Positions 1-64,000 of a DNA stretch of 64,000 nucleotides are shown in pieces; within the stretch, counting starts at the first letter, position 1; each line of letters starts with the position of its first letter. The notes under the pieces are model-generated. The model was not told the DNA's origin. It searched no databases and was given only the letters and a program-made list of their open reading frames with translations. Where the stretch lies: contig NZ_JAFBCW010000013.1 in NCBI RefSeq assembly GCF_016907915.1, forward strand, positions 1 to 64,000, given 5' to 3'. The translations under genes were made by a program, and so were the position numbers. The stretch is from Desulforadius tongensis. Its GTDB lineage: Bacteria; Bacillota; Desulfotomaculia; Desulfotomaculales; Desulfohalotomaculaceae.

Positions 1-525
1 TGGCTGTCCAGTTTGCCTTCGATCATGGAGACTTCGTTTTTAATTTCGGATAAAATATCCAGCGGGAAAGTTATGCCGTCCAGTTTATTTTCGATAGAGG
101 CCACTTCGGATTTAATTTCTTCCAGACCGAAGGAAGGATTGAAGACAGCGCCTTGGATGGCGGAAACTTCAGATTTGATTTCTTCTAAGCCGAAGGTTTG
201 GCTGTCCAGTTTGCCTTCGATCATGGAGACTTCGTTTTTAATTTCGGATAAAATATCCAGCGGGAAAGTTATGCCGTCCAGTTTATTTTCGATGGAGGCC
301 ACTTCGGATTTAATTTCTTCCAGTCCGAAGGCAGGATTGAAGACAGCGCCTTGGATGGCAGAAACTTCGGACTTGATTTCTTCCAGGCCGAAGGTTTGGC
401 TGTCCAGTTTGCCTTCAATCATGGAGACTTCGTTTTTAATTTCGGATAAAATATCCAGCGGGAAAGTTATGCCGTCCAGTTTATTTTCGATAGAGGCCAC
501 TTCGGATTTGATTTCTTCCAGGCCG
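1..525 (-). repeat. 198-bp tandem repeat (66 codons) inside the coiled-coil gene
   Basis: The string tggctgtccagtttgcct recurs at 1, 199 and 397, an exact period of 198 bp. The copies differ by only a few, mostly synonymous, substitutions. Each copy encodes two 21-residue units and one 24-residue unit that carries a three-residue DIL insertion. Two full copies and one partial copy are visible, and the array runs off the left edge. The high identity suggests recent expansion or conversion. Confidence 0.92.
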
Positions 526-956
526 AACACCGGGTTATCCAGTTTTTTTTCAATCTGCCTTACTTCACACTTGATTTCTTTAAGACCAAAACTTTTACTG
601 GTCACTATATCTTCGATTTTATGCACTTCTTCTTTAATATCTTTTAATTTAAGTGCGGAATTGGTTGTCAGGTCTTCAATCTTATCCAGTTTAGACAGCA
701 GGCGTTTAATTTTCCGGGCGCAGTTAATAATTTCATGTTTAATATGGTAAAGGCCGTATTCCGATTTTTTGCAGAGCATGTAATTTAGTTTATGGTCAAT
801 TTTTTCCAGCTCTCTTCTGATTTCCGGCAGGCCGTACTTGTGCCTGTCGTTAAGTATATTATCTAAGCACAGGGCCATTTTTTTGAGCACCTGCAGGTCT
901 CTTTGGTAATCTGAGCCCTCTGTATCAAAGGGCGGCCCGCTCCCGTTGTAGCGCAT
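1..956 (-). CDS. Coiled-coil repeat protein, 21-residue repeats (truncated at window edge)
   Basis: The reading frame starts with ATG at 956 (minus), 7 nt after a strong AAGGAGGG, and stays open for 318 codons to the window edge, so the C terminus is missing. The N-terminal ~120 residues contain KLNYML and YGLYHIKHEI, which match the protein at 11944-12741. After that come units of the type FGLEEIKSEVASIENKLD. Each unit is 21 residues (three heptads), with hydrophobic residues spaced as in a coiled coil. From about 525 down to 1 they form a 66-residue higher-order repeat. No signal peptide or membrane segment is seen. Function is unknown; a structural or spore-associated role is only a guess from the promoter type. 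Confidence 0.8.
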   Translation of the reverse strand, partial: MRYNGSGPPFDTEGSDYQRDLQVLKKMALCLDNILNDRHKYGLPEIRRELEKIDHKLNYMLCKKSEYGLYHIKHEIINCARKIKRLLSKLDKIEDLTTNSALKLKDIKEEVHKIEDIVTSKSFGLKEIKCEVRQIEKKLDNPVFGLEEIKSEVASIENKLDGITFPLDILSEIKNEVSMIEGKLDSQTFGLEEIKSEVSAIQGAVFNPAFGLEEIKSEVASIENKLDGITFPLDILSEIKNEVSMIEGKLDSQTFGLEEIKSEVSAIQGAVFNPSFGLEEIKSEVASIENKLDGITFPLDILSEIKNEVSMIEGKLDS

Positions 957-1263
957 GTAAGATCCCTCCTTGATAAATTTGCTCTTACATAATATGACAA
1001 AAGATGGGTATTGTTACTTTTTAAGCACTGAAAATGAGAATAAACCCACTTTTAACTATCCTGCCGAAATCTGTCCATTTTTTCCATGAAATATTGTTTT
1101 GCATTGGTTCACCAAATTTAGATGTAAAAGCTGTAATATAATACGGAAAATGGTAGGATTTTCTTTTTATGGTGTGGAATTTGTATATAATTAATAAAAA
1201 TATTAACTGTATTTCCATAGATATACGGGAATACTGCATGAGAAATCCATTGAAAAACTACTT
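957..1263. other. Divergent intergenic region before cas operon
   Basis: This 307-nt A+T-rich gap separates the minus-strand repeat gene from cas6. It holds the promoter of the repeat gene at 988-1017 and, on the plus strand, a TATAAT at 1186-1191 that could be the -10 of the cas operon, although no good -35 lies 16-18 nt before it. A 72-codon minus-strand frame at 1021-1239 has no ribosome binding site or recognisable features and is not called. Confidence 0.5.
988..1017 (-). promoter_or_regulatory. Candidate promoter of the truncated repeat gene
   Basis: On the minus strand GTAACA (1017-1012) lies 17 nt before TATTAT inside CATATTATG (996-988), about 30 nt upstream of the start codon. The same arrangement (GTAACA, CATATAATG, then GTAAGAGCAA) precedes the paralogue at 12741. 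The CATA-type -10 resembles sporulation sigma (SigE/SigK) promoters, but a sigma-A reading is also possible. Confidence 0.5.
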
Positions 1264-2058
1264 ATGAAGATTGGTGATACCTTGCTGCAAAAATATAAAT
1301 TTACATTTGTTTGCACAGAGCCTGGTGCGGTGCGGGGACTTGGAGGTGCCGAACTGCATGGAATGCTGTTTGGTATGCTCAAGAAGCTGGATGCCGGAGC
1401 GGCTGTGCGGCTGCATGAAGGGGTGGACAAACCTTTTGCGTTAGAGCCACCGCAGGGGCAGTGGGATAGGCAGGGGGCTTTTTCTCTCTGTAGGGCAGGA
1501 GAACAGTATAGTTTCTCCATTTCCTGCCTAAACGAAGAAATGGTAGAGTTGGTCGGGAGACTGGCGCAGGCATGGTCAGGCCGCACGGTACGGCTGGGTA
1601 CGGGCGTATTTACCGGTACTAAAGCTGTAGAAGAACACCCCGGTGGTGTATCTTACCGGAATATTCTGGACAAGCCTGCGTTATCTCGTGATTTTACGCT
1701 GGAGTTTTATACTCCCACCTCGTTCAGGCAAAAAGGTACTCAAATTCTTTTTCCTCTGCCTGAGCGTGTTTTCGGCAGCCTACTGCACCGGTGGAATGCT
1801 TTTAGCCCTCTGCAGTTGTTTGATGGCGTTGATTTCTCTGCTGTACGGGTTAAAAAGTATGCCTTACACACCTCAATGGTACATTTTGAAAAATATATGA
1901 TAGCTGGTTTTATGGGTCGGTGTACCTATATTTTGCCGGCAAAATACGCTGAGTACATGGCTTTACAGGTTCATGCCCTGACCCGGTTTGCTGGTTTTGC
2001 ATCTGTGGGTTACAAGGTAACCATGGGGCTGGGATGCACAAAACCAGTAATTAAGTGA
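1264..2058 (+). CDS. cas6: CRISPR pre-crRNA endoribonuclease Cas6
   Basis: This 264-residue RAMP-fold protein matches the Cas6 family that cuts CRISPR precursor RNA within repeats. The TPTSFRQKG...FPLPERVFGSLLHRWN block (residues ~155-185) and the C-terminal glycine-rich stretch GFASVGYKVTMGLG are typical of the Cas6 C-terminal domain. The 8-nt ATTGAAAC at the 3' end of the array repeat is the expected 5' handle after Cas6 cleavage. It is the first gene of the operon, 36 nt before cas8. The ATG at 1264 has no clear ribosome binding site, so the exact start is uncertain. Confidence 0.9.
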   Translation: MKIGDTLLQKYKFTFVCTEPGAVRGLGGAELHGMLFGMLKKLDAGAAVRLHEGVDKPFALEPPQGQWDRQGAFSLCRAGEQYSFSISCLNEEMVELVGRLAQAWSGRTVRLGTGVFTGTKAVEEHPGGVSYRNILDKPALSRDFTLEFYTPTSFRQKGTQILFPLPERVFGSLLHRWNAFSPLQLFDGVDFSAVRVKKYALHTSMVHFEKYMIAGFMGRCTYILPAKYAEYMALQVHALTRFAGFASVGYKVTMGLGCTKPVIK

Positions 2059-2094
2059 TATGCATTAATTATGCCCTTAGAGGGAGGTGAAAAT

Positions 2095-3459
2095 ATGAGC
2101 GCAGGCAAATACCGGTCAATTTATCATCCTACCGGTAATCCTTTTGTGGATGCGGGCATTTACGCTATGACTATCCTGGCCGGCAGAAAGAATCCCGAAG
2201 AACTAACCGTAGCGGATATAAAAGAAAAATTGCCTCTGCTTGCAAAAGTATACTCTACCGACGGTTGGGCCAGGTCACTATACTCGGTGTTTCCTAACCG
2301 CCCCGGCATTACCCATCCCCGGTCGGCCAAAAAGAAAGAGGTGGTGCTTGAGGGCCTGCAGCAGCTGGCCGGTCGCATAACGCCGGGAAGCGATACAGGC
2401 AATTGTATAGCTTGCGGTCGGCGGGATATGGATGAAGATATGCGTTTCTACCGGGACTACATACCCCTCACCGGCTCGGGTGAGCTGCTCAATTTCTTCC
2501 CCTTGGCGCGTCCGGGTACTGATTATTGCTCGGCCTGTGCGTTGGCGGTACAGTTCAGCCCCCTGGTTTACTATGCCTGCGGCAAATTGCTGCTGCTGCA
2601 TACCGGCTCTCGCGCGGTAATGCGCTCATGGGCCAGGCAGTGCTTAAAAAATCTGGACAATCAGGTGGCCACAGGCAGTTTCACCGGCGTGTATAATGAA
2701 AGGTTTACCAACCCTGTCAATGCACTGTTTAATATTGTCGAAAACCTGGTGCTTACTTATGAAGAAAACTGGTTGGAAGAAAATCCAGTCATCCGGCTTT
2801 ATCATTTCACTAACTATAATCAGGGACCGGAACTGGCCTATTACGACCTGCCCTCGGGAGTTTTTCGCTTCCTGGTGCTGGTAAACCAACATTCCGATGC
2901 GGGGCAGTGGCGGCAGCTGGTGCGCAGTGCATTTCAGTTCTCCGCCAAAGAAAAGGATGAGGAAGCAGCCAGCAAAAAAGTACGTAATCTTATTTACCAG
3001 CGGTTGCTTGCTGATCAGTCCATTGTGGCCTTTTTTATCAACCGGAAAGAAAGACTGGCTCGCAGCAGTTGGGTGTTATTCAGTCTTTACCTGCGGGAGG
3101 TGAGAAGAATGAATAAAAAACGTGTAGATACCATTAAGCGGGTGGCTGATCAGATAGCTTTGACTATTCGCCAAACCGACCGGCTCAAACGATTGGGACA
3201 GCTTGAGCGGGTTTCCAGCTATACGGGATTGCGCAGTGTTTTAAAGCTGTTAGTTAAAGACCACCTGGCTTTGGGTGCTGCTCAGCCGCTTTTTACATTG
3301 GATGAGTATATGGAAGAATTGTTTCCTGAAAACGGTATGAACTGGCGAGAAACCCTGGATTTGATTTTGTTTAGAATATATGAAAATCTGCACGATTGGC
3401 TGCAGGATAAGAAAGACATATTGGCGGAAAATGAACCTGAAACCGCTGAGAAAATATGA
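2095..3459 (+). CDS. cas8: Type I-B Cascade large subunit Cas8 (Cst1, CXXC-CXXC type)
   Basis: This 454-residue protein starts at ATG 2095, 5 nt after GGGAGGTGA; an in-frame ATG at 2071 lacks a binding site. It has a zinc-finger-like pair CIAC (Cys104, Cys107) and CSAC (Cys145, Cys148), the signature of the Cst1/Cas8b1 family of the Thermotoga-type (Tneap) I-B system. Position between cas6 and a DevR-type cas7 fits. In such complexes the large subunit recognises the PAM and helps recruit Cas3. The C-terminal third is helical and rich in Arg/Lys. The subtype rests on the CXXC pair plus the neighbouring cas7 and cas5 types. Confidence 0.82.
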   Translation: MSAGKYRSIYHPTGNPFVDAGIYAMTILAGRKNPEELTVADIKEKLPLLAKVYSTDGWARSLYSVFPNRPGITHPRSAKKKEVVLEGLQQLAGRITPGSDTGNCIACGRRDMDEDMRFYRDYIPLTGSGELLNFFPLARPGTDYCSACALAVQFSPLVYYACGKLLLLHTGSRAVMRSWARQCLKNLDNQVATGSFTGVYNERFTNPVNALFNIVENLVLTYEENWLEENPVIRLYHFTNYNQGPELAYYDLPSGVFRFLVLVNQHSDAGQWRQLVRSAFQFSAKEKDEEAASKKVRNLIYQRLLADQSIVAFFINRKERLARSSWVLFSLYLREVRRMNKKRVDTIKRVADQIALTIRQTDRLKRLGQLERVSSYTGLRSVLKLLVKDHLALGAAQPLFTLDEYMEELFPENGMNWRETLDLILFRIYENLHDWLQDKKDILAENEPETAEKI

Positions 3460-3481
3460 TTAATTTAAGGAGGAATCAATT

Positions 3482-4480
3482 ATGTCCGGTGTGGTTAACG
3501 GTTTAGTTTTAATAGATGCTCCTCATTCCGCTTTAAACAATGCCGGCTTGGATTCAGGGTTAGGTACGGAAAACGCTGTAGCTGTAAAAGTATTACGCCG
3601 CGGGCGCAGTGTCTATCCGTATGTCTCACCCCAGGCTTGGCGTTACTGGTGGCGCAATGCCCTGATGCAAAAACGTGGCTGGCACATGTCGCCGGTGGAA
3701 ATAAACAAAAAAATTGCCTATACTGCTGCTGACCCGTTCAAATATCCCGATGACGATGTTTTTGGCTATATGAGAGCTGAAAAGCGCACTACTTTAACGC
3801 GTCTTTCACCGCTGAAATGCTCCCCGCTGGTATCCGTAACGCCCCAGGTACCGGTACAGGATTTTGGCGTTATGGCTAGGCAGGAAGGCGACCCGGTGCC
3901 TTATGAACACCAGTTTTATTCCACCGTACTTAAAGGGATTTTTTCCCTGGACTTAGATATGGTGGGGCGATTTACTGCTATTAATAAAACGGGCTATAAA
4001 AATATTGACCAGATAAAACAAGAGTGGCGGGACAGCGGGGCTGTGGTTGATAAAGACGAGGTGAAAATGCCCGTAAAGACTAGGGCCGAAAGAGCTGCGG
4101 ATGTAATAAAGGTGCTGCCGTATATGGCCGGTGGAGCCAAACAAACCGGTCATCTAACTGACGTTACGCCGAAATTTCTGATCCTCTTAATACTGGACGG
4201 CGGCAATCATATACTGATGAACGTGGTTAATGAAAGGGAAGGACAGGTTCATATCAACCTTGAAGCATTGAAAGAAGTGCTGGTGGACTATTCCAGGGAT
4301 GTATTGTCTCCGGTTTTTATCGGACGGCGTAAGGGGTTCATGGACGAAATCGATGAAAGTTTACGTGAATTTACGCAGCAGAGTTTAGATGGGGTAGAGG
4401 TGCGTTATGGCTCTATCAATGAAATGGTTGAGGCTTTTGTCGGCTGCGTAGCTGAATATTACGGAACACATGGTTCCTAG
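3482..4480 (+). CDS. cas7: Cascade backbone subunit Cas7 (Cst2/DevR family)
   Basis: This 332-residue protein starts at ATG 3482, 7 nt after AAGGAGGA. The opening VNGLVLIDAPHSALNNAG and the following SVYPYVSPQAWRYWWRN match the Cst2/DevR Cas7 family. Multiple copies of this RAMP-fold protein coat the crRNA spacer in type I complexes. The central part (~residues 130-220) is the variable thumb region. It sits 22 nt after cas8, and its stop codon overlaps the cas5 region, as expected for a tightly coupled operon. Confidence 0.9.
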   Translation: MSGVVNGLVLIDAPHSALNNAGLDSGLGTENAVAVKVLRRGRSVYPYVSPQAWRYWWRNALMQKRGWHMSPVEINKKIAYTAADPFKYPDDDVFGYMRAEKRTTLTRLSPLKCSPLVSVTPQVPVQDFGVMARQEGDPVPYEHQFYSTVLKGIFSLDLDMVGRFTAINKTGYKNIDQIKQEWRDSGAVVDKDEVKMPVKTRAERAADVIKVLPYMAGGAKQTGHLTDVTPKFLILLILDGGNHILMNVVNEREGQVHINLEALKEVLVDYSRDVLSPVFIGRRKGFMDEIDESLREFTQQSLDGVEVRYGSINEMVEAFVGCVAEYYGTHGS

Positions 4481-4494
4481 TGGGGTGTGTAGCA

Positions 4495-5142
4495 GTGGAA
4501 GTTCTCAGAATAGTTATTACTGCCTGGACTGCATCTTTTCGATATCCCATATTCATTGTGGGTTATCAGCCCAGTTTGCCGGTACCGCCCCTATCTACGA
4601 TTTACGGTATTATATCAGCGGCCGCCGGCAGACCCATGGGACCGGGGGATACGGCGGTGGGCTATTATTTCCGCTGCAAGGGCAAGGGTACAGATATTGA
4701 AACAATTTATGAAATAGGTTCTAATTTAAAGGCAAAGCAAAATATTTGCCGCCGGGAAATCCTGTTTGAACCGGAGTTGGTTTTGTATATAACAGATACG
4801 GGATTGGCCGAAAATTTTCGCCGACCGGCACACCCGTTGCTGCTTGGCAGGTCCGGGGATCTGGCTTCAGTACGTTCTGTAGAAGCTGTTAAGTTGGCAC
4901 CAGCCAAGGGTTCGGTGATTGTGGAAGGCACTATCATGCCGTTTCCCGGCGACGGCCTGCGAGGTATTGTACAGGCACTGCCCACCCATTTTTCGGAAGA
5001 CTTGCCTAGGCGTGCCTTGGGCACCCGACTGTTTTGCCTAGTGACGGAGCGTCTGGAATTGGAACGAGAGGATCTGTGGATGGATACGCAAGCAGGTCGG
5101 GGGGTGTACCTGCACTTTGTTGACAGTGAAGGCCAAGTCTGA
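4495..5142 (+). CDS. cas5: Cascade subunit Cas5 (Cas5t type)
   Basis: This 215-residue RAMP protein caps the 5' handle of the crRNA in type I Cascade. The N-terminal motif RIVITAWTASFRYPIF followed by QPSLPVPPLSTIYG is diagnostic of the Cas5 family. I chose GTG 4495 because GGGGTGTG lies just upstream and the motif then begins at residue 5. GTG 4480, overlapping the cas7 stop, is possible and adds five residues. The 3' end overlaps the start of cas3 by about 26 nt, suggesting translational coupling. Confidence 0.85.
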   Translation: MEVLRIVITAWTASFRYPIFIVGYQPSLPVPPLSTIYGIISAAAGRPMGPGDTAVGYYFRCKGKGTDIETIYEIGSNLKAKQNICRREILFEPELVLYITDTGLAENFRRPAHPLLLGRSGDLASVRSVEAVKLAPAKGSVIVEGTIMPFPGDGLRGIVQALPTHFSEDLPRRALGTRLFCLVTERLELEREDLWMDTQAGRGVYLHFVDSEGQV

Positions 5143-7306
5143 CGGTGAAACACTGCTGGAACATACGGAGAAGTGCCTGGCCATATTACCCGGGATAATG
5201 GATGTTTTTGCAGTAATGCCCCGGCTTTGCGGGGTGCCTGATTTTTTTGAACACCTTTTTTATGCCATCTTTATACATGATCTGGGCAAGGCGGCTGCTG
5301 GCTGGCAGCAGTTCCTGGCTGAGGGGCGCTCTTGGGGTTACCGTCACGAAGTGCTTTCTGCTGCTCATGCGGGGCTTTTGCTTTATGATAAAGAAGCTAT
5401 TCAGGCTATTGCCCTGGCGGTGATAAGTCATCATCGGGATCTTTATTACCTGCGAAGCCGTCATGCCACCTTGCCCGTTGGCGGACCGGGAGAGCAAGAC
5501 TACTATGACCGGTTGACTCAGCTGACAAAAAACTGGGGCTATCTGCAAATGATGTGGGACAATATACCCGCTTTAGCCCGTCGGTACTTAGGATATGAAC
5601 CAGGACGGCATCGGGTTCCCGGTTCAGTGACAGAATTGAAAGATGCTTATCGCTACCATGTGGTGCCTTATCTTAATCAATACCGGGAAGAAGAAATGGG
5701 ATTGGTACACGGCGTATACGGGCTGTGGCTCAAGGGATTACTTACAGCTTGTGACCACCTGGCTTCCGGCGGGCGTACGTCATTGATTCCGAGTGTTGAG
5801 GAGATACAACGTTATTTTCCCTTTAAAAAACTAAAAAAGCTGCAGTGGTGTGCTGCAAAAACAAGAGGTAGTGCTTTTATGGTGGCCCCTACGGGATTTG
5901 GCAAAACCGAGGCGGCATTGTTATGGGCCGAGGGCAATCAAAAAAGCGATATCGGGGAGCGGGTTTTTTACATTCTTCCATATAATGCCAGTATAAACGC
6001 TATGTACCGGCGTTTGTCCCGTATAACAGCTTCTGCCGGTGAGGATCATGTTGCTATGCTGCATGGTCGTGCTGCGTATTACCTGTACCGGGAACTGGCG
6101 GAAAAAGACGATGAAAGCGCTGCTGTACAGCGTGCCCGAAAAATGGCATCTCTTTCCCGTAAAATATACCAGCCGTATAAAGTTTTAACACCTTTTCAGA
6201 TGTTAAGAGCTTTTTTTGGAGTTAAGGGCTTTGAACAGCATATGGCCGAAATGGCCGGTGCCCTGTTTATTTTTGACGAAATTCATGCTTACGACGCCCG
6301 TACCACTGCATTGGTACTGACAATGGCCGCCAGGTTGAAGAGAGAATTTGGTGCCAGAGTGCTGATCATGTCAGCTACTTTGCCCGCATTTATTAAAGAT
6401 ATGTTTAAAAACGAACTTTTTATAGAAACAGAACTTGTGGTGCACAAGGAGGAACTGGATCGTATTATTCGCCACCGGGTCGAGGTATTGCCGGGAAGCT
6501 GGCGGGATAATTTAGATGTAATAACACAAGATATCCGTACTGGCAAAAAGGTATTGGTGATTTGTAATACCGTATCTGCAGCGCAAGATGCTTATTGCAC
6601 ATTAAGCGGGGCTGCTCGTAATGCTGCTTTGCTGCATTCGCGCATGACTCTACAGCATCGAGAGCGTGTAGAAAAGGCATTGGCCGGTGTGGAACTGTTA
6701 GTGGCTACTCAGGTGGTGGAAGTATCCCTGGATATAGACTTTGATATTTTATACACCGAACCTGCTCCCATTGATGCTCTGGTGCAGCGATTTGGGCGAG
6801 TGAACCGTTACGGTTCAAAGGGTGTGGCACCGGTATTCATCTTTGCAAACGGTGGTAAGTACGATCATTACATTTATAATTCTGATCTGGTGAAAAAGAC
6901 TGTGGGTCTATTGAAAGACGGACTATTGGTATCGGAGTCTAAAGTACAGGAAATGGTGGATGAGGTTTATCAGGGCGGGTATACGGCAGATGACCGGCAA
7001 ATCTTCACAATGGTTGCCAAGCATTTTAGTAATTTACAAAAAGAGATTGTACCCTTTATTGAGGAAAGAGAAAAAGCTGAACAGTTTTATAAGCTCTTTG
7101 ACCGCGTGGAGGTGGTGCCGTGTGAGTTTGCAGAGCAATATATTGACCTGCTGCAGCAGGGCAGATTTTTTCAAGCTATGGGCTTTGAAGTACCGATAGG
7201 ACTAAAAAGATTTCACAGTCTGCGTCATAAAGGCCTTATAGAAAAAAAACACGGGATATGGGTGGTTGCTGCTCCGTATGACAATGAACTTGGGTTAATG
7301 GTATAA
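5117..7306 (+). CDS. cas3: CRISPR helicase-nuclease Cas3 (HD + SF2 helicase)
   Basis: This 729-residue Cas3 unwinds and degrades DNA marked by Cascade. The N-terminal HD nuclease shows FIHDLGKAA (His54-Asp55) and SHHRD. The SF2 helicase follows with Walker A APTGFGKTEA (Lys263-Thr264), DEIHAYD (Asp387-His390), MSATLP and QRFGRVNRYG. The domain order HD-helicase in one chain is the usual I-B form. The start is uncertain: TTG 5117 is 11 nt after GGGGGGTG, while TTG 5120 and GTG 5126 (VKAKSDGE, which looks family-like) are alternatives. It overlaps cas5 by 26 nt. Confidence 0.92.
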   Translation: MLTVKAKSDGETLLEHTEKCLAILPGIMDVFAVMPRLCGVPDFFEHLFYAIFIHDLGKAAAGWQQFLAEGRSWGYRHEVLSAAHAGLLLYDKEAIQAIALAVISHHRDLYYLRSRHATLPVGGPGEQDYYDRLTQLTKNWGYLQMMWDNIPALARRYLGYEPGRHRVPGSVTELKDAYRYHVVPYLNQYREEEMGLVHGVYGLWLKGLLTACDHLASGGRTSLIPSVEEIQRYFPFKKLKKLQWCAAKTRGSAFMVAPTGFGKTEAALLWAEGNQKSDIGERVFYILPYNASINAMYRRLSRITASAGEDHVAMLHGRAAYYLYRELAEKDDESAAVQRARKMASLSRKIYQPYKVLTPFQMLRAFFGVKGFEQHMAEMAGALFIFDEIHAYDARTTALVLTMAARLKREFGARVLIMSATLPAFIKDMFKNELFIETELVVHKEELDRIIRHRVEVLPGSWRDNLDVITQDIRTGKKVLVICNTVSAAQDAYCTLSGAARNAALLHSRMTLQHRERVEKALAGVELLVATQVVEVSLDIDFDILYTEPAPIDALVQRFGRVNRYGSKGVAPVFIFANGGKYDHYIYNSDLVKKTVGLLKDGLLVSESKVQEMVDEVYQGGYTADDRQIFTMVAKHFSNLQKEIVPFIEEREKAEQFYKLFDRVEVVPCEFAEQYIDLLQQGRFFQAMGFEVPIGLKRFHSLRHKGLIEKKHGIWVVAAPYDNELGLMV

Positions 7307-7370
7307 CAGGCCAAAATATGGGCAAGGATTATTGGTAAGATTATGTAATTAAAGTGGGGTCGTTTTTATC

Positions 7371-9011
7371 GTGCAATTAATCGAAGCCGGTGAACAAAAA
7401 CATTACTTGCCTGTATCGGCACTGGCAGAAATACTTTATTGCCCGCGCAATTTTTATTATAGAGTGATGGAAGCTGCTGAAGATTCCAACGCCCACGTGT
7501 TGGAAGGACGACTGCAAGAAGAACGCCGCAGCAGCCGGGAGCGGGTAATTAGAGAAAACTCCCTGCAGGTACGATCGATTATGCTTGCTTCGGAAAAACT
7601 GGGATTAATAGGTGTGGTGGATGCTGTTGAGGAAAGAAAAACGGGCGTATTATATCCTGTAGAATATAAAAAAGGGAAAATGGGTGACAACATTAATGAT
7701 GATGTTCAGCTTTGTGCCCAGGCTATGCTGCTGGAAGAAAAACTTGGTGCGGGAATTGAACGGGGATTTGTGTATTATGCCGGCTCCCATGCTCGTCGAG
7801 AAGTTTATCTCAGCAGTGACTTGAGGGAACTCGTTGTTCAAACAATTGACAGAGCCCGGGGGATGATAGAAACAGGTGAAATACCGCCACCGCTGGGTGA
7901 TAACCGCTGCCGGGGATGCGCTCTGGAAGAAAGGTGTCTGCCTGATGAAACCAGGTATTTAAAAGGTACGGGTTTGCGCCCTAAGCGCCCGGTGCCCGGA
8001 GCCAATCTGGGCCGGGTGCTGTACGTGGACGACCCAGGAGCTTACGTACGCAAAAAGGGAAATCGCTTAGTGGTTTCCCGGCAGGACGAAACTATTTGTG
8101 ATATGCCGCTGTGTAATGTTGATCAAGTAGTGCTGGTGGGCGGGGTTAACCTTTCTACTCCTGCGGCCAGGAAACTGCTTGAACATGGCACAGGCGTATC
8201 ATTTATCTCTACCAGGGGCAAGTTTCAGGGGGCGCTGGTTCCTGGGTTGACCAGAAATTCAATCCTGCGGCTTGCCCAGTACCGATTATATTTTGAAGAA
8301 GCCAAAAGCATTGCATTATCCCGAGCCTTTGTCAGAGGGAAACTGGGTAACATGCGAACTATGCTGCTGCGCTACAACCGGGATTTAAAAGATCCGGCAA
8401 TAGAAAATGCCGTCCGGCGAATAGCGGTTATCATTAAGGATGTTAAAAGTGTCCGGGATAAGGAACGTCTGCTGGGGCTTGAAGGTGCCGGCTCCCGTGA
8501 ATACTTTAAAGTGCTGGGCAGGTTGATTAAGCATGATATTACCTTTGACTTTACCAAGCGCAGCCGCCGCCCGCCCCAGGATCCGGTAAACGCCATGCTT
8601 AGTTTTGGATATACTTTGTTGGTTAAAGACTGTCTGACTGCCGCTTACGTGGCCGGTTTCGATCCTTATATTGGTTTTTTTCACCGTCCTTTGTACGGCA
8701 GACCTGCTTTGGCACTGGACATTATGGAGGAATTCCGTCCTGTGGTAGTCGATTCAGTGGTTTTAGGCCTATTAAATCGCGGCATGATGGAAGAAGGAAA
8801 TTTTGAGTATAATATGGGCGGATGCTTTCTTAACCGCTTGGGACGGGAAAAGTTCTATCGTGCCTATGAAGAGCGGCGCCGGCAAAAAATCACCCATCCG
8901 CTGTTTAAATACCAGCTGCCCTATATGCGGGTGTTTGAAATGCAAGCTCGTTTTTTGGCCAAGGTGATTATGGGGGAACTTGACGAATATATACCGTTTG
9001 TTATTAGATAA
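7371..9011 (+). CDS. cas4-cas1: Cas4-Cas1 fusion, spacer acquisition nuclease/integrase
   Basis: One 546-residue chain joins two adaptation proteins. Residues ~12-195 are Cas4: a RecB-type core with GVVDAVE and YPVEYKKGK, plus cysteines YCPRN and CRGCALEERC that ligate an Fe-S cluster. Residues ~213-546 are Cas1, with catalytic Glu371 (GLEGAGSREYF), His438 (FFHRPLYG) and Asp450 (LALDIMEEFRP). Cas4 trims PAM-containing prespacers and Cas1 integrates them. The GTG start at 7371 follows GTGGGG at a long 13-nt spacing. Fused Cas4-Cas1 is best known from type I-G and V-B loci, so it is notable beside Cst1-type I-B genes. Confidence 0.93.
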   Translation: MQLIEAGEQKHYLPVSALAEILYCPRNFYYRVMEAAEDSNAHVLEGRLQEERRSSRERVIRENSLQVRSIMLASEKLGLIGVVDAVEERKTGVLYPVEYKKGKMGDNINDDVQLCAQAMLLEEKLGAGIERGFVYYAGSHARREVYLSSDLRELVVQTIDRARGMIETGEIPPPLGDNRCRGCALEERCLPDETRYLKGTGLRPKRPVPGANLGRVLYVDDPGAYVRKKGNRLVVSRQDETICDMPLCNVDQVVLVGGVNLSTPAARKLLEHGTGVSFISTRGKFQGALVPGLTRNSILRLAQYRLYFEEAKSIALSRAFVRGKLGNMRTMLLRYNRDLKDPAIENAVRRIAVIIKDVKSVRDKERLLGLEGAGSREYFKVLGRLIKHDITFDFTKRSRRPPQDPVNAMLSFGYTLLVKDCLTAAYVAGFDPYIGFFHRPLYGRPALALDIMEEFRPVVVDSVVLGLLNRGMMEEGNFEYNMGGCFLNRLGREKFYRAYEERRRQKITHPLFKYQLPYMRVFEMQARFLAKVIMGELDEYIPFVIR

Positions 9012-9052
9012 CGTTAAAAGTACGATAATTACGATAATATGGAAATGATAGT

Positions 9053-9373
9053 ATGGAAAATATTGTTATTACCTATGATATCCGGGACGACCGGCGCAGG
9101 GAAAAAGTGCGTAAAACATTGAAAGACTATGGAGTACCCGTACAGTACAGTGTATTTGAATGCCGGCTGCGCAAAGAAGATGTGTTGAGTTTAAGATATA
9201 AACTGGACAGTTTGATTAAAAAAAACGAAGACAGCATCATCTTTTACCGCCAGTGTCCCCGCTGCAGCGGTAGGGTAGACCGCTTGGGGATGTCTTTCGA
9301 CCCATTTGGAGATGGATTATATATAATAACTGGTGGAGATTTAGCCAATGAGGATGATGCAGGCGATATTTAA
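9053..9373 (+). CDS. cas2: CRISPR adaptation protein Cas2
   Basis: This 106-residue ferredoxin-fold protein bridges Cas1 dimers during spacer integration. The N-terminal ITYDIRDDRRREKV, with the conserved YD pair, and the following GVPVQYSVFECRL are classic Cas2. The tail from ~residue 70 (CPRCSGR) adds two cysteines. It lies 41 nt after cas4-cas1 and is the last gene before the leader. No convincing ribosome binding site precedes ATG 9053, so coupling to the upstream gene is likely. Length is typical for the family (~90-105). Confidence 0.93.
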   Translation: MENIVITYDIRDDRRREKVRKTLKDYGVPVQYSVFECRLRKEDVLSLRYKLDSLIKKNEDSIIFYRQCPRCSGRVDRLGMSFDPFGDGLYIITGGDLANEDDAGDI

Positions 9374-9654
9374 GAAAAGGAAAAGTAATAACGGTTAATC
9401 AAGCCTAAATAAGAATAGTTCTTATCGAGCACCCTGGGCTGTGCAAAAAACCCCGGGGTTGCTCGCAAAAAACTTTTTTGGGCGAGCAAGCAGGAAAACC
9501 TGCGCTGGTGGCGAACTAAGGAGGTGGAAAAAGATTCATATCGCCTTGATGTTATTTTGCTTTAGCTAAGATATGGAAAGATATATGCTCTTGCTGATAG
9601 GTGCTCGCAAAAAGCCATTATAGCCCTTGAGTTACAAGGCCCGAGGACCAAAAG
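9374..9654 (+). promoter_or_regulatory. CRISPR leader
   Basis: This 281-nt noncoding sequence lies between cas2 and the first intact repeat; the degenerate repeat is at the far end of the array, so this is the leader side. It contains gctcgcaaaaa twice (9461 and 9603). Three related segments can pair in alternative ways: cgagcaccctggg (9426), ccccggggttgctcgc (9451-9466) and gcgagcaa (9482-9489). The second and third form a stem including A6/T6. A perfect AAGGAGGTG at 9518-9526 is not followed by a usable start codon. Confidence 0.75.
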
Positions 9655-11863
9655 GTCTAAACAAAAATAATTCCCTCTGGGAATTGAAACCAAACCCCAG
9701 GCATGTCCAAACTCCTGAAAGTTTTCTGTCTAAACAAAAATAATTCCCTCTGGGAATTGAAACAGTTCAGCATCATCCCATGCAGCCCATTTGCCATTGG
9801 GCGTCTAAACAAAAATAATTCCCTCTGGGAATTGAAACGTAATAAACTCAAGGCCATCATCCAACTGAATAGTGCAGTCTAAACAAAAATAATTCCCTCT
9901 GGGAATTGAAACATTGGTTGCAGCAGGCTTGGTATGAGGCGACTTATGGGGTCTAAACAAAAATAATTCCCTCTGGGAATTGAAACTGCATGCTATTCCT
10001 GCGTTTTCTGTTCCTTCTGAAGTGGCGTGTCTAAACAAAAATAATTCCCTCTGGGAATTGAAACTGCTGGGCTCAGGGGGGCGTGAGCACTCCTGTGCTT
10101 ACGCCCGTCTAAACAAAAATAATTCCCTCTGGGAATTGAAACTCCTGGCCGTGGGAAGACTATGGCCATGACCGAGTACCGTCTAAACAAAAATAATTCC
10201 CTCTGGGAATTGAAACAGGGCACCCAAAAAAAATTTTTCAATTTTTTTTGGGTTCCCACGTCTAAACAAAAATAATTCCCTCTGGGAATTGAAACTCGTC
10301 TCGAAGCATCTCGATTAATCCCCTCTCAGCAAGTCTAAACAAAAATAATTCCCTCTGGGAATTGAAACCCGGTTGCTGTGAACTGTTGGGCGCCTCGGGT
10401 TCGTTGTCTAAACAAAAATAATTCCCTCTGGGAATTGAAACACCAGCGATAGGCCATTTCTGCTAAAGCATCACCGGGCCTGTCTAAACAAAAATAATTC
10501 CCTCTGGGAATTGAAACACCTCTTCAATGGCGGAAGCCGCGCCGAGTACTTGTTGGTCTAAACAAAAATAATTCCCTCTGGGAATTGAAACCCACCTTTC
10601 CCCCAAAGCAAACTACGAGCCTGACGATACGTCTAAACAAAAATAATTCCCTCTGGGAATTGAAACCCCATTGAAAGAGTACCTTTTTCGTATGGTCAAA
10701 CTCTCTAAACAAAAATAATTCCCTCTGGGAATTGAAACATTAATCCCCTCTCAGCAACAGTTACCCTCATTACTTCAGTCTAAACAAAAATAATTCCCTC
10801 TGGGAATTGAAACATAAAAAACAAAAGTTCTTTACAAAGTGTTAAAGCTCTTGTTTGTCTAAACAAAAATAATTCCCTCTGGGAATTGAAACTTTCGTAT
10901 GCAGCTATTTTTTTGCCCATACGGTCTATTTTGTCTAAACAAAAATAATTCCCTCTGGGAATTGAAACTTTTTCGTATGGTCAGGCTCTTGAGTTTAGAA
11001 ATCCTGTCTAAACAAAAATAATTCCCTCTGGGAATTGAAACCCCTGACAAAGCGTTGCATCAAGGCGATTTCCATAGTATGTCTAAACAAAAATAATTCC
11101 CTCTGGGAATTGAAACTGCTATGCATAGGGTTTGTGATGAGTTATCTCATCGGCGTCTAAACAAAAATAATTCCCTCTGGGAATTGAAACGCCTTTACCA
11201 TAGATGGTGAAACCATTGCCTTAGAAGGAAGTCTAAACAAAAATAATTCCCTCTGGGAATTGAAACAAGCTGACGATGAAGAGTTCAAAGAGTTTCTTAA
11301 AAACTGTCTAAACAAAAATAATTCCCTCTGGGAATTGAAACACCCCTATTCTCACTGTTTCACTCGGGCTGCCGTTTAGTCTAAACAAAAATAATTCCCT
11401 CTGGGAATTGAAACTACGGTACTGTAGCTGAGGGAATCGTTGACAGCCTTAAGAGTCTAAACAAAAATAATTCCCTCTGGGAATTGAAACGATTGGCATC
11501 CCGGCCCTGTCCAGTGGCGTCCAGTCGATGTCTAAACAAAAATAATTCCCTCTGGGAATTGAAACGAGAAACCGGTACCGGTATACTGAAATCACTTAAA
11601 CCGTCTAAACAAAAATAATTCCCTCTGGGAATTGAAACTTTATTTTAAATAGAAATGATGGTTTTATACCAAACATGTCTAAACAAAAATAATTCCCTCT
11701 GGGAATTGAAACCGTATCACTGTTTCTGATCACTCTATATATGTGGTTAGTCTAAACAAAAATAATTCCCTCTGGGAATTGAAACTTTTTCGTATGGTCA
11801 GACTTTAGAGTTTAGAAATCCTCATTCGTCTAAACAAAAATAATTCCCTCTGGGAATTGCAGG
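9655..11863 (+). CRISPR. Type I-B CRISPR array, 30 repeats / 29 spacers
   Basis: The repeat is 36 nt, starting GTCTAAACAAAAATAATT and ending ATTGAAAC, with an internal palindrome AATTCCC-TCT-GGGAATT. Repeat starts are 9655, 9728, 9803, 9877, 9951, 10029, 10107, 10181, 10260, 10333, 10406, 10482, 10556, 10631, 10703, 10778, 10857, 10933, 11006, 11081, 11155, 11231, 11306, 11379, 11455, 11530, 11603, 11677, 11750 and 11828. Repeats are identical except that the one at 10703 begins with C, and the last diverges after 32 nt (11859). Spacers are 36-43 nt. The array reads in the same direction as the cas operon. Confidence 0.98.
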
Positions 11864-11871
11864 TTGAAGAC

Positions 11872-11922
11872 AAACACCGCTTTCAAACCTTTCAACCTGA
11901 AAGCGGTGTTTTGGTGTTTTAT
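11872..11922. terminator. Terminator hairpin after array / after repeat-protein gene
   Basis: A 14-bp perfect stem pairs aaacaccgctttca (11872-11885) with tgaaagcggtgttt (11898-11911) around a 12-nt loop, followed on the plus strand by ttggtgtttt. An overlapping inverted repeat AGGTTGAA (11861-11868)/TTCAACCT (11891-11898) could form a competing stem. It lies between the array and the convergent minus-strand gene ending at 11944 and could serve both. Confidence 0.75.
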
Positions 11923-11943
11923 TGAAGCTAATAATTTTATCCG

Positions 11944-12741
11944 TTAACACCCGCAGTCCTTGTGGTGCCTGGGTTCTTTGTAACCTTTCATGTGTCTAAT
12001 AATCCAGTCCAGTTTGCATTCAATTTCTTTTATTTCCTTTTTAATTTCCTTTAATCCAAATTCCGGGCTGTCAAGTTTGCATTCAATATCAAAAATTTCG
12101 CATTTAATTTCTTTTAAGCCGAATTTTTTATCACAGATTTTATCTTCAATATCTTTAACTTCTCTTTTTATTTCTGATAAGCCAAAGGTGGGGCTGAATA
12201 TGGCATCATGAATGGCGGAAATTTCTGACTTAATTTCGCTTAATCCAACGGTGGGGCTGAGAATAATATCTTCAATGCCCCCCACTTCTTGTTTTATTTC
12301 CGAGAGGCCGAAGGATGGACTGTTTATCATATCTTCAATATCTTGAATTTCTTTTTTGATTTCTTTTAATCCATAGTCCGGGTTTTTTATGATGCATTCG
12401 ATTTCTTTTACTTCCTTTTTAATTTCTTTTAATCCGAATTCCCGGTTGGTGAGCAGATGCTTGATTTTTTCCAATTTACCCAGTTCCCTGGCCAGTAAAT
12501 CTTCAATTTGCCTGATCTCTTTTTTAATTTCGTAGAGGCCGTATTTAGATCTTTTATCCAGCATGTAATTAAGTTTATTATCTACATCATGGAGACATTG
12601 ATTTATCTTAGGCAGCCCGCAGTGATGATTGTTATCTAAAATTGCATAGAGATAGCGCATTATTTTCTTCAGTATTTCTATTTCTTTTTGCATATCGGCA
12701 CTCAGTTCATTGAACTCAATATCTTCATAGCCCTGTTTCAC
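11944..12741 (-). CDS. Coiled-coil protein with seven 21-residue repeats
   Basis: This 265-residue protein is a paralogue of the gene truncated at the left edge (shared KLNYML, YGLYEIKKEI and promoter). It starts at GTG 12741 after AAGGAGGG. From about residue 100 it consists of successive 21-residue units of the form FGLKEIKKEVKEIECIIKNP, equal to three heptads, predicting a rigid helical or coiled-coil rod. The C terminus is short, basic and metal-binding-like (RHHKDCGC). There is no signal peptide or membrane helix. Function unknown; I do not recognise a named family. Confidence 0.82.
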   Translation of the reverse strand: MKQGYEDIEFNELSADMQKEIEILKKIMRYLYAILDNNHHCGLPKINQCLHDVDNKLNYMLDKRSKYGLYEIKKEIRQIEDLLARELGKLEKIKHLLTNREFGLKEIKKEVKEIECIIKNPDYGLKEIKKEIQDIEDMINSPSFGLSEIKQEVGGIEDIILSPTVGLSEIKSEISAIHDAIFSPTFGLSEIKREVKDIEDKICDKKFGLKEIKCEIFDIECKLDSPEFGLKEIKKEIKEIECKLDWIIRHMKGYKEPRHHKDCGC

Positions 12742-12774
12742 GAAAGTTCCCTCCTTAAGGATATATTGCTCTTA

Positions 12775-12805
12775 CATTATATGGTTTGGTTGGCAATAAT
12801 GTTAC
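12775..12805 (-). promoter_or_regulatory. Candidate promoter of the second repeat-protein gene
   Basis: On the minus strand GTAACA (12805-12800) precedes TATAAT within CATATAATG (12783-12775) by 18 nt, followed by GTAAGAGCAA. This mirrors the promoter of the paralogue at 988-1017, so the two genes are probably co-regulated despite being separated by ~11 kb of CRISPR-Cas DNA. Confidence 0.55.
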
Positions 12806-12916
12806 GAGCTTTCGTTTATTGTTATAACTTGTTCATTTGTTCTTTAATTTCCTGTGATAAAAAGGTATCGTGTTTCCAATACTAAATTTGCAATAAATTT
12901 TAAGGAGGTGTTTACT

Positions 12917-13291
12917 CTGGCCAGCGGCAGCAATTTTGGCAGCGGCAATACCGCTGCTTATAGATTGAGGAATATGCGGGATGCAGAATACCCCGGCGGT
13001 GTGGTGGTTGATCCCGTTCCCATAACGGCAGGGGAAGAAATAGTGGTTTTTTATAATGGATTATTGGCTGACAGCGGTGCTGACAGCGTTTATTTACACT
13101 ACGGTTTTGGCGATTCCACCCGTTGGCATGGGGTGCAGGATTTGCGCATGGCCAAAACCGGTTTTGGCTTTGTAAAAACTTTGCGCATGCCGGAGATAAG
13201 CGGCCGGTTTAATTTCTGCTTTCACGACAGCGCTCATAACTGGGATAATAATAACGGGGTAAACTGGAGTTTTGAAATTCACGACGGTTAA
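12917..13291 (+). CDS. Starch/carbohydrate-binding module protein (CBM53-like)
   Basis: This 124-residue protein has the look of a single beta-sandwich carbohydrate-binding domain: PITAGEEIVVFYNGLL, VYLHYGFGDSTRWHGVQDLRM and a C-terminal FNFCFHDSAHNWDNNNGVNW, resembling CBM25/CBM53 starch-binding modules. A perfect AAGGAGGTG (12902-12910) lies 6 nt before CTG 12917, which is therefore the probable start; no ATG, GTG or TTG is suitably placed. It is followed by a strong terminator and a glycogen-synthase-like glycosyltransferase, supporting a glycogen-related role. The family call is moderate. Confidence 0.68.
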   Translation: MASGSNFGSGNTAAYRLRNMRDAEYPGGVVVDPVPITAGEEIVVFYNGLLADSGADSVYLHYGFGDSTRWHGVQDLRMAKTGFGFVKTLRMPEISGRFNFCFHDSAHNWDNNNGVNWSFEIHDG

Positions 13292-13310
13292 ATTATAAAT
13301 TTTCTTGTGC

Positions 13311-13339
13311 GGGGCATGAATAATCATGCCCCTTTTTTT
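13311..13339 (+). terminator. Rho-independent terminator
   Basis: GGGGCATGA (13311-13319) pairs with TCATGCCCC (13324-13332) around ATAA and is followed by seven T residues. It ends the carbohydrate-binding gene. Confidence 0.93.
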
Positions 13340-13397
13340 GTTTAATTTTCATAATTATAGAAAATAATATGAAAGATTATTCGGTGGGAGGTTGGTT

Positions 13398-14600
13398 ATG
13401 CGCGTTTTGGTTTTGTCCTGGGAGTACCCGCCCAAAAGCGTGGGGGGGCTGGCCCAGCATGTTTACGATCTCTACAATTCGATGTCAAAACAGCAGCATG
13501 AAGTTCATATCATTACGGTGGGATCACCGGATGTGCCGGAATATGAAAATGTGCGGGGTGTAAAGGTTTACAGAGTGATTCCCTACCAGGTATCATCTCC
13601 TGACTTTGTAACCTGGGTTATGCAGTTAAACGTGGCCATGTTAGAGAGGTGTTTATCCCTGGTCAGGGACATGGAGGGGGTTTTTGACGTTATCCATGCC
13701 CATGACTGGCTGGTGGCCTACGCGGCCCGGGCTTTGAAACATTCTTTGCAGATACCGCTTATTGCTACCATTCATGCCACCGAACACGGGCGAAACAACG
13801 GTTTGCACAATGATCTGCAGCGCCATATCAGCGATATAGAGTGGTGGCTTTGTTATGAAGCCTGGCGGGTTATTGTATGCAGCCGCTATATGCATGGTGA
13901 AGTAAGGAATGTTTTTCAAGTGCCGGAGGACAAGTTAAGGATTATTCCCAACGGTGTTAACCCGCAGTACTTTGCAGTTAAAAATAACCGGGTGCAGAGA
14001 AACGATTATGCTGCCCCGGATGAAAAAATTGTGTTTTATGTGGGACGACTGGTACGGGAAAAGGGAGTGCAGGTACTGCTGGAGGCGGCCCCCAAAATCC
14101 TGCATTATTGTCCCGGTACGAAATTTATTATTGCCGGGAAGGGTCCGTACACTATTCCCCTTAAAAGGCAGGCCCGCCGGATGGGGATAGAGTCACGGGT
14201 ATATTTTACCGGCTATGTGGACGACAGTACCAGAAACAGTCTTTACAAGTTTGCTGACGTTGCTGTGTTTCCCAGTTTGTATGAGCCCTTTGGTATTGTG
14301 GCCTTGGAAGCTATGGCGGCCCGAACCCCGCTGGTGGTTTCCGATACCGGGGGACTGGCGGAAATAATAGATCACGGGGTAAACGGCTTGAAAGCATATA
14401 CGGGCAATCCAAATTCTGTGGCGGACAATGTACTGCATATGCTGCTCAATCCCGATTCCGCAGGGCGGATGAAAGAGCGGGCATATAAAGAAGTGGTTGA
14501 AAAGTATAACTGGCAGAAAATTGCCGGGGAAACGGTACGGTTGTATGAAGAAATTTTAGCAGCCCGCATTTCCGGAATTCAACAATACCATTATAAATAA
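13398..14600 (+). CDS. GT4-family glycosyltransferase, glycogen-synthase-like
   Basis: This 400-residue GT-B protein starts at ATG 13398 after GGGAGG. The N-terminal lobe has SWEYPPKSVGGLAQHV, the glycine-rich loop common to glycogen synthases and GT4 enzymes, and HAHDWL. The C-terminal lobe has VGRLVREKGVQVLLEA and the EX7E motif EPFGIVALEAMA, where the glutamates contact the nucleotide sugar. The next gene (15 nt on) makes a nucleotide sugar and the preceding gene looks starch-binding. Glycogen or alpha-glucan/mannan synthesis is the best inference; donor and acceptor cannot be read from sequence. Confidence 0.8.
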   Translation: MRVLVLSWEYPPKSVGGLAQHVYDLYNSMSKQQHEVHIITVGSPDVPEYENVRGVKVYRVIPYQVSSPDFVTWVMQLNVAMLERCLSLVRDMEGVFDVIHAHDWLVAYAARALKHSLQIPLIATIHATEHGRNNGLHNDLQRHISDIEWWLCYEAWRVIVCSRYMHGEVRNVFQVPEDKLRIIPNGVNPQYFAVKNNRVQRNDYAAPDEKIVFYVGRLVREKGVQVLLEAAPKILHYCPGTKFIIAGKGPYTIPLKRQARRMGIESRVYFTGYVDDSTRNSLYKFADVAVFPSLYEPFGIVALEAMAARTPLVVSDTGGLAEIIDHGVNGLKAYTGNPNSVADNVLHMLLNPDSAGRMKERAYKEVVEKYNWQKIAGETVRLYEEILAARISGIQQYHYK

Positions 14601-14614
14601 GGAGGTCATAGCCG

Positions 14615-17083
14615 TTGAAAGCCATTATTATGGCCGGCGGCCAGGGTTCACGGTTAAGGCCGCTGACCTGCAGCCGGCCCAAGCCCATGATGCCGGTGAT
14701 GAACAGACCCATTATGGAGCACATCGTCAACCTGCTGAAAAAACATAACTTGAAAAATATTGGTGTTACACTGCAGTACCTTCCTGAAGCCATTAAAGAT
14801 TATTTCGGCAGCGGTGTGGAATTTGGTGTCAGCATGCGCTACTTTATTGAGGAAGTACCGCTGGGCACCGCCGGCAGTGTGAAAAACACGGCCGGTTTTT
14901 TGGATGAAACTTTTATGGTTATCAGTGGCGATGCTTTAACAGATTTTGATTTGACCAAAGCAGTTAATTTTCACAAACAGAAGGGGGCTGTGGCCACCCT
15001 GGTGTTAACCAGGGTGAAGACACCGCTGGAATACGGGGTGGTGATTACTGAACGGGACGGCAGAATTACCCGCTTTTTAGAAAAACCCGGCTGGAGTGAG
15101 GTTTTTAGTGATACGGTGAACACCGGTATTTACATATTGGAACCGGAGGTATTGGACTATTTTCAACCGGGGCAGAAGTTTGATTTTAGTAAAGACCTGT
15201 TTCCCCGGCTGTTAAAAGATGGTAAACCGATGTACGGTGTGGTGTTGGAAGGATACTGGTGCGATATTGGCGATTTATGGCATTACCTGCGGGCCCACCG
15301 GGATGTGCTGGCCGGAAAGGTAGAAGTTTCTATTCCCGGCCGGGAGATAAGACCCCGGGTGTGGGTGGGAGAAGGGGTTTCCATACATCCTTCCGCCGCT
15401 GTCAACGGCCCCGTTTTAATAGGTGACGGCTGTGACATTGGACCGAATGCGAAAATAGAACCCTATACCGTACTGGGTGAGGGCTGCCGGGTTGAAGAAC
15501 GGGCATCTATTAAAAAGAGCGTGCTGTGCAGCGGTGTGTACTTGGGTGCCGGATCGTCCCTGCGGGGGGCGGTGCTGGGCAGTGGAGTTAAAGTTTATTC
15601 CAACGCTTCGATATATGAAGGGGTTGTGGTGGGCGATCACTCCACCATCAAAGAACGGGTGCTGGTTAAACCGGATGTTAAGCTCTGGCCCAATAAACTG
15701 GTGGAAACCGGTGCCACGGTGCAGCGAAACATTATTTGGGGTGCCGGTGCATCTAAAAACATTTATGGTCTGGAGGGGATCACCGGTTTAGCCAATGTAG
15801 AAATTACACCGGAGTTTGCCAGCCGGGTGGGTGCTGCTTACGGTTCAACATTGAGTTTTGGTGAGCGGGTGATGCTCACCAGTGACAGCTACCCGGTTTG
15901 TAAAATGATTAAAGAAGCATTTACTGCCGGTCTGCAGTCCATGGGGGTGCGGGTGCTGGATGCCGGTGCCGTTGTGACGCCGGTGCATCGTTACGCAGTG
16001 CGAAAATTGGAATGTAAAGCCGGGGTACATATTAAAATTTCTTCCCTGCGCCCGGATAAAATTAACATGGTGTTTACCAACAGCCGGGGGGGCAATATCA
16101 GCCGGGGAGAAGAAAGAAAAATTGAAAACAAACTGGCCGGGGGAGATTACCGCCGGGCTGATGCCGGTAAAATAATTCCCGTGGAACCGGTGCCCGGTAC
16201 AGCAGAGGCATACCTGGAAGATTTGGAACGGAACGTGGATATGAAAACAATTGCCCGTGCCGGTTATAAGGTGGTACTGGCTTATGATAACCGCAACCTG
16301 GATAAGTTTATTGCGCCCATAACATTAAAGGCCGGGGTTGCGGTGGAGACCGCCGGTGCTGGCGGCAGTGCACTGCCCCTCAGCTGGCGCAGTTATAAAG
16401 CCATGCTGCCGGAATTGGGCAGGGCGGTGGTGGATAAAGGTGCTGATGCCGGTGCCGTTATAGACCCCAATGGAGACAGTATGATACTGGTGGACGAAAA
16501 GGGGCGGGTAGTCCAGGATGATATGCTTACGGCGCTGCTGGCACTGGTGGTGCTGAAGGAACGCGGCGGTCCTGTTGTTGTGCCGGTTACAGCTCCCAGG
16601 GCTATTGAAGATATGGCCGTGAAATATAACGGTACGGTGGTGAGAACAAAAACTGCCGTGCGGGATTTGTTAGAACAGATTATCGTCCATGATAACCGGC
16701 AAAAAGAAAAGTTATCGCAATTTTTATTAAACTTTGATGCCGTGGCGGCCTTTATTAAAGTGCTGGAATTTTGCGCCCGGAAAAAAATAGGGTTATCAGC
16801 TCTGGTAGAAGAGATACCGGCATTTTTTGTGGCTAAAAAGCAGGTGCCGGTATCCTGGGAAGCCAAAGGACGGGTTATAAGAAAGCTGATAGAAGAAAAG
16901 CCGGGAAAATTGGAACTGCTGGATGGGGTTAAAGTTTATCATCCGCAGGGATGGGCCTTGGTGCTGCCGGATCCGGAAGAGCCGCTGTGCAGAATTTACA
17001 GTGAAGGCAGCAGCATGGAAATAGCCCGGGAATTAACCGATATGTATATTGATAAAATCAATAAAATAGCAGGGGAAAGTTGA
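14615..17083 (+). CDS. Sugar-1-phosphate nucleotidyltransferase / phosphohexomutase-like fusion
   Basis: This 822-residue protein starts at TTG 14615, 7 nt after AAGGAGGT. Residues 1-230 are a nucleotidyltransferase with [16 protein letters not shown] and the SRPKPMMPV lysine. Residues ~250-370 are left-handed beta-helix hexapeptide repeats. Residues ~380-820 resemble phosphomannomutase, but the catalytic TASHNP loop reads KISSLRPD and the metal loop DGDADR reads DPNGDS, so mutase activity is doubtful. Family members are often annotated mannose-1-phosphate guanylyltransferase. It probably supplies the nucleotide sugar for the upstream glycosyltransferase. Confidence 0.85.
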
Positions 17084-17089
17084 AATCGG

Positions 17090-17120
17090 GCCGGCAGAAC
17101 CGGCGTTCTGTCGGCTTTAC
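17090..17120. terminator. Hairpin between convergent genes
   Basis: GCCGGCAGAAC (17090-17100) pairs with GTTCTGTCGGC (17105-17115), including one G-T pair, around CGGC; the flank is a modest T-rich run. It sits between the convergent nucleotidyltransferase and response-regulator genes. Confidence 0.6.
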
Positions 17121-17842
17121 CCTTCTCTTTTTATTAAGGATTTCAGCATTCCTATTCTGCTCCGGCTCAACGAGGCCGTTTTATCCGTTTGCGTAAATAT
17201 TATCTCATAAGCCCTATCACCCCATCGTTTAACCCTTTGAATATAGTTTTTATTTACTATAAAAGACCTGTGACTTCTGAAAAAGTCTTGGCAGTTTAAT
17301 TTTTTTTCAACTGTATTCAGGGATTCATAGCTTTTATAAATACCCTCGGTTGTATGAAAAATACTGTTTTTTTTATATTTTTCTATAAAAATGATATGAT
17401 CTATATTCAAAATGATGGTATCACTTTTATTTTCTATGGTATAGGTTTCTGCTTTCCGGTTTGAACTTTCAATTTTATTCAATATCCTGGTTATGCAGCG
17501 GTTTAACCTTTCTTCATCAAACGGTTTAACCAGGTAATCGGTGGCTTCCAGGTCAAATGCTTCGGGGGTAAATTCTATATTTGCCGTTACAAATACCACC
17601 TGTATATCGGATCTTTCTTTTCTAAGATATTCCTCTAATTTTGAACCGGCAATACCCGGCAGGGCTGTGTCCCAAAATACAATATGGCAGTTTAGCCCGG
17701 ATTGGAAACTGACCATAAGTTTCTCTCCACTGTCGAAGATGCCGGCCACATTTATTCGCCCGCTTTTGATCAACATGTTACTGAAAACTTTGGCAGAGTA
17801 CGGGTTATCATCCACAATTACTGCATCAATCTTTTCCAGCAT
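17117..17842 (-). CDS. LytTR-family response regulator (AgrA/VirR type), orphan
   Basis: This 241-residue regulator starts at ATG 17842 after GGAGGGAT. The receiver domain (1-~120) has the acidic pair VDDN, the phospho-acceptor aspartate in HIVFWDTALPG and lysine in YLVKPFD. The C-terminal LytTR DNA-binding domain contains IIFIEKYKKNSIFHTT and FFRSHRSFIVNKNYI. No histidine kinase is adjacent. It is divergent from the LuxS fusion gene across a 726-nt gap that carries repeated GCAGTTTAA elements resembling LytTR half-sites, so control of the fusion gene is plausible. The region is A+T-richer than the upstream genes. Confidence 0.9.
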   Translation of the reverse strand: MLEKIDAVIVDDNPYSAKVFSNMLIKSGRINVAGIFDSGEKLMVSFQSGLNCHIVFWDTALPGIAGSKLEEYLRKERSDIQVVFVTANIEFTPEAFDLEATDYLVKPFDEERLNRCITRILNKIESSNRKAETYTIENKSDTIILNIDHIIFIEKYKKNSIFHTTEGIYKSYESLNTVEKKLNCQDFFRSHRSFIVNKNYIQRVKRWGDRAYEIIFTQTDKTASLSRSRIGMLKSLIKREG

Positions 17843-17923
17843 ATAGATCCCTCCGGTAAAAATACGGGGCACAATAAACGCCCTTGATGTTACTTTTTTA
17901 AGCCCGCAGATATTCCGGCTCAT

Positions 17924-18568
17924 AATATAAGCAAATACTAAAGGGATTCGCGTTTAAAGCGGCAGCGGTCACCAGCAACGTGCAAAAACATAAATTTTAA
18001 CTTTGTCCATAAGAAAACCACAAATTATCAACCCCAGGAGGGGAAATTTTAATAATTTACCACGTACAAGCCGAGGTGTACAATCAAAAAACACTTCGGA
18101 ATAGAGTACAGAAATATTACAGACCAGGAAATGTTATTATTTTAACAACAAACGCCCTTCAATCTTATATTTAGAAGCTGTTTAAAACTGCATTTTTTAT
18201 TAAAATTACATTTTTAGCAGTGAAAAATCCTCCCGGTGGGGCTTAAACTGCCGGTTTAGGGACGCAAAATGCCAGCTGGAGAACACTTACTTATGTTTAT
18301 TTCCAAATCAGCAGTTTAAAGACATAATCACTATACACAGAACAATGAAGGGTTAGAAAGATTATGTTAGCCATTTGCTGAACAAGATTTGTACCTTATC
18401 TCATCCTGTATTTGGCAGTTTAAACCCATAAACCGGGAGAATAAATCCAAGGCATTGAAAAGGTAGTTTTAGTTGAATACAATTTAAGCTGCTAAAGTAA
18501 AAAAGGCTTCAAAGATAGAATCATGTGCATAGGTGAGGAAACTAATTTATTCAGGAGGGAGAGGTTCC
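17924..18568. promoter_or_regulatory. Long noncoding region with repeated GCAGTTTAA elements
   Basis: About 645 nt without a credible gene lie between the regulator and the fusion gene. The word GTTTAAA/TTTAAAC recurs: tttaaaactgc (18181-18191), TTAAACTGC (18243-18251), GCAGTTTAA (18311-18319) and GCAGTTTAA (18415-18423), with weaker copies at ~17950 and ~18482. The second and fourth are also accompanied by ccggttta/taaaccgg in opposite orientation. Resemblance to LytTR half-sites suggests operators; a decayed small transposon is the alternative. A lone ccaggagggg at ~18039 has no following gene. Confidence 0.5.
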
Positions 18569-20311
18569 ATGTTTAAATTAAGTTACAGTACCAACGGCTT
18601 AACAAAACTGGATTTTTTCAGGGCTATTTCTGAAGTTGAAAAAGCTGGTTTTGAAGGTGTTGAATTATCGTTTCAATATGGACAATTTGATCCTTTTACA
18701 ATGACGGATGAACATTTGTTAAAAATAAAGAATTTTTTTAAAAATCGCAAAGTAAAACCAATTTGTATATCTACAGCAACGCCGCGTTTGCTTTCCGATA
18801 TTCCTCATGAACCATCATTAATTTCTCTTGATGCTGACAAAAGAAGACAGCGCATAGAATTGATCCAAAAAGGTATTGAAATTGCCCAAAAAGTAGATAT
18901 TCCCATTGTTAGTTTTCAGAGTGGTTATTTAAGAAAAGAACATATTGATAATCCATCAATTAATCCCAGGAAATTGCTGGTAGAAGGCATAAAAGACTGC
19001 TTAGCTGACATTGGTGATGTAATATTGGTCATTGAACCGGAGCCCGGCATGTACATTGAAACTCTTAATGATGCAATTTCTCTCATGGATGAGGTAAACT
19101 CACCAAACTTTAGGCTGCATGTGGATATTGGCCATGTTTACTGCACCGAGGATGATTACATAAAATCTATTGTTGAAGCCATCCCCTATACCGAATATAT
19201 GCATCTTGCAGATATAAAAGAAGGATATAATTTAAAGCTAATATGCCTGCCATCATATTCATTAGAGCCATCGAAAATCGATTTAGATTTTGCTGGTTAT
19301 TTAATTTATATTTCCAGTGGGAATGATTTTCTTTTCATAGACAAAGAGAAATGCATATGTTTTTATTCAAATGAGCTTAACCATGGTGAAAGGGAAAATA
19401 TAAGAAGCTTTGCTCATGCCCTCAATGGAAGTGCTGGTGTTAAGTTTGTAAATCTAGAAAATGTTCATGGAATTACAAGCGATAAGGAAATTGACCTAGA
19501 AGTCAATGCTTTTTTAGATTCCGTTGCCGGTATAGATTTTGAGGTGATAAGGAAGTCTGAACCGATATTGAAGTTTCTCAGAAATAAACAGGAAGCAAAT
19601 AATGAGCCGATAATCACCAAACCCATTTGCAATACTATAAAAGGGAAAGTACATTATCACGAATTTCCGGGGAAGGGAGAAATTGATTTTAATGCCACTC
19701 TTCGGGCTTTAAAAGATAATAACTACAATGGTTATGTAACCGTTGAATTGTATAATCATTCCGACGTTTGGGAAAGCGTTCTTTCAGCAAGTCGAGAATA
19801 TTTGTTGAAGTGTATGGAGCATAATGGGGAAGAATTAATAGATCTTACAAAAGAAGGATGGAATCCTCAAGCGCTTGGTGAAATTGATCATCGTATTGTG
19901 AAAGCACCGTATATTCGGCTGACAGAATATAAAAAGGGAAAACAGGGAGACTATGTTTTTCTGTATGATTTGCGCTTTACGCAGCCAAACACAAGTTATA
20001 TCAAAGCAGAAGTTTTACACTCGTTAGAACATTTTCTGCTCACAGGTTTTAAACGATACATGGATGGTTTCGTTAGCATGGCTCCCATGGGCTGCCAAAC
20101 AGGCTTTTATTTAATTTTGTTGAATGAATGCAGCGCCCAAAAAATAATTGCTTGTTTTGAGAAGGTATTAGAAGATATCTTACTTGCCGATGAAGTACCA
20201 CTTAGCAGCGACAAGGAATGTGGACAAGCATCTTATCATGATCTTGAAGGCGCAAAGCAAATAGCTAAACAGTTATTAAAAGATAAACATAAATGGCTTG
20301 AAGTTTGCTGA
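18569..20311 (+). CDS. TIM-barrel (xylose-isomerase-like) / LuxS fusion protein
   Basis: This 580-residue protein starts at ATG 18569, 8 nt after AGGAGGGA. Residues 1-~219 and ~359-425 together form a sugar isomerase/epimerase-type TIM barrel, with likely metal ligands in VIEPEPG, LHVDIGH, MHLADIKEG, HYHEFPGKGEIDF and YVTVELYNH. An unrelated ~139-residue segment (~220-358) is inserted between the last strands. Residues ~430-580 are a complete LuxS domain: DHRIVKAPYIRL, zinc ligands His484, His488 (HSLEH) and Cys551 (ECGQ), catalytic Cys509 (PMGCQTGFY) and the YDLRFTQPN arginine. LuxS splits S-ribosylhomocysteine into homocysteine and DPD. I know of no described fusion of this kind. Confidence 0.9.
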   Translation: MFKLSYSTNGLTKLDFFRAISEVEKAGFEGVELSFQYGQFDPFTMTDEHLLKIKNFFKNRKVKPICISTATPRLLSDIPHEPSLISLDADKRRQRIELIQKGIEIAQKVDIPIVSFQSGYLRKEHIDNPSINPRKLLVEGIKDCLADIGDVILVIEPEPGMYIETLNDAISLMDEVNSPNFRLHVDIGHVYCTEDDYIKSIVEAIPYTEYMHLADIKEGYNLKLICLPSYSLEPSKIDLDFAGYLIYISSGNDFLFIDKEKCICFYSNELNHGERENIRSFAHALNGSAGVKFVNLENVHGITSDKEIDLEVNAFLDSVAGIDFEVIRKSEPILKFLRNKQEANNEPIITKPICNTIKGKVHYHEFPGKGEIDFNATLRALKDNNYNGYVTVELYNHSDVWESVLSASREYLLKCMEHNGEELIDLTKEGWNPQALGEIDHRIVKAPYIRLTEYKKGKQGDYVFLYDLRFTQPNTSYIKAEVLHSLEHFLLTGFKRYMDGFVSMAPMGCQTGFYLILLNECSAQKIIACFEKVLEDILLADEVPLSSDKECGQASYHDLEGAKQIAKQLLKDKHKWLEVC

Positions 20312-20439
20312 GCGGCAATTGAGATACCTGCCATCAATTGTCGAATTGAACTGCTGCAGCCCATTGGTCCGGAACACGCCGTCTTTGTGAATTTTTGTTC
20401 TAACCTGCCTTTTATTTTGCGTCATACGGAGGATGACAT

Positions 20440-21582
20440 ATGATGATTAATCTTGATTTAAGTAAAGTTAGGTGGAGTGTTAAGCATCAAAAAGAAATAA
20501 ATTACGACATTATTGTAGATGAGAATATCTTCGACCCCCAAAATAAAATAATGCTGATAGGAGGTAGAAAGAAAAACAGTCGTCGTTTTGTTGTTGTTGA
20601 TGAGTTTATTTATCAACTAAATTATGAAAAACTTAAAAGTTATTTTGATGAAAATCATGTAAAAAGCAAAATCGTTTCATTTCAAAGCGGGGAAAAAAAC
20701 AAAACAGTGGAAAATTTTATCAGACTATTTAAAGAATTAGATGAATTTCCCATTGATCGCCGCGGGGAACCGGTTATTGCAATTGGTGGCGGTGTTGTTA
20801 CTGATATTGTTGGTTTTGTAGCAAGCTGTTATAGAAGGGGGGTCCCCCATGTTAAAATTCCTACCACTCTGATGGGTTATGTGGATGCAGCAGTGGGAAT
20901 TAAAACGGGGGTGAATTTTAACGAACACAAAAACCGGATGGGTAGTTTTGAGCCACCAAAAGCGGTTATTTTAAATAAATTGTTCCTGAAAACTTTACCA
21001 ACTCGCCATATTTTAAATGGCTTAGGTGAAATTGTAAAGCTTGCAGTAATTAAGGATCTCACTCTTTTTGAATATCTTGAGCAGGATGGAGCGGAATGCA
21101 TTGAGTCAAAATTTCAAAATCAAAGCGGTCAAGAAATCTTGGATCTTTCTATTGCAGGGATGTTAGAAGAATTACAGCCAAATTTGTATGAGAGCAGCTT
21201 AGAACGTTCTGTTGATTTTGGTCATACATTTAGTCCGATCCTGGAAATGCAGGATGTTAACAATCTGCTGCATGGAGAAGCCGTAGCAATAGATGTAGCA
21301 TTTTCCGTTGTACTGGCTAATATACATTCGCTCTTATCCCGTTCAGAGCAAGAACGCGTTTTGGATTTAATAAGAAAACTGGGTCTTCCTTATTATCATC
21401 AGTCCCTTAAACCTGAACTGCTATGGGAAAGCCTAATAGAACGAACGCATCATCGAGATGGTTTGCAAAGAGTTCCCTTACCTCCGGCTATTGGAAAATG
21501 TATTTTTGTAAATGATATAAAATATGAAGAAATTGTTCAAGCATGTAATGTTTTAGAAAACTTATACAGCCAGCACGGGTAA
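20440..21582 (+). CDS. Sugar-phosphate cyclase (sedoheptulose-7-phosphate cyclase / DHQ-synthase superfamily)
   Basis: This 380-residue enzyme starts at ATG 20440 after CGGAGGA. It has the NAD-binding GGGVVTDIVGF (from residue 116), metal ligands in GLGEIVK, DFGHTFSP and LLHGEAVAID, and PTTLMGYVDAAVGIKTGVNF followed by HKNRMGSFEPP. DHQ synthases normally read VDSSVGGKT; the DAxxGxK and HKN features resemble 2-epi-5-epi-valiolone synthase, desmethyl-4-deoxygadusol synthase and EboD-type cyclases. It follows the LuxS fusion by 128 nt on the same strand in A+T-rich DNA. Cyclitol formation is inferred; substrate unknown. Confidence 0.85.
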   Translation: MMINLDLSKVRWSVKHQKEINYDIIVDENIFDPQNKIMLIGGRKKNSRRFVVVDEFIYQLNYEKLKSYFDENHVKSKIVSFQSGEKNKTVENFIRLFKELDEFPIDRRGEPVIAIGGGVVTDIVGFVASCYRRGVPHVKIPTTLMGYVDAAVGIKTGVNFNEHKNRMGSFEPPKAVILNKLFLKTLPTRHILNGLGEIVKLAVIKDLTLFEYLEQDGAECIESKFQNQSGQEILDLSIAGMLEELQPNLYESSLERSVDFGHTFSPILEMQDVNNLLHGEAVAIDVAFSVVLANIHSLLSRSEQERVLDLIRKLGLPYYHQSLKPELLWESLIERTHHRDGLQRVPLPPAIGKCIFVNDIKYEEIVQACNVLENLYSQHG

Positions 21583-21587
21583 AAAGT

Positions 21588-21683
21588 GGTGTACTGGAAC
21601 GCCCGGGACATACTGAAGCGGCCGTTGATCTGATGCAGCGGGCAGGGCTGAAACAGATTCCGGTTAAAACCCCGTCACGGTGA
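21588..21683 (+). pseudogene. Remnant of ribB/ribBA (DHBP synthase C-terminal end)
   Basis: The frame from 21588 encodes GVLERPGHTEAAVDLMQRAGL before losing similarity and stopping at 21681. This matches the conserved GHTEAAVDL block near the end of 3,4-dihydroxy-2-butanone-4-phosphate synthase. There is no start codon or upstream domain: the similarity begins 6 nt after the cyclase stop. It reads as a broken gene left at the edge of an inserted island. Confidence 0.7.
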
Positions 21684-21692
21684 CGGGGTTTT
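21666..21692. terminator. Bidirectional terminator
   Basis: AAAACCCCGTCA (21666-21677) pairs perfectly with TGACGGGGTTTT (21681-21692) around CGG. It can end both the cyclase transcript and the convergent DMT transporter transcript. Confidence 0.88.
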
Positions 21693-21753
21693 ACATGGTT
21701 TGCCCGGCATGTCTGCCGGGCCGAGGGGTTGCGGAAGTATTGCTTATTATCAA

Positions 21754-22665
21754 TCAGCCTGCTCCCGGCCCCTCTTTTGTTTTAGATTGGGAAGCCGATC
21801 CCTTTAACTCTGTCACCAGCATTCCGGCCAGAATTAAAACGCAGCCGGCCAGCTGCCTGGTGCTTAAAACTTCTCCTGACGCTGCAAAGGCGGTTAAAGC
21901 GGCAAACACCGGCTCTGTGGTGAAAATAATGGCGGTGTGGGTGGGAGTGGTAAATTTTTGCACTGTGTTTTGAATTAAAAAAGCCAGTGCCGTTGCCGGA
22001 ATGGCTGTGATTATAAGGGCCAGCCAAACCGGTCTGCTGAATGACTGCGGCTGTGGTACCGCTTCGGTAAAGGCGCCCAGTACCAAACTGGCTGCCGCCA
22101 CCGTGGCAATTTGGATCAAAGCCAGCAGCACCGGATCGTGGCGGGGGGCGTATTTACCCACCATCACTATGTGCAGGCCGAAGGAGAGGGCGCAAAAAAA
22201 GGTCAGTACATCGCCGGTGTTCAGCCGGTCTATTCCCTGGCTTAAAGAAAGCAGTCCTAAACCGATGGTGGCGCTGGTGACACCCAAAATAACAGGGATG
22301 GTTGGCAGGCGCCGCAGCGTTAGAGCGGTTATAAGTGGGACCAAAACCACTGCCAAACCGGTAATGAAACCGGAATTGGAGGCGGTGGTATATTTTAGTC
22401 CCACTGTTTGAAAGGCATAACCGGAAAATAAGATTAAGCCGATTAAAATCCCAGCCCTTATGGTAGGCCGGCGGATATTCTTAAATTTAGACCGGTATAC
22501 TGCCGCTAAAAAAGCAAAGGCTAAAGTAAATCTAATGGCGTTAAAATAGTGGGGGGTAATGTCAGCCAATGCATCCTGAACTACTACAAAGGTTGCCCCC
22601 CATACGAAGGCCACGGCCAGTAACGCCAGGTTTGCCTTTACCTGCCTGGTGCGTATTTTATCCAC
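21754..22665 (-). CDS. EamA/DMT-superfamily transporter
   Basis: This ~303-residue inner-membrane protein has two EamA repeats with about ten hydrophobic helices: WGATFVVVQDA and FNAIRFTLAFAFLAAVY in the first half, TPTHTAIIFTTEPVFAAL in the second. The family exports metabolites or amino acids; the substrate cannot be deduced. GTG 22665 is favoured, 13 nt after AAAGGGGG; TTG 22677 would be only one base after that site. It is a single gene, convergent with the island and divergent from the amino-acid ABC genes. Confidence 0.88.
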   Translation of the reverse strand: MDKIRTRQVKANLALLAVAFVWGATFVVVQDALADITPHYFNAIRFTLAFAFLAAVYRSKFKNIRRPTIRAGILIGLILFSGYAFQTVGLKYTTASNSGFITGLAVVLVPLITALTLRRLPTIPVILGVTSATIGLGLLSLSQGIDRLNTGDVLTFFCALSFGLHIVMVGKYAPRHDPVLLALIQIATVAAASLVLGAFTEAVPQPQSFSRPVWLALIITAIPATALAFLIQNTVQKFTTPTHTAIIFTTEPVFAALTAFAASGEVLSTRQLAGCVLILAGMLVTELKGSASQSKTKEGPGAG

Positions 22666-22794
22666 TGCTGTTATCAATCCCCCTTTGCGGAGCCGGCAGT
22701 AAAAATTACCAACCGGCTAATGAAATTAGGATATCAAAAAAGTATTTAATTTACCAGCAGGATTTTTTCGAATGGGGGCGAATATTTAGGGATG

Positions 22795-22800
22795 TATAAT
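22795..22800 (+). promoter_or_regulatory. Candidate -10 box for the first binding-protein gene
   Basis: TATAAT lies 42 nt upstream of the GTG start. No consensus -35 is present at 17 +/- 1 nt, so the call is weak. Confidence 0.4.
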
Positions 22801-22841
22801 TATTAATAAATAGAAATTTTATTCAGAGGGGGAGTTTTGAA

Positions 22842-23672
22842 GTGCGAAAATTATTTAAGCTGGGTGCCGTTGCCCTTGCTGTATTGGCCTTAATGGTTGC
22901 AGCAGTGGGCTGCGGCGGTGAAAAAGCGGCTGACAAACAGGGCGAAGGTGGGGAAGAAGCCAAGCAAAAGCTTGTTGCAGCCTTTGAACCAACCTTTGCG
23001 CCTTTTGAATCCACCGATGAAAACGGTGAATTTGTAGGTTTTGACATTGACCTGATTAAAGCCATTGCTGAAGAACAGGGTTTTGAAGTGGAATTAAAGA
23101 GTTTAAGCTTTGACGGGCTTATTCCGGCCCTGCAGACCGGTCAAATTGATGTGATTGTTTCCGGCATGAGTATTAAGCCGAAACGGGAAGAACAGGTTAA
23201 TTTTTCCATTCCTTACTACGAAGCACCTTTAGTTATAGCTGTGCGTGAGGATAACAATGAAATTACCAAGCCTGAGGATTTGGCCGGCAAGAGGATTGCC
23301 GTTCAGATCGGTACCACCGGGGCGGATAAAGCCAACGAGTTTAAGGAAAAATACGGTGCGGAAGTTAAAACCTATAACACCGTTGACCTGGTGTTTAACG
23401 AGCTGATAAACGGCGGGGTGGATGCGGTTATCAATGATGAGCCGGTAACTGAAGAATTTATTGAGAAAAAAGGCCAGGGGAAAGTGAAAATAGTTGGTGA
23501 TACCCTGGTTGGTGATTATTACGGTATTGCGGTGGCCAAAGAAAACACCGAGCTTTTGGAAAGCATTAACGAAGGATTGAAAAAGCTGAAGGAAAACGGC
23601 AAGTTTAACCAGCTGTATGAAAAATGGTTCCATACTTCTGCTCCGGACTATCTCCCGGGCGAACGTTCTTAA
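22842..23672 (+). CDS. Polar amino-acid ABC transporter substrate-binding lipoprotein (copy 1)
   Basis: This 276-residue SBP_bac_3 protein starts at GTG 22842 after GAGGGGGAG. A lipoprotein signal ends at the lipobox AAVGC (Cys ~24), so the mature protein is anchored outside the membrane. Family motifs FAPFESTDENGEFVGFDIDL and KRIAVQIGTTGADKA are present. It captures a polar amino acid (His/Gln/Arg class) for the following permease at 23766. A second binding protein with closely similar motifs lies 1.8 kb downstream. Substrate is not resolved. Confidence 0.92.
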   Translation: MRKLFKLGAVALAVLALMVAAVGCGGEKAADKQGEGGEEAKQKLVAAFEPTFAPFESTDENGEFVGFDIDLIKAIAEEQGFEVELKSLSFDGLIPALQTGQIDVIVSGMSIKPKREEQVNFSIPYYEAPLVIAVREDNNEITKPEDLAGKRIAVQIGTTGADKANEFKEKYGAEVKTYNTVDLVFNELINGGVDAVINDEPVTEEFIEKKGQGKVKIVGDTLVGDYYGIAVAKENTELLESINEGLKKLKENGKFNQLYEKWFHTSAPDYLPGERS

Positions 23673-23705
23673 TTTTAATTTATTAAAAAATTAGATTGCG
23701 GTAAA

Positions 23706-23740
23706 AAATATGCGTAGCACGCGGTGTGTTACGCATATTT
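23706..23740 (+). promoter_or_regulatory. Intercistronic hairpin between binding protein 1 and permease 1
   Basis: aaatatgcgtagcac (23706-23720) pairs with gtgttacgcatattt (23726-23740), 15 bp with one G-T pair. No full T-tract follows, so partial termination or mRNA stabilisation of the abundant binding-protein message is likely. The core GCGTA(A/G)CAC is shared with the hairpin at 25451. Confidence 0.75.
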
Positions 23741-23765
23741 CATGTACAGATTGAAGAGGTGGATT

Positions 23766-24461
23766 ATGGAAAATATACTACATGCACTGCCGCTGATGCT
23801 GGAAGGGGCAGGAATATCCTTAATTATTACAGCCGTAGGAATAATTTTAGGTAGTATTATCGGTTTAGCTGCCGGTTTGGCCAGGTTATCCAGGAATAAA
23901 TTGGTGAGGCTGGGGGGAACCGCATATGTGGATTTCTTTCGCGGCAGCCCGTTGTTTGTGCAGATTATGCTCATTTATTTCGGTATACCGGGGCTGCTGA
24001 AATCGCTGCATGAGTACTGGGTTTCCACCGGCGGAGAGCCCTTTATGACCAATTTTTCATTAAATATTTGGTTTGCAGCCATATTATCCATCAGTTTAAA
24101 CAGCGGTGCTTATATTGCGGAAATTTTTCGTGCCGGGGTACAATCCATCGAAAAGGGACAAATAGAAGCGGCACGGTCTTTGGGAATGAACCATTTCCAG
24201 GCCATGCGCTATGTTATTCTGCCCCAGGCATTTAAACGGGTTATTCCGCCCATGGGCAATGAATTTATCATGCTGTTAAAAGAAACTTCGCTGTTATCTG
24301 TAATTGGTTTTGAAGAACTGGCCAGAAAAACCCAATTGGAGGTAGCCCGTACATATGCCACCTTTGAGCTGTGGCTGACTGCGGCCTTTATTTACTTGAT
24401 TATGACCTTTACCTTTTCCCGCCTGGTGGACAGGTTAGAGGAAAGGCTGAAGACGGATTGA
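23766..24461 (+). CDS. Polar amino-acid ABC transporter permease (copy 1)
   Basis: This 231-residue HisM/GlnP-type membrane protein starts at ATG 23766 after GAAGAGGTG. About five membrane helices surround the cytoplasmic EAA loop [20 protein letters not shown], which docks on the ATPase. YVDFFRGSPLFVQIMLIYFG is the usual family motif. It pairs with the upstream binding protein; no ATPase follows directly, so it probably uses the one encoded at 26156. It is nearly identical in its EAA loop to permease copy 2. Confidence 0.92.
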   Translation: MENILHALPLMLEGAGISLIITAVGIILGSIIGLAAGLARLSRNKLVRLGGTAYVDFFRGSPLFVQIMLIYFGIPGLLKSLHEYWVSTGGEPFMTNFSLNIWFAAILSISLNSGAYIAEIFRAGVQSIEKGQIEAARSLGMNHFQAMRYVILPQAFKRVIPPMGNEFIMLLKETSLLSVIGFEELARKTQLEVARTYATFELWLTAAFIYLIMTFTFSRLVDRLEERLKTD

Positions 24462-24531
24462 TAAAACGCTGTTGTTATGTGATTAATAAATACAAATTTT
24501 GAACAATTTTTATAAGCGATTGTTTAATTTA

Positions 24532-24560
24532 TTGACGGGTTAACCGATTTATAATATAAT
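24532..24560 (+). promoter_or_regulatory. Sigma-A promoter for the second binding-protein operon
   Basis: TTGACG (24532-24537) and TATAAT (24555-24560) are separated by exactly 17 nt, giving an expected start near 24567 and a ~47-nt leader. Confidence 0.88.
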
Positions 24561-24613
24561 CTTATTTGGTTTAGTGTAACAGATAAGGTCAAAAAAGGAG
24601 GCAGAAGGAAGTA

Positions 24614-25408
24614 ATGAAAAAAATTGTGCGTTTTGGTTTAGTTACATTGTTAGTATTGGCTTTAATAGCCCTAGCGGGCTGTGGAAGCGGTACTGACAAG
24701 GCGAAGAGCGACAGCGCCAATGAAGCAAATGTATTAAAGGTTGGTACTGATGTTGCTTTTCCGCCCTTTGAGTTTGAAGAAAACGGTAAATACACCGGCT
24801 TTGATATTGATTTAATTCACGCCATTGCTGAAGAAGCCGGTTATAAAGTGGATTTGCAGCCCATGCAGTTTAGCGGGTTAATTCCTGCTCTGCAGGCCGG
24901 CAACGTGGATGTTGGTATTGCCGGTATTACCATTACAGATGAGCGTAAAGAACAGGTGAACTTTACCGAGCCTTATATCGATGCCGGGCAAATTATTGCT
25001 GTGCGGGCTGATGAAGAAGAAATTAAAAGTGTTGATGACCTGAAGGGTAAGGTTTTGGGAGCTAAGATCGGCACCACCGGTGCAAAAATGGCAGAGGAAC
25101 TGAAGCAGGACGGTAAGCTGAAGGAAATTAAGCTGTATGACAACAATCCTGAGTCTTACCTGGATTTGGAAAGCGGCAATGTTGACGCGGTAATAGTGGA
25201 TAAGCCGGTTGTTGACAGGTACATTGCCACCAAGGGCAAAGGCAAAATTAAAACGGTGGGTGAATTATTAACCGGTGAGAAGTTTGGTATTGCCGTACCC
25301 AAGGGTAATGAAAAACTGCTGAAAGAGCTGAACGATGCTCTGGCCACCCTGAAAGAAAACGGTACCTATGATCAAATTTTTGAGAAGTGGTTTGGTTCCG
25401 GCCAGTAA
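24614..25408 (+). CDS. Polar amino-acid ABC transporter substrate-binding lipoprotein (copy 2)
   Basis: This 264-residue SBP_bac_3 protein starts at ATG 24614 downstream of AAAGGAGG. The lipobox is LALAGC (Cys ~23). Motifs FPPFEFEENGKYTGFDIDL and KIGTTGAKMAEELK mirror copy 1, indicating a duplicated module. It has its own sigma-A promoter at 24532. The following permease (25507) and ATPase (26156) complete the importer. Ligand differences from copy 1 cannot be judged by eye. Confidence 0.93.
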   Translation: MKKIVRFGLVTLLVLALIALAGCGSGTDKAKSDSANEANVLKVGTDVAFPPFEFEENGKYTGFDIDLIHAIAEEAGYKVDLQPMQFSGLIPALQAGNVDVGIAGITITDERKEQVNFTEPYIDAGQIIAVRADEEEIKSVDDLKGKVLGAKIGTTGAKMAEELKQDGKLKEIKLYDNNPESYLDLESGNVDAVIVDKPVVDRYIATKGKGKIKTVGELLTGEKFGIAVPKGNEKLLKELNDALATLKENGTYDQIFEKWFGSGQ

Positions 25409-25448
25409 ATTTCGTGACTAACAGAAGTTAAAGATGTTAAAAATTATA

Positions 25449-25479
25449 AGAGAGCGTAACACACAGTGTTACGCTCTTT
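25449..25479 (+). promoter_or_regulatory. Intercistronic hairpin between binding protein 2 and permease 2
   Basis: AGAGCGTAACAC (25451-25462) pairs perfectly with GTGTTACGCTCT (25466-25477); two more weak pairs extend it. It occupies the same relative position as the hairpin at 23706-23740 and shares its GCGTAACAC core. Confidence 0.75.
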
Positions 25480-25506
25480 AACTGGGCGTGAGAAGGGAAT
25501 GATGGT

Positions 25507-26166
25507 GTGGATATATCAACTTTGATAACGCAGATATTACCGTTTTTAGCGGTAGGTGCTGTTGTAACGGTAAAGATTACGTTTTTGGCAGTGCTGCTTG
25601 GTTTTGCCATCGGATTGGTTTTTGGCTTAATGCGTTTATCCCGCAGTAGAATAATTAATTCCATTGCCAGGCTGTATATTTCACTGATCCGCGGCACCCC
25701 GCTGCTGGTGCAGATTTTCTTTGTTTACTTTGGCTTACCCAAAGCCATCGGTATCAGCATTGATCCTTTTTTTGCTGCCACCGGTACCCTGGGGGTGAAT
25801 GCCGGTGCCTATATAGCAGAGATTGTGCGGGCCGGAATACAATCCATAGAAAAGGGGCAGATGGAAGCGGCAAGATCATTGGGGATGAACCACTTCCAGG
25901 CCATGCGGTATGTTATTTGGCCCCAGGCCTTTAAAAGAATTGTACCCCCGTTAGGAAACCAGTTTATTATTACCCTGAAGGATTCATCGCTGCTGTCAGT
26001 TATAACGGTGGAAGAACTGACCAGAAAGGGACTAATTAAAATTGCCACAACCTTTGCTTCTTTTGAAATTTGGGCTTTGGTTGGTATAATGTACTGGATA
26101 ATGGTGCTGATAATTTCCCAGTGGGTTAACTGGACGGAAAAGAGGTTGAAGACCGGTGATCATTAA
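25507..26166 (+). CDS. Polar amino-acid ABC transporter permease (copy 2)
   Basis: This 219-residue HisM/GlnP-type permease starts at GTG 25507, 8 nt after GAAGGGA. It has the EAA loop [20 protein letters not shown] and [20 protein letters not shown], with about five helices. The stop overlaps the ATPase start by 11 nt, so the two are translationally coupled. It is a paralogue of copy 1 at 23766. Confidence 0.93.
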
Positions 26167-26881
26167 GATTAAAGATTTATATAAAAATTTTGGCGATCTC
26201 GAAGTTTTAAAGGGTATTAACTGCTCCATTAAAGAGAAGGAAGTGGTGGTGGTTATTGGACCTTCGGGGTCGGGTAAGAGTACCTTTTTGCGCTGCATCA
26301 ACAAATTGGAAGAACCTACTTCCGGTACCATAATTATTGACGGTTATGATATTACCGACCCCCGAACTGATATTAATTATGTAAGACAGGAAGTGGGGAT
26401 GGTTTTCCAGCGTTTTAACCTCTTCCCGCATAAAACGGTGCTGGAAAACATTACGTTAGCACCTGTTAAAGTGCGCAATGTTTCCCAGGAAGAGGCTGAG
26501 AAAACCGCCAGGGAACTGCTGCAGAAGGTAGGCTTGTCGGACAAAGCTGAAGCCTATCCCAGTCAGCTGTCCGGCGGCCAGCAGCAGAGGGTGGCCATTG
26601 CCAGGGCTTTGGCCATGCGTCCCAAGATTATGCTGTTTGATGAACCCACCAGCGCGCTGGACCCGGAAATGGTTGGGGAGGTACTGGCGGTAATGAAACA
26701 GCTGGCCCGGGAGGGAATGACCATGGTGGTGGTGACCCACGAGATGGGCTTTGCCCGGGAAGTGGGTGACCGGGTGATTTTCATGGACGAAGGGCGGATG
26801 GTGGAAGAAGGTACACCGGAACAGATATTTAACAACGCCCAAAATCCCAGAACCCAGCTGTTTTTAAGTAAAATTTTATAG
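26156..26881 (+). CDS. Polar amino-acid ABC transporter ATPase (GlnQ/HisP type)
   Basis: This 241-residue ATPase starts at GTG 26156 inside the end of permease 2. Walker [11 protein letters not shown]-loop [12 protein letters not shown], signature LSGGQQQR, Walker [14 protein letters not shown] and the switch histidine in VVTHEMG are all intact. It is the only ATPase in the five-gene cluster, so it probably energises both binding-protein/permease pairs. A strong terminator follows. Confidence 0.95.
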
Positions 26882-26911
26882 GAATGATAAAAAAGATGAA
26901 AAATGGAAAAT

Positions 26912-26956
26912 AAAAGGCGCGTGCAGCATGATAATGCTTACACGCGCCTTTTATTT
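26912..26956 (+). terminator. Rho-independent terminator
   Basis: AAAAGGCGCGTG (26912-26923) pairs with CACGCGCCTTTT (26941-26952), with an inner AGCAT/ATGCT stem, followed by a T-rich tail. It ends the amino-acid ABC operon. Confidence 0.92.
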
Positions 26957-27021
26957 TGTTCTGCAGTACAAAAGATCACCTGCTTTTTCATCCTCTGATG
27001 GGGTATGGGGGTCACGCCGTG

Positions 27022-27297
27022 TCAGCTTGCGGATTTAAACAGCTGCAGGTACTCTTCCCCCAGCTTGGTTAAAGAACAAATTTTGCTCTTTCCCTCGGAA
27101 GTAACATCAACCAAGCCCAATGCATATAACTGCATAATTATATGATCAAGCACCGCCCGTTTTACTCTGGCAGTTAGCGACAGTTCTTCTTTATTCATTT
27201 TTCCGTCGTCCATCAGCGCCCTTAAAACATTGTAGGCCTCATCGGGTAACCTGGTCTTTACACTTTGAAAATATTCGGTGATTGGTATTTCTGTCAT
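27022..27297 (-). CDS. Small winged-helix DNA-binding protein
   Basis: This 91-residue protein resembles a stand-alone winged helix: MNKEELSLTARVKRAVLDHIIMQLYALGLVDV looks like the helix-turn-helix and SKICSLTKLGEEYLQLF the wing and last helix. ATG 27297 has AAAGGAG about 13 nt upstream, a long spacing. It is transcribed downstream of the two fluC genes with a 76-nt gap. A regulatory role is likely but the target is unknown. Confidence 0.65.
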   Translation of the reverse strand: MTEIPITEYFQSVKTRLPDEAYNVLRALMDDGKMNKEELSLTARVKRAVLDHIIMQLYALGLVDVTSEGKSKICSLTKLGEEYLQLFKSAS

Positions 27298-27373
27298 GGG
27301 GAAATAATCACTCCTTTGGCATATTAGTTATTTTGCTAGCCATATTATTTCCCCGGCAGTGCGGTTCTATTCG

Positions 27374-27760
27374 TTAGTTACCCGTTGAAGCAAAAAATGG
27401 GGCCAGCAGAAAACCGGTGGTGGCGCAGAACAAACATAATACCACAGAGGACAGTACGTACAGCGTAAATAACATCATTCTGCCGCTTTTGTACAGCTGT
27501 AAAGACTCCAGTGAAAAAGTAGAGAAGGTGGTGAAAGATCCCATTATACCGCCGCCCAAAAAATACATTACGTTATTATCAATGAGGTTAAAATTATGGT
27601 TTAAACCGTACAAAAACCCTAAAATGAGAGAACCCAGTGCATTAACAATAAAAGTAGCCCAGGGAAAATTATTTTTTTTGGTGAATTGAAGGCGGCTAAC
27701 TGCATAGCGGCCGGTGGCGCCGATAAAACCTCCCATTCCAACCCAAAATATCGATGACAT
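27374..27760 (-). CDS. crcB: Fluoride channel subunit FluC/CrcB (second of a pair)
   Basis: This 128-residue, four-helix protein has the CrcB signatures GGFIGATGRY, NALGSLILGF and GGGIMGSFTTFSTFS, where the phenylalanines and the TTFSTF track line the fluoride pore. Its ATG overlaps the upstream paralogue's stop (TAATG), so the two are made together and probably form a heterodimer of opposite membrane orientation, as known for paired fluC genes in Firmicutes. GGAGGCAG precedes the start. Confidence 0.93.
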   Translation of the reverse strand: MSSIFWVGMGGFIGATGRYAVSRLQFTKKNNFPWATFIVNALGSLILGFLYGLNHNFNLIDNNVMYFLGGGIMGSFTTFSTFSLESLQLYKSGRMMLFTLYVLSSVVLCLFCATTGFLLAPFFASTGN

Positions 27761-28155
27761 TACTCTGCCTCCAGTGCTTTTTTCCTGTGATTAACAGCAT
27801 TTGCTGTCAGCATGCCCAGGGTGGCCAGCATTATTCCTCCCAGCAGGCTGATGATTATATATGCCAGCGCCGGTATATAACAGCCCTGATTTACCAGGTA
27901 CATAACTTCAACGGAAAAAGTGGAAAAGGTGGTCAAAGAGCCAACAAACCCCGTGGAAAGGGCCAAGCGTAAATTTTTATTTATCGGCCACAGGTTTAAA
28001 AATGCAATTAAGCCCAGTATATAACAGCCCAAAAAATTAACCGTTAATGTCTGCCAGGGGATTGTGCTGCTGTTGGCCGGGGTGATCATCAGGCTGACAA
28101 GATAACGGGAAATGGCTCCCAGCACCCCGCCCATTCCCACGTATAAATAACGCAA
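27760..28155 (-). CDS. crcB: Fluoride channel subunit FluC/CrcB (first of a pair)
   Basis: This 131-residue protein starts at TTG 28155, 6 nt after GGGAGGT; upstream in-frame starts lack a site. Motifs GGVLGAISRYLVS, NFLGCYILGL and GFVGSLTTFSTFS match CrcB. It exports fluoride together with the overlapping partner. A TATAAT (28182-28177 on the minus strand) lies about 20 nt upstream. I see no fluoride riboswitch in the 140 nt before it. Confidence 0.92.
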   Translation of the reverse strand: MRYLYVGMGGVLGAISRYLVSLMITPANSSTIPWQTLTVNFLGCYILGLIAFLNLWPINKNLRLALSTGFVGSLTTFSTFSVEVMYLVNQGCYIPALAYIIISLLGGIMLATLGMLTANAVNHRKKALEAE

Positions 28156-28296
28156 TTTTCTACCTCCCATGATTGTATTATAGCATATTATAGTTACTAA
28201 TTTCACAAAAACCTCCCGGACATGAACAACCTGCATTGAAATACCCGATTATGCTGGTTTATAATTAAATATAGAATAAATTAGTGGGAGTTGTCT

Positions 28297-31011
28297 ATGA
28301 AAAAATTACCTGCAGTTAATAAAACCAATGGTAAGAAAATATGGAAAGTTAAATCAACCAGTTCGCCCCTTAGAATTATACTTGCTAACCAGTTAAATAT
28401 ATCGGAAATATTGGCCCAGATGCTGATTAACCGGGGGATTCATACAGTGGAAGAAGCCCGGGCTTTTTTAAACAGCGGGCTGAATTATCTGCACGATCCC
28501 ATGCTGATGAAGGATATGGATAAAGCCCTGGCGGCGGTGATGAAATGCCTGAGAGATGGCCAGCCCATTTTAGTACATGGGGATTATGATGTGGACGGTA
28601 TTTCTGCCACCGCTCTGCTGGTAAATGCCCTGCATCGTTTGGGCGGCGTGGTGGATTATTACATTCCCCAGCGTGAGCAGGGATACGGGCTGCACGGTGA
28701 TACACTGCGCTGGGCAGCGGAGGAAGGTTACCGTTTGGTAATCACCGTCGACTGTGGAATAACCGCCCTGGAAGAGGCGGAACTGGCCGGGGAGTTGGGG
28801 TTAACCCTGGTAATTACCGATCACCATGAACCGGGTGAACAGTTACCCCGGGCGGAGGCGGTGGTAAACCCCAAAAGGCCTGACTGCCGTTACCCTTTTC
28901 AGGAACTGGCCGGTGTGGGAGTGGCCATGAAACTGGTACAGGCTGTTTATAACGAGGTGGAGCTGCCTAACCACGCCTGGTATGACCTGTTGGATGTGGC
29001 CTGCCTGGGTACGGTGGCCGATATTGTGCCCCTGTTGGGGGAAAATCGTATTATTGTAAAGCACGGTTTGGAGCAGTTAAGAATTAGTCCCAACCTGGGC
29101 CTGGCCGCTTTAAAAGAAGTAAGCGGTGTGGGCAACAGGCACATTAATACCGCGGACGTTGGTTTTGCCCTGGCCCCCCGGCTGAATGCCGCGGGGCGGG
29201 TGGCCGACCCCCGGTTGGGGGTGGAACTGCTTTTATGCCCGGAACCGGAACGGGCCAGGGAAATTGCCCGAAATTTGGATAAAAGTAATAAAGAACGGCA
29301 GAACATTGAAATGCAGGTATTAGAGGAAGCCCTGGCAATGATAGAGCAGCGGCCGGAATTTTTAGACCATAAGGTGCTGGTGCTGGCTGCGGAAAACTGG
29401 CACCCCGGCGTAATAGGCATTGTGGCCTCCCGGCTGCTGGAGCGTTATCACCGCCCGGTATTGTTAATTTCACTGGCAGGGGAGGAAGGTAAAGGTTCTG
29501 CCCGCAGTATAGATGGCCTTCACCTGTACAATGCGCTGGAATATTGTAAAGATCTTCTAACTAACTTTGGTGGTCACGAAAAGGCGGCCGGTTTTTCTAT
29601 TCCGGCTGAAAATGTGGACTGCCTGCGGCAGAAAATTAATGAATATGCAGACCGGGTATTGGATGAAGAATCCCTTTTACCCAGCATCACGGTGGATAAA
29701 GTGATATCCCTGGATGAGTTAACCGAAGATGTTGTGCAGGAGATGGCACTGCTGGCTCCCTTTGGGCACTGCAACCCGGGACCGGTGTTGGGAAGCCGGG
29801 AAGTTCAAATGCTTAACTGGCGTTTAGTGGGAGAGAATCAAAATCACTTAAAGATAAAAGTGCGTGATGACCGGGCGGTGCTGGACGGGATAGGCTTTAA
29901 TTTGGCTGCCTACGGGGAGATGCTGGCTGCCTGTGAAACGGTTGATTTGGCTTTTGTGCCGGAAATTAACGAGTGGAACGGCCGCCGTTCAGTGCAGTTA
30001 AAGGTTAAAGATATCTGCCGGCGGGCAGCCGTTCGCAGCGAGGGGATAAGCTGCCGGTATTTTTCTGAGGATTTGGCCCGCTGCGCCCAGGGGCTGCTGC
30101 AGAATAAAAGATTACGGCTTTCCAGCCCGGATTATTTATTGGAAAAATTGGAATTTTATAAACAAAATGGTCCGGTGGATGAGCCGGTTAAAGAAATGTC
30201 CACAGAATTTTGGCATCAAATTACGCTGCACGACCACCGGGAATGCCCCGATCGCCTGGGGACTTTAGTGAACATTATCGGCCACCGATCGGTGGTGATA
30301 CTGGTAAACAGCGGTTACCAGGTGATTGAGCTGGCCCATACCATTGCTTTGAGGAACCCGGAACTGGCTCATCGCATAGGCTATTTCTGCCGGGGAATGC
30401 CTGAAGAAGCGGCCAAATGTATCCGCAGCTTGGCCACCCCGGAGTCCGGCTTGGTGCTGGTAACCACCCCGAGATTAATTAAGAATTTAAACATTAAAGA
30501 TATGGGCAGGGTAATTCTTTATTACCCGCCTTTTAGTGCTAAAGATCTGCAAACTGCAGCCCAGGTAACAGGACTTAACGGTGATTTATACTTTATGTTT
30601 GGCACGGCGGATATTGCTGCTGCCACCAAGGCGCTGTCAACTTTAGCCCCGGAAAGGGACTGCCTGGTGGCCCTTTACCGGTATTTAATTCGGCGCGTGG
30701 GCATGAGTAAAGTGGTTGAATTGCCGGTAAATGAATTAATGGAGCCGCTGACGGAAGATGGCGGTGCCATGGTTGAGGACTATACCCTGGCTTTATCCAT
30801 GAGGATTTTTGCCGAACTGGGACTGCTTAAGTTTGCTTATAAGAACGGTATTTACCAGGTTAAAATGCTGCCCCGGCCCAGTCATAAACTGGATTTGGAG
30901 ATATCAAAAACCTTCCGCTGGACTAACAACATAGCATTGGAAGGACTGCAGTTTGTAACTATAATAGTTAGTGGAAATTTAAAATCTATTACTAAACTGC
31001 CATACTTATAA
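28297..31011 (+). CDS. recJ: Single-stranded-DNA exonuclease RecJ
   Basis: This 904-residue DHH-family 5'-3' exonuclease acts in recombination and repair. DHH motifs are GDYDVDGISATALL, VITVDCGI and VITDHHEPG. The DHHA1 part has GGHEKAAGFSI (~residues 425-435), followed by the OB domain. About 340 further residues form the C-terminal domain found in long Firmicutes RecJ proteins. ATG 28297 follows GTGGGAG; TTG 28291 is less likely. The genes apt and relA follow on the same strand, a common order in this lineage. Confidence 0.93.
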   Translation: MKKLPAVNKTNGKKIWKVKSTSSPLRIILANQLNISEILAQMLINRGIHTVEEARAFLNSGLNYLHDPMLMKDMDKALAAVMKCLRDGQPILVHGDYDVDGISATALLVNALHRLGGVVDYYIPQREQGYGLHGDTLRWAAEEGYRLVITVDCGITALEEAELAGELGLTLVITDHHEPGEQLPRAEAVVNPKRPDCRYPFQELAGVGVAMKLVQAVYNEVELPNHAWYDLLDVACLGTVADIVPLLGENRIIVKHGLEQLRISPNLGLAALKEVSGVGNRHINTADVGFALAPRLNAAGRVADPRLGVELLLCPEPERAREIARNLDKSNKERQNIEMQVLEEALAMIEQRPEFLDHKVLVLAAENWHPGVIGIVASRLLERYHRPVLLISLAGEEGKGSARSIDGLHLYNALEYCKDLLTNFGGHEKAAGFSIPAENVDCLRQKINEYADRVLDEESLLPSITVDKVISLDELTEDVVQEMALLAPFGHCNPGPVLGSREVQMLNWRLVGENQNHLKIKVRDDRAVLDGIGFNLAAYGEMLAACETVDLAFVPEINEWNGRRSVQLKVKDICRRAAVRSEGISCRYFSEDLARCAQGLLQNKRLRLSSPDYLLEKLEFYKQNGPVDEPVKEMSTEFWHQITLHDHRECPDRLGTLVNIIGHRSVVILVNSGYQVIELAHTIALRNPELAHRIGYFCRGMPEEAAKCIRSLATPESGLVLVTTPRLIKNLNIKDMGRVILYYPPFSAKDLQTAAQVTGLNGDLYFMFGTADIAAATKALSTLAPERDCLVALYRYLIRRVGMSKVVELPVNELMEPLTEDGGAMVEDYTLALSMRIFAELGLLKFAYKNGIYQVKMLPRPSHKLDLEISKTFRWTNNIALEGLQFVTIIVSGNLKSITKLPYL

Positions 31012-31034
31012 ACGATAGGGAAGGAGTTATTACG

Positions 31035-31553
31035 TTGGATTTAAAATCTGTAATAAGAGTGATACCTGATTTTCCCAAGCCGGGCATTAGTTTTAAGGAC
31101 ATTACTACTTTATTTAAAAACCAGGAAGCCTTTAGGTGGACGATAAAGCAGCTGGCCGAAAAGTGCCGTCATTTAAATGCGGACCTGGTGGCCTGCCCCG
31201 AAGCCCGGGGTTTTGCTCTAGGAGCAGCGCTGGCCTATGAACTGGGTACCGGTGTGGTGTTAATACGCAAGCCCGGGAAGCTGCCCGGTGAAGTGCTGCA
31301 GAGCAGATATGCCCTGGAATATGGAGAAGATGCATTAGAAGTACACAAAGATTCGATAAATGAAGAGCAGAGGGTTTTGCTGGTTGATGATCTGCTGGCC
31401 ACCGGGGGAACGGTGGCAGCGGCGGAAAACCTGGTAAGACAGCTGGGCGGCATAGTTGTAGGGGCGGCCTTTATAGTGGAGTTGACTGACTTAAACGGTA
31501 GAGACAAATTGGGCAGTTATGATATAATATCCCTTATTAAATATGACATTTAG
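31035..31553 (+). CDS. apt: Adenine phosphoribosyltransferase
   Basis: This 172-residue enzyme converts adenine and PRPP to AMP. The PRPP-binding motif VLLVDDLLATGGT (~residues 115-127), IPDFPKPGISFKDITTL at the N terminus and CPEARGF are classic Apt features. It starts at TTG 31035, 8 nt after GAAGGAG. It lies 23 nt after recJ and 50 nt before relA, the usual recJ-apt-relA order. Confidence 0.96.
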   Translation: MDLKSVIRVIPDFPKPGISFKDITTLFKNQEAFRWTIKQLAEKCRHLNADLVACPEARGFALGAALAYELGTGVVLIRKPGKLPGEVLQSRYALEYGEDALEVHKDSINEEQRVLLVDDLLATGGTVAAAENLVRQLGGIVVGAAFIVELTDLNGRDKLGSYDIISLIKYDI

Positions 31554-31602
31554 AAATTAAGGAACTGTTATTTATCATCTTAGGTAAACGGGAGGGATAA
31601 CG

Positions 31603-33786
31603 GTGTCCTTAACGGAAATTGTTGACAAAGTTAAAAGTTATAATCCCACAGCGGACATCGCCTTCCTCCGCAAAGCGTACCGTTATGCTGAATGGGCACA
31701 TTTCGGTCAAAAGCGAAACTCCGGTGAAGATTTTTTTATTCATCCCGTTGAAGTAGCTAAAATTTTAGCTGACCTGCATTTGGATACCAGAACACTGGTG
31801 GGCGGGCTGCTGCATGATGTGGTTGAAGATACCGGTGTAACACTGGAAGATATAAAGGCAGAATTTGGAGAAGATGTTGCTTTATTGGTTGACGGGGTAA
31901 CAAAACTAAAAAAACTGGAGTTTAAAACCAAGGAAGAGCGGCAGGCGGAAAATTTGCGCAAAATGTTTCTGGCCATGGCCAAAGATATCAGGGTGGTACT
32001 GATCAAATTGGCTGACCGGCTGCACAACATGCGTACATTGAAATACCAGTCAGAAGTTAAACAGCGGGAAAAAGCGGAAGAAACACTGGATATTTTTGCC
32101 CCGTTGGCTCACCGCCTGGGAATATACCGCATCAAGTGGGAACTGGAGGATATTTCCTTTAGATACCGTCACCCGGATGAATACTACAAGCTGAAGGAAC
32201 TGGTGGCGGCTACCAGAAAAAAACGGGAGGATTATATCCAGCAGGTTATTAATGATTTAAACCAGCGTTTGCGGGAAATGGGCATTAAAGCGGAAATAAC
32301 CGGTCGTCCGAAGAATTTTTACTCCATTTATAAAAAAATGAAAGACCAGAAAAAGGATTTTACCGAAATTTTTGATGTTCTGGCAGTGCGTATTTTAGTG
32401 GACACGGTGAAGGACTGCTACGCGGCCCTGGGAATTGCCCATACCATGTGGAAACCCATTCCCGGGCGGTTTAAAGATTATATTGCCATGCCCAAAACCA
32501 ACATGTACCAATCGCTGCACACCACAGTGATTGGTCCCAAGGGAGAACCCTTTGAAATACAAATTCGTACCTTTGACATGCACCGTACCGCGGAGTATGG
32601 TATTGCTGCTCACTGGCGGTACAAGGAAGGTAAACCGGCGGCCAAAATTGATGAAGCTGACCAAAAACTGGCTTGGCTGCGCCAGCTGATGGAATGGCAG
32701 AAGGATTTACGGGATGCCCGGGAGTTTATGGAAGGCCTGAAAATAGATATATTTTCTAACGCGGTGTTTGTATTTACACCCAAGGGGGATGTGGTGGAAC
32801 TGCCGGCAGGATCGGTGCCCATAGATTTTGCCTACCGCATTCACACCGATATCGGTCACCGCTGCATTGGTGCTAAAGTAAACGGGCGCATTGTACCCCT
32901 GGATTATAAACTTAAAAACGGCAATATTGTAGAAATTGTTACCAACAAAAACAGTGGACCCAGCCGGGACTGGCTGAATATTGTAAAAACATCCCAGGCT
33001 AAAGCCCGTATCCGCCAGTGGTTTAAGCGGGAAGAAAAGGAAGAAAATATTGTCAAAGGTAGGGAACTGATAGAACGGGAGATTAGAAAGCAGGACCTGG
33101 AATTATCGATTTTAAGAAATGAAAAACTGCTGGAGGTGGGACAGAAGTTCGGCCTGTTGAGCTTGGATGATATTTTTGCCGCTGTGGGCAGCGGTCAAAT
33201 TACAGCCTTGAATATTTTGGGGCGGTTGAAAGAAGAACTGGATATTGATACCAAAAAGATTATTACCACAGAGGATGTTTTATCCAAACAGAGCACTAAA
33301 GGGGAATGGGGCAAGCCCACCCAGGGTATCAGGGTAAAGGGGATTGATAACCTGTTAATCAGATTGGCCCACTGCTGCAACCCCGTGCCGGGGGATGAAA
33401 TTGTAGGCTATATTACCCGGGGTCGGGGTGTATCAATTCACCGGGCGGATTGCAGAAACCTGTTGGAACTGCAGCGGAATGAACCTGACCGGATGGTGGA
33501 AGTGGCATGGGACAAAGACTTCAGCTCCACCTTTCACGTTAAATTAGAAGTTTCCGGTATCGACCGGGCCGGCTTGTTAAGTGATGTGCTCAATGTACTG
33601 GTGGAGATGAAAATTAATACCAACTGGGTTACCGCCCGTACCAGAAAGGATAGAATGGCCACAATTGAGCTGGCTCTTCACTTAAGGAGCTTGGAACAGC
33701 TGGAGTATGTGATAAACAAAATAAAAAGAGTTAAAGATGTTTACGGTGTGCGCAGGATTGCAGGAGGTCAAACTGTGGTACACTGA
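31603..33786 (+). CDS. relA: Bifunctional (p)ppGpp synthetase/hydrolase RelA/SpoT
   Basis: This 727-residue Rel protein makes and degrades (p)ppGpp. The hydrolase domain has LLHDVVEDTG (His71-Asp72, Glu75-Asp76), indicating an active hydrolase. The synthetase domain has the MYQSLHTTVIGP motif. Then come a TGS domain (VFTPKGDVVELPAG), a zinc-finger-like LAHCCNPVPGDEIVGY and a C-terminal ACT domain. It starts at GTG 31603 after GGGAGGGA. Length and domain order match long Rel proteins of Firmicutes. Confidence 0.96.
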   Translation: MSLTEIVDKVKSYNPTADIAFLRKAYRYAEWAHFGQKRNSGEDFFIHPVEVAKILADLHLDTRTLVGGLLHDVVEDTGVTLEDIKAEFGEDVALLVDGVTKLKKLEFKTKEERQAENLRKMFLAMAKDIRVVLIKLADRLHNMRTLKYQSEVKQREKAEETLDIFAPLAHRLGIYRIKWELEDISFRYRHPDEYYKLKELVAATRKKREDYIQQVINDLNQRLREMGIKAEITGRPKNFYSIYKKMKDQKKDFTEIFDVLAVRILVDTVKDCYAALGIAHTMWKPIPGRFKDYIAMPKTNMYQSLHTTVIGPKGEPFEIQIRTFDMHRTAEYGIAAHWRYKEGKPAAKIDEADQKLAWLRQLMEWQKDLRDAREFMEGLKIDIFSNAVFVFTPKGDVVELPAGSVPIDFAYRIHTDIGHRCIGAKVNGRIVPLDYKLKNGNIVEIVTNKNSGPSRDWLNIVKTSQAKARIRQWFKREEKEENIVKGRELIEREIRKQDLELSILRNEKLLEVGQKFGLLSLDDIFAAVGSGQITALNILGRLKEELDIDTKKIITTEDVLSKQSTKGEWGKPTQGIRVKGIDNLLIRLAHCCNPVPGDEIVGYITRGRGVSIHRADCRNLLELQRNEPDRMVEVAWDKDFSSTFHVKLEVSGIDRAGLLSDVLNVLVEMKINTNWVTARTRKDRMATIELALHLRSLEQLEYVINKIKRVKDVYGVRRIAGGQTVVH

Positions 33787-33804
33787 CATTGGGGGTATTG
33801 AATT

Positions 33805-34254
33805 TTGCGTGCAGTGGTACAAAGGGTTACCAGCGGCTCTGTCACCGTTGAAAACCGGGAAGTGGGGGCCGTAAAAAAAGGGCTGGTGGTACTGCTGGGA
33901 GTGGGTAAAAATGATACCGATGCAGATGTGGATTACCTGGCAGAAAAAATAGCCCGGTTGAGAATATTTGAAGATGAGAACGGCAAGTTAAATTTATCTG
34001 TGCTGGATGTTGGCGGGGAAGTGCTGGCGGTTTCCCAGTTTACACTTTACGGGGACTGCCGCCGGGGGCGCCGTCCCAGTTTTTCCGGTGCGGCAGCGCC
34101 TGAAGCAGCCAACGAACTTTATCAGCAGTTTGTGCATAAGCTGCAGCAGCTGGGCCTGAAAGTGGCCACCGGCCGCTTTCAAACCCACATGGTGGTGAAT
34201 ATAGTAAACGACGGTCCGGTGACCCTGCTGCTGGACAGTAAAAAAGAATTTTAG
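33805..34254 (+). CDS. dtd: D-aminoacyl-tRNA deacylase
   Basis: This 149-residue Dtd removes D-amino acids (and glycine) mischarged on t[20 protein letters not shown] (~residues 77-93) and the C-terminal [15 protein letters not shown] are the two active-site signatures; the second carries the Gly-Pro pair that excludes L-substrates. TTG 33805 follows GGGGGTA. The relA-dtd pairing is standard in Firmicutes. Confidence 0.95.
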
Positions 34255-34311
34255 AAAGATTTAACTGGAGATTAGAAGATAATAACTAAAAAATTGTCTG
34301 GAGGAATACCG

Positions 34312-34932
34312 TTGATTGTTGAAGTATTACCTGTGGGACAGTTGGATGCCAACTGCTACATCCTGGCCTGTGAGGAAACCAAAGAAGCGGCTGTTATCGA
34401 CCCGGGTGGGGATGCGGAAGACATTTTGAATCTGCTGAACCTGTTGGCGGTAAAACCTAAATACATCATCTGCACCCACGGCCATGCGGACCATATTGCC
34501 GCGGTGGACCGGGTAAAAGCAGCAACGGGGGCGAAAGTGCTGGTTCACAGTGCCGATGCCGAAATGTTCGGTAACCCGCAAAAAAACTTATCTGTTTTTT
34601 TGGGCCAAAATGTTACCCTGCAGCCGGCGGATCAACTGCTGTGCGGGGGGGAGATAATTAAGCTGGGCAGCTTGGAGCTGGAAGTGATAAGTGTTCCCGG
34701 GCACACCGAGGGTGGTATTTGTATTAAAGTAGAAAACGCGGTATTTACCGGGGACACCCTGTTTGCCGGTTCCGTGGGCAGGTCTGATTTCCCCGGGGGA
34801 GATCACCGGCAGTTGATTAAAGGAATTAAAGAAAAGCTGCTTGTCTTACCCGGTGAAACCAGGGTTTATCCCGGGCACGGGCCGGATACATTAATAGAGC
34901 AGGAAAAAAGGCATAACCCCTTTATTCAGTAA
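34312..34932 (+). CDS. Metallo-beta-lactamase-fold hydrolase (glyoxalase II-like)
   Basis: This 206-residue protein has the di-metal motif THGHADHIAAVD (~residues 56-67), later ligands in VPGHTEGG, FTGDTLFAGSVGRSDFPG and a final YPGHGP. It belongs to the YqgX/glyoxalase-II-like group that hydrolyses thioesters such as S-lactoylglutathione analogues. TTG 34312 is 7 nt after CTGGAGGA. It follows dtd in the conserved relA-dtd-MBL-hisS order. Confidence 0.9.
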   Translation: MIVEVLPVGQLDANCYILACEETKEAAVIDPGGDAEDILNLLNLLAVKPKYIICTHGHADHIAAVDRVKAATGAKVLVHSADAEMFGNPQKNLSVFLGQNVTLQPADQLLCGGEIIKLGSLELEVISVPGHTEGGICIKVENAVFTGDTLFAGSVGRSDFPGGDHRQLIKGIKEKLLVLPGETRVYPGHGPDTLIEQEKRHNPFIQ

Positions 34933-34942
34933 GAAACTGAAA

Positions 34943-35053
34943 ATCCCGGCAGGTGAACATGCCGGGAAAAGGTGCTTAAGCCGGCGGGCTGAAGCGCTGG
35001 GGCTGGTTGATGAAAGAATTCCGGCCCCTATTGCGAAAGGCCGCCGGCTTAAG
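34943..35053 (-). terminator. Structured region: long-stem element plus terminator for the DUF896 gene
   Basis: CTTAAGCCGGCGG (34975-34987) and CCGCCGGCTTAAG (35041-35053) form a perfect 13-bp stem around 53 nt that contains a second GGGGC/GCCCC helix. Next to it CCCGGCA (34945-34951) and TGCCGGG (34960-34966) form a hairpin followed on the minus strand by TTTT. Read on the minus strand it lies directly after the DUF896 gene and most simply terminates it. The long stem is more than a terminator needs. Confidence 0.6.
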
Positions 35054-35056
35054 TAT

Positions 35057-35284
35057 TTACTTGCGCCGGTGATGATGGCTGCACCCACAGGAACAACCGC
35101 TTCCGTGCCCGTTATCCACAAACCTTACTTTTTCCAGCTGGTCTATTACCTGCTTGCGGATACCCTGCAGGTAAATTTTACGCAGTTTTTGTTGTTCTTT
35201 TTTTTCTTCTTCAGTTAATCCCTCACTGCGCTGCTTGCGGGCCAGGGCGTTAATTTTATCGATTAATTCTTTTGTTATCGTCAT
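35057..35284 (-). CDS. DUF896 family protein with Cys/His tail
   Basis: This 75-residue protein has the helical hairpin typical of the DUF896 (YnzC-like) family: ELIDKINALARKQRSEGLTEEEKKEQQKLRKIYL. Family members are small ribosome/SOS-associated proteins of unclear role. Here the C terminus ends CSCGCSHHHRRK, a possible metal site. ATG 35284 follows GAGGTGATT. It is divergent from the sigma-factor gene. Confidence 0.88.
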   Translation of the reverse strand: MTITKELIDKINALARKQRSEGLTEEEKKEQQKLRKIYLQGIRKQVIDQLEKVRFVDNGHGSGCSCGCSHHHRRK

Positions 35285-35348
35285 CAATAATCACCTCATC
35301 ACCCATTATACCCAAAAGATAAAAACATTTAAAGAAATGATCCTGAAA

Positions 35349-35377
35349 GGGAACTTTTTGGCTGCTTATTACGCCTG
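35349..35377 (+). promoter_or_regulatory. Candidate ECF-type autoregulated promoter
   Basis: GGGAACTTTTT (35349-35359), 17 nt and then CGCCTG resemble ECF promoters (GGAAC near -35, CGTC near -10). It lies about 45 nt upstream of the ECF sigma gene, where autoregulation is expected. Confidence 0.5.
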
Positions 35378-35420
35378 TTATCAGGGAGTATTTTCATGTT
35401 ACTTAAAGAGAGTTGATTTT

Positions 35421-35960
35421 ATGATCGATGAATTATTAGTGAAAAAAGCAGTAAACGGGGATGCAGCAGCATTTCTGAAACTGAGCAAGCAGTACCAACA
35501 GCCTTTGTACCGCACTGCCATGGGTATGCTGGGTAACGAACATGATGCTGCCGACGCGGTGCAGGATGCCTTTTTAAAGGCCTACCGGGACATTGGTAAA
35601 CTGCGCGATCCCAGGCAGTTTAGAAGTTGGCTTTATCGCATCTTAATTAACCGCTGTATTGACATTTTACGCCAGCGCCGGCGTACCACACCGGTGGAGC
35701 GGGTTTGGTTATCTGACCCGGTGGAAAACAACATCGAAAGCAGGGTGGATATTTCCCAGGCGGTGGCGGAATTGGATGAACAGCACCGGGCGGTGGTGGT
35801 GCTGCGTTTTTTTCAAGATATGAAGATTGATGATATTGCGCTGGTTCTCAACTGCCCGGTGGGTACGGTAAAGTCCAGGTTGTACCGGGCACTGAAAAAA
35901 TTGAAGCTGTTACTGACTAAAGACAGCGGGTTGGGGGGTGAGCCGGTTGACTTGTGCTGA
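35421..35960 (+). CDS. ECF-type RNA polymerase sigma factor
   Basis: This 179-residue sigma factor starts at ATG 35421 after AAAGAGAG. Region 2 has ADAVQDAFLKAYRDIGKLRDP and FRSWLYRILINRCIDI; region 4 has FFQDMKIDDIALVLNCPVGTVKSRLYRALKKL, the -35-binding helix-turn-helix. It overlaps the anti-sigma gene, and a GGAAC-type promoter lies upstream, the usual ECF module. The stress signal is unknown. Confidence 0.92.
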   Translation: MIDELLVKKAVNGDAAAFLKLSKQYQQPLYRTAMGMLGNEHDAADAVQDAFLKAYRDIGKLRDPRQFRSWLYRILINRCIDILRQRRRTTPVERVWLSDPVENNIESRVDISQAVAELDEQHRAVVVLRFFQDMKIDDIALVLNCPVGTVKSRLYRALKKLKLLLTKDSGLGGEPVDLC

Positions 35961-36855
35961 TTTTTCCGGGTTAATAATGGATTTGGTGCTGGGTGAGCTG
36001 CCCCCGGACCGGCGAGAAATGGTTGAAAATCACCTAGAGCATTGTGAGCGCTGCCGGCGGGAATACCAGTTGTTAAAACAGGTTACCACCGGCCTGCGGA
36101 ACTGGTCAGATGGTATTGAAGTGCCGGCCCTGATGGAGAAACGGTTGGAAAAAGCTCTGCGGTCAGAGATAAAACCGCCGTTAAAAAGAATACTGCCATA
36201 CCTGGCAGCGGCGGCACTGACGCTGGTATTGGCTGTGGGGTTGTGGGGTGAAGCGGGGATGACAACGTTTTTAGACGGGAAAAAAGCGGTGGTGAAAGAA
36301 GATGCCCTGGAAAAGTTAGCTGTGAACCCCCCGGACGTGCCCCGGCAGAAAACAAAAGAGGCGGCTGGCAGTAATATGGTAAATGATGAAATAAAAAGTG
36401 CGCCGCGGCCGCCGGAAGCAGAGAAGTTTTTAGAGCAGGCGGCTCCAATGGCGCCCCCACCGGCGGGGGGGAAGGAACAGGAATACGCCGGGGAAATAAA
36501 GACCAAAGGGTTGAGAGCAGCGGTGAGAAGAGCGGCGGTTATAAGCCTGGCTGAAATTACCCCTGATAAAGTGCGGCAGATTGAGATAAAGGATAATAAT
36601 GAGCGCAGTTATACATTACAGGATAACCGCCGGGAACTAATCAGCATGATGCTTGAAGGTATTAGTGAAGCAGTGCCCGCCGCGGAAAACGAAGCGGGGG
36701 AACACATCATAACTCATGTAATTAACATTCAGCTTACCGACGGCACTAGCTGTATTTTAAATTATGACCTGGAAAACAATGCGGTCTTTTTTAACGGGAA
36801 GTTGATTTATCCCGGCGCCGGTTTTGCCAGGGCAGTTGCAGAGCTGCAGCATTAG
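35947..36855 (+). CDS. Membrane anti-sigma factor with zinc-binding ZAS domain
   Basis: This ~302-residue protein starts with a ZAS domain (VENHLEHCERCRREY, the His-x3-Cys-x2-Cys zinc site) that should hold the adjacent ECF factor. A single membrane helix (ILPYLAAAALTLVLAVGLW, ~residues 80-98) follows, then a Pro/Ala/Lys-rich linker and a ~110-residue extracytoplasmic domain of unknown type. TTG 35947 is placed 6 nt after GGGGGGTG; GTG 35938 lies inside that site. It overlaps the sigma gene by 14 nt. Confidence 0.85.
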   Translation: MTCADFSGLIMDLVLGELPPDRREMVENHLEHCERCRREYQLLKQVTTGLRNWSDGIEVPALMEKRLEKALRSEIKPPLKRILPYLAAAALTLVLAVGLWGEAGMTTFLDGKKAVVKEDALEKLAVNPPDVPRQKTKEAAGSNMVNDEIKSAPRPPEAEKFLEQAAPMAPPPAGGKEQEYAGEIKTKGLRAAVRRAAVISLAEITPDKVRQIEIKDNNERSYTLQDNRRELISMMLEGISEAVPAAENEAGEHIITHVINIQLTDGTSCILNYDLENNAVFFNGKLIYPGAGFARAVAELQH

Positions 36856-36966
36856 GATTTGTAACATTTTTAGGACAGACCCCATACCGCATTGATGTAC
36901 TGCTGAATATTGACAAATAAACGCTGTTTTATTACAATTTCCATAGTGTGTTTATATACGTCAATT

Positions 36967-37213
36967 CTATGACCGGGAAAAGTAGGCGTACACACCTGGC
37001 CAGGGAGGATGGGCCGTGACTGGAAGCCCGTCTGCAGGTAAGGACGTTGAAAGACACCTGGGAGTGGCCACCGAACGATGCACGGCATCCAGTAGACTGG
37101 CCCGGTAGGCCCCGTTACGGCCTTAAAGTGGAACGCTTGCGTTCAAGCAGGGTGGCACCACGGGAACTATCCCGTCCCTGGGTATGCTTTGGCATAGCCG
37201 GGGACGGTTTTTT
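36967..37213 (+). promoter_or_regulatory. T-box riboswitch leader of hisS-aspS
   Basis: Stem I begins gaccgggaaaagtagg (36970) with the AGTA loop motif. Its 3' strand carries GACAC (37053-37057) just before CCTGG, which pairs with CCGGG. GAC (Asp) followed by A is the best specifier, and CAC (His) overlaps it. The T-box sequence AGGGTGGCACC is at 37149-37159. The terminator is CCGTCCC (37172-37178) with GGGACGG (37201-37207) and six T. Uncharged tRNA would stabilise the antiterminator and switch on synthetase expression. Confidence 0.9.
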
Positions 37214-37254
37214 AATAGTCGGCTTGTACTGTAAATTTTATAGGGGGTGTCAAA

Positions 37255-38508
37255 ATGCTTACTACCAAACCCCGGGGTACTAACGATATCATCCCCGGTG
37301 AAGTGGAGAAATGGCAGTATATAGAAGATGTTATCAGGGACGTTTGCCGTATTTATGGCTACAGGGAAATCCGCACCCCGGTATTTGAACATACCGAGTT
37401 GTTTAAACGCGGGGTGGGTGAAACCACTGATATAGTGGAAAAGGAAATGTACACCTTTAAGGACCGTGGAGATCGCAGTATTACCCTGCGTCCCGAAGGA
37501 ACCGCTTCTGTGGTGCGGGCATATTTAGAAAACAACCTGCACGCCGGTCCGCAGCCGGTAAAACTTTATTACATCGGCCCCATGTTTCGCTATGACCGGC
37601 CCCAGGCCGGCCGGTATCGCCAGTTCCACCAGTTCGGTGTGGAAGTGCTGGGGGCGCACAGTGCCGGTATTGATGCAGAAGTAATGGCCATGGCCATGGA
37701 AGTATACCGGCGCTTGGGATTGAAGGACCTGGAGCTTCATATCAACAGTTTGGGATGCCCGGAATGCCGGCCCAAGTTTAGAAGCAGTTTACAGGAATTT
37801 TTCCGGCCCCGGCTGGAGGAATTTTGTCCCACCTGCCAGGACCGTTTTGAGCGCAACCCGCTGCGCATACTGGACTGTAAAAACAAGAAATGCAGGCAGC
37901 TGGCCGCGGGGGCTCCCGCCATACTGGACTGCCTGTGTGACCGGTGCGCGGCGTTTTTTGAGGAAGTTAAACGGCACCTGGAGGAGCTGGGCATTGATTA
38001 TATTGTGGACAAAAACCTGGTGCGGGGGTTGGATTACTATACCCACACCGCCTTTGAAGTGATGGCTAAAGGCATTGGGGCCCAGAGCTCTGTGGGCGGC
38101 GGCGGACGGTACAACGGCCTGGTGGAAGCCTGCGGTGGTAAGGATACCCCCGGTATCGGTTATGCCCTGGGTTTAGAGCGGATACTGCTGGCCATGGAAC
38201 AGCAGGGGGTGGAGTTTCCCCCGCCGTGGCGTCCGGATGTTTTTGTTGTTACTGCCAGCCCCCAGGCGGAGTATGCCGCTTTTAAACTGCTGGCAGAATT
38301 ACGAAATTTAGGCTACAGGGCAGATAAGGACTACAACGGGCGCAGTTTGAAAGCACAAATGAAGTACGCCGGTAAGCTTAATGCCCGTTATACGGTTATT
38401 ATCGGTGAAAATGAGTTGGAAAACGGTACAGCGGTGGTTAAAGATATGATTACCGGGGAACAACGGGAAATTACCCGGGAAAAAATACCCGAAATAATTG
38501 GGAGGTAA
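37255..38508 (+). CDS. hisS: Histidyl-tRNA synthetase
   Basis: This 417-residue class II synthetase starts at ATG 37255 after AGGGGGTG. It has [11 protein letters not shown] at the N terminus, motif 2 ([19 protein letters not shown]), the histidine-specific [15 protein letters not shown] and [17 protein letters not shown]-terminal anticodon-binding domain ends the protein. Expression is controlled by the T-box just upstream, and aspS follows 5 nt later. Confidence 0.97.
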
Positions 38509-38513
38509 ATAAA

Positions 38514-40319
38514 ATGGAGTTTATGCAGGGTTTAAAACGCACTCACTACTGCGGTAAGGTTGGAAATGATGACATCGGCCAAGAAGTAACATTAATGGGC
38601 TGGGTACAGCGTCGGCGTGACCACGGCGGCTTGATTTTCGTTGATTTGCGGGATCGTTTTGGAATAGTCCAGGTGGTATTTAACTCCGAGGTGAATGAAG
38701 AAGCCTTTCATAAGGCAGAAACGGTACGCAGCGAGTGGGTACTGGCAGTTAAGGGTAAGGTGCATAAAAGGCCGGAGGGTACTGAAAATCCCAAGATGGC
38801 CACCGGCACCGTGGAAGTTTATGCCGATACCCTGGTGGTGTTAAATAAAGCGCAGACACCGCCCTTTTATATCGAAGACGGGGTAGATGTAGATGAAAAC
38901 ATCCGCTTGAAATACCGTTACCTGGATTTGCGCCGGCCGGAAATGCAGCAGGCCATGATTCTGCGTCACCGGGCCGGCAAAGCGGTACGGGATTTCCTGG
39001 ATCGTCATCATTTTTTAGAAATTGAAACCCCGATGCTGACTAAAAGCACCCCTGAGGGAGCCAGGGATTACCTGGTACCCAGCCGGGTAAACCCGGGGAA
39101 ATTTTATGCCCTGCCTCAGTCACCGCAGATATTTAAGCAGATATTAATGTTATCCGGGATGGAACGGTACTTCCAAATTGTGCGCTGTTTCCGGGATGAA
39201 GATTTACGGGCCGACCGGCAGCCGGAATTTACACAAATAGATGTGGAAATGTCCTTTGTAGATAAAGAGGATGTTATGACGCTGATGGAAGAAATGATAG
39301 CGCACCTGTGTAAAGAAACCATTGGTATAGATGTGCCGGTGCCCTTCCCCAGAATGTCTTATCGCGAGGCTGTGGACCGGTTTGGAACAGATAAACCGGA
39401 CCTGCGCTTCGGCATGGAAATTAAAGACATCTCACCGGTGGCCGCTCAATGCGGGTTTAAGGTTTTTAATTCTGCGGTGAACAGCGGGGGGCAGGTTAGA
39501 GGAATTAATGCCAAGGGGTGCGGCAGTTTCAGCCGTAAGGAAATTGATGATCTGACCGCCTTTGTATCTATCTACCAGGCGAAAGGGTTGGCTTACTTTA
39601 TAGTTACCGAAGATGGGGTGAAGTCTCCCATTGCCAAGTTCTTTAAACCGGAAGAAATTAATGCCATTTTAGATAAATTAGAGGCAGAACCGGGGGATTT
39701 ACTGTTATTTGTTGCTGACAAACCCTCCGTGGTGGCGGCATCCCTGGGTGCACTGCGGCTTAACCTGGCCCATCGTTTAAACCTTATTCCCGAGAATACT
39801 TACAACTTCTTGTGGGTGGTTGACTTCCCGCTGTTGGAGTATGATGAAGAAGAAGGACGTTACGTGGCCATGCATCACCCCTTTACCGCCCCGTTGGATG
39901 AAGATGTGGAACTGCTGGAAGAGCAGCCGGAAAAGGTGCGGGCTAAAGCCTATGACATGGTATTAAACGGCGTGGAAATCGGTGGGGGCAGTATAAGAAT
40001 ATATCGCCGGGATATTCAGGAGAAAATGTTTAAAGCCATTGGATTAACTGAAGAGGAAGCCGGTGAAAAATTTGGCTTTATGCTGGAAGCCTTTGAATAC
40101 GGTGCTCCGCCCCATGGCGGTATTGCCTTCGGCTTTGACCGCCTGGTAATGCTGCTGGCGGGTAAAAACAGTATTAGAGATGTCATTGCCTTCCCCAAAA
40201 CTGCCAGTGCCACCTGTATGATGACCGGTGCACCGGATACAGTTGATAAGAAGCAGTTAAAAGAACTGCACATTAAGAGTACCGTTGTAAATAAAGAAAA
40301 GGAAAAACCGGGGGAATAA
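38514..40319 (+). CDS. aspS: Aspartyl-tRNA synthetase
   Basis: This 601-residue bacterial-type class II synthetase has the N-terminal OB anticodon domain ([20 protein letters not shown]), motif 2 ([22 protein letters not shown]), the GAD insertion domain and motif 3 ([15 protein letters not shown]). ATG 38514 is 7 nt after GGGAGGT. With hisS it forms one T-box-regulated operon. Whether it also charges tRNA-Asn cannot be told from the window. Confidence 0.97.
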
Positions 40320-40400
40320 AACAGCTAAAAACGGCTGCCGGTGTATAATAATCGACGGTTTTTTATAAAATACAGTATAAAAATATCTATTTTTTGGTTC

Positions 40401-40429
40401 TTGCCAACGATTCGATATTGTGCTAACAT
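40401..40429 (+). promoter_or_regulatory. Candidate promoter upstream of the 6S RNA
   Basis: TTGCCA (40401-40406) and TAACAT (40424-40429) are spaced 17 nt. A start near 40436 would leave a short 5' leader before the predicted mature 6S RNA. Confidence 0.45.
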
Positions 40430-40492
40430 ATTATATATAAGCAATAAGTTTACAAAATTAACAAAAATTAGCAACCCTGCTGTGCGCGTATT

Positions 40493-40705
40493 CATCCTGA
40501 TGTTTTGAGCCAACACTATAATAAAGGGAGCCTGACTTTGGTTGTGATGATTGCAGGCCTTAAATTAGTAAGGAAGCATGAAAGCAGCCAGGAGGGCACC
40601 CACCTGTTGAGCGCAGGTTCAATAAACTCCGGATGGGTACGGCATTGGTGGGGTGTATCTATGTGTTGTGATAAATAGCGCTTGGCAGAGGCCAAGCTTT
40701 TTATT
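40493..40705 (+). ncRNA. ssrS: 6S RNA
   Basis: The 5' end tcctgatgtt (40495) resembles that of Bacillus 6S-1 RNA. Outer segments ccaacactata and tatctatgtgttg pair to close a long rod, with the internal block cacccacctg...caggttcaat near the centre. The ending hairpin GCTTGGC (40680-40686)/GCCAAGC (40691-40697) plus T5 is an intrinsic terminator. The position between aspS and tcdA is the same as that of bsrA in Bacillus subtilis. 6S RNA mimics an open promoter and sequesters sigma-A RNA polymerase. The full fold was not computed. Confidence 0.82.
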
Positions 40706-40815
40706 TATGATTCTGCCCTCTCATCCATAAACGCTTACCTGTACAAAAGGTCAGCCTGCTTTGTGGTGCCGCGGGCAGTGGGTATAAATTTCCGGTTGTT
40801 TAGGAGTTGTTTGCA

Positions 40816-41523
40816 GTGGCTGTGCATAGATTTTCCCGTACGGAAATGTTAATTGGCCCCGGCGGGCTGGAAAAGTTAAAAAACAGTAAAGTGGCTGTGT
40901 TTGGTGTCGGCGGGGTGGGTTCTTACACGGTGGAGGCACTGGCCAGGGCGGGCGTGGGGCACCTGGTGCTGGTTGATTTTGACGATGTGGACATTACCAA
41001 TATTAACCGCCAGCTTCATGCTTTGGATAACACCGTTGGCCGGGCGAAAGTGGAACTGATGGCCGGCAGGGTTAAGTTGATTAACCCGGAAATTAAAGTG
41101 CAGGCGGTGAAAGAATTCTACACCCCGGAAAACGGTGAACAACTGCTGGCCGGTGATCTTCATTACGTGGTTGATGCCATAGACAATGTCACCGGTAAGC
41201 TTGATTTAATTAAACGATGTGTGGAAAAAGGAATACCGGTGGCTTCAAGTATGGGAGCAGGGAATAAACTGGATCCCACAGCATTTCAGGTGGCGGATAT
41301 ATCGGAAACCTCTGTCTGCCCGCTGGCCAAGGTGGTAAGGAAAGGGCTTAAAAAAGCAGGCATCTGCCGGGGGGTGAAAGTGGTTTATTCCACCGAACCA
41401 CCTGTAAAGCCCAGGTTGGCGGAAGAACATACTGCTAAACTGCCGCCGGGCAGCATTTCCTTTGTGCCGGCAGCGGCGGGGCTGATTTTAGCCAGTATAG
41501 TGGTCAGGGATTTGACTTTATAA
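40816..41523 (+). CDS. tcdA: tRNA threonylcarbamoyladenosine dehydratase TcdA
   Basis: This 235-residue E1-like ThiF-family enzyme cyclises t6A37 in tRNA. It has the ATP-binding VAVFGVGGVGSYTVEALARAG, DFDDVDITNINRQ and VDAIDNVTGK. GTG 40816 is 9 nt after TAGGAG; TTG 40807 overlaps too closely. The aspS - 6S RNA - tcdA - rarA order matches Bacillus (aspS, bsrA, yrvM, yrvN). The C-terminal SFVPAAAGLILASIVV is typical. Confidence 0.94.
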   Translation: MAVHRFSRTEMLIGPGGLEKLKNSKVAVFGVGGVGSYTVEALARAGVGHLVLVDFDDVDITNINRQLHALDNTVGRAKVELMAGRVKLINPEIKVQAVKEFYTPENGEQLLAGDLHYVVDAIDNVTGKLDLIKRCVEKGIPVASSMGAGNKLDPTAFQVADISETSVCPLAKVVRKGLKKAGICRGVKVVYSTEPPVKPRLAEEHTAKLPPGSISFVPAAAGLILASIVVRDLTL

Positions 41524-41540
41524 TTGGAATATTTAGAAAT

Positions 41541-41570
41541 TTGACAAGGGGTTTTAATAGGCATTATAAT
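41541..41570 (+). promoter_or_regulatory. Sigma-A promoter of trxA
   Basis: TTGACA (41541-41546) and TATAAT (41565-41570) are separated by 18 nt, 79 nt upstream of the TTG start. Confidence 0.9.
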
Positions 41571-41648
41571 GTAAACCTGTAGAAGCAGTGTGAATTTGGC
41601 AGAACGTAGTTTGCTAATAAATTATATCCAGTGAAAGGGGCGAGTCTG

Positions 41649-41978
41649 TTGGCAAGCGAAAACATTATCACTCTCAGCGATGCAGATTTCAAGGAAAAGA
41701 TCAGCGGCAGCGAAGTACCGGTACTGGTTGATTTCTGGGCTGAATGGTGCGGTCCTTGTAAAATGATTGCACCGGAATTGGAGAAGTTGGCCGGTGAATT
41801 GACAGGTAAAGTACAGGTTGCTAAAATTAATGTTGATGACAACCGCGGAACTCCCGGTGAGTACCAGGTAATGAGCATTCCCACCATGGTTTTGTTTAAA
41901 GATGGTCGGGAAGTTGAGCGCATCATTGGTTTCCGTAAGGCAGACGAGCTGAAAAAGATGATTGAGAAGCACTTATAA
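41649..41978 (+). CDS. trxA: Thioredoxin
   Basis: This 109-residue thioredoxin has the active site WAEWCGPCKM and the cis-proline loop SIPTMVLFKDG. It reduces protein disulfides. TTG 41649 is used with AAAGGGGCG upstream; GTG 41631 has no site. It has its own consensus promoter and a strong terminator, so it is monocistronic, inserted between tcdA and rarA. Confidence 0.95.
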   Translation: MASENIITLSDADFKEKISGSEVPVLVDFWAEWCGPCKMIAPELEKLAGELTGKVQVAKINVDDNRGTPGEYQVMSIPTMVLFKDGREVERIIGFRKADELKKMIEKHL

Positions 41979-42012
41979 TTTTTATTACATAAGTTATTAT
42001 GCAGGAGATAAG

Positions 42013-42040
42013 GAGCACGTGCCCGGCGCGTGCTCTTTTT
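42013..42040 (+). terminator. Rho-independent terminator of trxA
   Basis: GAGCACG (42013-42019) pairs with CGTGCTC (42029-42035), followed by five T residues. Confidence 0.88.
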
Positions 42041-42184
42041 ATTAACGTCTACCTTGAAAAACGTTATCTTGCTGAGCCGGTGGCTTTTGTAACGTTCACT
42101 TTTTTATCCTCTGATGGTTCTGCAAAGCGGCATGAGTGTCTGCCCTGAAATGTAAAAATATTCTAGTTTATGGAGGGACATACT

Positions 42185-43477
42185 GTGCTTTTTTACCCGG
42201 AACATTTACCGCTGGCAGCGAGAATGCGCCCGCGCAGCCTTGATGAATTTGTTGGTCAGCAGCACATTTTAGCTAAAAATAAGCTGCTGTACCGGGCAAT
42301 TAAAGCCGGACGGCTGGGTTCGGCCATATTTTACGGCCCGCCGGGTACCGGCAAAACCGCGCTGGCAGAAATTATTGCCTGCACCGCAGAGCGCCCCTTT
42401 GAGCGCTTAAATGCAGTAACCTGCGGTGTAAAGGATATGCGGGCAATAGCGGAAAAGGCCCGCCGCAGCGGGCCGGTAATAATGTTTATGGATGAAATTC
42501 ACCACTTAAATAAAAGCCAGCAGGATGCCCTGCTGCCCTTTGTGGAGCAGGGTCTGGTGACCCTTATCGGCTCCACCACCGAGAATCCTTACTTTGAAGT
42601 AAATGACGCCCTGCGCTCCCGTTCCACCATATTTCAGTTTAAACCGCTGCAGCCGGAAGATATAGAAAAAATAATTAAAAACGCTTTGGCTGATAAAGAG
42701 CGCGGGCTGGGTAATTATAAAGTAAATTTAACCGCCGATGCTTTGGAACACCTGGTGGATGCCAGTGGAGGAGATGCCCGTTCTGCCCTTAACGCGCTGG
42801 AACTGGGGGTGCTGACCACTGAACCGGATGAAAACGGTGTAATACAATACGACCTGGCGGTGGCAGAAGAATGTTTGCAGCAGAGCAGGTTAAAATATGA
42901 CAAAGCCGGTGACAGCCATTATGACGTGGCATCGGCACTGATTAAATCAATTAGGGGCAGTGATCCCCATGCGGCGCTGCATTATCTGGCCAGGATGCTG
43001 GCGGGAGGTGAAGATGTCAAATTTATTGCCCGCAGGCTGGTAATAAGTGCTGCCGAAGATGTGGGGCTGGCTCAACCCCAGGCACTGCAGATAGCCATCG
43101 CCGGGGCCCAGGCGGTGCAGTTTGTGGGGATGCCCGAGGCCCGGATCATACTGGGGGAAGTGGTCATATACCTGGCGCTGTGTCCCAAAAGCAACTCAGC
43201 CTACCAGGCCATAGACCGGGCGCTGTGGGATGTAAGAAATAAGGACTGCGGTTCTGTACCGCTGCACCTGCGGGATGCCCACTATAAAGGGGCGGCAAAA
43301 TTTGGGCACGGGACAAACTACAAATACGCCCATGACTATCCCGGGGGCTGGGTGGATCAGCAGTACCTGCCGGACAAGCTGGTGGGAACGGAATATTACC
43401 GGCCGAAGGGTTACGGTGTGGAACTGAAGTTAAAAGAAAAGCTGAACTTACTAAAAAGCAAAAAGGCTAAAGGCTGA
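42185..43477 (+). CDS. rarA: Replication-associated recombination ATPase RarA (MgsA)
   Basis: This ~430-residue AAA+ protein acts at stalled replication forks. It has RPRSLDEFVGQQHIL, Walker A GPPGTGKTALAE, Walker B IMFMDEIHH and sensor GSTTENPYFEVN, plus the C-terminal tetramerisation domain ending in AHDYPGGWV. GTG 42185 is 7 nt after TGGAGGG; the ATG at 42170 would start before that site. Its position between tcdA and the Rrf2 gene matches yrvN of Bacillus. Confidence 0.94.
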   Translation: MLFYPEHLPLAARMRPRSLDEFVGQQHILAKNKLLYRAIKAGRLGSAIFYGPPGTGKTALAEIIACTAERPFERLNAVTCGVKDMRAIAEKARRSGPVIMFMDEIHHLNKSQQDALLPFVEQGLVTLIGSTTENPYFEVNDALRSRSTIFQFKPLQPEDIEKIIKNALADKERGLGNYKVNLTADALEHLVDASGGDARSALNALELGVLTTEPDENGVIQYDLAVAEECLQQSRLKYDKAGDSHYDVASALIKSIRGSDPHAALHYLARMLAGGEDVKFIARRLVISAAEDVGLAQPQALQIAIAGAQAVQFVGMPEARIILGEVVIYLALCPKSNSAYQAIDRALWDVRNKDCGSVPLHLRDAHYKGAAKFGHGTNYKYAHDYPGGWVDQQYLPDKLVGTEYYRPKGYGVELKLKEKLNLLKSKKAKG

Positions 43478-43567
43478 AACCTATAAAGATATAACCATAG
43501 TAATTATATAAGCATGTTCTGATTTTATCTAAAGGGAAAAAACCAACCGCTGCACTAGGAATTTTCA

Positions 43568-43596
43568 TTGACACTGTTATGGCGCTGTGCTAAGAT
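43568..43596 (+). promoter_or_regulatory. Sigma-A promoter of the rrf2-isc operon
   Basis: TTGACA (43568-43573) and TAAGAT (43591-43596) with a 17-nt spacer. A half operator ACTAGGAATT (43554-43563) abuts the -35. Confidence 0.85.
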
Positions 43597-43608
43597 ATGG
43601 TCAGGAAA

Positions 43609-43633
43609 AATCCCTAGTAAAAAACTAGGGATT
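43609..43633 (+). promoter_or_regulatory. Candidate Rrf2 operator palindrome
   Basis: AATCCCTAGT (43609-43618) and ACTAGGGATT (43624-43633) form a perfect 10-bp inverted repeat around AAAAA, just downstream of the predicted transcription start. Location and symmetry suit autorepression by the dimeric Rrf2 protein encoded next. Confidence 0.72.
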
Positions 43634-43651
43634 AAATCCGGGGGTGGTTGT

Positions 43652-44086
43652 TTGAAGTTGTCCACCAAGGGACATTACGGGTTAAAGGCTATGTATGATT
43701 TAGCCCTTCATTACGGGAATGATCCCATTCCTTTAAAAACAGTAGCTGAACGCCAGCGGCTGTCTGAAAACTATTTGGAACAGCTAATTGCCACTTTGCG
43801 CAGGGCGGGGCTGGTAAAGAGTGTACGCGGGGCTCAAGGCGGTTATATTTTAGCTAGGAGCCCGGAGGATATTACAGTGGGCGACGTAATAAGGGTTTTG
43901 GAAGGACCGATAGCACCGCTGGAATGTGTCAGTGAAGAATATTTAGGGGATTGTGATCAATTTCATTATTGTATTTCCCGCAATGTTTGGACTAAAGTAA
44001 GGGACAGTATTGTAGAGGTATTGGATTCCATAAGCCTGGCGGATATGTGCCGTGAAGCAGAAGAAATAAAACAATCACGGAAATAG
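43652..44086 (+). CDS. Rrf2-family regulator (IscR/CymR-like) with cysteine triad
   Basis: This 144-residue regulator starts at TTG 43652 after GGGGGTGG. The winged helix is KLSTKGHYGLKAMYDLAL with the recognition region RLSENYLEQLIATLRRAGLV and wing SVRGAQGGY. Three cysteines (ECVSEEYLGDCDQFHYC, spacing 8 and 5) occupy the place where IscR binds a [2Fe-2S] cluster; CymR lacks them. It precedes iscS-iscU, so Fe-S-responsive control of the operon through the upstream palindrome is the likely role. Confidence 0.88.
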   Translation: MKLSTKGHYGLKAMYDLALHYGNDPIPLKTVAERQRLSENYLEQLIATLRRAGLVKSVRGAQGGYILARSPEDITVGDVIRVLEGPIAPLECVSEEYLGDCDQFHYCISRNVWTKVRDSIVEVLDSISLADMCREAEEIKQSRK

Positions 44087-44114
44087 CGTTAGCAAAAGAG
44101 GAGGCCTGTTATTT

Positions 44115-45332
44115 ATGCGCAGAGTTTACTTTGATCATGCTGCCACTACGCCGGTGGATCCCGAGGTGGCAGAGCTGGTAATGAAGTACATGACTGAAAG
44201 TTACGGCAATCCATCCAGCGTACACAGTTTTGGCAGGGAAGTAAAAAAACCATTGGAATACGCCCGGGAGCAGGTTAGAAAAGCTATTGGCGCCGCTCAT
44301 GTGGGGGAAATTGCCTTTTGCAGCGGCGGTACCGAAGCGGCCAATATGGCACTGCGCGGGGCAGCTTATGCCAACAGGCAGAAGGGCAACCATATTATAA
44401 CCACGGCGGTGGAACACCACTGTGTGTTAACCACCTGTGAGCAGTTGGCTAAAGAAGGCTTTGAGGTTACGGTGCTGCCGGTGGACCAGTACGGCAGAAT
44501 TAGCGTTGAAGATGTGGCCAATGCTTTAACCGATCAAACTATTTTAGTTTCTATTATGCACGCCAACAATGAAGTGGGTACCATTATGCCCATTGCTGAA
44601 ATCGGCAAAATGTTAAAAAGTCAGGAACGCAGGATTATTTTCCATACCGATGCGGTGCAGAGTATTGGTAAACTGCCTGTGGATGTGGACCAGCTGAATG
44701 TGGATATGCTTACTTTTTCCGGCCACAAAATTTACGGGCCCAAGGGGATCGGTGTCATGTACCTGCGCCGGGGTACATGGTGGCAGCCGATAATGTACGG
44801 TGGTGGACAGGAACGGCGCCGCCGCCCGGGAACGGAGAATGCTCCGGCCATTATCGGGCTGGGCAGGGCGGTGGAAATGGCCGTTGCTAACAGGGAAGAA
44901 GAGGCGGAAAAATTAACGAAACTGCGGGACAAACTAGTGGACCGGGTGCTGAGCAGCATACCAAATTCGCGGCTGAACGGTCATCCCACCGAGCGCTTAC
45001 CGGGTCATGCCAGTTTTTGCTTTGAATTTGTAGAAGGGGAATCAATGCTGTTGTCTTTAGATATGCAGGGCATAGCTATTTCCAGCGGTTCTGCCTGTAC
45101 ATCCGGTTCGTTGGAACCGTCCCATGTACTGCTGGCCATGGGCATACCCAAAGAAATCGCCCACGGCAGCCTGCGGGTGACTTTAGGTAAATATAACACA
45201 GAAGAAGAAGTAGATTACTTTGTAGACAACCTAATACCTATTGTTGAACGGCTCAGAAAAATGTCGCCCCTCACCGGTGGTGGAGCATGTACGCCCTGTG
45301 CCTGTGCTGGCTGCGACCAAAGTAAAAAATAA
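44115..45332 (+). CDS. iscS: Cysteine desulfurase (IscS/NifS type) with Cys-rich tail
   Basis: This 405-residue PLP enzyme takes sulfur from cysteine for Fe-S clusters and tRNA thiolation. It has YFDHAATTPVDPEV, the VEHHCVL histidine, the PLP lysine in SGHKIYGPKG and the mobile catalytic cysteine SSGSACTSGSLEPSHV. The normal ending LRKMSPL is followed by an extra GGGACTPCACAGCDQSKK containing four cysteines. ATG 44115 follows GAGGAGG. It sits between its probable regulator and the scaffold iscU. Confidence 0.95.
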   Translation: MRRVYFDHAATTPVDPEVAELVMKYMTESYGNPSSVHSFGREVKKPLEYAREQVRKAIGAAHVGEIAFCSGGTEAANMALRGAAYANRQKGNHIITTAVEHHCVLTTCEQLAKEGFEVTVLPVDQYGRISVEDVANALTDQTILVSIMHANNEVGTIMPIAEIGKMLKSQERRIIFHTDAVQSIGKLPVDVDQLNVDMLTFSGHKIYGPKGIGVMYLRRGTWWQPIMYGGGQERRRRPGTENAPAIIGLGRAVEMAVANREEEAEKLTKLRDKLVDRVLSSIPNSRLNGHPTERLPGHASFCFEFVEGESMLLSLDMQGIAISSGSACTSGSLEPSHVLLAMGIPKEIAHGSLRVTLGKYNTEEEVDYFVDNLIPIVERLRKMSPLTGGGACTPCACAGCDQSKK

Positions 45333-45390
45333 ATTATAAAATTATAAGCTATAAATTATAAATTAAGTTGGGGGAGGAGAGGATAATAAT

Positions 45391-45765
45391 ATGTATAGTG
45401 AAAAAGTGATGGATCATTTCACCAATCCTCGCAACGTAGGGGAAATACCCGACGCTGATGCAGTGGGGCAGGTGGGCAACCCCAGCTGTGGAGATATTAT
45501 GAAGATTTTTCTCAAAATTAAAGATGATCGCATTGAAGATATAAAGTTTCAAACCTTTGGCTGCGGAGCGGCTATTGCCACCAGCAGTATGGTTACAGAA
45601 ATGGCCAAGAATAAAACACTGGATGAAGCATTAAAAATAACCAATAAAGCGGTGGCAGAAGAGTTGGACGGGCTGCCTCCCCAAAAGATGCACTGTTCCA
45701 ACCTGGCTGCCGATGCACTGCACGCAGCCATAGAGAATTATCGCCAAAAACAGAAAGGTGCGTAG
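45391..45765 (+). CDS. iscU: Fe-S cluster scaffold IscU/NifU-N
   Basis: This 124-residue scaffold has the three cluster-binding cysteines in GNPSCGD, TFGCGAA and KMHCSNLA, with the usual aspartate in the first motif. ATG 45391 follows GGGGGAGGAG at a 10-15-nt spacing. It receives sulfur from the IscS encoded 58 nt upstream. It lacks the C-terminal ferredoxin/NFU domains of full NifU. Confidence 0.95.
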   Translation: MYSEKVMDHFTNPRNVGEIPDADAVGQVGNPSCGDIMKIFLKIKDDRIEDIKFQTFGCGAAIATSSMVTEMAKNKTLDEALKITNKAVAEELDGLPPQKMHCSNLAADALHAAIENYRQKQKGA

Positions 45766-45775
45766 GTGAAAGATT

Positions 45776-46873
45776 TTGGGTAACAAAAAAAAGGTCGTTG
45801 TAGCCATGAGCGGCGGCGTAGACAGTTCTGTCACCGCCGCTTTATTACAGCAGCAGGGTTATGAATGTATTGGCGTAACCATGCAGATATGGGATCCGGA
45901 GGTCACTGCGGTAGATGATGATTTCGTTGGCTGCTGTTCGCTGACGGCGGTGGATGATGCCAGGCGGGTGGCGGACAAGCTGGGAATTCCCTATTATGTT
46001 CTCAACTTCCGGGATATTTTTGAAAAAACAGTGATAGATTATTTTACCGCTGAATATTTAAGAGGACGTACTCCCAACCCCTGCATTGCCTGCAACCGTT
46101 ATGTAAAATTCGAAGCTCTTTTAAATAAAGCCGCCGCCCTGGGGGCGGAATATGTGGCCACCGGTCATTATGCCCGGCTGGATTATTCCGAAGAACATAA
46201 TCGTTGGGTAATCAGAAAAGCGGAGGATAAGAGAAAAGATCAAACCTATGTATTATACGGCATGACACAACAGCAGATTGCCCATACGCTGATGCCCCTG
46301 GCTGAATACACTAAAGATGAAGTGCGGAAAATGGCGGCAAAACTGGGGTTGGCCACGGCATCCAAACCGGAGAGCCAGGAAATATGTTTTGTGCCGGACA
46401 ATAACTACCGCCGCTTTTTAGAAGAGCGCACCGGGGGCGGCTTTAAAAAAGGACCGTTTTTGGATTTAGAAGGAAATGTTCTTGGTGAGCACCGGGGCAT
46501 ACCATATTATACCATTGGGCAGCGCCGGGGATTAGGTATTGCCACCGGTGAAAGAATGTATGTGGTAGATATTGATGCCGGGCGCAATGCGGTAATTTTG
46601 GGGCCGGAAGAGGCTATTTTTACCAAAGAACTAATATCTTCTGATAATAACTTTATTTTATTTGCCGAACTGACAGAACCGGTTGAAGTAGAGGCTCAGA
46701 TAAGATATAACTCCAAACCATCCCCCGCCACCATCAGCCCGATGCCGGATGGGAGAGTGCACGTATCTTTCCATCAACCACAAAGGGCTGTTACCCCGGG
46801 ACAGGCGGTGGTGTTTTACCGGGGAGACTACCTGGTGGGCGGCGGAACAATAGAAAGAAAGGGGCCAAGCTGA
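45776..46873 (+). CDS. mnmA: tRNA-specific 2-thiouridylase MnmA
   Basis: This 365-residue enzyme adds sulfur to U34 of Lys, Glu and Gln tRNAs using sulfur from the adjacent IscS. The PP-loop AMSGGVDSSV, first cysteine in NPCIACNRYVKF, second in SQEICFVPDN, and GQRRGLGIA are present. TTG 45776 is preceded by TAGGTGAAA. It begins 11 nt after iscU, so the two genes are one transcription unit. Confidence 0.96.
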   Translation: MGNKKKVVVAMSGGVDSSVTAALLQQQGYECIGVTMQIWDPEVTAVDDDFVGCCSLTAVDDARRVADKLGIPYYVLNFRDIFEKTVIDYFTAEYLRGRTPNPCIACNRYVKFEALLNKAAALGAEYVATGHYARLDYSEEHNRWVIRKAEDKRKDQTYVLYGMTQQQIAHTLMPLAEYTKDEVRKMAAKLGLATASKPESQEICFVPDNNYRRFLEERTGGGFKKGPFLDLEGNVLGEHRGIPYYTIGQRRGLGIATGERMYVVDIDAGRNAVILGPEEAIFTKELISSDNNFILFAELTEPVEVEAQIRYNSKPSPATISPMPDGRVHVSFHQPQRAVTPGQAVVFYRGDYLVGGGTIERKGPS

Positions 46874-47014
46874 TGCTTTAATAAATGATTTCGCCCTGCT
46901 GTGCATTAATTACAGCTTTCCTGGCAAAAATACTGGTAGAGGATGTTCGAAAAATCCTATCGTGCTCCTTTTCGAACACTCGCTGGTAGTAGTTTTTGAA
47001 AGGAGGACCCTAAA

Positions 47015-47191
47015 TTGAATTGCCCTGTATGTGGAGGTAAAGCCACTGGGAAAATTGGGGTCGAACAGTATTACTGCTGGGACTGCTGTTTGGAATATCG
47101 GAAAAGTAAAGAAGGCGTACAAATTTTTGAAGTTGACGAAGATGGTAGCCTGGTAGCTTTTGATCCCACGAATCAAGATATGTTGATGTAG
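47015..47191 (+). CDS. Small zinc-ribbon protein, 58 aa
   Basis: A short gene starts at TTG 47015, 8 nt after AAAGGAGG. It encodes NCPVCGGKATGK, YYCWDCCLEY and a C-terminal acidic VDEDGSLVAFD. The two CxxC pairs predict one zinc ribbon. It follows a TGTTCGAAAA/TTTTCGAACA inverted repeat (46942-46978) and precedes the YtxH-like gene. Function unknown; I do not assign a family. Confidence 0.75.
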   Translation: MNCPVCGGKATGKIGVEQYYCWDCCLEYRKSKEGVQIFEVDEDGSLVAFDPTNQDMLM

Positions 47192-47223
47192 TACAGCTGC
47201 AGCAGAGGGGGTGAGTGGGGGTT

Positions 47224-47403
47224 ATGCGTGGATTTTGGCGTGGACTTGTAACCGGAAGCATTATTGGTGCCACAATGAGTATGTATATGACTCCAAATAA
47301 AAAAAGCCGCCGCAGTTTGATAGGGCCCCGTAGACGTAAACAAGCTGGTCGTATGATCAGGGGAGTTTCGAAAACAGTTCAAGAAATGATGAACTACAGG
47401 TGA
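47224..47403 (+). CDS. YtxH-like small membrane protein
   Basis: This ~59-residue protein has one N-terminal hydrophobic glycine-rich helix (GFWRGLVTGSIIGATMSMYM) and a strongly basic tail (KKSRRSLIGPRRRKQAGR), the layout of YtxH-like small membrane proteins. ATG 47224 lies in a G-rich run that also contains GTG 47215 as an alternative. A terminator follows at 47409. Role unknown. Confidence 0.7.
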   Translation: MRGFWRGLVTGSIIGATMSMYMTPNKKSRRSLIGPRRRKQAGRMIRGVSKTVQEMMNYR

Positions 47404-47408
47404 TTGGG

Positions 47409-47437
47409 AAAAAGTGAGGTAACAGGCCTCACTTTTT
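47409..47437 (+). terminator. Rho-independent terminator
   Basis: AAAAAGTGAGG (47409-47419) pairs perfectly with CCTCACTTTTT (47427-47437) around a 7-nt loop. Confidence 0.9.
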
Positions 47438-47454
47438 CTAATGGTGGTGAGTTC

Positions 47455-48501
47455 ATGAGGGCTTGGCGGAAAGAAACATACTGCTATATATTTTATATTT
47501 TAATATTCACTGCCGGTGCAGTTTTTATCTACCTGCTGCGCGAGTTATTTGTCACATTTTTATTAACCATTGTACTGGTGTACTTATTATATCCCCTGGT
47601 AAGTTCAATGGAAGCCAGGGGTACTTCCAGGGTAATGTCGATATTAATGGCTTACCTGGCCTTAATGATTGTTGCTGCCGCAGTTTTTATGTACGGCGTG
47701 CCCAGGTTGGTCAGTCAGCTGCACGCCCTTGTGGACATGCTGCCCATCTATACTGCCCGGGTGGAGGATTTGGTGCGGGAGGTTCAAAGCAGTTATTACC
47801 GGACTGAACTTCCGGCCGGCATGCGCCAGGCTATAAACCGGCAGATTGCTGAAGTGGAACTTATGCTGCAGGGTATTTTGGAGCAAACGGTGCAGGCCAT
47901 ACTGAGTTTGGTGGGATACGCTTTTAATATCTTGCTGGCCCCTGTGCTGGCATTTTATATTCTAAAAGACCTGGAGCATATTAAAGCACAGGTCAAAAGG
48001 TGGTTACCGGAAAAAAAGTATGCTGATTTTTGGGTGCTGGGAAGGCAGATTAACGAGGTATTAATCAATTTTATCAGAGGTCACTTAATTCTAATGTTTG
48101 TGGTGGGCTTAATGACCGGTTTAGCGATGATGCTGTTAAAGGTTGAGTATGGTGTGATGCTGGGAATTGCCGCCGGGATAGCCGAACTGATACCCTATTT
48201 CGGCCCGATAATAGGAGCGGTACCGGCGGTAACGGTGGCCTTACTGCAGTCCAAATGGCTGGCTTTAAAGGTTATACTGGCCATATTGATTGTACAGCAG
48301 CTGGAGGGCAATGTTATTGCTCCCAAGGTACTGGGTGAGAGTGTTGGCCTGCATCCCCTGATTATTATACTGGTGCTGGTAGCAGGGGCAAAACTTTTCG
48401 GAGTGGCGGGAATGCTGCTGGCAGTGCCGGTGGCAGCGATTTTACGCATTTTATTAATTTTTGGATATAAAAAAATGGTATATTTTCTTGACAGCTGCTA
48501 A
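47455..48501 (+). CDS. AI-2E/PerM family transporter (YrrI-like)
   Basis: This ~348-residue membrane protein has about seven helices and the family motif GIAELIPYFGPIIGAVPA, followed by QQLEGNVIAPKVLG and LVLVAGAKLFGVAGMLLAVP. The family (PF01594) includes exporters and Na+/H+ antiporters; the AI-2 name comes from one E. coli member. Its place before alaS is the common Firmicutes position, so no link to the LuxS gene is implied. ATG 47455 follows GGTGGTGA. Confidence 0.9.
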   Translation: MRAWRKETYCYIFYILIFTAGAVFIYLLRELFVTFLLTIVLVYLLYPLVSSMEARGTSRVMSILMAYLALMIVAAAVFMYGVPRLVSQLHALVDMLPIYTARVEDLVREVQSSYYRTELPAGMRQAINRQIAEVELMLQGILEQTVQAILSLVGYAFNILLAPVLAFYILKDLEHIKAQVKRWLPEKKYADFWVLGRQINEVLINFIRGHLILMFVVGLMTGLAMMLLKVEYGVMLGIAAGIAELIPYFGPIIGAVPAVTVALLQSKWLALKVILAILIVQQLEGNVIAPKVLGESVGLHPLIIILVLVAGAKLFGVAGMLLAVPVAAILRILLIFGYKKMVYFLDSC

Positions 48502-48503
48502 TC

Positions 48504-48533
48504 TTGACAGGATAAGGGAATTTTCTATATAAT
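48504..48533 (+). promoter_or_regulatory. Sigma-A promoter of alaS
   Basis: TTGACA (48504-48509) and TATAAT (48528-48533), 18-nt spacer; predicted start about 48540. Confidence 0.88.
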
Positions 48534-48551
48534 AAGCCCAAATGACCTGCT

Positions 48552-48597
48552 AAAAGGCCTTTCCGCCCCGCAACGGTTTTTGGGAGGGAAGGTTTTT
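48552..48597 (+). terminator. Attenuator-like hairpin in the alaS leader
   Basis: CCTTTCCGCCCC (48558-48569) pairs imperfectly with GGGAGGGAAGG (48582-48592) and is followed by TTTTT, within the ~90-nt leader between promoter and start. No T-box consensus is present, so the controlling signal, if any, is unclear. Confidence 0.6.
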
Positions 48598-48629
48598 CTA
48601 TTATACAAGAAGGAGTGGAGGTAAGAACC

Positions 48630-51266
48630 TTGACCGGTAGTGAAATTAGGGAAAGTTTTCTAAAGTTTTTTGAAGAGCGCGGCCATCAAATACAACCCAG
48701 CGCGTCATTAATTCCGCACAATGACCCCAGTATATTATGGACCGCGGCGGGCATGGTGCCCTTTAAGCCATTTTTTACCGGGCAGGCAACACCTGAAAAC
48801 AAGCGGGTTACCACCTGTCAAAAATGCCTGCGCACACCTGATATTGAAGAAGTGGGTAAAACCGCCCGTCACCATACTTTTTTTGAAATGCTTGGTAACT
48901 TTTCCTTTGGCGACTACTTTAAGGATGATGCCATTCCCTGGGCCTGGGAGTTTGTAACGGAGGTTCTCAAGCTGCCGAAGGACAAACTTTGGATAACTAT
49001 TTACAAAGATGATGATGAAGCCTTTGAAATATGGCATAAAAAAGTGGGCGTGCCGGAGGACAGAATAGTTCGGATGGGGAAAGACACCAACTTTTGGGAA
49101 ATCGGTGTCGGCCCCTGCGGGCCCTGTTCTGAAATATACATAGATTTGGGCGAAGAACGGGGCTGCGGCAGGGCTGATTGTAAAGTGGGATGCGACTGCG
49201 ACCGTTATTTAGAAATATGGAATCTGGTATTTATACAGTTTTTCCGGGATGAAGAAGGCAGCTATTCGCCATTAAAGAACAAGGGTATTGATACCGGCAT
49301 GGGGCTGGAGCGGGTGGCTTCTGTGCTGCAAAAAGTACCTACCAACTTTGATACAGATTTACTGCGGGATATTATGGATTTTGCTTCCACCCTGGTGCAG
49401 GTAAAATACGGTGAAAGTAAAGAAACGGATTTGGCGCTGAAGGTAATTGCAGACCATGCCAGGGCTATTACCTTTGCCATCAGTGACGGTGCACTGCCGT
49501 CTAACGAAGGGCGGGGCTATGTAATTCGCCGTCTGCTGCGCCGGGCAGTGCGCTACGGCCGGGTATTGGGTATGGAAGGTACATTCTTATACCAGGTGGC
49601 CGGCGCGGTAATCAAAAAAATGTCCGATGCCTATCCGGAACTGGAACAAAAGAAAGACCATATTTTGCGCCTGATTCGCATTGAAGAGGAGCGCTTTTTG
49701 GAAACACTGGCCCAGGGTACGGAAATATTAAACCAGTTAATGAAGGAAGCAAAATCCACCGGTAAGACAGAGATTACCGGTGAAGATGCTTTCAAACTAT
49801 ATGACACTTACGGCTTCCCGCTGGAGTTAACCAAAGAAATAGCCGGAGAAGAGGGGCTAACCGTTGACGAAGACGGGTTTAAAAAAGCACTGGAAGAACA
49901 GCGTCAAAGGGCAAGGGAAGCCCGCCGGGAAACAGAATACCTTTCTGAACGGGGGGCAATGTACAAGGCACTGAAAGAAGAATATGGCGAAACAACTTTT
50001 GTGGGTTACGGCCAACTTAATGCCGAAGCCAACGTACTGGCAATTATTAAGGATGACCTGCAGGAACTTTCTGCCCAGGCAGGTGAAGAGGTGGAAATAA
50101 TTTTAGATGTCACCCCCTGTTATGCCGAAAGCGGCGGTCAGGTTGCCGACCATGGTTATATAACTGCCAAAGATTGTAAAGTAGAGGTGTACTCGGTATA
50201 TAAACCGGTGGAGAACTTTATCGTACACCGGGGTAAAGTACAGTCCGGTGTGCTGCGCCGTCACCATAGGGTGCAGGTGGAAGTTGACGGTGGGCGGCGT
50301 ATGAAAACCGCTCGCAATCACTCGGCCACCCACCTGGTACATCAAGCGCTGAAGGAGGTCCTGGGTGACCACGTTAACCAGGCGGGTTCCCTGGTGGAAC
50401 CGGATCGTTTGCGCTTTGACTTTACCCATTATGCCGCTTTAACAGCGGGAGAACTGCAGCGGATTGAAAAAATAGTTAACGATATGGTGCTGGCTAATTT
50501 ACCGGTGGAAAGTTTTGAAACATCGCTGTCAAAAGCAAAATCAATGGGTGCAATGGCACTGTTTGGCGAGAAATACGGCCAGACTGTAAGAGTGGTAAAA
50601 ATGGGTGATTTTAGTTTGGAACTGTGTGGAGGTACCCACGTTACCTCAACCTCAGAAATAGGGCTGTTTAAAATAATATCCGAAAGCAGCATCGGTTCAG
50701 GAATACGCCGTATTGAAGCGGTTACCGGCCAGGGAGTATTAAACTACCTGGAAGCTAAAGAAGAGCAGTTAAATCAAATTGCGGGGATAGTTAAAGCATC
50801 ACCCCATGAGGCGGTAAAGAAAGTACAGTCACTGCAGAATAGAATAAAAGAACTGGAACATGAATTGGAAACGTTAAGAAATAAACTGTCCAAGCAGGAG
50901 GCTGCCGGCATTGTGGAACAGGCAAGGGAGATTAATAATATTAAAGTGCTGGCAGCAGTGGTTGATGCTCAGAATATGGACGGGCTGCGCAGTATGGTGG
51001 ATATGCTGCGGGACAAGCTTGGGTCCGGCATGGTAGTGCTGGGTGCCGATACCGGGGGCAAAGCCAGCCTGGTGGCGGCAGCCACTAAGGATGTAGTAAA
51101 ACAGGGCCTGCACGCCGGAAAGGTAATTAAGGAAGTGGCTCAGGTTGTAGGTGGCGGCGGCGGCGGACGCCCGGATATGGCCCAAGCCGGGGGTAAAGAC
51201 CCCTCTAAGCTGCAGCAGGCGATGGAAAAAGCCTACGCCGTAATTGAGGACCAACTAAAACAATAA
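48630..51266 (+). CDS. alaS: Alanyl-tRNA synthetase
   Basis: This ~878-residue synthetase starts at TTG 48630, 8 nt after TGGAGGT; GTG 48615 overlaps that site. The class II core has SLIPHNDPSILWTAAGM and FFEMLGNFSFGDYF. The editing domain has the zinc motifs HSATHLVHQAL and ELCGGTHV. The C-terminal glycine-rich GGGGGGRPDMAQAGG closes the protein. It has its own promoter and hairpin leader. It is followed by ireB and ruvX as in most Firmicutes. Confidence 0.96.
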   Translation: MTGSEIRESFLKFFEERGHQIQPSASLIPHNDPSILWTAAGMVPFKPFFTGQATPENKRVTTCQKCLRTPDIEEVGKTARHHTFFEMLGNFSFGDYFKDDAIPWAWEFVTEVLKLPKDKLWITIYKDDDEAFEIWHKKVGVPEDRIVRMGKDTNFWEIGVGPCGPCSEIYIDLGEERGCGRADCKVGCDCDRYLEIWNLVFIQFFRDEEGSYSPLKNKGIDTGMGLERVASVLQKVPTNFDTDLLRDIMDFASTLVQVKYGESKETDLALKVIADHARAITFAISDGALPSNEGRGYVIRRLLRRAVRYGRVLGMEGTFLYQVAGAVIKKMSDAYPELEQKKDHILRLIRIEEERFLETLAQGTEILNQLMKEAKSTGKTEITGEDAFKLYDTYGFPLELTKEIAGEEGLTVDEDGFKKALEEQRQRAREARRETEYLSERGAMYKALKEEYGETTFVGYGQLNAEANVLAIIKDDLQELSAQAGEEVEIILDVTPCYAESGGQVADHGYITAKDCKVEVYSVYKPVENFIVHRGKVQSGVLRRHHRVQVEVDGGRRMKTARNHSATHLVHQALKEVLGDHVNQAGSLVEPDRLRFDFTHYAALTAGELQRIEKIVNDMVLANLPVESFETSLSKAKSMGAMALFGEKYGQTVRVVKMGDFSLELCGGTHVTSTSEIGLFKIISESSIGSGIRRIEAVTGQGVLNYLEAKEEQLNQIAGIVKASPHEAVKKVQSLQNRIKELEHELETLRNKLSKQEAAGIVEQAREINNIKVLAAVVDAQNMDGLRSMVDMLRDKLGSGMVVLGADTGGKASLVAAATKDVVKQGLHAGKVIKEVAQVVGGGGGGRPDMAQAGGKDPSKLQQAMEKAYAVIEDQLKQ

Positions 51267-51281
51267 TAAAAGGATTGGGGG

Positions 51282-51302
51282 TCGGCTCTTTTCCGGAGCC
51301 GG
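51282..51302 (+). terminator. Hairpin after alaS
   Basis: TCGGCTC (51282-51288) pairs with GAGCCGG (51296-51302), including one G-T pair; the run of T expected for an intrinsic terminator is absent, so it may only attenuate. Confidence 0.45.
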
Positions 51303-51408
51303 CCTCCGCTGTTATTTGGGTGTAAAGTTTTTAATATTAAAGGAAAATAGCATTGATTGGCGAATATAGAAATTAAAATGGGCAATATTACAAAAGGGAG
51401 GTTTTGCC

Positions 51409-51663
51409 ATGGCCAGGGACTATTCTGAAGATACCGTTATGTTTAAAGTACAGGCTGAAGAGAATCAGGCTCAGGACATCCTGATGACAGTATATGCTGC
51501 CTTGAAGGAAAAGGGTTATAACCCTATTAACCAGCTTGTGGGGTATCTGTTATCCGGCGATCCCGCTTATATCACCAGCCACGGCAATGCCCGTAGCTTG
51601 ATTAGACGCTTGGAAAGAGACGAATTACTGGAAGAACTGCTGCGTCATTATCTAGATAAATAA
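51409..51663 (+). CDS. ireB: IreB-family regulatory phosphoprotein (UPF0297)
   Basis: This 84-residue protein matches IreB/YrzL across its length: [46 protein letters not shown] and the final [16 protein letters not shown]. In Enterococcus the N-terminal threonine region is phosphorylated by the kinase IreK. ATG 51409 follows AAAGGGAGG. The order alaS-ireB-(AKR)-ruvX-DUF1292 equals alaS-yrzL-yrrK-yrzB with one inserted gene. Confidence 0.94.
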
Positions 51664-51713
51664 TAATAATAACATAGCAATGCCTTCCTTTGCGAAAGGG
51701 AGTTTATTTTTTT

Positions 51714-52661
51714 ATGCAATATCGTCATCTGGGTAACACAGGCTTTAAAGTTTCCCGGTTATGTTTTGGTGCCTTAACCATCGGGCCGCTGCAGGCTAAC
51801 CTGCCCGTTGCACAGGGGGCCCGGGTACTGCGCAGGGCGCTGGAATATGGCGTAAACTTTATTGACACCGCGGAATACTATCAAACTTACCCGTATATCA
51901 AAGAAGCACTAAAGGGCTGGACATCCGGTGTATACATAACTACCAAAAGTTATGCTTACACCCGTGAGGGGATGCAAAAAAGTTTGCACCGTGCCCTGCA
52001 GGAACTAAACCGGGACTATATAGATATTTTTTTGCTGCATGAACAGGAGTCAATATTAACAATAAAGGGCCACTGGGAGGCAATGGAATACCTGCTGCAG
52101 GCCAAGCAGGCCGGTAAAGTAAGGGCTGTAGGTATTTCCACCCACTGTGTGGCTGGGGTAACCGCAGCAGCAAGCATACCGGAAATAGACGTCATTCACC
52201 CGTTAATTAATATTGATGGTATTGGCATTCAGGATGGAACGGCTGCGGACATGTTAGAAGCCATTAAATCTGCCGCCAGGGCGGGTAAAGGACTGTACGG
52301 CATGAAAGCCCTGGGAGGCGGTAACCTGTTGGCCAGTTATGACCGGGCGATACAGTATGTACTGGGCATAGATGAGCTGTCTGCAGTGGCCGTTGGGATG
52401 CAGACAATAGAAGAAGTGGAATACAACGTGCGGGTTTTTAATGGTGAAGAAATACCCGCCGCCCTGCAGTCCAGGGTAAGGCGTAAGCCGCGCCAATTAC
52501 ACATTGAAGAATGGTGCCGGGGATGCGGCGCCTGTGTTGAACGCTGTCAGGCAGGCGCGCTGAAAGTGGTTAATAACAAAGCCGTTGTTGATAAAAAACT
52601 TTGCCGGGTATGCGGGTACTGTGGGGCGGTGTGCCCGGAATTTTGCATAAAGATTATTTAG
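51714..52661 (+). CDS. Aldo/keto reductase with C-terminal ferredoxin domain
   Basis: This ~315-residue protein has an AKR barrel (residues 1-~260) with the catalytic tyrosine in [15 protein letters not shown] and lysine in ITTKSY. It ends in a two-[4Fe-4S] ferredoxin: [11 protein letters not shown] and [11 protein letters not shown]. Such proteins are common in anaerobes; a redox partner and substrate are unknown. ATG 51714 follows AAAGGGAG at a long spacing. It is inserted between ireB and ruvX, where Bacillus has none. Confidence 0.9.
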
Positions 52662-52671
52662 GGGGATAAAC

Positions 52672-53079
52672 TTGCGAGTAATGGGACTTGACGTGGGGGA
52701 CAAAACTATAGGAGTGGCTGTCAGCGATTTAATGGGCTGGACGGCCCAGGGTTTAGAGGTTATACGCCGCTCCAATGAGGAAAAGGATATAAATAGATTG
52801 GCGCAGATTGTAGAGCAGTACCAGGTAGAGAAAATAGTGGTGGGATTACCCAAAAATATGAATGGCACCATAGGCCCCCAGGGAGAAAAGGTACAGCGGT
52901 TTTCTGAAAAAATCAAGAATGTACTGAAGCTGCCGGTGGAGTTTTGGGATGAGCGTTTAACCACTGTGGCGGCGGAAAGAATGCTGATAGAAGCAGATGT
53001 CAGCAGAAGTAAGAGAAAAAAAGTAATAGATAAAATGGCCGCTGTTTTGATACTGCAGGGATATTTAGATAGTGTTTAA
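52672..53079 (+). CDS. ruvX: Holliday-junction-resolvase-like RuvX (YqgF)
   Basis: This 135-residue RNase H-like nuclease has [30 protein letters not shown] and [13 protein letters not shown], the three conserved acidic motifs of YqgF. It functions in pre-16S rRNA 5' maturation and possibly DNA recombination. TTG 52672 follows TTAGGGGGA. It lies 10 nt after the aldo/keto reductase, indicating co-transcription. Confidence 0.95.
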
Positions 53080-53104
53080 AAATGTCAAATTATGATTAAA
53101 TTAC

Positions 53105-53131
53105 TTGACAATTGGTTATATTTGGTATAAA
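53105..53131 (+). promoter_or_regulatory. Candidate promoter of the DUF1292 gene
   Basis: TTGACA (53105-53110) and TATAAA (53126-53131), with a short 15-nt spacer. Confidence 0.55.
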
Positions 53132-53164
53132 ATGCAATTAATTTAAACAATGAGGTGATACGTT

Positions 53165-53431
53165 TTGCCAGAACATGATGAAGTAATTACATTAGTAGAT
53201 GAAGAAAATCAGGAACATGATTTTACCGTAGTAGACGTGCTGGAAGTAGAAGGTTCCGAGTATGCCATTTTACTTCCCGTCCAAGAAGATACTGACGAGG
53301 CAATTATTTTAAAATTTGCTAAAGATGAAGACGGCAATGATCTCTTAGTAGATATTGAGGAAGACGAAGAATGGGAAAAAGTGGCTGATGCCTGGGAAGA
53401 GTTAGTGATGAAGGAAGGAGAAGAAAGCTAG
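53165..53431 (+). CDS. DUF1292 acidic protein (YrzB-like)
   Basis: This 88-residue, very acidic protein matches DUF1292: ITLVDEENQEHDFTVVDVLE, EYAILLPVQ and a C-terminal WEKVADAWEELV. TTG 53165 follows GAGGTGAT. It is the conserved end of the alaS-ruvX cluster in Firmicutes and is followed by a strong terminator. Function unknown. Confidence 0.92.
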   Translation: MPEHDEVITLVDEENQEHDFTVVDVLEVEGSEYAILLPVQEDTDEAIILKFAKDEDGNDLLVDIEEDEEWEKVADAWEELVMKEGEES

Positions 53432-53462
53432 CAGTATAGCGTTAAATAATGGATTTCATATC

Positions 53463-53487
53463 GGGGCGCTGGTAAGCGCCCCTTTTT
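53463..53487 (+). terminator. Rho-independent terminator
   Basis: GGGGCGCT (53463-53470) pairs with AGCGCCCC (53475-53482) around GGTA, then TTTTT. Confidence 0.94.
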
Positions 53488-53593
53488 ATGTTTAGAAAAA
53501 GATACCGGCTTTAATCTGCAGTGCTGACATATTAGGGGCCATTTTCACTTATAAATAAAATATAATTACTCCTGCGGGGAAGGAGTTACGTTA

Positions 53594-54985
53594 ATGGCTG
53601 TTAAAAAAACTGCCCCGTGGCTGCTTTTACTGCTGCTCATCGCCGCTGCAGGTTACCGGGCCGGAGTAAAATATGTCTGGGCTCCCGGTGATATAGCAGC
53701 CGGGATAAGGGTTAAGGATGTAAGCATAGGAGGTATGAATAAACAGCAGGCCCGGGAAAAACTAATTGCACTACAAAATAAGATGATGACCATACCGGTG
53801 ACCATTACATACAAAGATCAATGCTGGCCGCTGCCCCTAAGAGAGGTGGGGCTTAAAATAGATACCGAAGAAACATTACGCCGGGCCATGAATATAGGTC
53901 ACCGGGGCTCATTTATTGAATGTATGCGGCTGAGACATCGTATCAGAAAAGAAGGTTATGTTTTGGCCCCTGTGCTGACGGTGGACTTAAAATCCTTGAC
54001 TGCTGTGGTAGAACGGTTGGCCGGTCATTTAAATGTACCGGCTAAAAGTGCTGCCTTTGCAATAGATGATAATGACCGGGTAATAATAACTCCTTCTCAA
54101 AACGGGCAGTGCATTGACATGAAACAGTTAAAGTTGAAGTTAGAACAGGAACTGCTGGTGAAAGAGCAGATCAACCTGCCCCTTACTATAAGGGAGGTTG
54201 CACCGGAATATACCACTGAAGACATTCAGGAAATGGGCATCACAGGACTGCTCTCCAGCTACACCACCGCTTTTGACCCGGCGCTTGTTAACCGTGCCTA
54301 TAATATCCGGGTGGCGGCAAATGCTTTGGATGGCCTGTTAGTGGTACCGGGGGAAGAAGTGTCTTTCAATGAAGTGGTGGGGCCCCGCAGTTCCGAAGCC
54401 GGGTATAAAGAAGCGGGGGTAATTGTTGATAATGAAATGGTTAAAGGTTTAGGGGGCGGTGTCTGCCAGGTATCCACTACCCTTTACAATGCGGTTTTGC
54501 TGGCTGATATTGAAGTGGTGGAACGGAAGAACCACTCCTTACCGGTTTCTTATGTACCCATTGGGCGGGACGCCACAGTGGTTTATGGAGCGGTGGACCT
54601 TAAATTTCAAAACAACACCGGGCGCTGTTTATACTTCAAGACTGAGGTGAGCAGCGGGCAGATAACAGTAAAAATATTTGGCGATGTAAGCAGGAAAAAG
54701 AAAGTGGTAGTTAATAGCTGGATTGAAAAAGAATTAGAGCCAAGGGTTACCTATGAAGAAGATGAAAATTTGAAAAAGGGCCAAGAGGTGGTAAAACAAG
54801 AGGGCAGTAAAGGGTATATTGCCCGTACCGAGAGATTGGTGATAGAAAACGGACGGGTGATAAGGCGGGATGAACTTCCTGCCAGCCGTTACAATCCGGT
54901 GGATAAAATTATTGCGGTGGGTACAGCGGAACGAGAACCGGTTGTTACACCACCGGCTGAAATGGTGATAAATAAAAAACATTAA
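53594..54985 (+). CDS. VanW-family exported protein with peptidoglycan-binding-like domain
   Basis: This 463-residue protein starts at ATG 53594 after GAAGGAG. One N-terminal membrane helix (PWLLLLLLIAAAGYRAG) anchors it outside the cell. Residues ~40-215 resemble the peptidoglycan-binding_4 region; ~245-380 are VanW, with PGEEVSFNEVVGPRSSEAGY and GLGGGVCQVSTTLYNAVL. A Lys/Glu-rich tail follows. VanW proteins occur in Gram-positive cell-wall loci but their activity is not established. It stands alone, convergent with the lut regulator. Confidence 0.9.
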   Translation: MAVKKTAPWLLLLLLIAAAGYRAGVKYVWAPGDIAAGIRVKDVSIGGMNKQQAREKLIALQNKMMTIPVTITYKDQCWPLPLREVGLKIDTEETLRRAMNIGHRGSFIECMRLRHRIRKEGYVLAPVLTVDLKSLTAVVERLAGHLNVPAKSAAFAIDDNDRVIITPSQNGQCIDMKQLKLKLEQELLVKEQINLPLTIREVAPEYTTEDIQEMGITGLLSSYTTAFDPALVNRAYNIRVAANALDGLLVVPGEEVSFNEVVGPRSSEAGYKEAGVIVDNEMVKGLGGGVCQVSTTLYNAVLLADIEVVERKNHSLPVSYVPIGRDATVVYGAVDLKFQNNTGRCLYFKTEVSSGQITVKIFGDVSRKKKVVVNSWIEKELEPRVTYEEDENLKKGQEVVKQEGSKGYIARTERLVIENGRVIRRDELPASRYNPVDKIIAVGTAEREPVVTPPAEMVINKKH

Positions 54986-54994
54986 CATTAAGTA

Positions 54995-55026
54995 AAAAAG
55001 AACCGGTTAAATAACCGGTTCTTTTT
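54995..55026. terminator. Bidirectional terminator
   Basis: AAAAAGAACCGGTT (54995-55008) and AACCGGTTCTTTTT (55013-55026) form a perfect 14-bp stem around AAAT, between convergent genes. The left-hand gene ends at 54985 and the right-hand regulator's last codons lie inside it. Confidence 0.93.
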
Positions 55027-55732
55027 CACCATTTGGGCCAAACGCACCTTTTTCTATATTGTCCAAGTGCTCATACATGGCTTTTTGAGCTTTGGCAAAG
55101 TCTTTTTCTTTAATGGCTTTATATATTACCCAGTGCTGTTCCAAAAGTTTGCTGGGCAGTGCCGGATCACGGTAAAGTTTAGAACGCGCTTTACGCATTA
55201 TATGATTCATGGCATCGGAAATTGTAGTCATCAACCTCAATACCATGGCATTACCGGAAGCCTTAGCAACTAAATAGTGAAACAGCAGGTCTGCTTGTTC
55301 ACCGAGATTGCCTTCTTCTATATCCCGTTCCATCTGCTGCAGTGCCCGTTTCATAGAGTAAAGATCCTTTTCCGTGCGCCGCTTGGCAGCTAAGCCGGCA
55401 CATTCCACCTCTAAAATCTTTCTTAACTCCATTAACTCCCGGGCAGTTTCCTTACCGGCATTGAGCACTAAGGTTAAAGCATCAATAATGAAATCAGCAC
55501 TGGCTTCCCGGATGTAGGTGCCCTCACCGGGCCTGATCTCGATGATTTTCATAGCTTCCAAAGCTCTAAAAGCCTCACGCACTGCGGAACGACCAACCTG
55601 CATCTTTTCGGCCAGTTCACGCTCGGACATTAATTTATCTCCGGGTTTTAACTTGCCGTCTGCAATTAAAGCTTTTATTTGTTCCACAATTTCTTCGTAT
55701 ATTTTTTTGGTGCGAATGGGTTTAAAATCCAT
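55007..55732 (-). CDS. FadR/GntR-family transcriptional regulator (LutR-like)
   Basis: This 241-residue regulator has a GntR winged helix (GKLKPGDKLMSERELAEKMQ, GRSAVREAFRALEAMKIIE, RPGEGTYI) and a C-terminal FCD effector domain that usually binds an organic acid through a metal. It is the last gene of the minus-strand lactate cluster, 80 nt after the lutB-like gene, so lactate-responsive repression is the likely role. ATG 55732 follows AGAGGGTG. Its stop region overlaps the terminator at 54995-55026. Confidence 0.9.
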   Translation of the reverse strand: MDFKPIRTKKIYEEIVEQIKALIADGKLKPGDKLMSERELAEKMQVGRSAVREAFRALEAMKIIEIRPGEGTYIREASADFIIDALTLVLNAGKETARELMELRKILEVECAGLAAKRRTEKDLYSMKRALQQMERDIEEGNLGEQADLLFHYLVAKASGNAMVLRLMTTISDAMNHIMRKARSKLYRDPALPSKLLEQHWVIYKAIKEKDFAKAQKAMYEHLDNIEKGAFGPNGEKEPVI

Positions 55733-55812
55733 GAAAACACCCTCTGTCTCTCTTTTATTACAACATTAATATTTTATAATAATTTAACAAAAAACTCAAG
55801 GTAACTTACTGA

Positions 55813-57966
55813 TTAGTCAGGTAATCGTTCTGCCAGCAGTTCAACAACATGTTTAGTTTTAATGTTTGAGTTTCTCTTGTCTAAGCCGCCGCCAATTTGC
55901 ATCATGCAGCCTGGGCAGGCGGTGCATAAAATATCGGCACCTGTGCTGCTGATGTCATCCAGTTTGGCCTCCAATATCGGCTGTGAAAGTTCCGGGTAGC
56001 GGATGGAGTATGATCCCCCGAATCCACAGCAGCGATCCGGCCACTGCATTTCTTTTAATTCCAGCCCGGCTTCAGAGATAAGTTTACGGGGCTCTTCGTA
56101 TATACCCAAGTTGCGGCGCATATGACAAGAATCATGGTAAGTTACGCTTTCCTTACCCAGCGGTTTTAATCCCAATTGTTTACCATTGTCTGTTTGCTTG
56201 GCCACAAAGTGGATAAAGTCGTATACTTTAGCGGCAAAATCTTCAGCCCGTTTTGCCCATGCCGGATCATCCTTTAACAGCTCAACAAATTCTTTTTTCA
56301 GTGATGCGGTACAGGTTGGGCATACGGTAACAATATAATCTACGCCTGCTTTTTCGAAAGCTTCAATGTTTTGCTTGGCCATACGCCTGTGGGCTTCCGT
56401 GGCTCCCAGGTGACCGGCAGGGACACCGCAGCATGCCTGCTCCAGCGGGTATACCATTTCCATATTCATGTTATTCAGCACCTTATTTGCCGCCTTGCCC
56501 AGTTCCGGGTAAACAAAGTCAACTAAGCACCCACCGAAGAAGCCAACTTTAGCCTTAGGCTGCTTGGGTTTAGACAGCCTGTAAAGTTGATCCCGGAAGG
56601 GCTGGTCAGCCAGGGCGGGTAAACTGCGGCCTTCGGTCAGCCCGGCTAAGAATAAAGGCAGGTGCCTGATCTTGTTATCACTGACAAAGGGCTTTTGGGT
56701 TTTGCTGCCAATCTTCAGCATACTGTGGAACAGCTTGCGGTTGGGCAGCACTGTGTTCAACAGGAATTTCTGACTGGCGGGCATGCCCTTTTTAGCTGTC
56801 ACTCTGTTGCGCAGTTCCAGTATCAGTTTTGGAATATCAATTTTACCGGGGCAGACTTCTTTACAGCGTTCGCAGCCGAGGCACAGGTTTTGCAGTTCTC
56901 CGGCATCGTCAAAATCATTAAAGAATGCTGTTAAAATAGTTCCAATGCCACCGGTGTAAACACTGCCGTACACGTGGCCGCCAACCAGTGCGAAAATGGG
57001 GCACACGTTTAAGCAGGAAGCACAGCGTATACACTGCAGCGCCTGACTAAACAGCGGATCTTCTTTCATTTTGGTACGGCCGTTATCCATCAGTACAATA
57101 TGCATTTCTTTCGGCCCGATGGTACCGTCCGGCAGGTTTGACGGGGTGGGACCGGTGATCATTGTTACATAACTGGTTAAATGCTGACCGGTGGCACTGC
57201 GGGGCAGGCACTCCAGTACGGCACCTACATCAGTGAATTTTTCCACCAGTTTTTCCATACCTACCAGTGCCACGTGTACCGGAGGCAGGGTGGTTGTTAA
57301 GCGGGCATTACCTTCATTGGTAACAATTACAATGGTGCCGGTTTCAGCCACAGCTGCGTTGGCGCCGGAGATACCCATACCGGCCTTTAAGAACTTTTCA
57401 CGCAGTTCTTGCCTGGCCACCTGTACCAGCAGGGGAATGTCGTCACTTAAATTTTGGTTGGTTTCTTTAGAGAAATATTCAGAAACTTCTTGCCTGGTCA
57501 TGTGGATTGCTGGCATGACCATATGAGAGGGACGCTGGCCGGCCAATTGAATAATCCATTCCCCCAGGTCTGTTTCCGCTGCTGTTATGCCGTGTTCTGC
57601 AAGATAGTGGTTTAAATGTATTTCTTCTGAAGCCATGGATTTTGACTTAACAACTAATTCCACTTGATTGGCCAGTGCCACATCCAGGATGTATTTTTTA
57701 GCTTCTTCTGCGGTTCTGGCGATGAATACTTTAGCACCCCTGGCTTCAGCATTTTTCTTAAACTGTTGAGCCAGTTCCTCCATCCTTTGAGCAGAACTGC
57801 CTTTGCGGTCAGCAATTGTTTGGCGCAGTTTTTCAAAATCCCGACCCTGGTAGGCCTTGGCCCTGGCTCCCAAATAAGCATCGGCAAAACGTCCTAACGC
57901 GCCTCTTAAATTTTGGTCATTTAATGCAGAATGAATTTTTGCTCTCATATTTTTGCAGTTACTCAT
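55813..57966 (-). CDS. LutB-type Fe-S protein fused to LutA-like CCG domains
   Basis: This ~717-residue protein joins an N-terminal LUD domain (MAETGTIVIV-like VAETGTIVIVTNEGN), a ferredoxin module (CIRCASCLNVCPIF, CLGCERCKEVCPG) and two C-terminal CCG domains (QACCGVPAGH, DRCCGFGGSYS, CPGCMMQ). In LutABC systems LutB and LutA are separate; here both functions are in one chain. It should carry electrons from lactate oxidation. ATG 57966 follows GGAGGTG and overlaps the upstream lutC stop by 8 nt. Confidence 0.88.
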   Translation of the reverse strand: MSNCKNMRAKIHSALNDQNLRGALGRFADAYLGARAKAYQGRDFEKLRQTIADRKGSSAQRMEELAQQFKKNAEARGAKVFIARTAEEAKKYILDVALANQVELVVKSKSMASEEIHLNHYLAEHGITAAETDLGEWIIQLAGQRPSHMVMPAIHMTRQEVSEYFSKETNQNLSDDIPLLVQVARQELREKFLKAGMGISGANAAVAETGTIVIVTNEGNARLTTTLPPVHVALVGMEKLVEKFTDVGAVLECLPRSATGQHLTSYVTMITGPTPSNLPDGTIGPKEMHIVLMDNGRTKMKEDPLFSQALQCIRCASCLNVCPIFALVGGHVYGSVYTGGIGTILTAFFNDFDDAGELQNLCLGCERCKEVCPGKIDIPKLILELRNRVTAKKGMPASQKFLLNTVLPNRKLFHSMLKIGSKTQKPFVSDNKIRHLPLFLAGLTEGRSLPALADQPFRDQLYRLSKPKQPKAKVGFFGGCLVDFVYPELGKAANKVLNNMNMEMVYPLEQACCGVPAGHLGATEAHRRMAKQNIEAFEKAGVDYIVTVCPTCTASLKKEFVELLKDDPAWAKRAEDFAAKVYDFIHFVAKQTDNGKQLGLKPLGKESVTYHDSCHMRRNLGIYEEPRKLISEAGLELKEMQWPDRCCGFGGSYSIRYPELSQPILEAKLDDISSTGADILCTACPGCMMQIGGGLDKRNSNIKTKHVVELLAERLPD

Positions 57967-58522
57967 GGGAGACACCTCCTGGATTATCAACAAAAATTAT
58001 CTTCAGTTCTGCCGGCCCGTGTACGCCGATGGTGAGCACTCGCTCAATATCTGCAGTACGGCTGGGGCCGGTGATAAAGGCCATATATCCAGGGATATGA
58101 TCCTTGTTGGCGTCAATTTTGGCTATTGCATCCGCCAGTGTCGGCACCAGGGATTCGGTTTTTACAAGGGCAACATGTGTATGGGGCAGCATGGATACCA
58201 AACGCTTGTTTAAGTCTGTACAATCCTGCTGCAGGCTGCCAATTTCAGCCACTGCCATATCCAGCTCGGAAAGCCCAATACATGCTTCTTCAGCATGTTT
58301 GCGCAGGTCTTCTGTTTTTACCTCTGCTTTTAAAGCGGCGTTTTCCAGGCACTTATCGACCATTGGAGAAGAGGCGGCGGCGATTTTTTTAGCGCCGCCT
58401 TCTTCTGCCAAGGTTGATAAGAGTGCACCGGCTTCTTTTAAATCTTTAACCCGGTATACTTGAGCAGAAACTGCTTCAGCAGCTGCTTTAAACTGTTCAT
58501 AAAGTTTTTCCAAGTCTGCCAC
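57959..58522 (-). CDS. lutC: LutC-like LUD-domain protein
   Basis: This 187-residue protein is a LUD (lactate utilisation) domain: SELDMAVAEIGSLQQD, HTHVALVKTESLV and the GPSRTADIERVLTIGVHGP signature of LutC. It works with LutA/LutB in oxidation of lactate to pyruvate. GTG 58522 follows GAAGGGA. It overlaps the lutB-type gene and lies 32 nt after the GlcF-type gene. Confidence 0.9.
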   Translation of the reverse strand: MADLEKLYEQFKAAAEAVSAQVYRVKDLKEAGALLSTLAEEGGAKKIAAASSPMVDKCLENAALKAEVKTEDLRKHAEEACIGLSELDMAVAEIGSLQQDCTDLNKRLVSMLPHTHVALVKTESLVPTLADAIAKIDANKDHIPGYMAFITGPSRTADIERVLTIGVHGPAELKIIFVDNPGGVSHE

Positions 58523-58554
58523 TCTTATCCCTTCTTTCTTTAAGTTATATTATT

Positions 58555-59817
58555 TTAATAAGCCTTTGCTAAAAGCTCTACTGTATGAATTACCTCTTGT
58601 GATAAATTCTCCTGGGCAATGCCGTCAGTTAACTGCATCCGGCAGGAACCGCAGCCGGTAATCAGCAGGTCGGCACCCGTTGATTTCACATCTGCCAGTT
58701 TGTGCTTCAGCACCCGGTAAGACAAGTCGTAATGGGTTAAACTAAAGGAACCGGCACCACCGCAGCAGCGATCGGGCTGCTTCAGTGGGATGTATTTAAT
58801 GCCCGGGATGGATTTAATTAGTTCAATCTGCTGCTGATGGGCGTTCATGCCGCGGCCGATGTGACAGGGCACATGATAAGTTACCGTTTTATTAACCGGC
58901 TTTAAAACATCCCTGTCTATTGGCAGAATGTCCACCAGGAATTGGGCGAAGTCATAGGTTTTTTCCGCCAGCTTATTAGCTTTTGCACTGTATTCAGCGT
59001 CATCCTTGAGCAGTTCAGGATAGTGCTTGCTGAATGATTCGCCGCAGGTGCCGCAGACGGTTATGATGGCGTCTACATCCAGCTTACTGAAAATATCCAC
59101 ATGGGATTTAGCCATTTGTGCGGCAGTATTTACATCCCCGTGTAATAACACAGGTACGCCGCAGCAGTGCTGGTCCTTGGGCACAACCACTTCCACATTA
59201 TTGCGCTGCATAACCTTCAGCAAAGCCTCTCCAACCTGCGGATAAAGAAAGTTAGTGGTACACCCGGTAAAAAAGGCCACCTTCTTTTTGGGATTGTCAA
59301 CTTTATTTTCTTCCGCGGCGGTGGAGAGGAAAGATCTATCTGCCAGCTTGGGCAGCACCCGGCGCAGCTGTAAACCGCTGACCGGATAACGGGGGCTCAT
59401 TCCCTTTTCGGTGGGCTTTAAAAATAACCCCTGGGTTTTGGAACCGATGGCCATCCCGGTTTTAAACAAAGAAGGTTTAGATAACCCTTTAAAAATTAAA
59501 TCCTTTATCAGGGGTAATCCCCGTTCTTTAACCAGTTTAGCCCTGGCAGCAAGAACTATTTTATCGGGCTGAACACCGCATGGGCAGTTGGCGCTGCAGG
59601 CCTTGCAGGTGAGGCAGGTTTCGAAAATTTTGGCTAAATCCTCGGTATATTCCAGTTTGCCTTTCAACACTGCTTCGGCCAGCTTTACCTTGCCCCGGGC
59701 AACTGAACCTTCAAACTTTGTTTCCTTGTATAGGGGGCATACCGCTTGACAGTTACCGCACTTCATACATTTGATTATTTCATTTTCTATTTCCGGGTAA
59801 TGCTTTAAGTAGCTCAT
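58555..59817 (-). CDS. GlcF-type Fe-S oxidoreductase subunit
   Basis: This 420-residue protein has an N-terminal double ferredoxin (CMKCGNCQAVCPLY, CLTCKACSANCPCG) and two CCG domains (HCCGVPVLLHG, DRCCGGAGSFS, CGSCRMQ). It pairs with the FAD subunit encoded 13 nt upstream, as GlcF with GlcD in glycolate/D-lactate oxidation. It probably passes electrons towards the quinone pool or another Fe-S carrier. ATG 59817 follows a G-rich GGGGGCATAAGGG. Confidence 0.92.
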   Translation of the reverse strand: MSYLKHYPEIENEIIKCMKCGNCQAVCPLYKETKFEGSVARGKVKLAEAVLKGKLEYTEDLAKIFETCLTCKACSANCPCGVQPDKIVLAARAKLVKERGLPLIKDLIFKGLSKPSLFKTGMAIGSKTQGLFLKPTEKGMSPRYPVSGLQLRRVLPKLADRSFLSTAAEENKVDNPKKKVAFFTGCTTNFLYPQVGEALLKVMQRNNVEVVVPKDQHCCGVPVLLHGDVNTAAQMAKSHVDIFSKLDVDAIITVCGTCGESFSKHYPELLKDDAEYSAKANKLAEKTYDFAQFLVDILPIDRDVLKPVNKTVTYHVPCHIGRGMNAHQQQIELIKSIPGIKYIPLKQPDRCCGGAGSFSLTHYDLSYRVLKHKLADVKSTGADLLITGCGSCRMQLTDGIAQENLSQEVIHTVELLAKAY

Positions 59818-59830
59818 CCCTTATGCCCCC

Positions 59831-61213
59831 TTAATTAGATACCATTTTGCCTGGGTTTAATATTCCTTCTGGATCCAAAGCTTTTTTGATTTTGCGCACA
59901 ACATCCATGCCGCTTTGGCCCAGTTCCCAGCTCAAGAAATGTGACTTGGCCATGCCGATGCCGTGTTCCCCAGAAAGGGTACCACCTAATTCCAGTGCCT
60001 TTTTAAAGATTTCGTCAACGGCCTTGTGTACCCGCTCCATTTCTTCCTTATCCCTGGCGTCGGTAAGGATGGTGGGATGCAGGTTACCATCGCCGGCATG
60101 TCCGAAGGTGCCAATGTTAAGGTCATATTTGGCCGCGATTTTTTCTATGGCCACCAGCATTTCAGTGATTTTACTGCGCGGTACGGTGGCGTCCTCCAGC
60201 ACTGTGGTGGGTTTGAGCTGGGCCAAAGCGGGCAGTGCGGCCCGTCTTGCCGCCCACAGGCTTTCCCGTTCTTTATCGTCTTTAGCCTTTTTAATTTTAC
60301 CGTTGTTTTCTTTGACTACATTAACTACCTTTTCAGCTTCTTTTTCCACAACCTCGGGAATGCCGTCCACTTCAATTAGCAAAATAGCACGTACATCGGT
60401 GGGCAGGCCTACCTGGGCAAAATTCTCCACTGTGCGTATGGTAGCCTGGTCCATTATTTCCAGTGTAGCAGGAATAACCTTATTGGCGATAATACCTTTA
60501 ATGGCGTTGCCCGCATCCTCCAGCCTATCAAAGGTGGCCAGCATAGATGCACGGGCTTCAGGGGCAGGGATTAATTTAACAGTGATCTCTGTAATTATAC
60601 CCAGTGTTCCTTCGGCACCGGTAAATAGCTTAACCAGGTCGTAGGCAGTAACATTTTTCACCGTTTTGCCGCCGAAGCGGGCCACCTGGCCGTCGGCCAG
60701 CACCACTTTCAAACCCATTACATAGTGCTTGGTTACACCGTACTTCAAACCGCGCAGGCCGCCGGAACACTCGGAAACACTGCCGCCCATGGTGGCGGTG
60801 GCAACTGTGCCGGGGTCCGGGGGATAAATTAATCCGTGGGGGGCCACCGCGTTGTTTAAATCTTGAATAATAACCCCCGGTTGTACAACTGCAGCCAGAT
60901 TGTCAGCATCAACTTCAAGGATTTTATTCATTTTTAAGGTTGAAAGCACAATTCCCCCATGTAAGGGAATGGTTCCTCCGCTGAGGTTTGTGCCGGAGCC
61001 CCGGGGATAAATGGGCGTTTTATATTCCCGGGCAATATTAACTACTTTAACTACGTCTTCGGTACAGGTGGGGGTGACTACCACGTCCGGCAGCGGGTTT
61101 GGCATATCAGGGGTAGCGTCAAAAGAGTAACAAACCAAATCTTCGTGTTTAGTAATTACATTTTCCCTACCCAGTGCATGTTCCAGCGCTTGTATGGCCT
61201 GTTGTTTGGACAT
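59831..61213 (-). CDS. FAD-linked D-lactate/glycolate dehydrogenase (GlcD type)
   Basis: This 460-residue flavoprotein has the FAD-binding PCMH fold (TPIYPRGSGTNLSGGTIPLH; DPGTVATATMGGSVSECSGG) and a C-terminal FAD-oxidase domain with GTFGHAGDGNLHPTI and LSGEHGIGMAK. It oxidises a 2-hydroxy acid, most likely D-lactate or glycolate. ATG 61213 follows GAGGAGGAAGGG. With the GlcF-type gene it forms the FAD/Fe-S pair of the operon. Confidence 0.93.
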   Translation of the reverse strand: MSKQQAIQALEHALGRENVITKHEDLVCYSFDATPDMPNPLPDVVVTPTCTEDVVKVVNIAREYKTPIYPRGSGTNLSGGTIPLHGGIVLSTLKMNKILEVDADNLAAVVQPGVIIQDLNNAVAPHGLIYPPDPGTVATATMGGSVSECSGGLRGLKYGVTKHYVMGLKVVLADGQVARFGGKTVKNVTAYDLVKLFTGAEGTLGIITEITVKLIPAPEARASMLATFDRLEDAGNAIKGIIANKVIPATLEIMDQATIRTVENFAQVGLPTDVRAILLIEVDGIPEVVEKEAEKVVNVVKENNGKIKKAKDDKERESLWAARRAALPALAQLKPTTVLEDATVPRSKITEMLVAIEKIAAKYDLNIGTFGHAGDGNLHPTILTDARDKEEMERVHKAVDEIFKKALELGGTLSGEHGIGMAKSHFLSWELGQSGMDVVRKIKKALDPEGILNPGKMVSN

Positions 61214-61267
61214 CTGCCCTTCCTCCTCTTGTGGGTGCTCTAATATTTATTTGGCGGTTATATTTCG

Positions 61268-61304
61268 TCCCTAAGCCCCGAGCGGTAACTGCCAGGGCTT
61301 AGGG
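61268..61304 (-). promoter_or_regulatory. Intercistronic hairpin after lctP
   Basis: CCCTAAGCCC (61269-61278) pairs perfectly with GGGCTTAGGG (61295-61304) in the 123-nt gap between the permease and the dehydrogenase. No T-tract follows on the minus strand, so partial attenuation or mRNA protection fits better than termination. Confidence 0.65.
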
Positions 61305-61336
61305 ATGATTTAATTGCTCAGCCTGCCTTTTAAAAA

Positions 61337-63022
61337 CTACAGTATGGTCTTAACGGCAAATCCACCGTAAATGATAACTAAGGCCAGCAAACCTACCGCA
61401 ACAGCATAAAGTGCTGCCGGGATAAAGTTGCGGCGGATGATTACACCTTCTACACCTGCCAGGCCAACGGTGGCACAGGCAGCAACAACGTTGTGCACGC
61501 AAACCATGTTGCCGATGGCACCACCAACGTTTTGCAGGCCGAGGATTATCATGCCGGGTAAGGCCAGTTGATTAGCCACTTCATACTGGAATGAAGCGAA
61601 CAGAATATTGGACACGGTGTTTGAACCGGACATAAAGGCGCCAAGGATGCCTACAAAGGGTGATACAATGGGCCAAGCGCTGCCCACGATTGCTGCGGTA
61701 GCCTTGGACATGGTGATCATCATACCGTCAATACCGTTGGTGTTAACAGCGGATTGAACCATCACCTGAACCATGGCTACAGCGAAGAGCAGGGCAATGG
61801 TGGCGCCGGTTAACTGCTTAAAGGTACCCACCCAGGCTTCTTTAACTTTTTCCCCCGGCATTTTGTGCAGAAAGATGGTAATAATGGCTACCAGGGTAAA
61901 TGGTATGGTGCCCGGCAGATACAGGAACGGTAAGCTGTAGTCAATACCGGAACCCATAATGTTTGTCCAAGTGATTTTCTGGGCTGCTAAAATACCTTTT
62001 AATCCCAGGCTTGGAACACGAGTTATAACCAGTAATACAGCAATCAATACATAAGGAGTCCAGGCCAACCACAGAGGCATGCTGCTTTCTTCATCTTTTT
62101 CTGCTTCTACACTACCAGACCAGTTGCTTTCCCACTGTGATTTTTCAGGAAACTCCCAGGTATCCTTTGGTACCAGGAAGCCATTTTTAGCGGCCATTAA
62201 AACGATGGGCAGGCCGATTAACGCGCCAACCAGTGCTGGAAACTCAGGTCCCAGCAGCAGAGCGGTGAGCGTATAAGGAATGGTAAAGGCAAAACCGGAA
62301 AAGATGGCAAAAGGAGCGGCAGCCAAACCGTACTTAATTCCACGCTTTTCTTTGGGTCCAAAGAATGCAGTCAGCATGCACAGTGCCAAAAGCGGCAGGA
62401 ATGAACCAACAATGGCGTGGGGAATGGCACTCCAAACACCTGCTTCTTGCAGGAACTGCAGCCAAGCGCCTTCACCTAATTTTTCTAAAACTGTTGCTTT
62501 CATTGCAGAACCAATACCGCCGATAACCGGGGTACCAACAGCACCGAAACTAACGGAAGTGCTGTCAAATACCAGAGCAATCATGGCAGCAGCCAGCGGT
62601 GGGAAACCCAAACCTACCATCAGCGGGCCGGCCAATGCCGCCGGGGTACCAAAACCAGCAGCACCCTCAATGAAGGAACCAAACATCCAGCCAACAATGA
62701 TGGCTTGAATCCGGCGGTCCGGTGAAATACCGTAAAAACCGCGGTTAATGGAGGCCATGGCACCACTTTTTTTCATGGTATTGAGGATTAAAATGGCACC
62801 AAAAATGATAATCAGAATATTAAAGGCAGATAAGAAACCAAAGGTGGTGGAAGCAATAACGCGCTTCAGTTCTACGCCCCACACTGAGTAAGCGATAATT
62901 GCAGCGATGATCCAGGAAAAGGGCATCACTTTTTTAGCCGGCCAGGAAAAGACGGTCATCATTACAATGGTAAACAAGATGGGCGCAAAGGCTATTAACG
63001 CCATAAGGTAAAGATTTTCCAT
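61337..63022 (-). CDS. lctP: L-lactate permease (LctP/LldP family)
   Basis: This 561-residue membrane protein has about 13 hydrophobic segments and LctP family signatures: [51 protein letters not shown] and [17 protein letters not shown]. It imports lactate or glycolate with protons. ATG 63022 follows AAGGAGGA. It precedes the dehydrogenase genes and follows the FMN oxidase gene in the same orientation. Confidence 0.95.
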
Positions 63023-63252
63023 AGCTAGTCCTCCTTGTCATTGATGCTAATAGGATGCTAAATAATTAGCTAATCTAATAATTGATAGAGTAAAATGAAG
63101 CTGTAAATTCTTGCCGACTACAAAAAATTACTAGAATCTTTAATAAGTTCATTAATAAGGCTATTTTTAGATTACACTATCAATTATCAAAATTTCAAAT
63201 TGACAAACAATTTTTTGCACAACATTCCCCGTCTTCAAGCTCTTTACTCCAC
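63023..63252 (-). promoter_or_regulatory. Intergenic region before lctP with paired ATTGATAG elements
   Basis: The 230-nt A+T-rich gap contains AATAATTGATAG (63077-63088) and, in inverted orientation, CTATCAATTATC (63177-63188), matching at 11 of 12 positions and 88 nt apart. On the minus strand TTGAAA-17 nt-GTAATC is a weak promoter candidate between them. The paired elements could be operators for the FadR-type regulator. Confidence 0.45.
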
Positions 63253-64000
63253 TTATTTATAAATAATTTTATCTGATATGGCACTTAATGAACTGGTTCC
63301 GGTTAAAATCATTGCCTGCTTCAGCTCATTGGTGTATTGATCAATAATTAACTTCACACCTTCGGCTCCGCCGCCAAAGGCACCTACCACCAGCGGGCGT
63401 CCCACCAGAACGGCATCTGCGCCTAAAGCCAGCAGCTTGATTACATCCACACCGGAACGAACACCGCCATCAGCCAGGATGGTCAGCTTGTCTCCAACTG
63501 CCTTGACAATAGCAGGCAGTACCTCTGCGGCACCGGGAGTGTGATCCAGAATACGGCCTCCGTGGTTTGAAACGACAATTGCAGCACAACCGGCTTCAGC
63601 AGCTATTTCTGCTTCATCCACTGTCATAATACCTTTTAAAATAAATGGCAGCTCGGTTGCTGAAACCAGCTCCCGTATTTCTTCTTTGGTTTTAGGACCC
63701 ACCGGCTGACCTTTTAAAGCCATGGTAACCAAACCTGCACCGTCAATATCCACTCCTACAGCTGCTGCACCGGCCTTTTCTGCAGTGCGAATGCGATTAA
63801 TAATTTCCTGCTGGGCCCTGGGCTTAATAATGGGAATTCCCCAACCCCTTTCTGCAGCAACTGCTTCAATGCCGGAATCATACATGGCTGGATCGGCGCC
63901 GTCACCGGTCAGGCCAATGGAACCTGCCCTGTGACTGCCGGATACTATCATGCTGATAAATTCCTTTTCGCTGAGGGCCCCTCCCATGTTGTATGTTGTT
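63253..64000 (-). CDS. FMN-dependent alpha-hydroxy-acid dehydrogenase, N terminus outside window
   Basis: The frame runs open to the right edge. Residues TTYNMGGALSEKEF at the edge continue upstream, so the ATG at 63987 is internal and roughly the first 90-100 residues of a ~340-residue protein are missing. It shows AGAAAVGVDIDGAGL, LKGIMTVDEAEIAAEAG, the catalytic histidine in VVSNHGGRILD and the FMN-phosphate loop LADGGVRSGVDVIK. It belongs to the lactate oxidase/LldD family. It is the most upstream visible gene of the lactate cluster. Confidence 0.9.
   Translation of the reverse strand, partial: TTYNMGGALSEKEFISMIVSGSHRAGSIGLTGDGADPAMYDSGIEAVAAERGWGIPIIKPRAQQEIINRIRTAEKAGAAAVGVDIDGAGLVTMALKGQPVGPKTKEEIRELVSATELPFILKGIMTVDEAEIAAEAGCAAIVVSNHGGRILDHTPGAAEVLPAIVKAVGDKLTILADGGVRSGVDVIKLLALGADAVLVGRPLVVGAFGGGAEGVKLIIDQYTNELKQAMILTGTSSLSAISDKIIYK

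Follow-up and report, generated by a model that had tools for sequence, protein, structure and literature searches.

Overlapping spacers in a CRISPR array of Desulforadius tongensis point to repeated sampling of one site in diverging elements

The CRISPR-Cas locus

The window, which is the whole 64,000-nt stretch of contig NZ_JAFBCW010000013.1 of Desulforadius tongensis (GCF_016907915.1) analysed here, carries effector and adaptation genes followed by a CRISPR array (Table 1). The effector is assigned to type I-B by its protein families (Cas8b, Cas7, and Cas5 of I-B (Cst), with Cas3 and Cas6), the models TIGR01908, TIGR02585, TIGR01895, TIGR01587/TIGR01596, and TIGR01877 each being matched above its own cut-off. 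The adaptation module is, by its protein match, of the type I-G kind, as the product of the cas4-cas1 gene is a Cas4-Cas1 fusion that matches the I-G model NF049935 (Cas4g/Cas1g) with 641 bits against a cut-off of 560 over residues 12-546. The locus is thus a mixed module that joins a type I-G-like fusion to a type I-B (Cst) effector operon, and a classification of the whole system as type I-G was rejected because the effector genes belong to I-B families. When compared to Thermotoga maritima I-B1 (PMC13199841), the window shares the Cas8b1/Cst1, Cas7/Cst2, and Cas5 families as defined by NCBIfam and a repeat ending in GAAAC, whereas its adaptation uses the I-G-type Cas4-Cas1 fusion. In loci with distantly related Cas8b1 proteins, Cas1 matched the fusion protein of the window at just ~24-28% identity, and a Cas4-like match was present at one of these loci as a separate stretch.

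Table 1. Positions of the features discussed in the text, counted from the first nucleotide of the window.
Feature	Position	Strand	Remarks
cas6, cas8b1/cst1, cas7/cst2, cas5, cas3	1264..7306	+	Type I-B effector genes
cas4-cas1 fusion gene	7371-9011	+	Adaptation
cas2	9053-9373	+	Adaptation
cas2-to-first-repeat region	9374..9654	+	Contains the leader, with a CGAGCA...GGGGTTGCTCG element
CRISPR array	9655..11859	+	30 repeats of 36 nt (final copy truncated), 29 spacers of 36-43 nt
Spacer 6	10065-10106		Near-perfect inverted repeat
Spacer 8	10217-10259		Near-perfect inverted repeat
Spacer 9	10296..10332	+	Last 19 nt equal the first 19 of spacer 15
Spacer 12	10518..10555	+	Encodes PLQWRKPRRVLV; 19/22 match to a contig C6 spacer
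Spacer 14	10667..10702 (36 nt)	+	Newest of the trio; encodes PIERVPFSYGQT
First base of the repeat after spacer 14	10703		C in place of G
Spacer 15	10739..10777	+	Overlaps spacer 9; 26/30 match to a contig C8 spacer
Spacer 18	10969..11005 (37 nt)	+	Encodes FSYGQALEFRNP
Spacer 29	11786..11827 (42 nt)	+	Oldest in the array; encodes FSYGQTLEFRNPH
Gene adjoining the array	11944-12741		265-aa repeat protein

Within the array, 28 of the 30 repeats are perfect. New spacers enter at the left, since the cas genes lie on that side, the leader is at the left end, and the repeat at the right end is truncated. The age order of the spacers discussed below is therefore 29, then 18, then 14, and spacer 15 is older than spacer 9. 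The leader element given in Table 1 also precedes the arrays of one same-genus genome. Additionally, contig C5 of the host genome (L021:1-1400) holds a remnant composed of a similar leader and one degenerate copy of the repeat of the window. The gene on the far side of the array encodes a protein built of 21-aa repeats (63-bp DNA period, GLKEIKKEI-like) with coiled-coil character.

Overlapping spacers within the array

The sequence-only reading of this DNA had pointed to spacers 14, 18, and 29 as three samples of one target, and the comparison bore out both the matches and their coordinates. Spacers 18 and 29 are identical at 34 of 37 positions and share the same 5′ register from base 1, while the 3′ 19 nt of spacer 14 match the 5′ 19 nt of spacer 29 at 18 positions and those of spacer 18 at 17, which places spacer 14 17 nt upstream of the 18/29 site with a 19-nt overlap. 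The pair scores were 28 (18/29), 16 (14/29), and 15 (14/18), all above the best pair of 8-13 obtained in each of 60 sets of composition-shuffled spacers.

A second overlapping pair, missing from the sequence-only reading, is formed by spacers 9 and 15, which have ATTAATCCCCTCTCAGCAA in common, with 19 identical nucleotides when the two are offset by 18 (score 19). The displacement runs the same way in the two sets, as relative to the older spacer the newer one is placed 17-18 nt farther upstream.

Each overlap exposes part of the target beyond the older spacer. The 5′ flanks deduced in this way were ACC for the 18/29 site (from spacer 14) and TCG for spacer 15 (from spacer 9), both with a C at -2, although two cases are too few to define a PAM. 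A pyrimidine at -2 is reported to be recognised by all characterised Cas8b proteins, and the PAM of the Thermotoga maritima type I-B1 system is YYD (PMC13199841), to which the ACC flank does not conform.

Coding signature and related spacers in other arrays

The sole frame open in spacers 14, 18, and 29 reads ...PIERVPFSYGQ(T/A)LEFRNPHS. The differences between the three in this frame consist of two synonymous exchanges (CAA/CAG and CTT/TTA) and one Ala/Thr replacement (GCT/ACT). Taken alone, this coding signal is weak, as random changes would perform equally well in one frame or another with a probability of 0.25. The reading is strengthened by two matches between arrays, also missing from the sequence-only reading, the differences of which are all synonymous: spacer 15 differs at 4 of 30 positions from a spacer of contig C8, located in an array with a different, 30-nt repeat (P = 0.009), and spacer 12 differs at 3 of 22 positions from a spacer of contig C6 (P = 0.06). 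At the spacer 9/15 site, the changes are all synonymous in two frames, so that either strand may be the coding one.

Both matching spacers belong to another CRISPR repeat family of the same genome, found in further arrays on contigs C8, C16, C35, C6, and C3 (L022, L023, L024, L062, and L063) that hold at least 82 spacers and share the 30-nt repeat GTTT(C/G)TAG(C/T)CTACCTAT(A/G)AGGAATTGAAAC. One spacer is common to the C8 and C35 arrays. Among the open frames adjoining these arrays in the stretches read, no cas genes were recognised by eye. In a same-genus genome (G002), the arrays on contig C3 (L028) contain 96 spacers with several in-register diverged pairs (G2C3_15952/16888, 4423/16623, and 4821/18274), and a further pair (3759/17881) covers one fragment in opposite orientations. 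Other arrays of the host genome likewise resample other sites of diverging elements.

Regarding spacer 12, its predicted product can be placed in a known family. Spacer 12 and the C6 spacer encode QWRKPRRV and RWRKPRRV, and the pattern WRKPRRV(F/L)V was found in 108 viral contigs of IMG/VR, against about three expected by our own estimate from the pattern length and the collection size. The 80 contigs fetched out of these 108 have a common gene context, and the same pattern occurs in the loci of relatives found with the Pfam model DUF5131 (PF07505). This family, of the phage Gp37/Gp68 type and common in phages, carries the WRKPRRV(F/L)V motif with a preceding P(L/M), as encoded by spacer 12 and the C6 spacer; the PL in spacer 12 lay outside the search pattern. 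With PLxWRKPRRV(F/L)V present in frame, spacer 12 is predicted to target a DUF5131 gene, which gives the frame reading independent support at this site. The family is not confined to phages, as it occurs in the non-phage genome of Thermotoga maritima that served as a control.

Searches for the targets

DUF5131 is the predicted target of spacer 12 and not that of the trio, the shared segment of which was not found in or near the DUF5131 genes of phages or relatives; when the loci of relatives were read for the targets of the trio and of spacers 9/15, neither was found. The target of the trio was absent from the assembled host genome, which argues against a chromosomal target in the host strain. 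It was likewise not found by tblastn with the 20-aa composite of the trio or by blastn with the whole contiguous array against phages and plasmids, by degenerate patterns in IMG/VR and GTDB contigs, in 113 genomes of the host order and 398 of the phylum, or in Pfam and PHROGs. Candidate loci L069, L071, L076, L077-L088, and L249 were set aside as chance matches, because the flanking residues were missing or the frame was very short or unrelated. The target of the spacer 9/15 site was likewise not found, the matches being judged to be chance, and a likeness of spacer 28 to structural genes of T4-like phages was not accepted (E about 1-2). The sequence-only reading had proposed a degenerate query built from the three spacers and had named the lack of any element with the shared segment as an outcome against it, and none of the collections searched yielded such an element. 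We consider this absence weak evidence against the reading, as the phages of this host may be missing from these collections.

Origin of the overlapping spacers

Since the differences between the related spacers are mostly synonymous, they point to samples of conserved coding sites in diverged invaders rather than to mutated duplicates within the array. We consider it highly probable that spacers 29, 18, and 14 were taken from one conserved coding site in relatives of an invading mobile element, which was most likely a phage. Capture would have proceeded in the order 29, 18, 14, from relatives that either followed one another or circulated together. The cut for spacers 29 and 18 would have been made at one 5′ boundary, which agrees with a boundary dictated by a PAM, and that for spacer 14 17 nt upstream, while the divergence would have arisen in the element itself, restrained by selection on its protein.

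The conserved frame, the exact register of spacers 18 and 29, and a clustering tighter than random draws from a genome of phage size would give uphold the earlier proposal that the trio samples a diverging family at one site. When 29 random spacers were drawn from a single 40-kb source, three overlapping spacers on one strand arose in 0.25-0.75% of the simulations, whereas 2-10% gave two separate overlapping sets, figures that rose to 4-12% and 24-65%, respectively, for a 10-kb source; all of these are generous, because real arrays sample more than one element. It is therefore likely that acquisition or retention had some local focus, unless the source was very small. It should be considered that only a conserved site allows an overlap between diverged elements to be recognised, and the focus on such sites is thereby made to look stronger than it is. 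The choice that the sequence-only reading had offered, between a favoured acquisition point and several coexisting elements, proved to be a false alternative, as the data call for a local bias in acquisition or retention together with elements that have diverged, or with a single lineage that changed in the course of time.

As for the cause of this bias, a new variant that is poorly cut by an older crRNA could be partially recognised by the type I-B effector, and such recognition would focus acquisition nearby. It is established that new protospacers cluster around one that has been primed, also in a type I-B system (PMC5059440). The array exhibits this pattern, with spacers 14/18/29 and 9/15 each near one site and the older spacer 29 an imperfect match (34/37) to the newer spacer 18. 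In the type I systems with primed, interference-driven acquisition treated in PMC5059440, which cites that of Haloarcula hispanica I-B, new spacers likewise cluster near the site of an older, imperfect spacer of the same array. Unlike in those systems, the pattern here is seen only as a record in the array, and spacers 18 and 29 reuse an exact boundary. We regard priming by an older, imperfect spacer as the most likely cause of the focus, with about an even chance by itself; a naturally favoured site, or selective persistence of those spacers that are directed at a conserved site, may add to priming or replace it, and both can operate together with it.

The stronger of these two, although we think it rather unlikely as the main cause, is a naive hot spot, in which the site is intrinsically favoured by PAM context, ends, or stalled forks and older spacers play no role. 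Such hot spots are documented (PMC5059440), and the reuse of an exact register, seen at several sites and again in another species, would suit one, yet a hot spot alone leaves unexplained the 17-18 nt shifts in the same direction (14 versus 18/29 and 9 versus 15), of which there are just two cases. We give less credence to selective retention, according to which acquisition is broad and a spacer is kept when it is directed at a conserved, essential site from which variants find no escape. Protein-level conservation is indeed seen at the resampled sites, one of which belongs to a widespread family, but the reuse of an exact register would demand a boundary rule as well.

Duplication of spacer 18 (or 29) by recombination within the array, followed by mutation, is very improbable, even though identical adjacent duplicates occur elsewhere, at C16_6459/6523 in the host genome and G2C3_18274/18341 in the relative. 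Three substitutions in 37 nt are out of line with the level of mutation in an array with so few imperfect repeats, the two spacers differ in length and stand 10 spacers apart, two of the three changes leave the encoded protein unaltered, and duplication cannot give rise to spacer 14, which extends the same frame upstream. Diversity-generating retroelements introduce adenine-directed, amino-acid-changing substitutions, and the idea that such an element rewrites the target as its variable region can practically be discarded, for although several small changes fall within a short block of one gene, they are mostly synonymous and include C/T changes and the CTT/TTA codon swap.

Meaning of the resampling

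The resampling is real and well supported, and it belongs to known CRISPR biology. Where overlapping spacers are directed at diverged variants, they show directly that a changing element was met repeatedly, and they reveal the reading frame of the target and part of its flanks without a phage in hand. Additionally, separate arrays within a genome are seen to converge on shared conserved genes, and the overlapping spacers offer a natural test case for asking whether a type I-B system renews its older memories at an unchanged site. A wider proposal, which we put forward only tentatively and consider doubtful, is that acquisition or retention in this lineage returns to a few exact sites of diverging elements, across several arrays, repeat families, and a second species. 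If true, the arrays would hold the record of a few acquisition hot spots of a phage family not yet characterised, the evolution of which could be traced without the phage.

Minor features of the array

Spacers 6 and 8 fold as strong hairpins (-25 kcal/mol, z -3.4, and -20.6 kcal/mol, z -5.9, respectively) and look as if they were captured terminator-like hairpins. The repeat downstream of spacer 14 starts with CTCT instead of GTCT. The C at its first position would fit the base that follows in the target (within a leucine codon of the form CTN, compare spacer 18) and may reflect integration off by one base rather than a point mutation, in which case spacer 14 would measure 37 nt, the shortest length otherwise present in the array.
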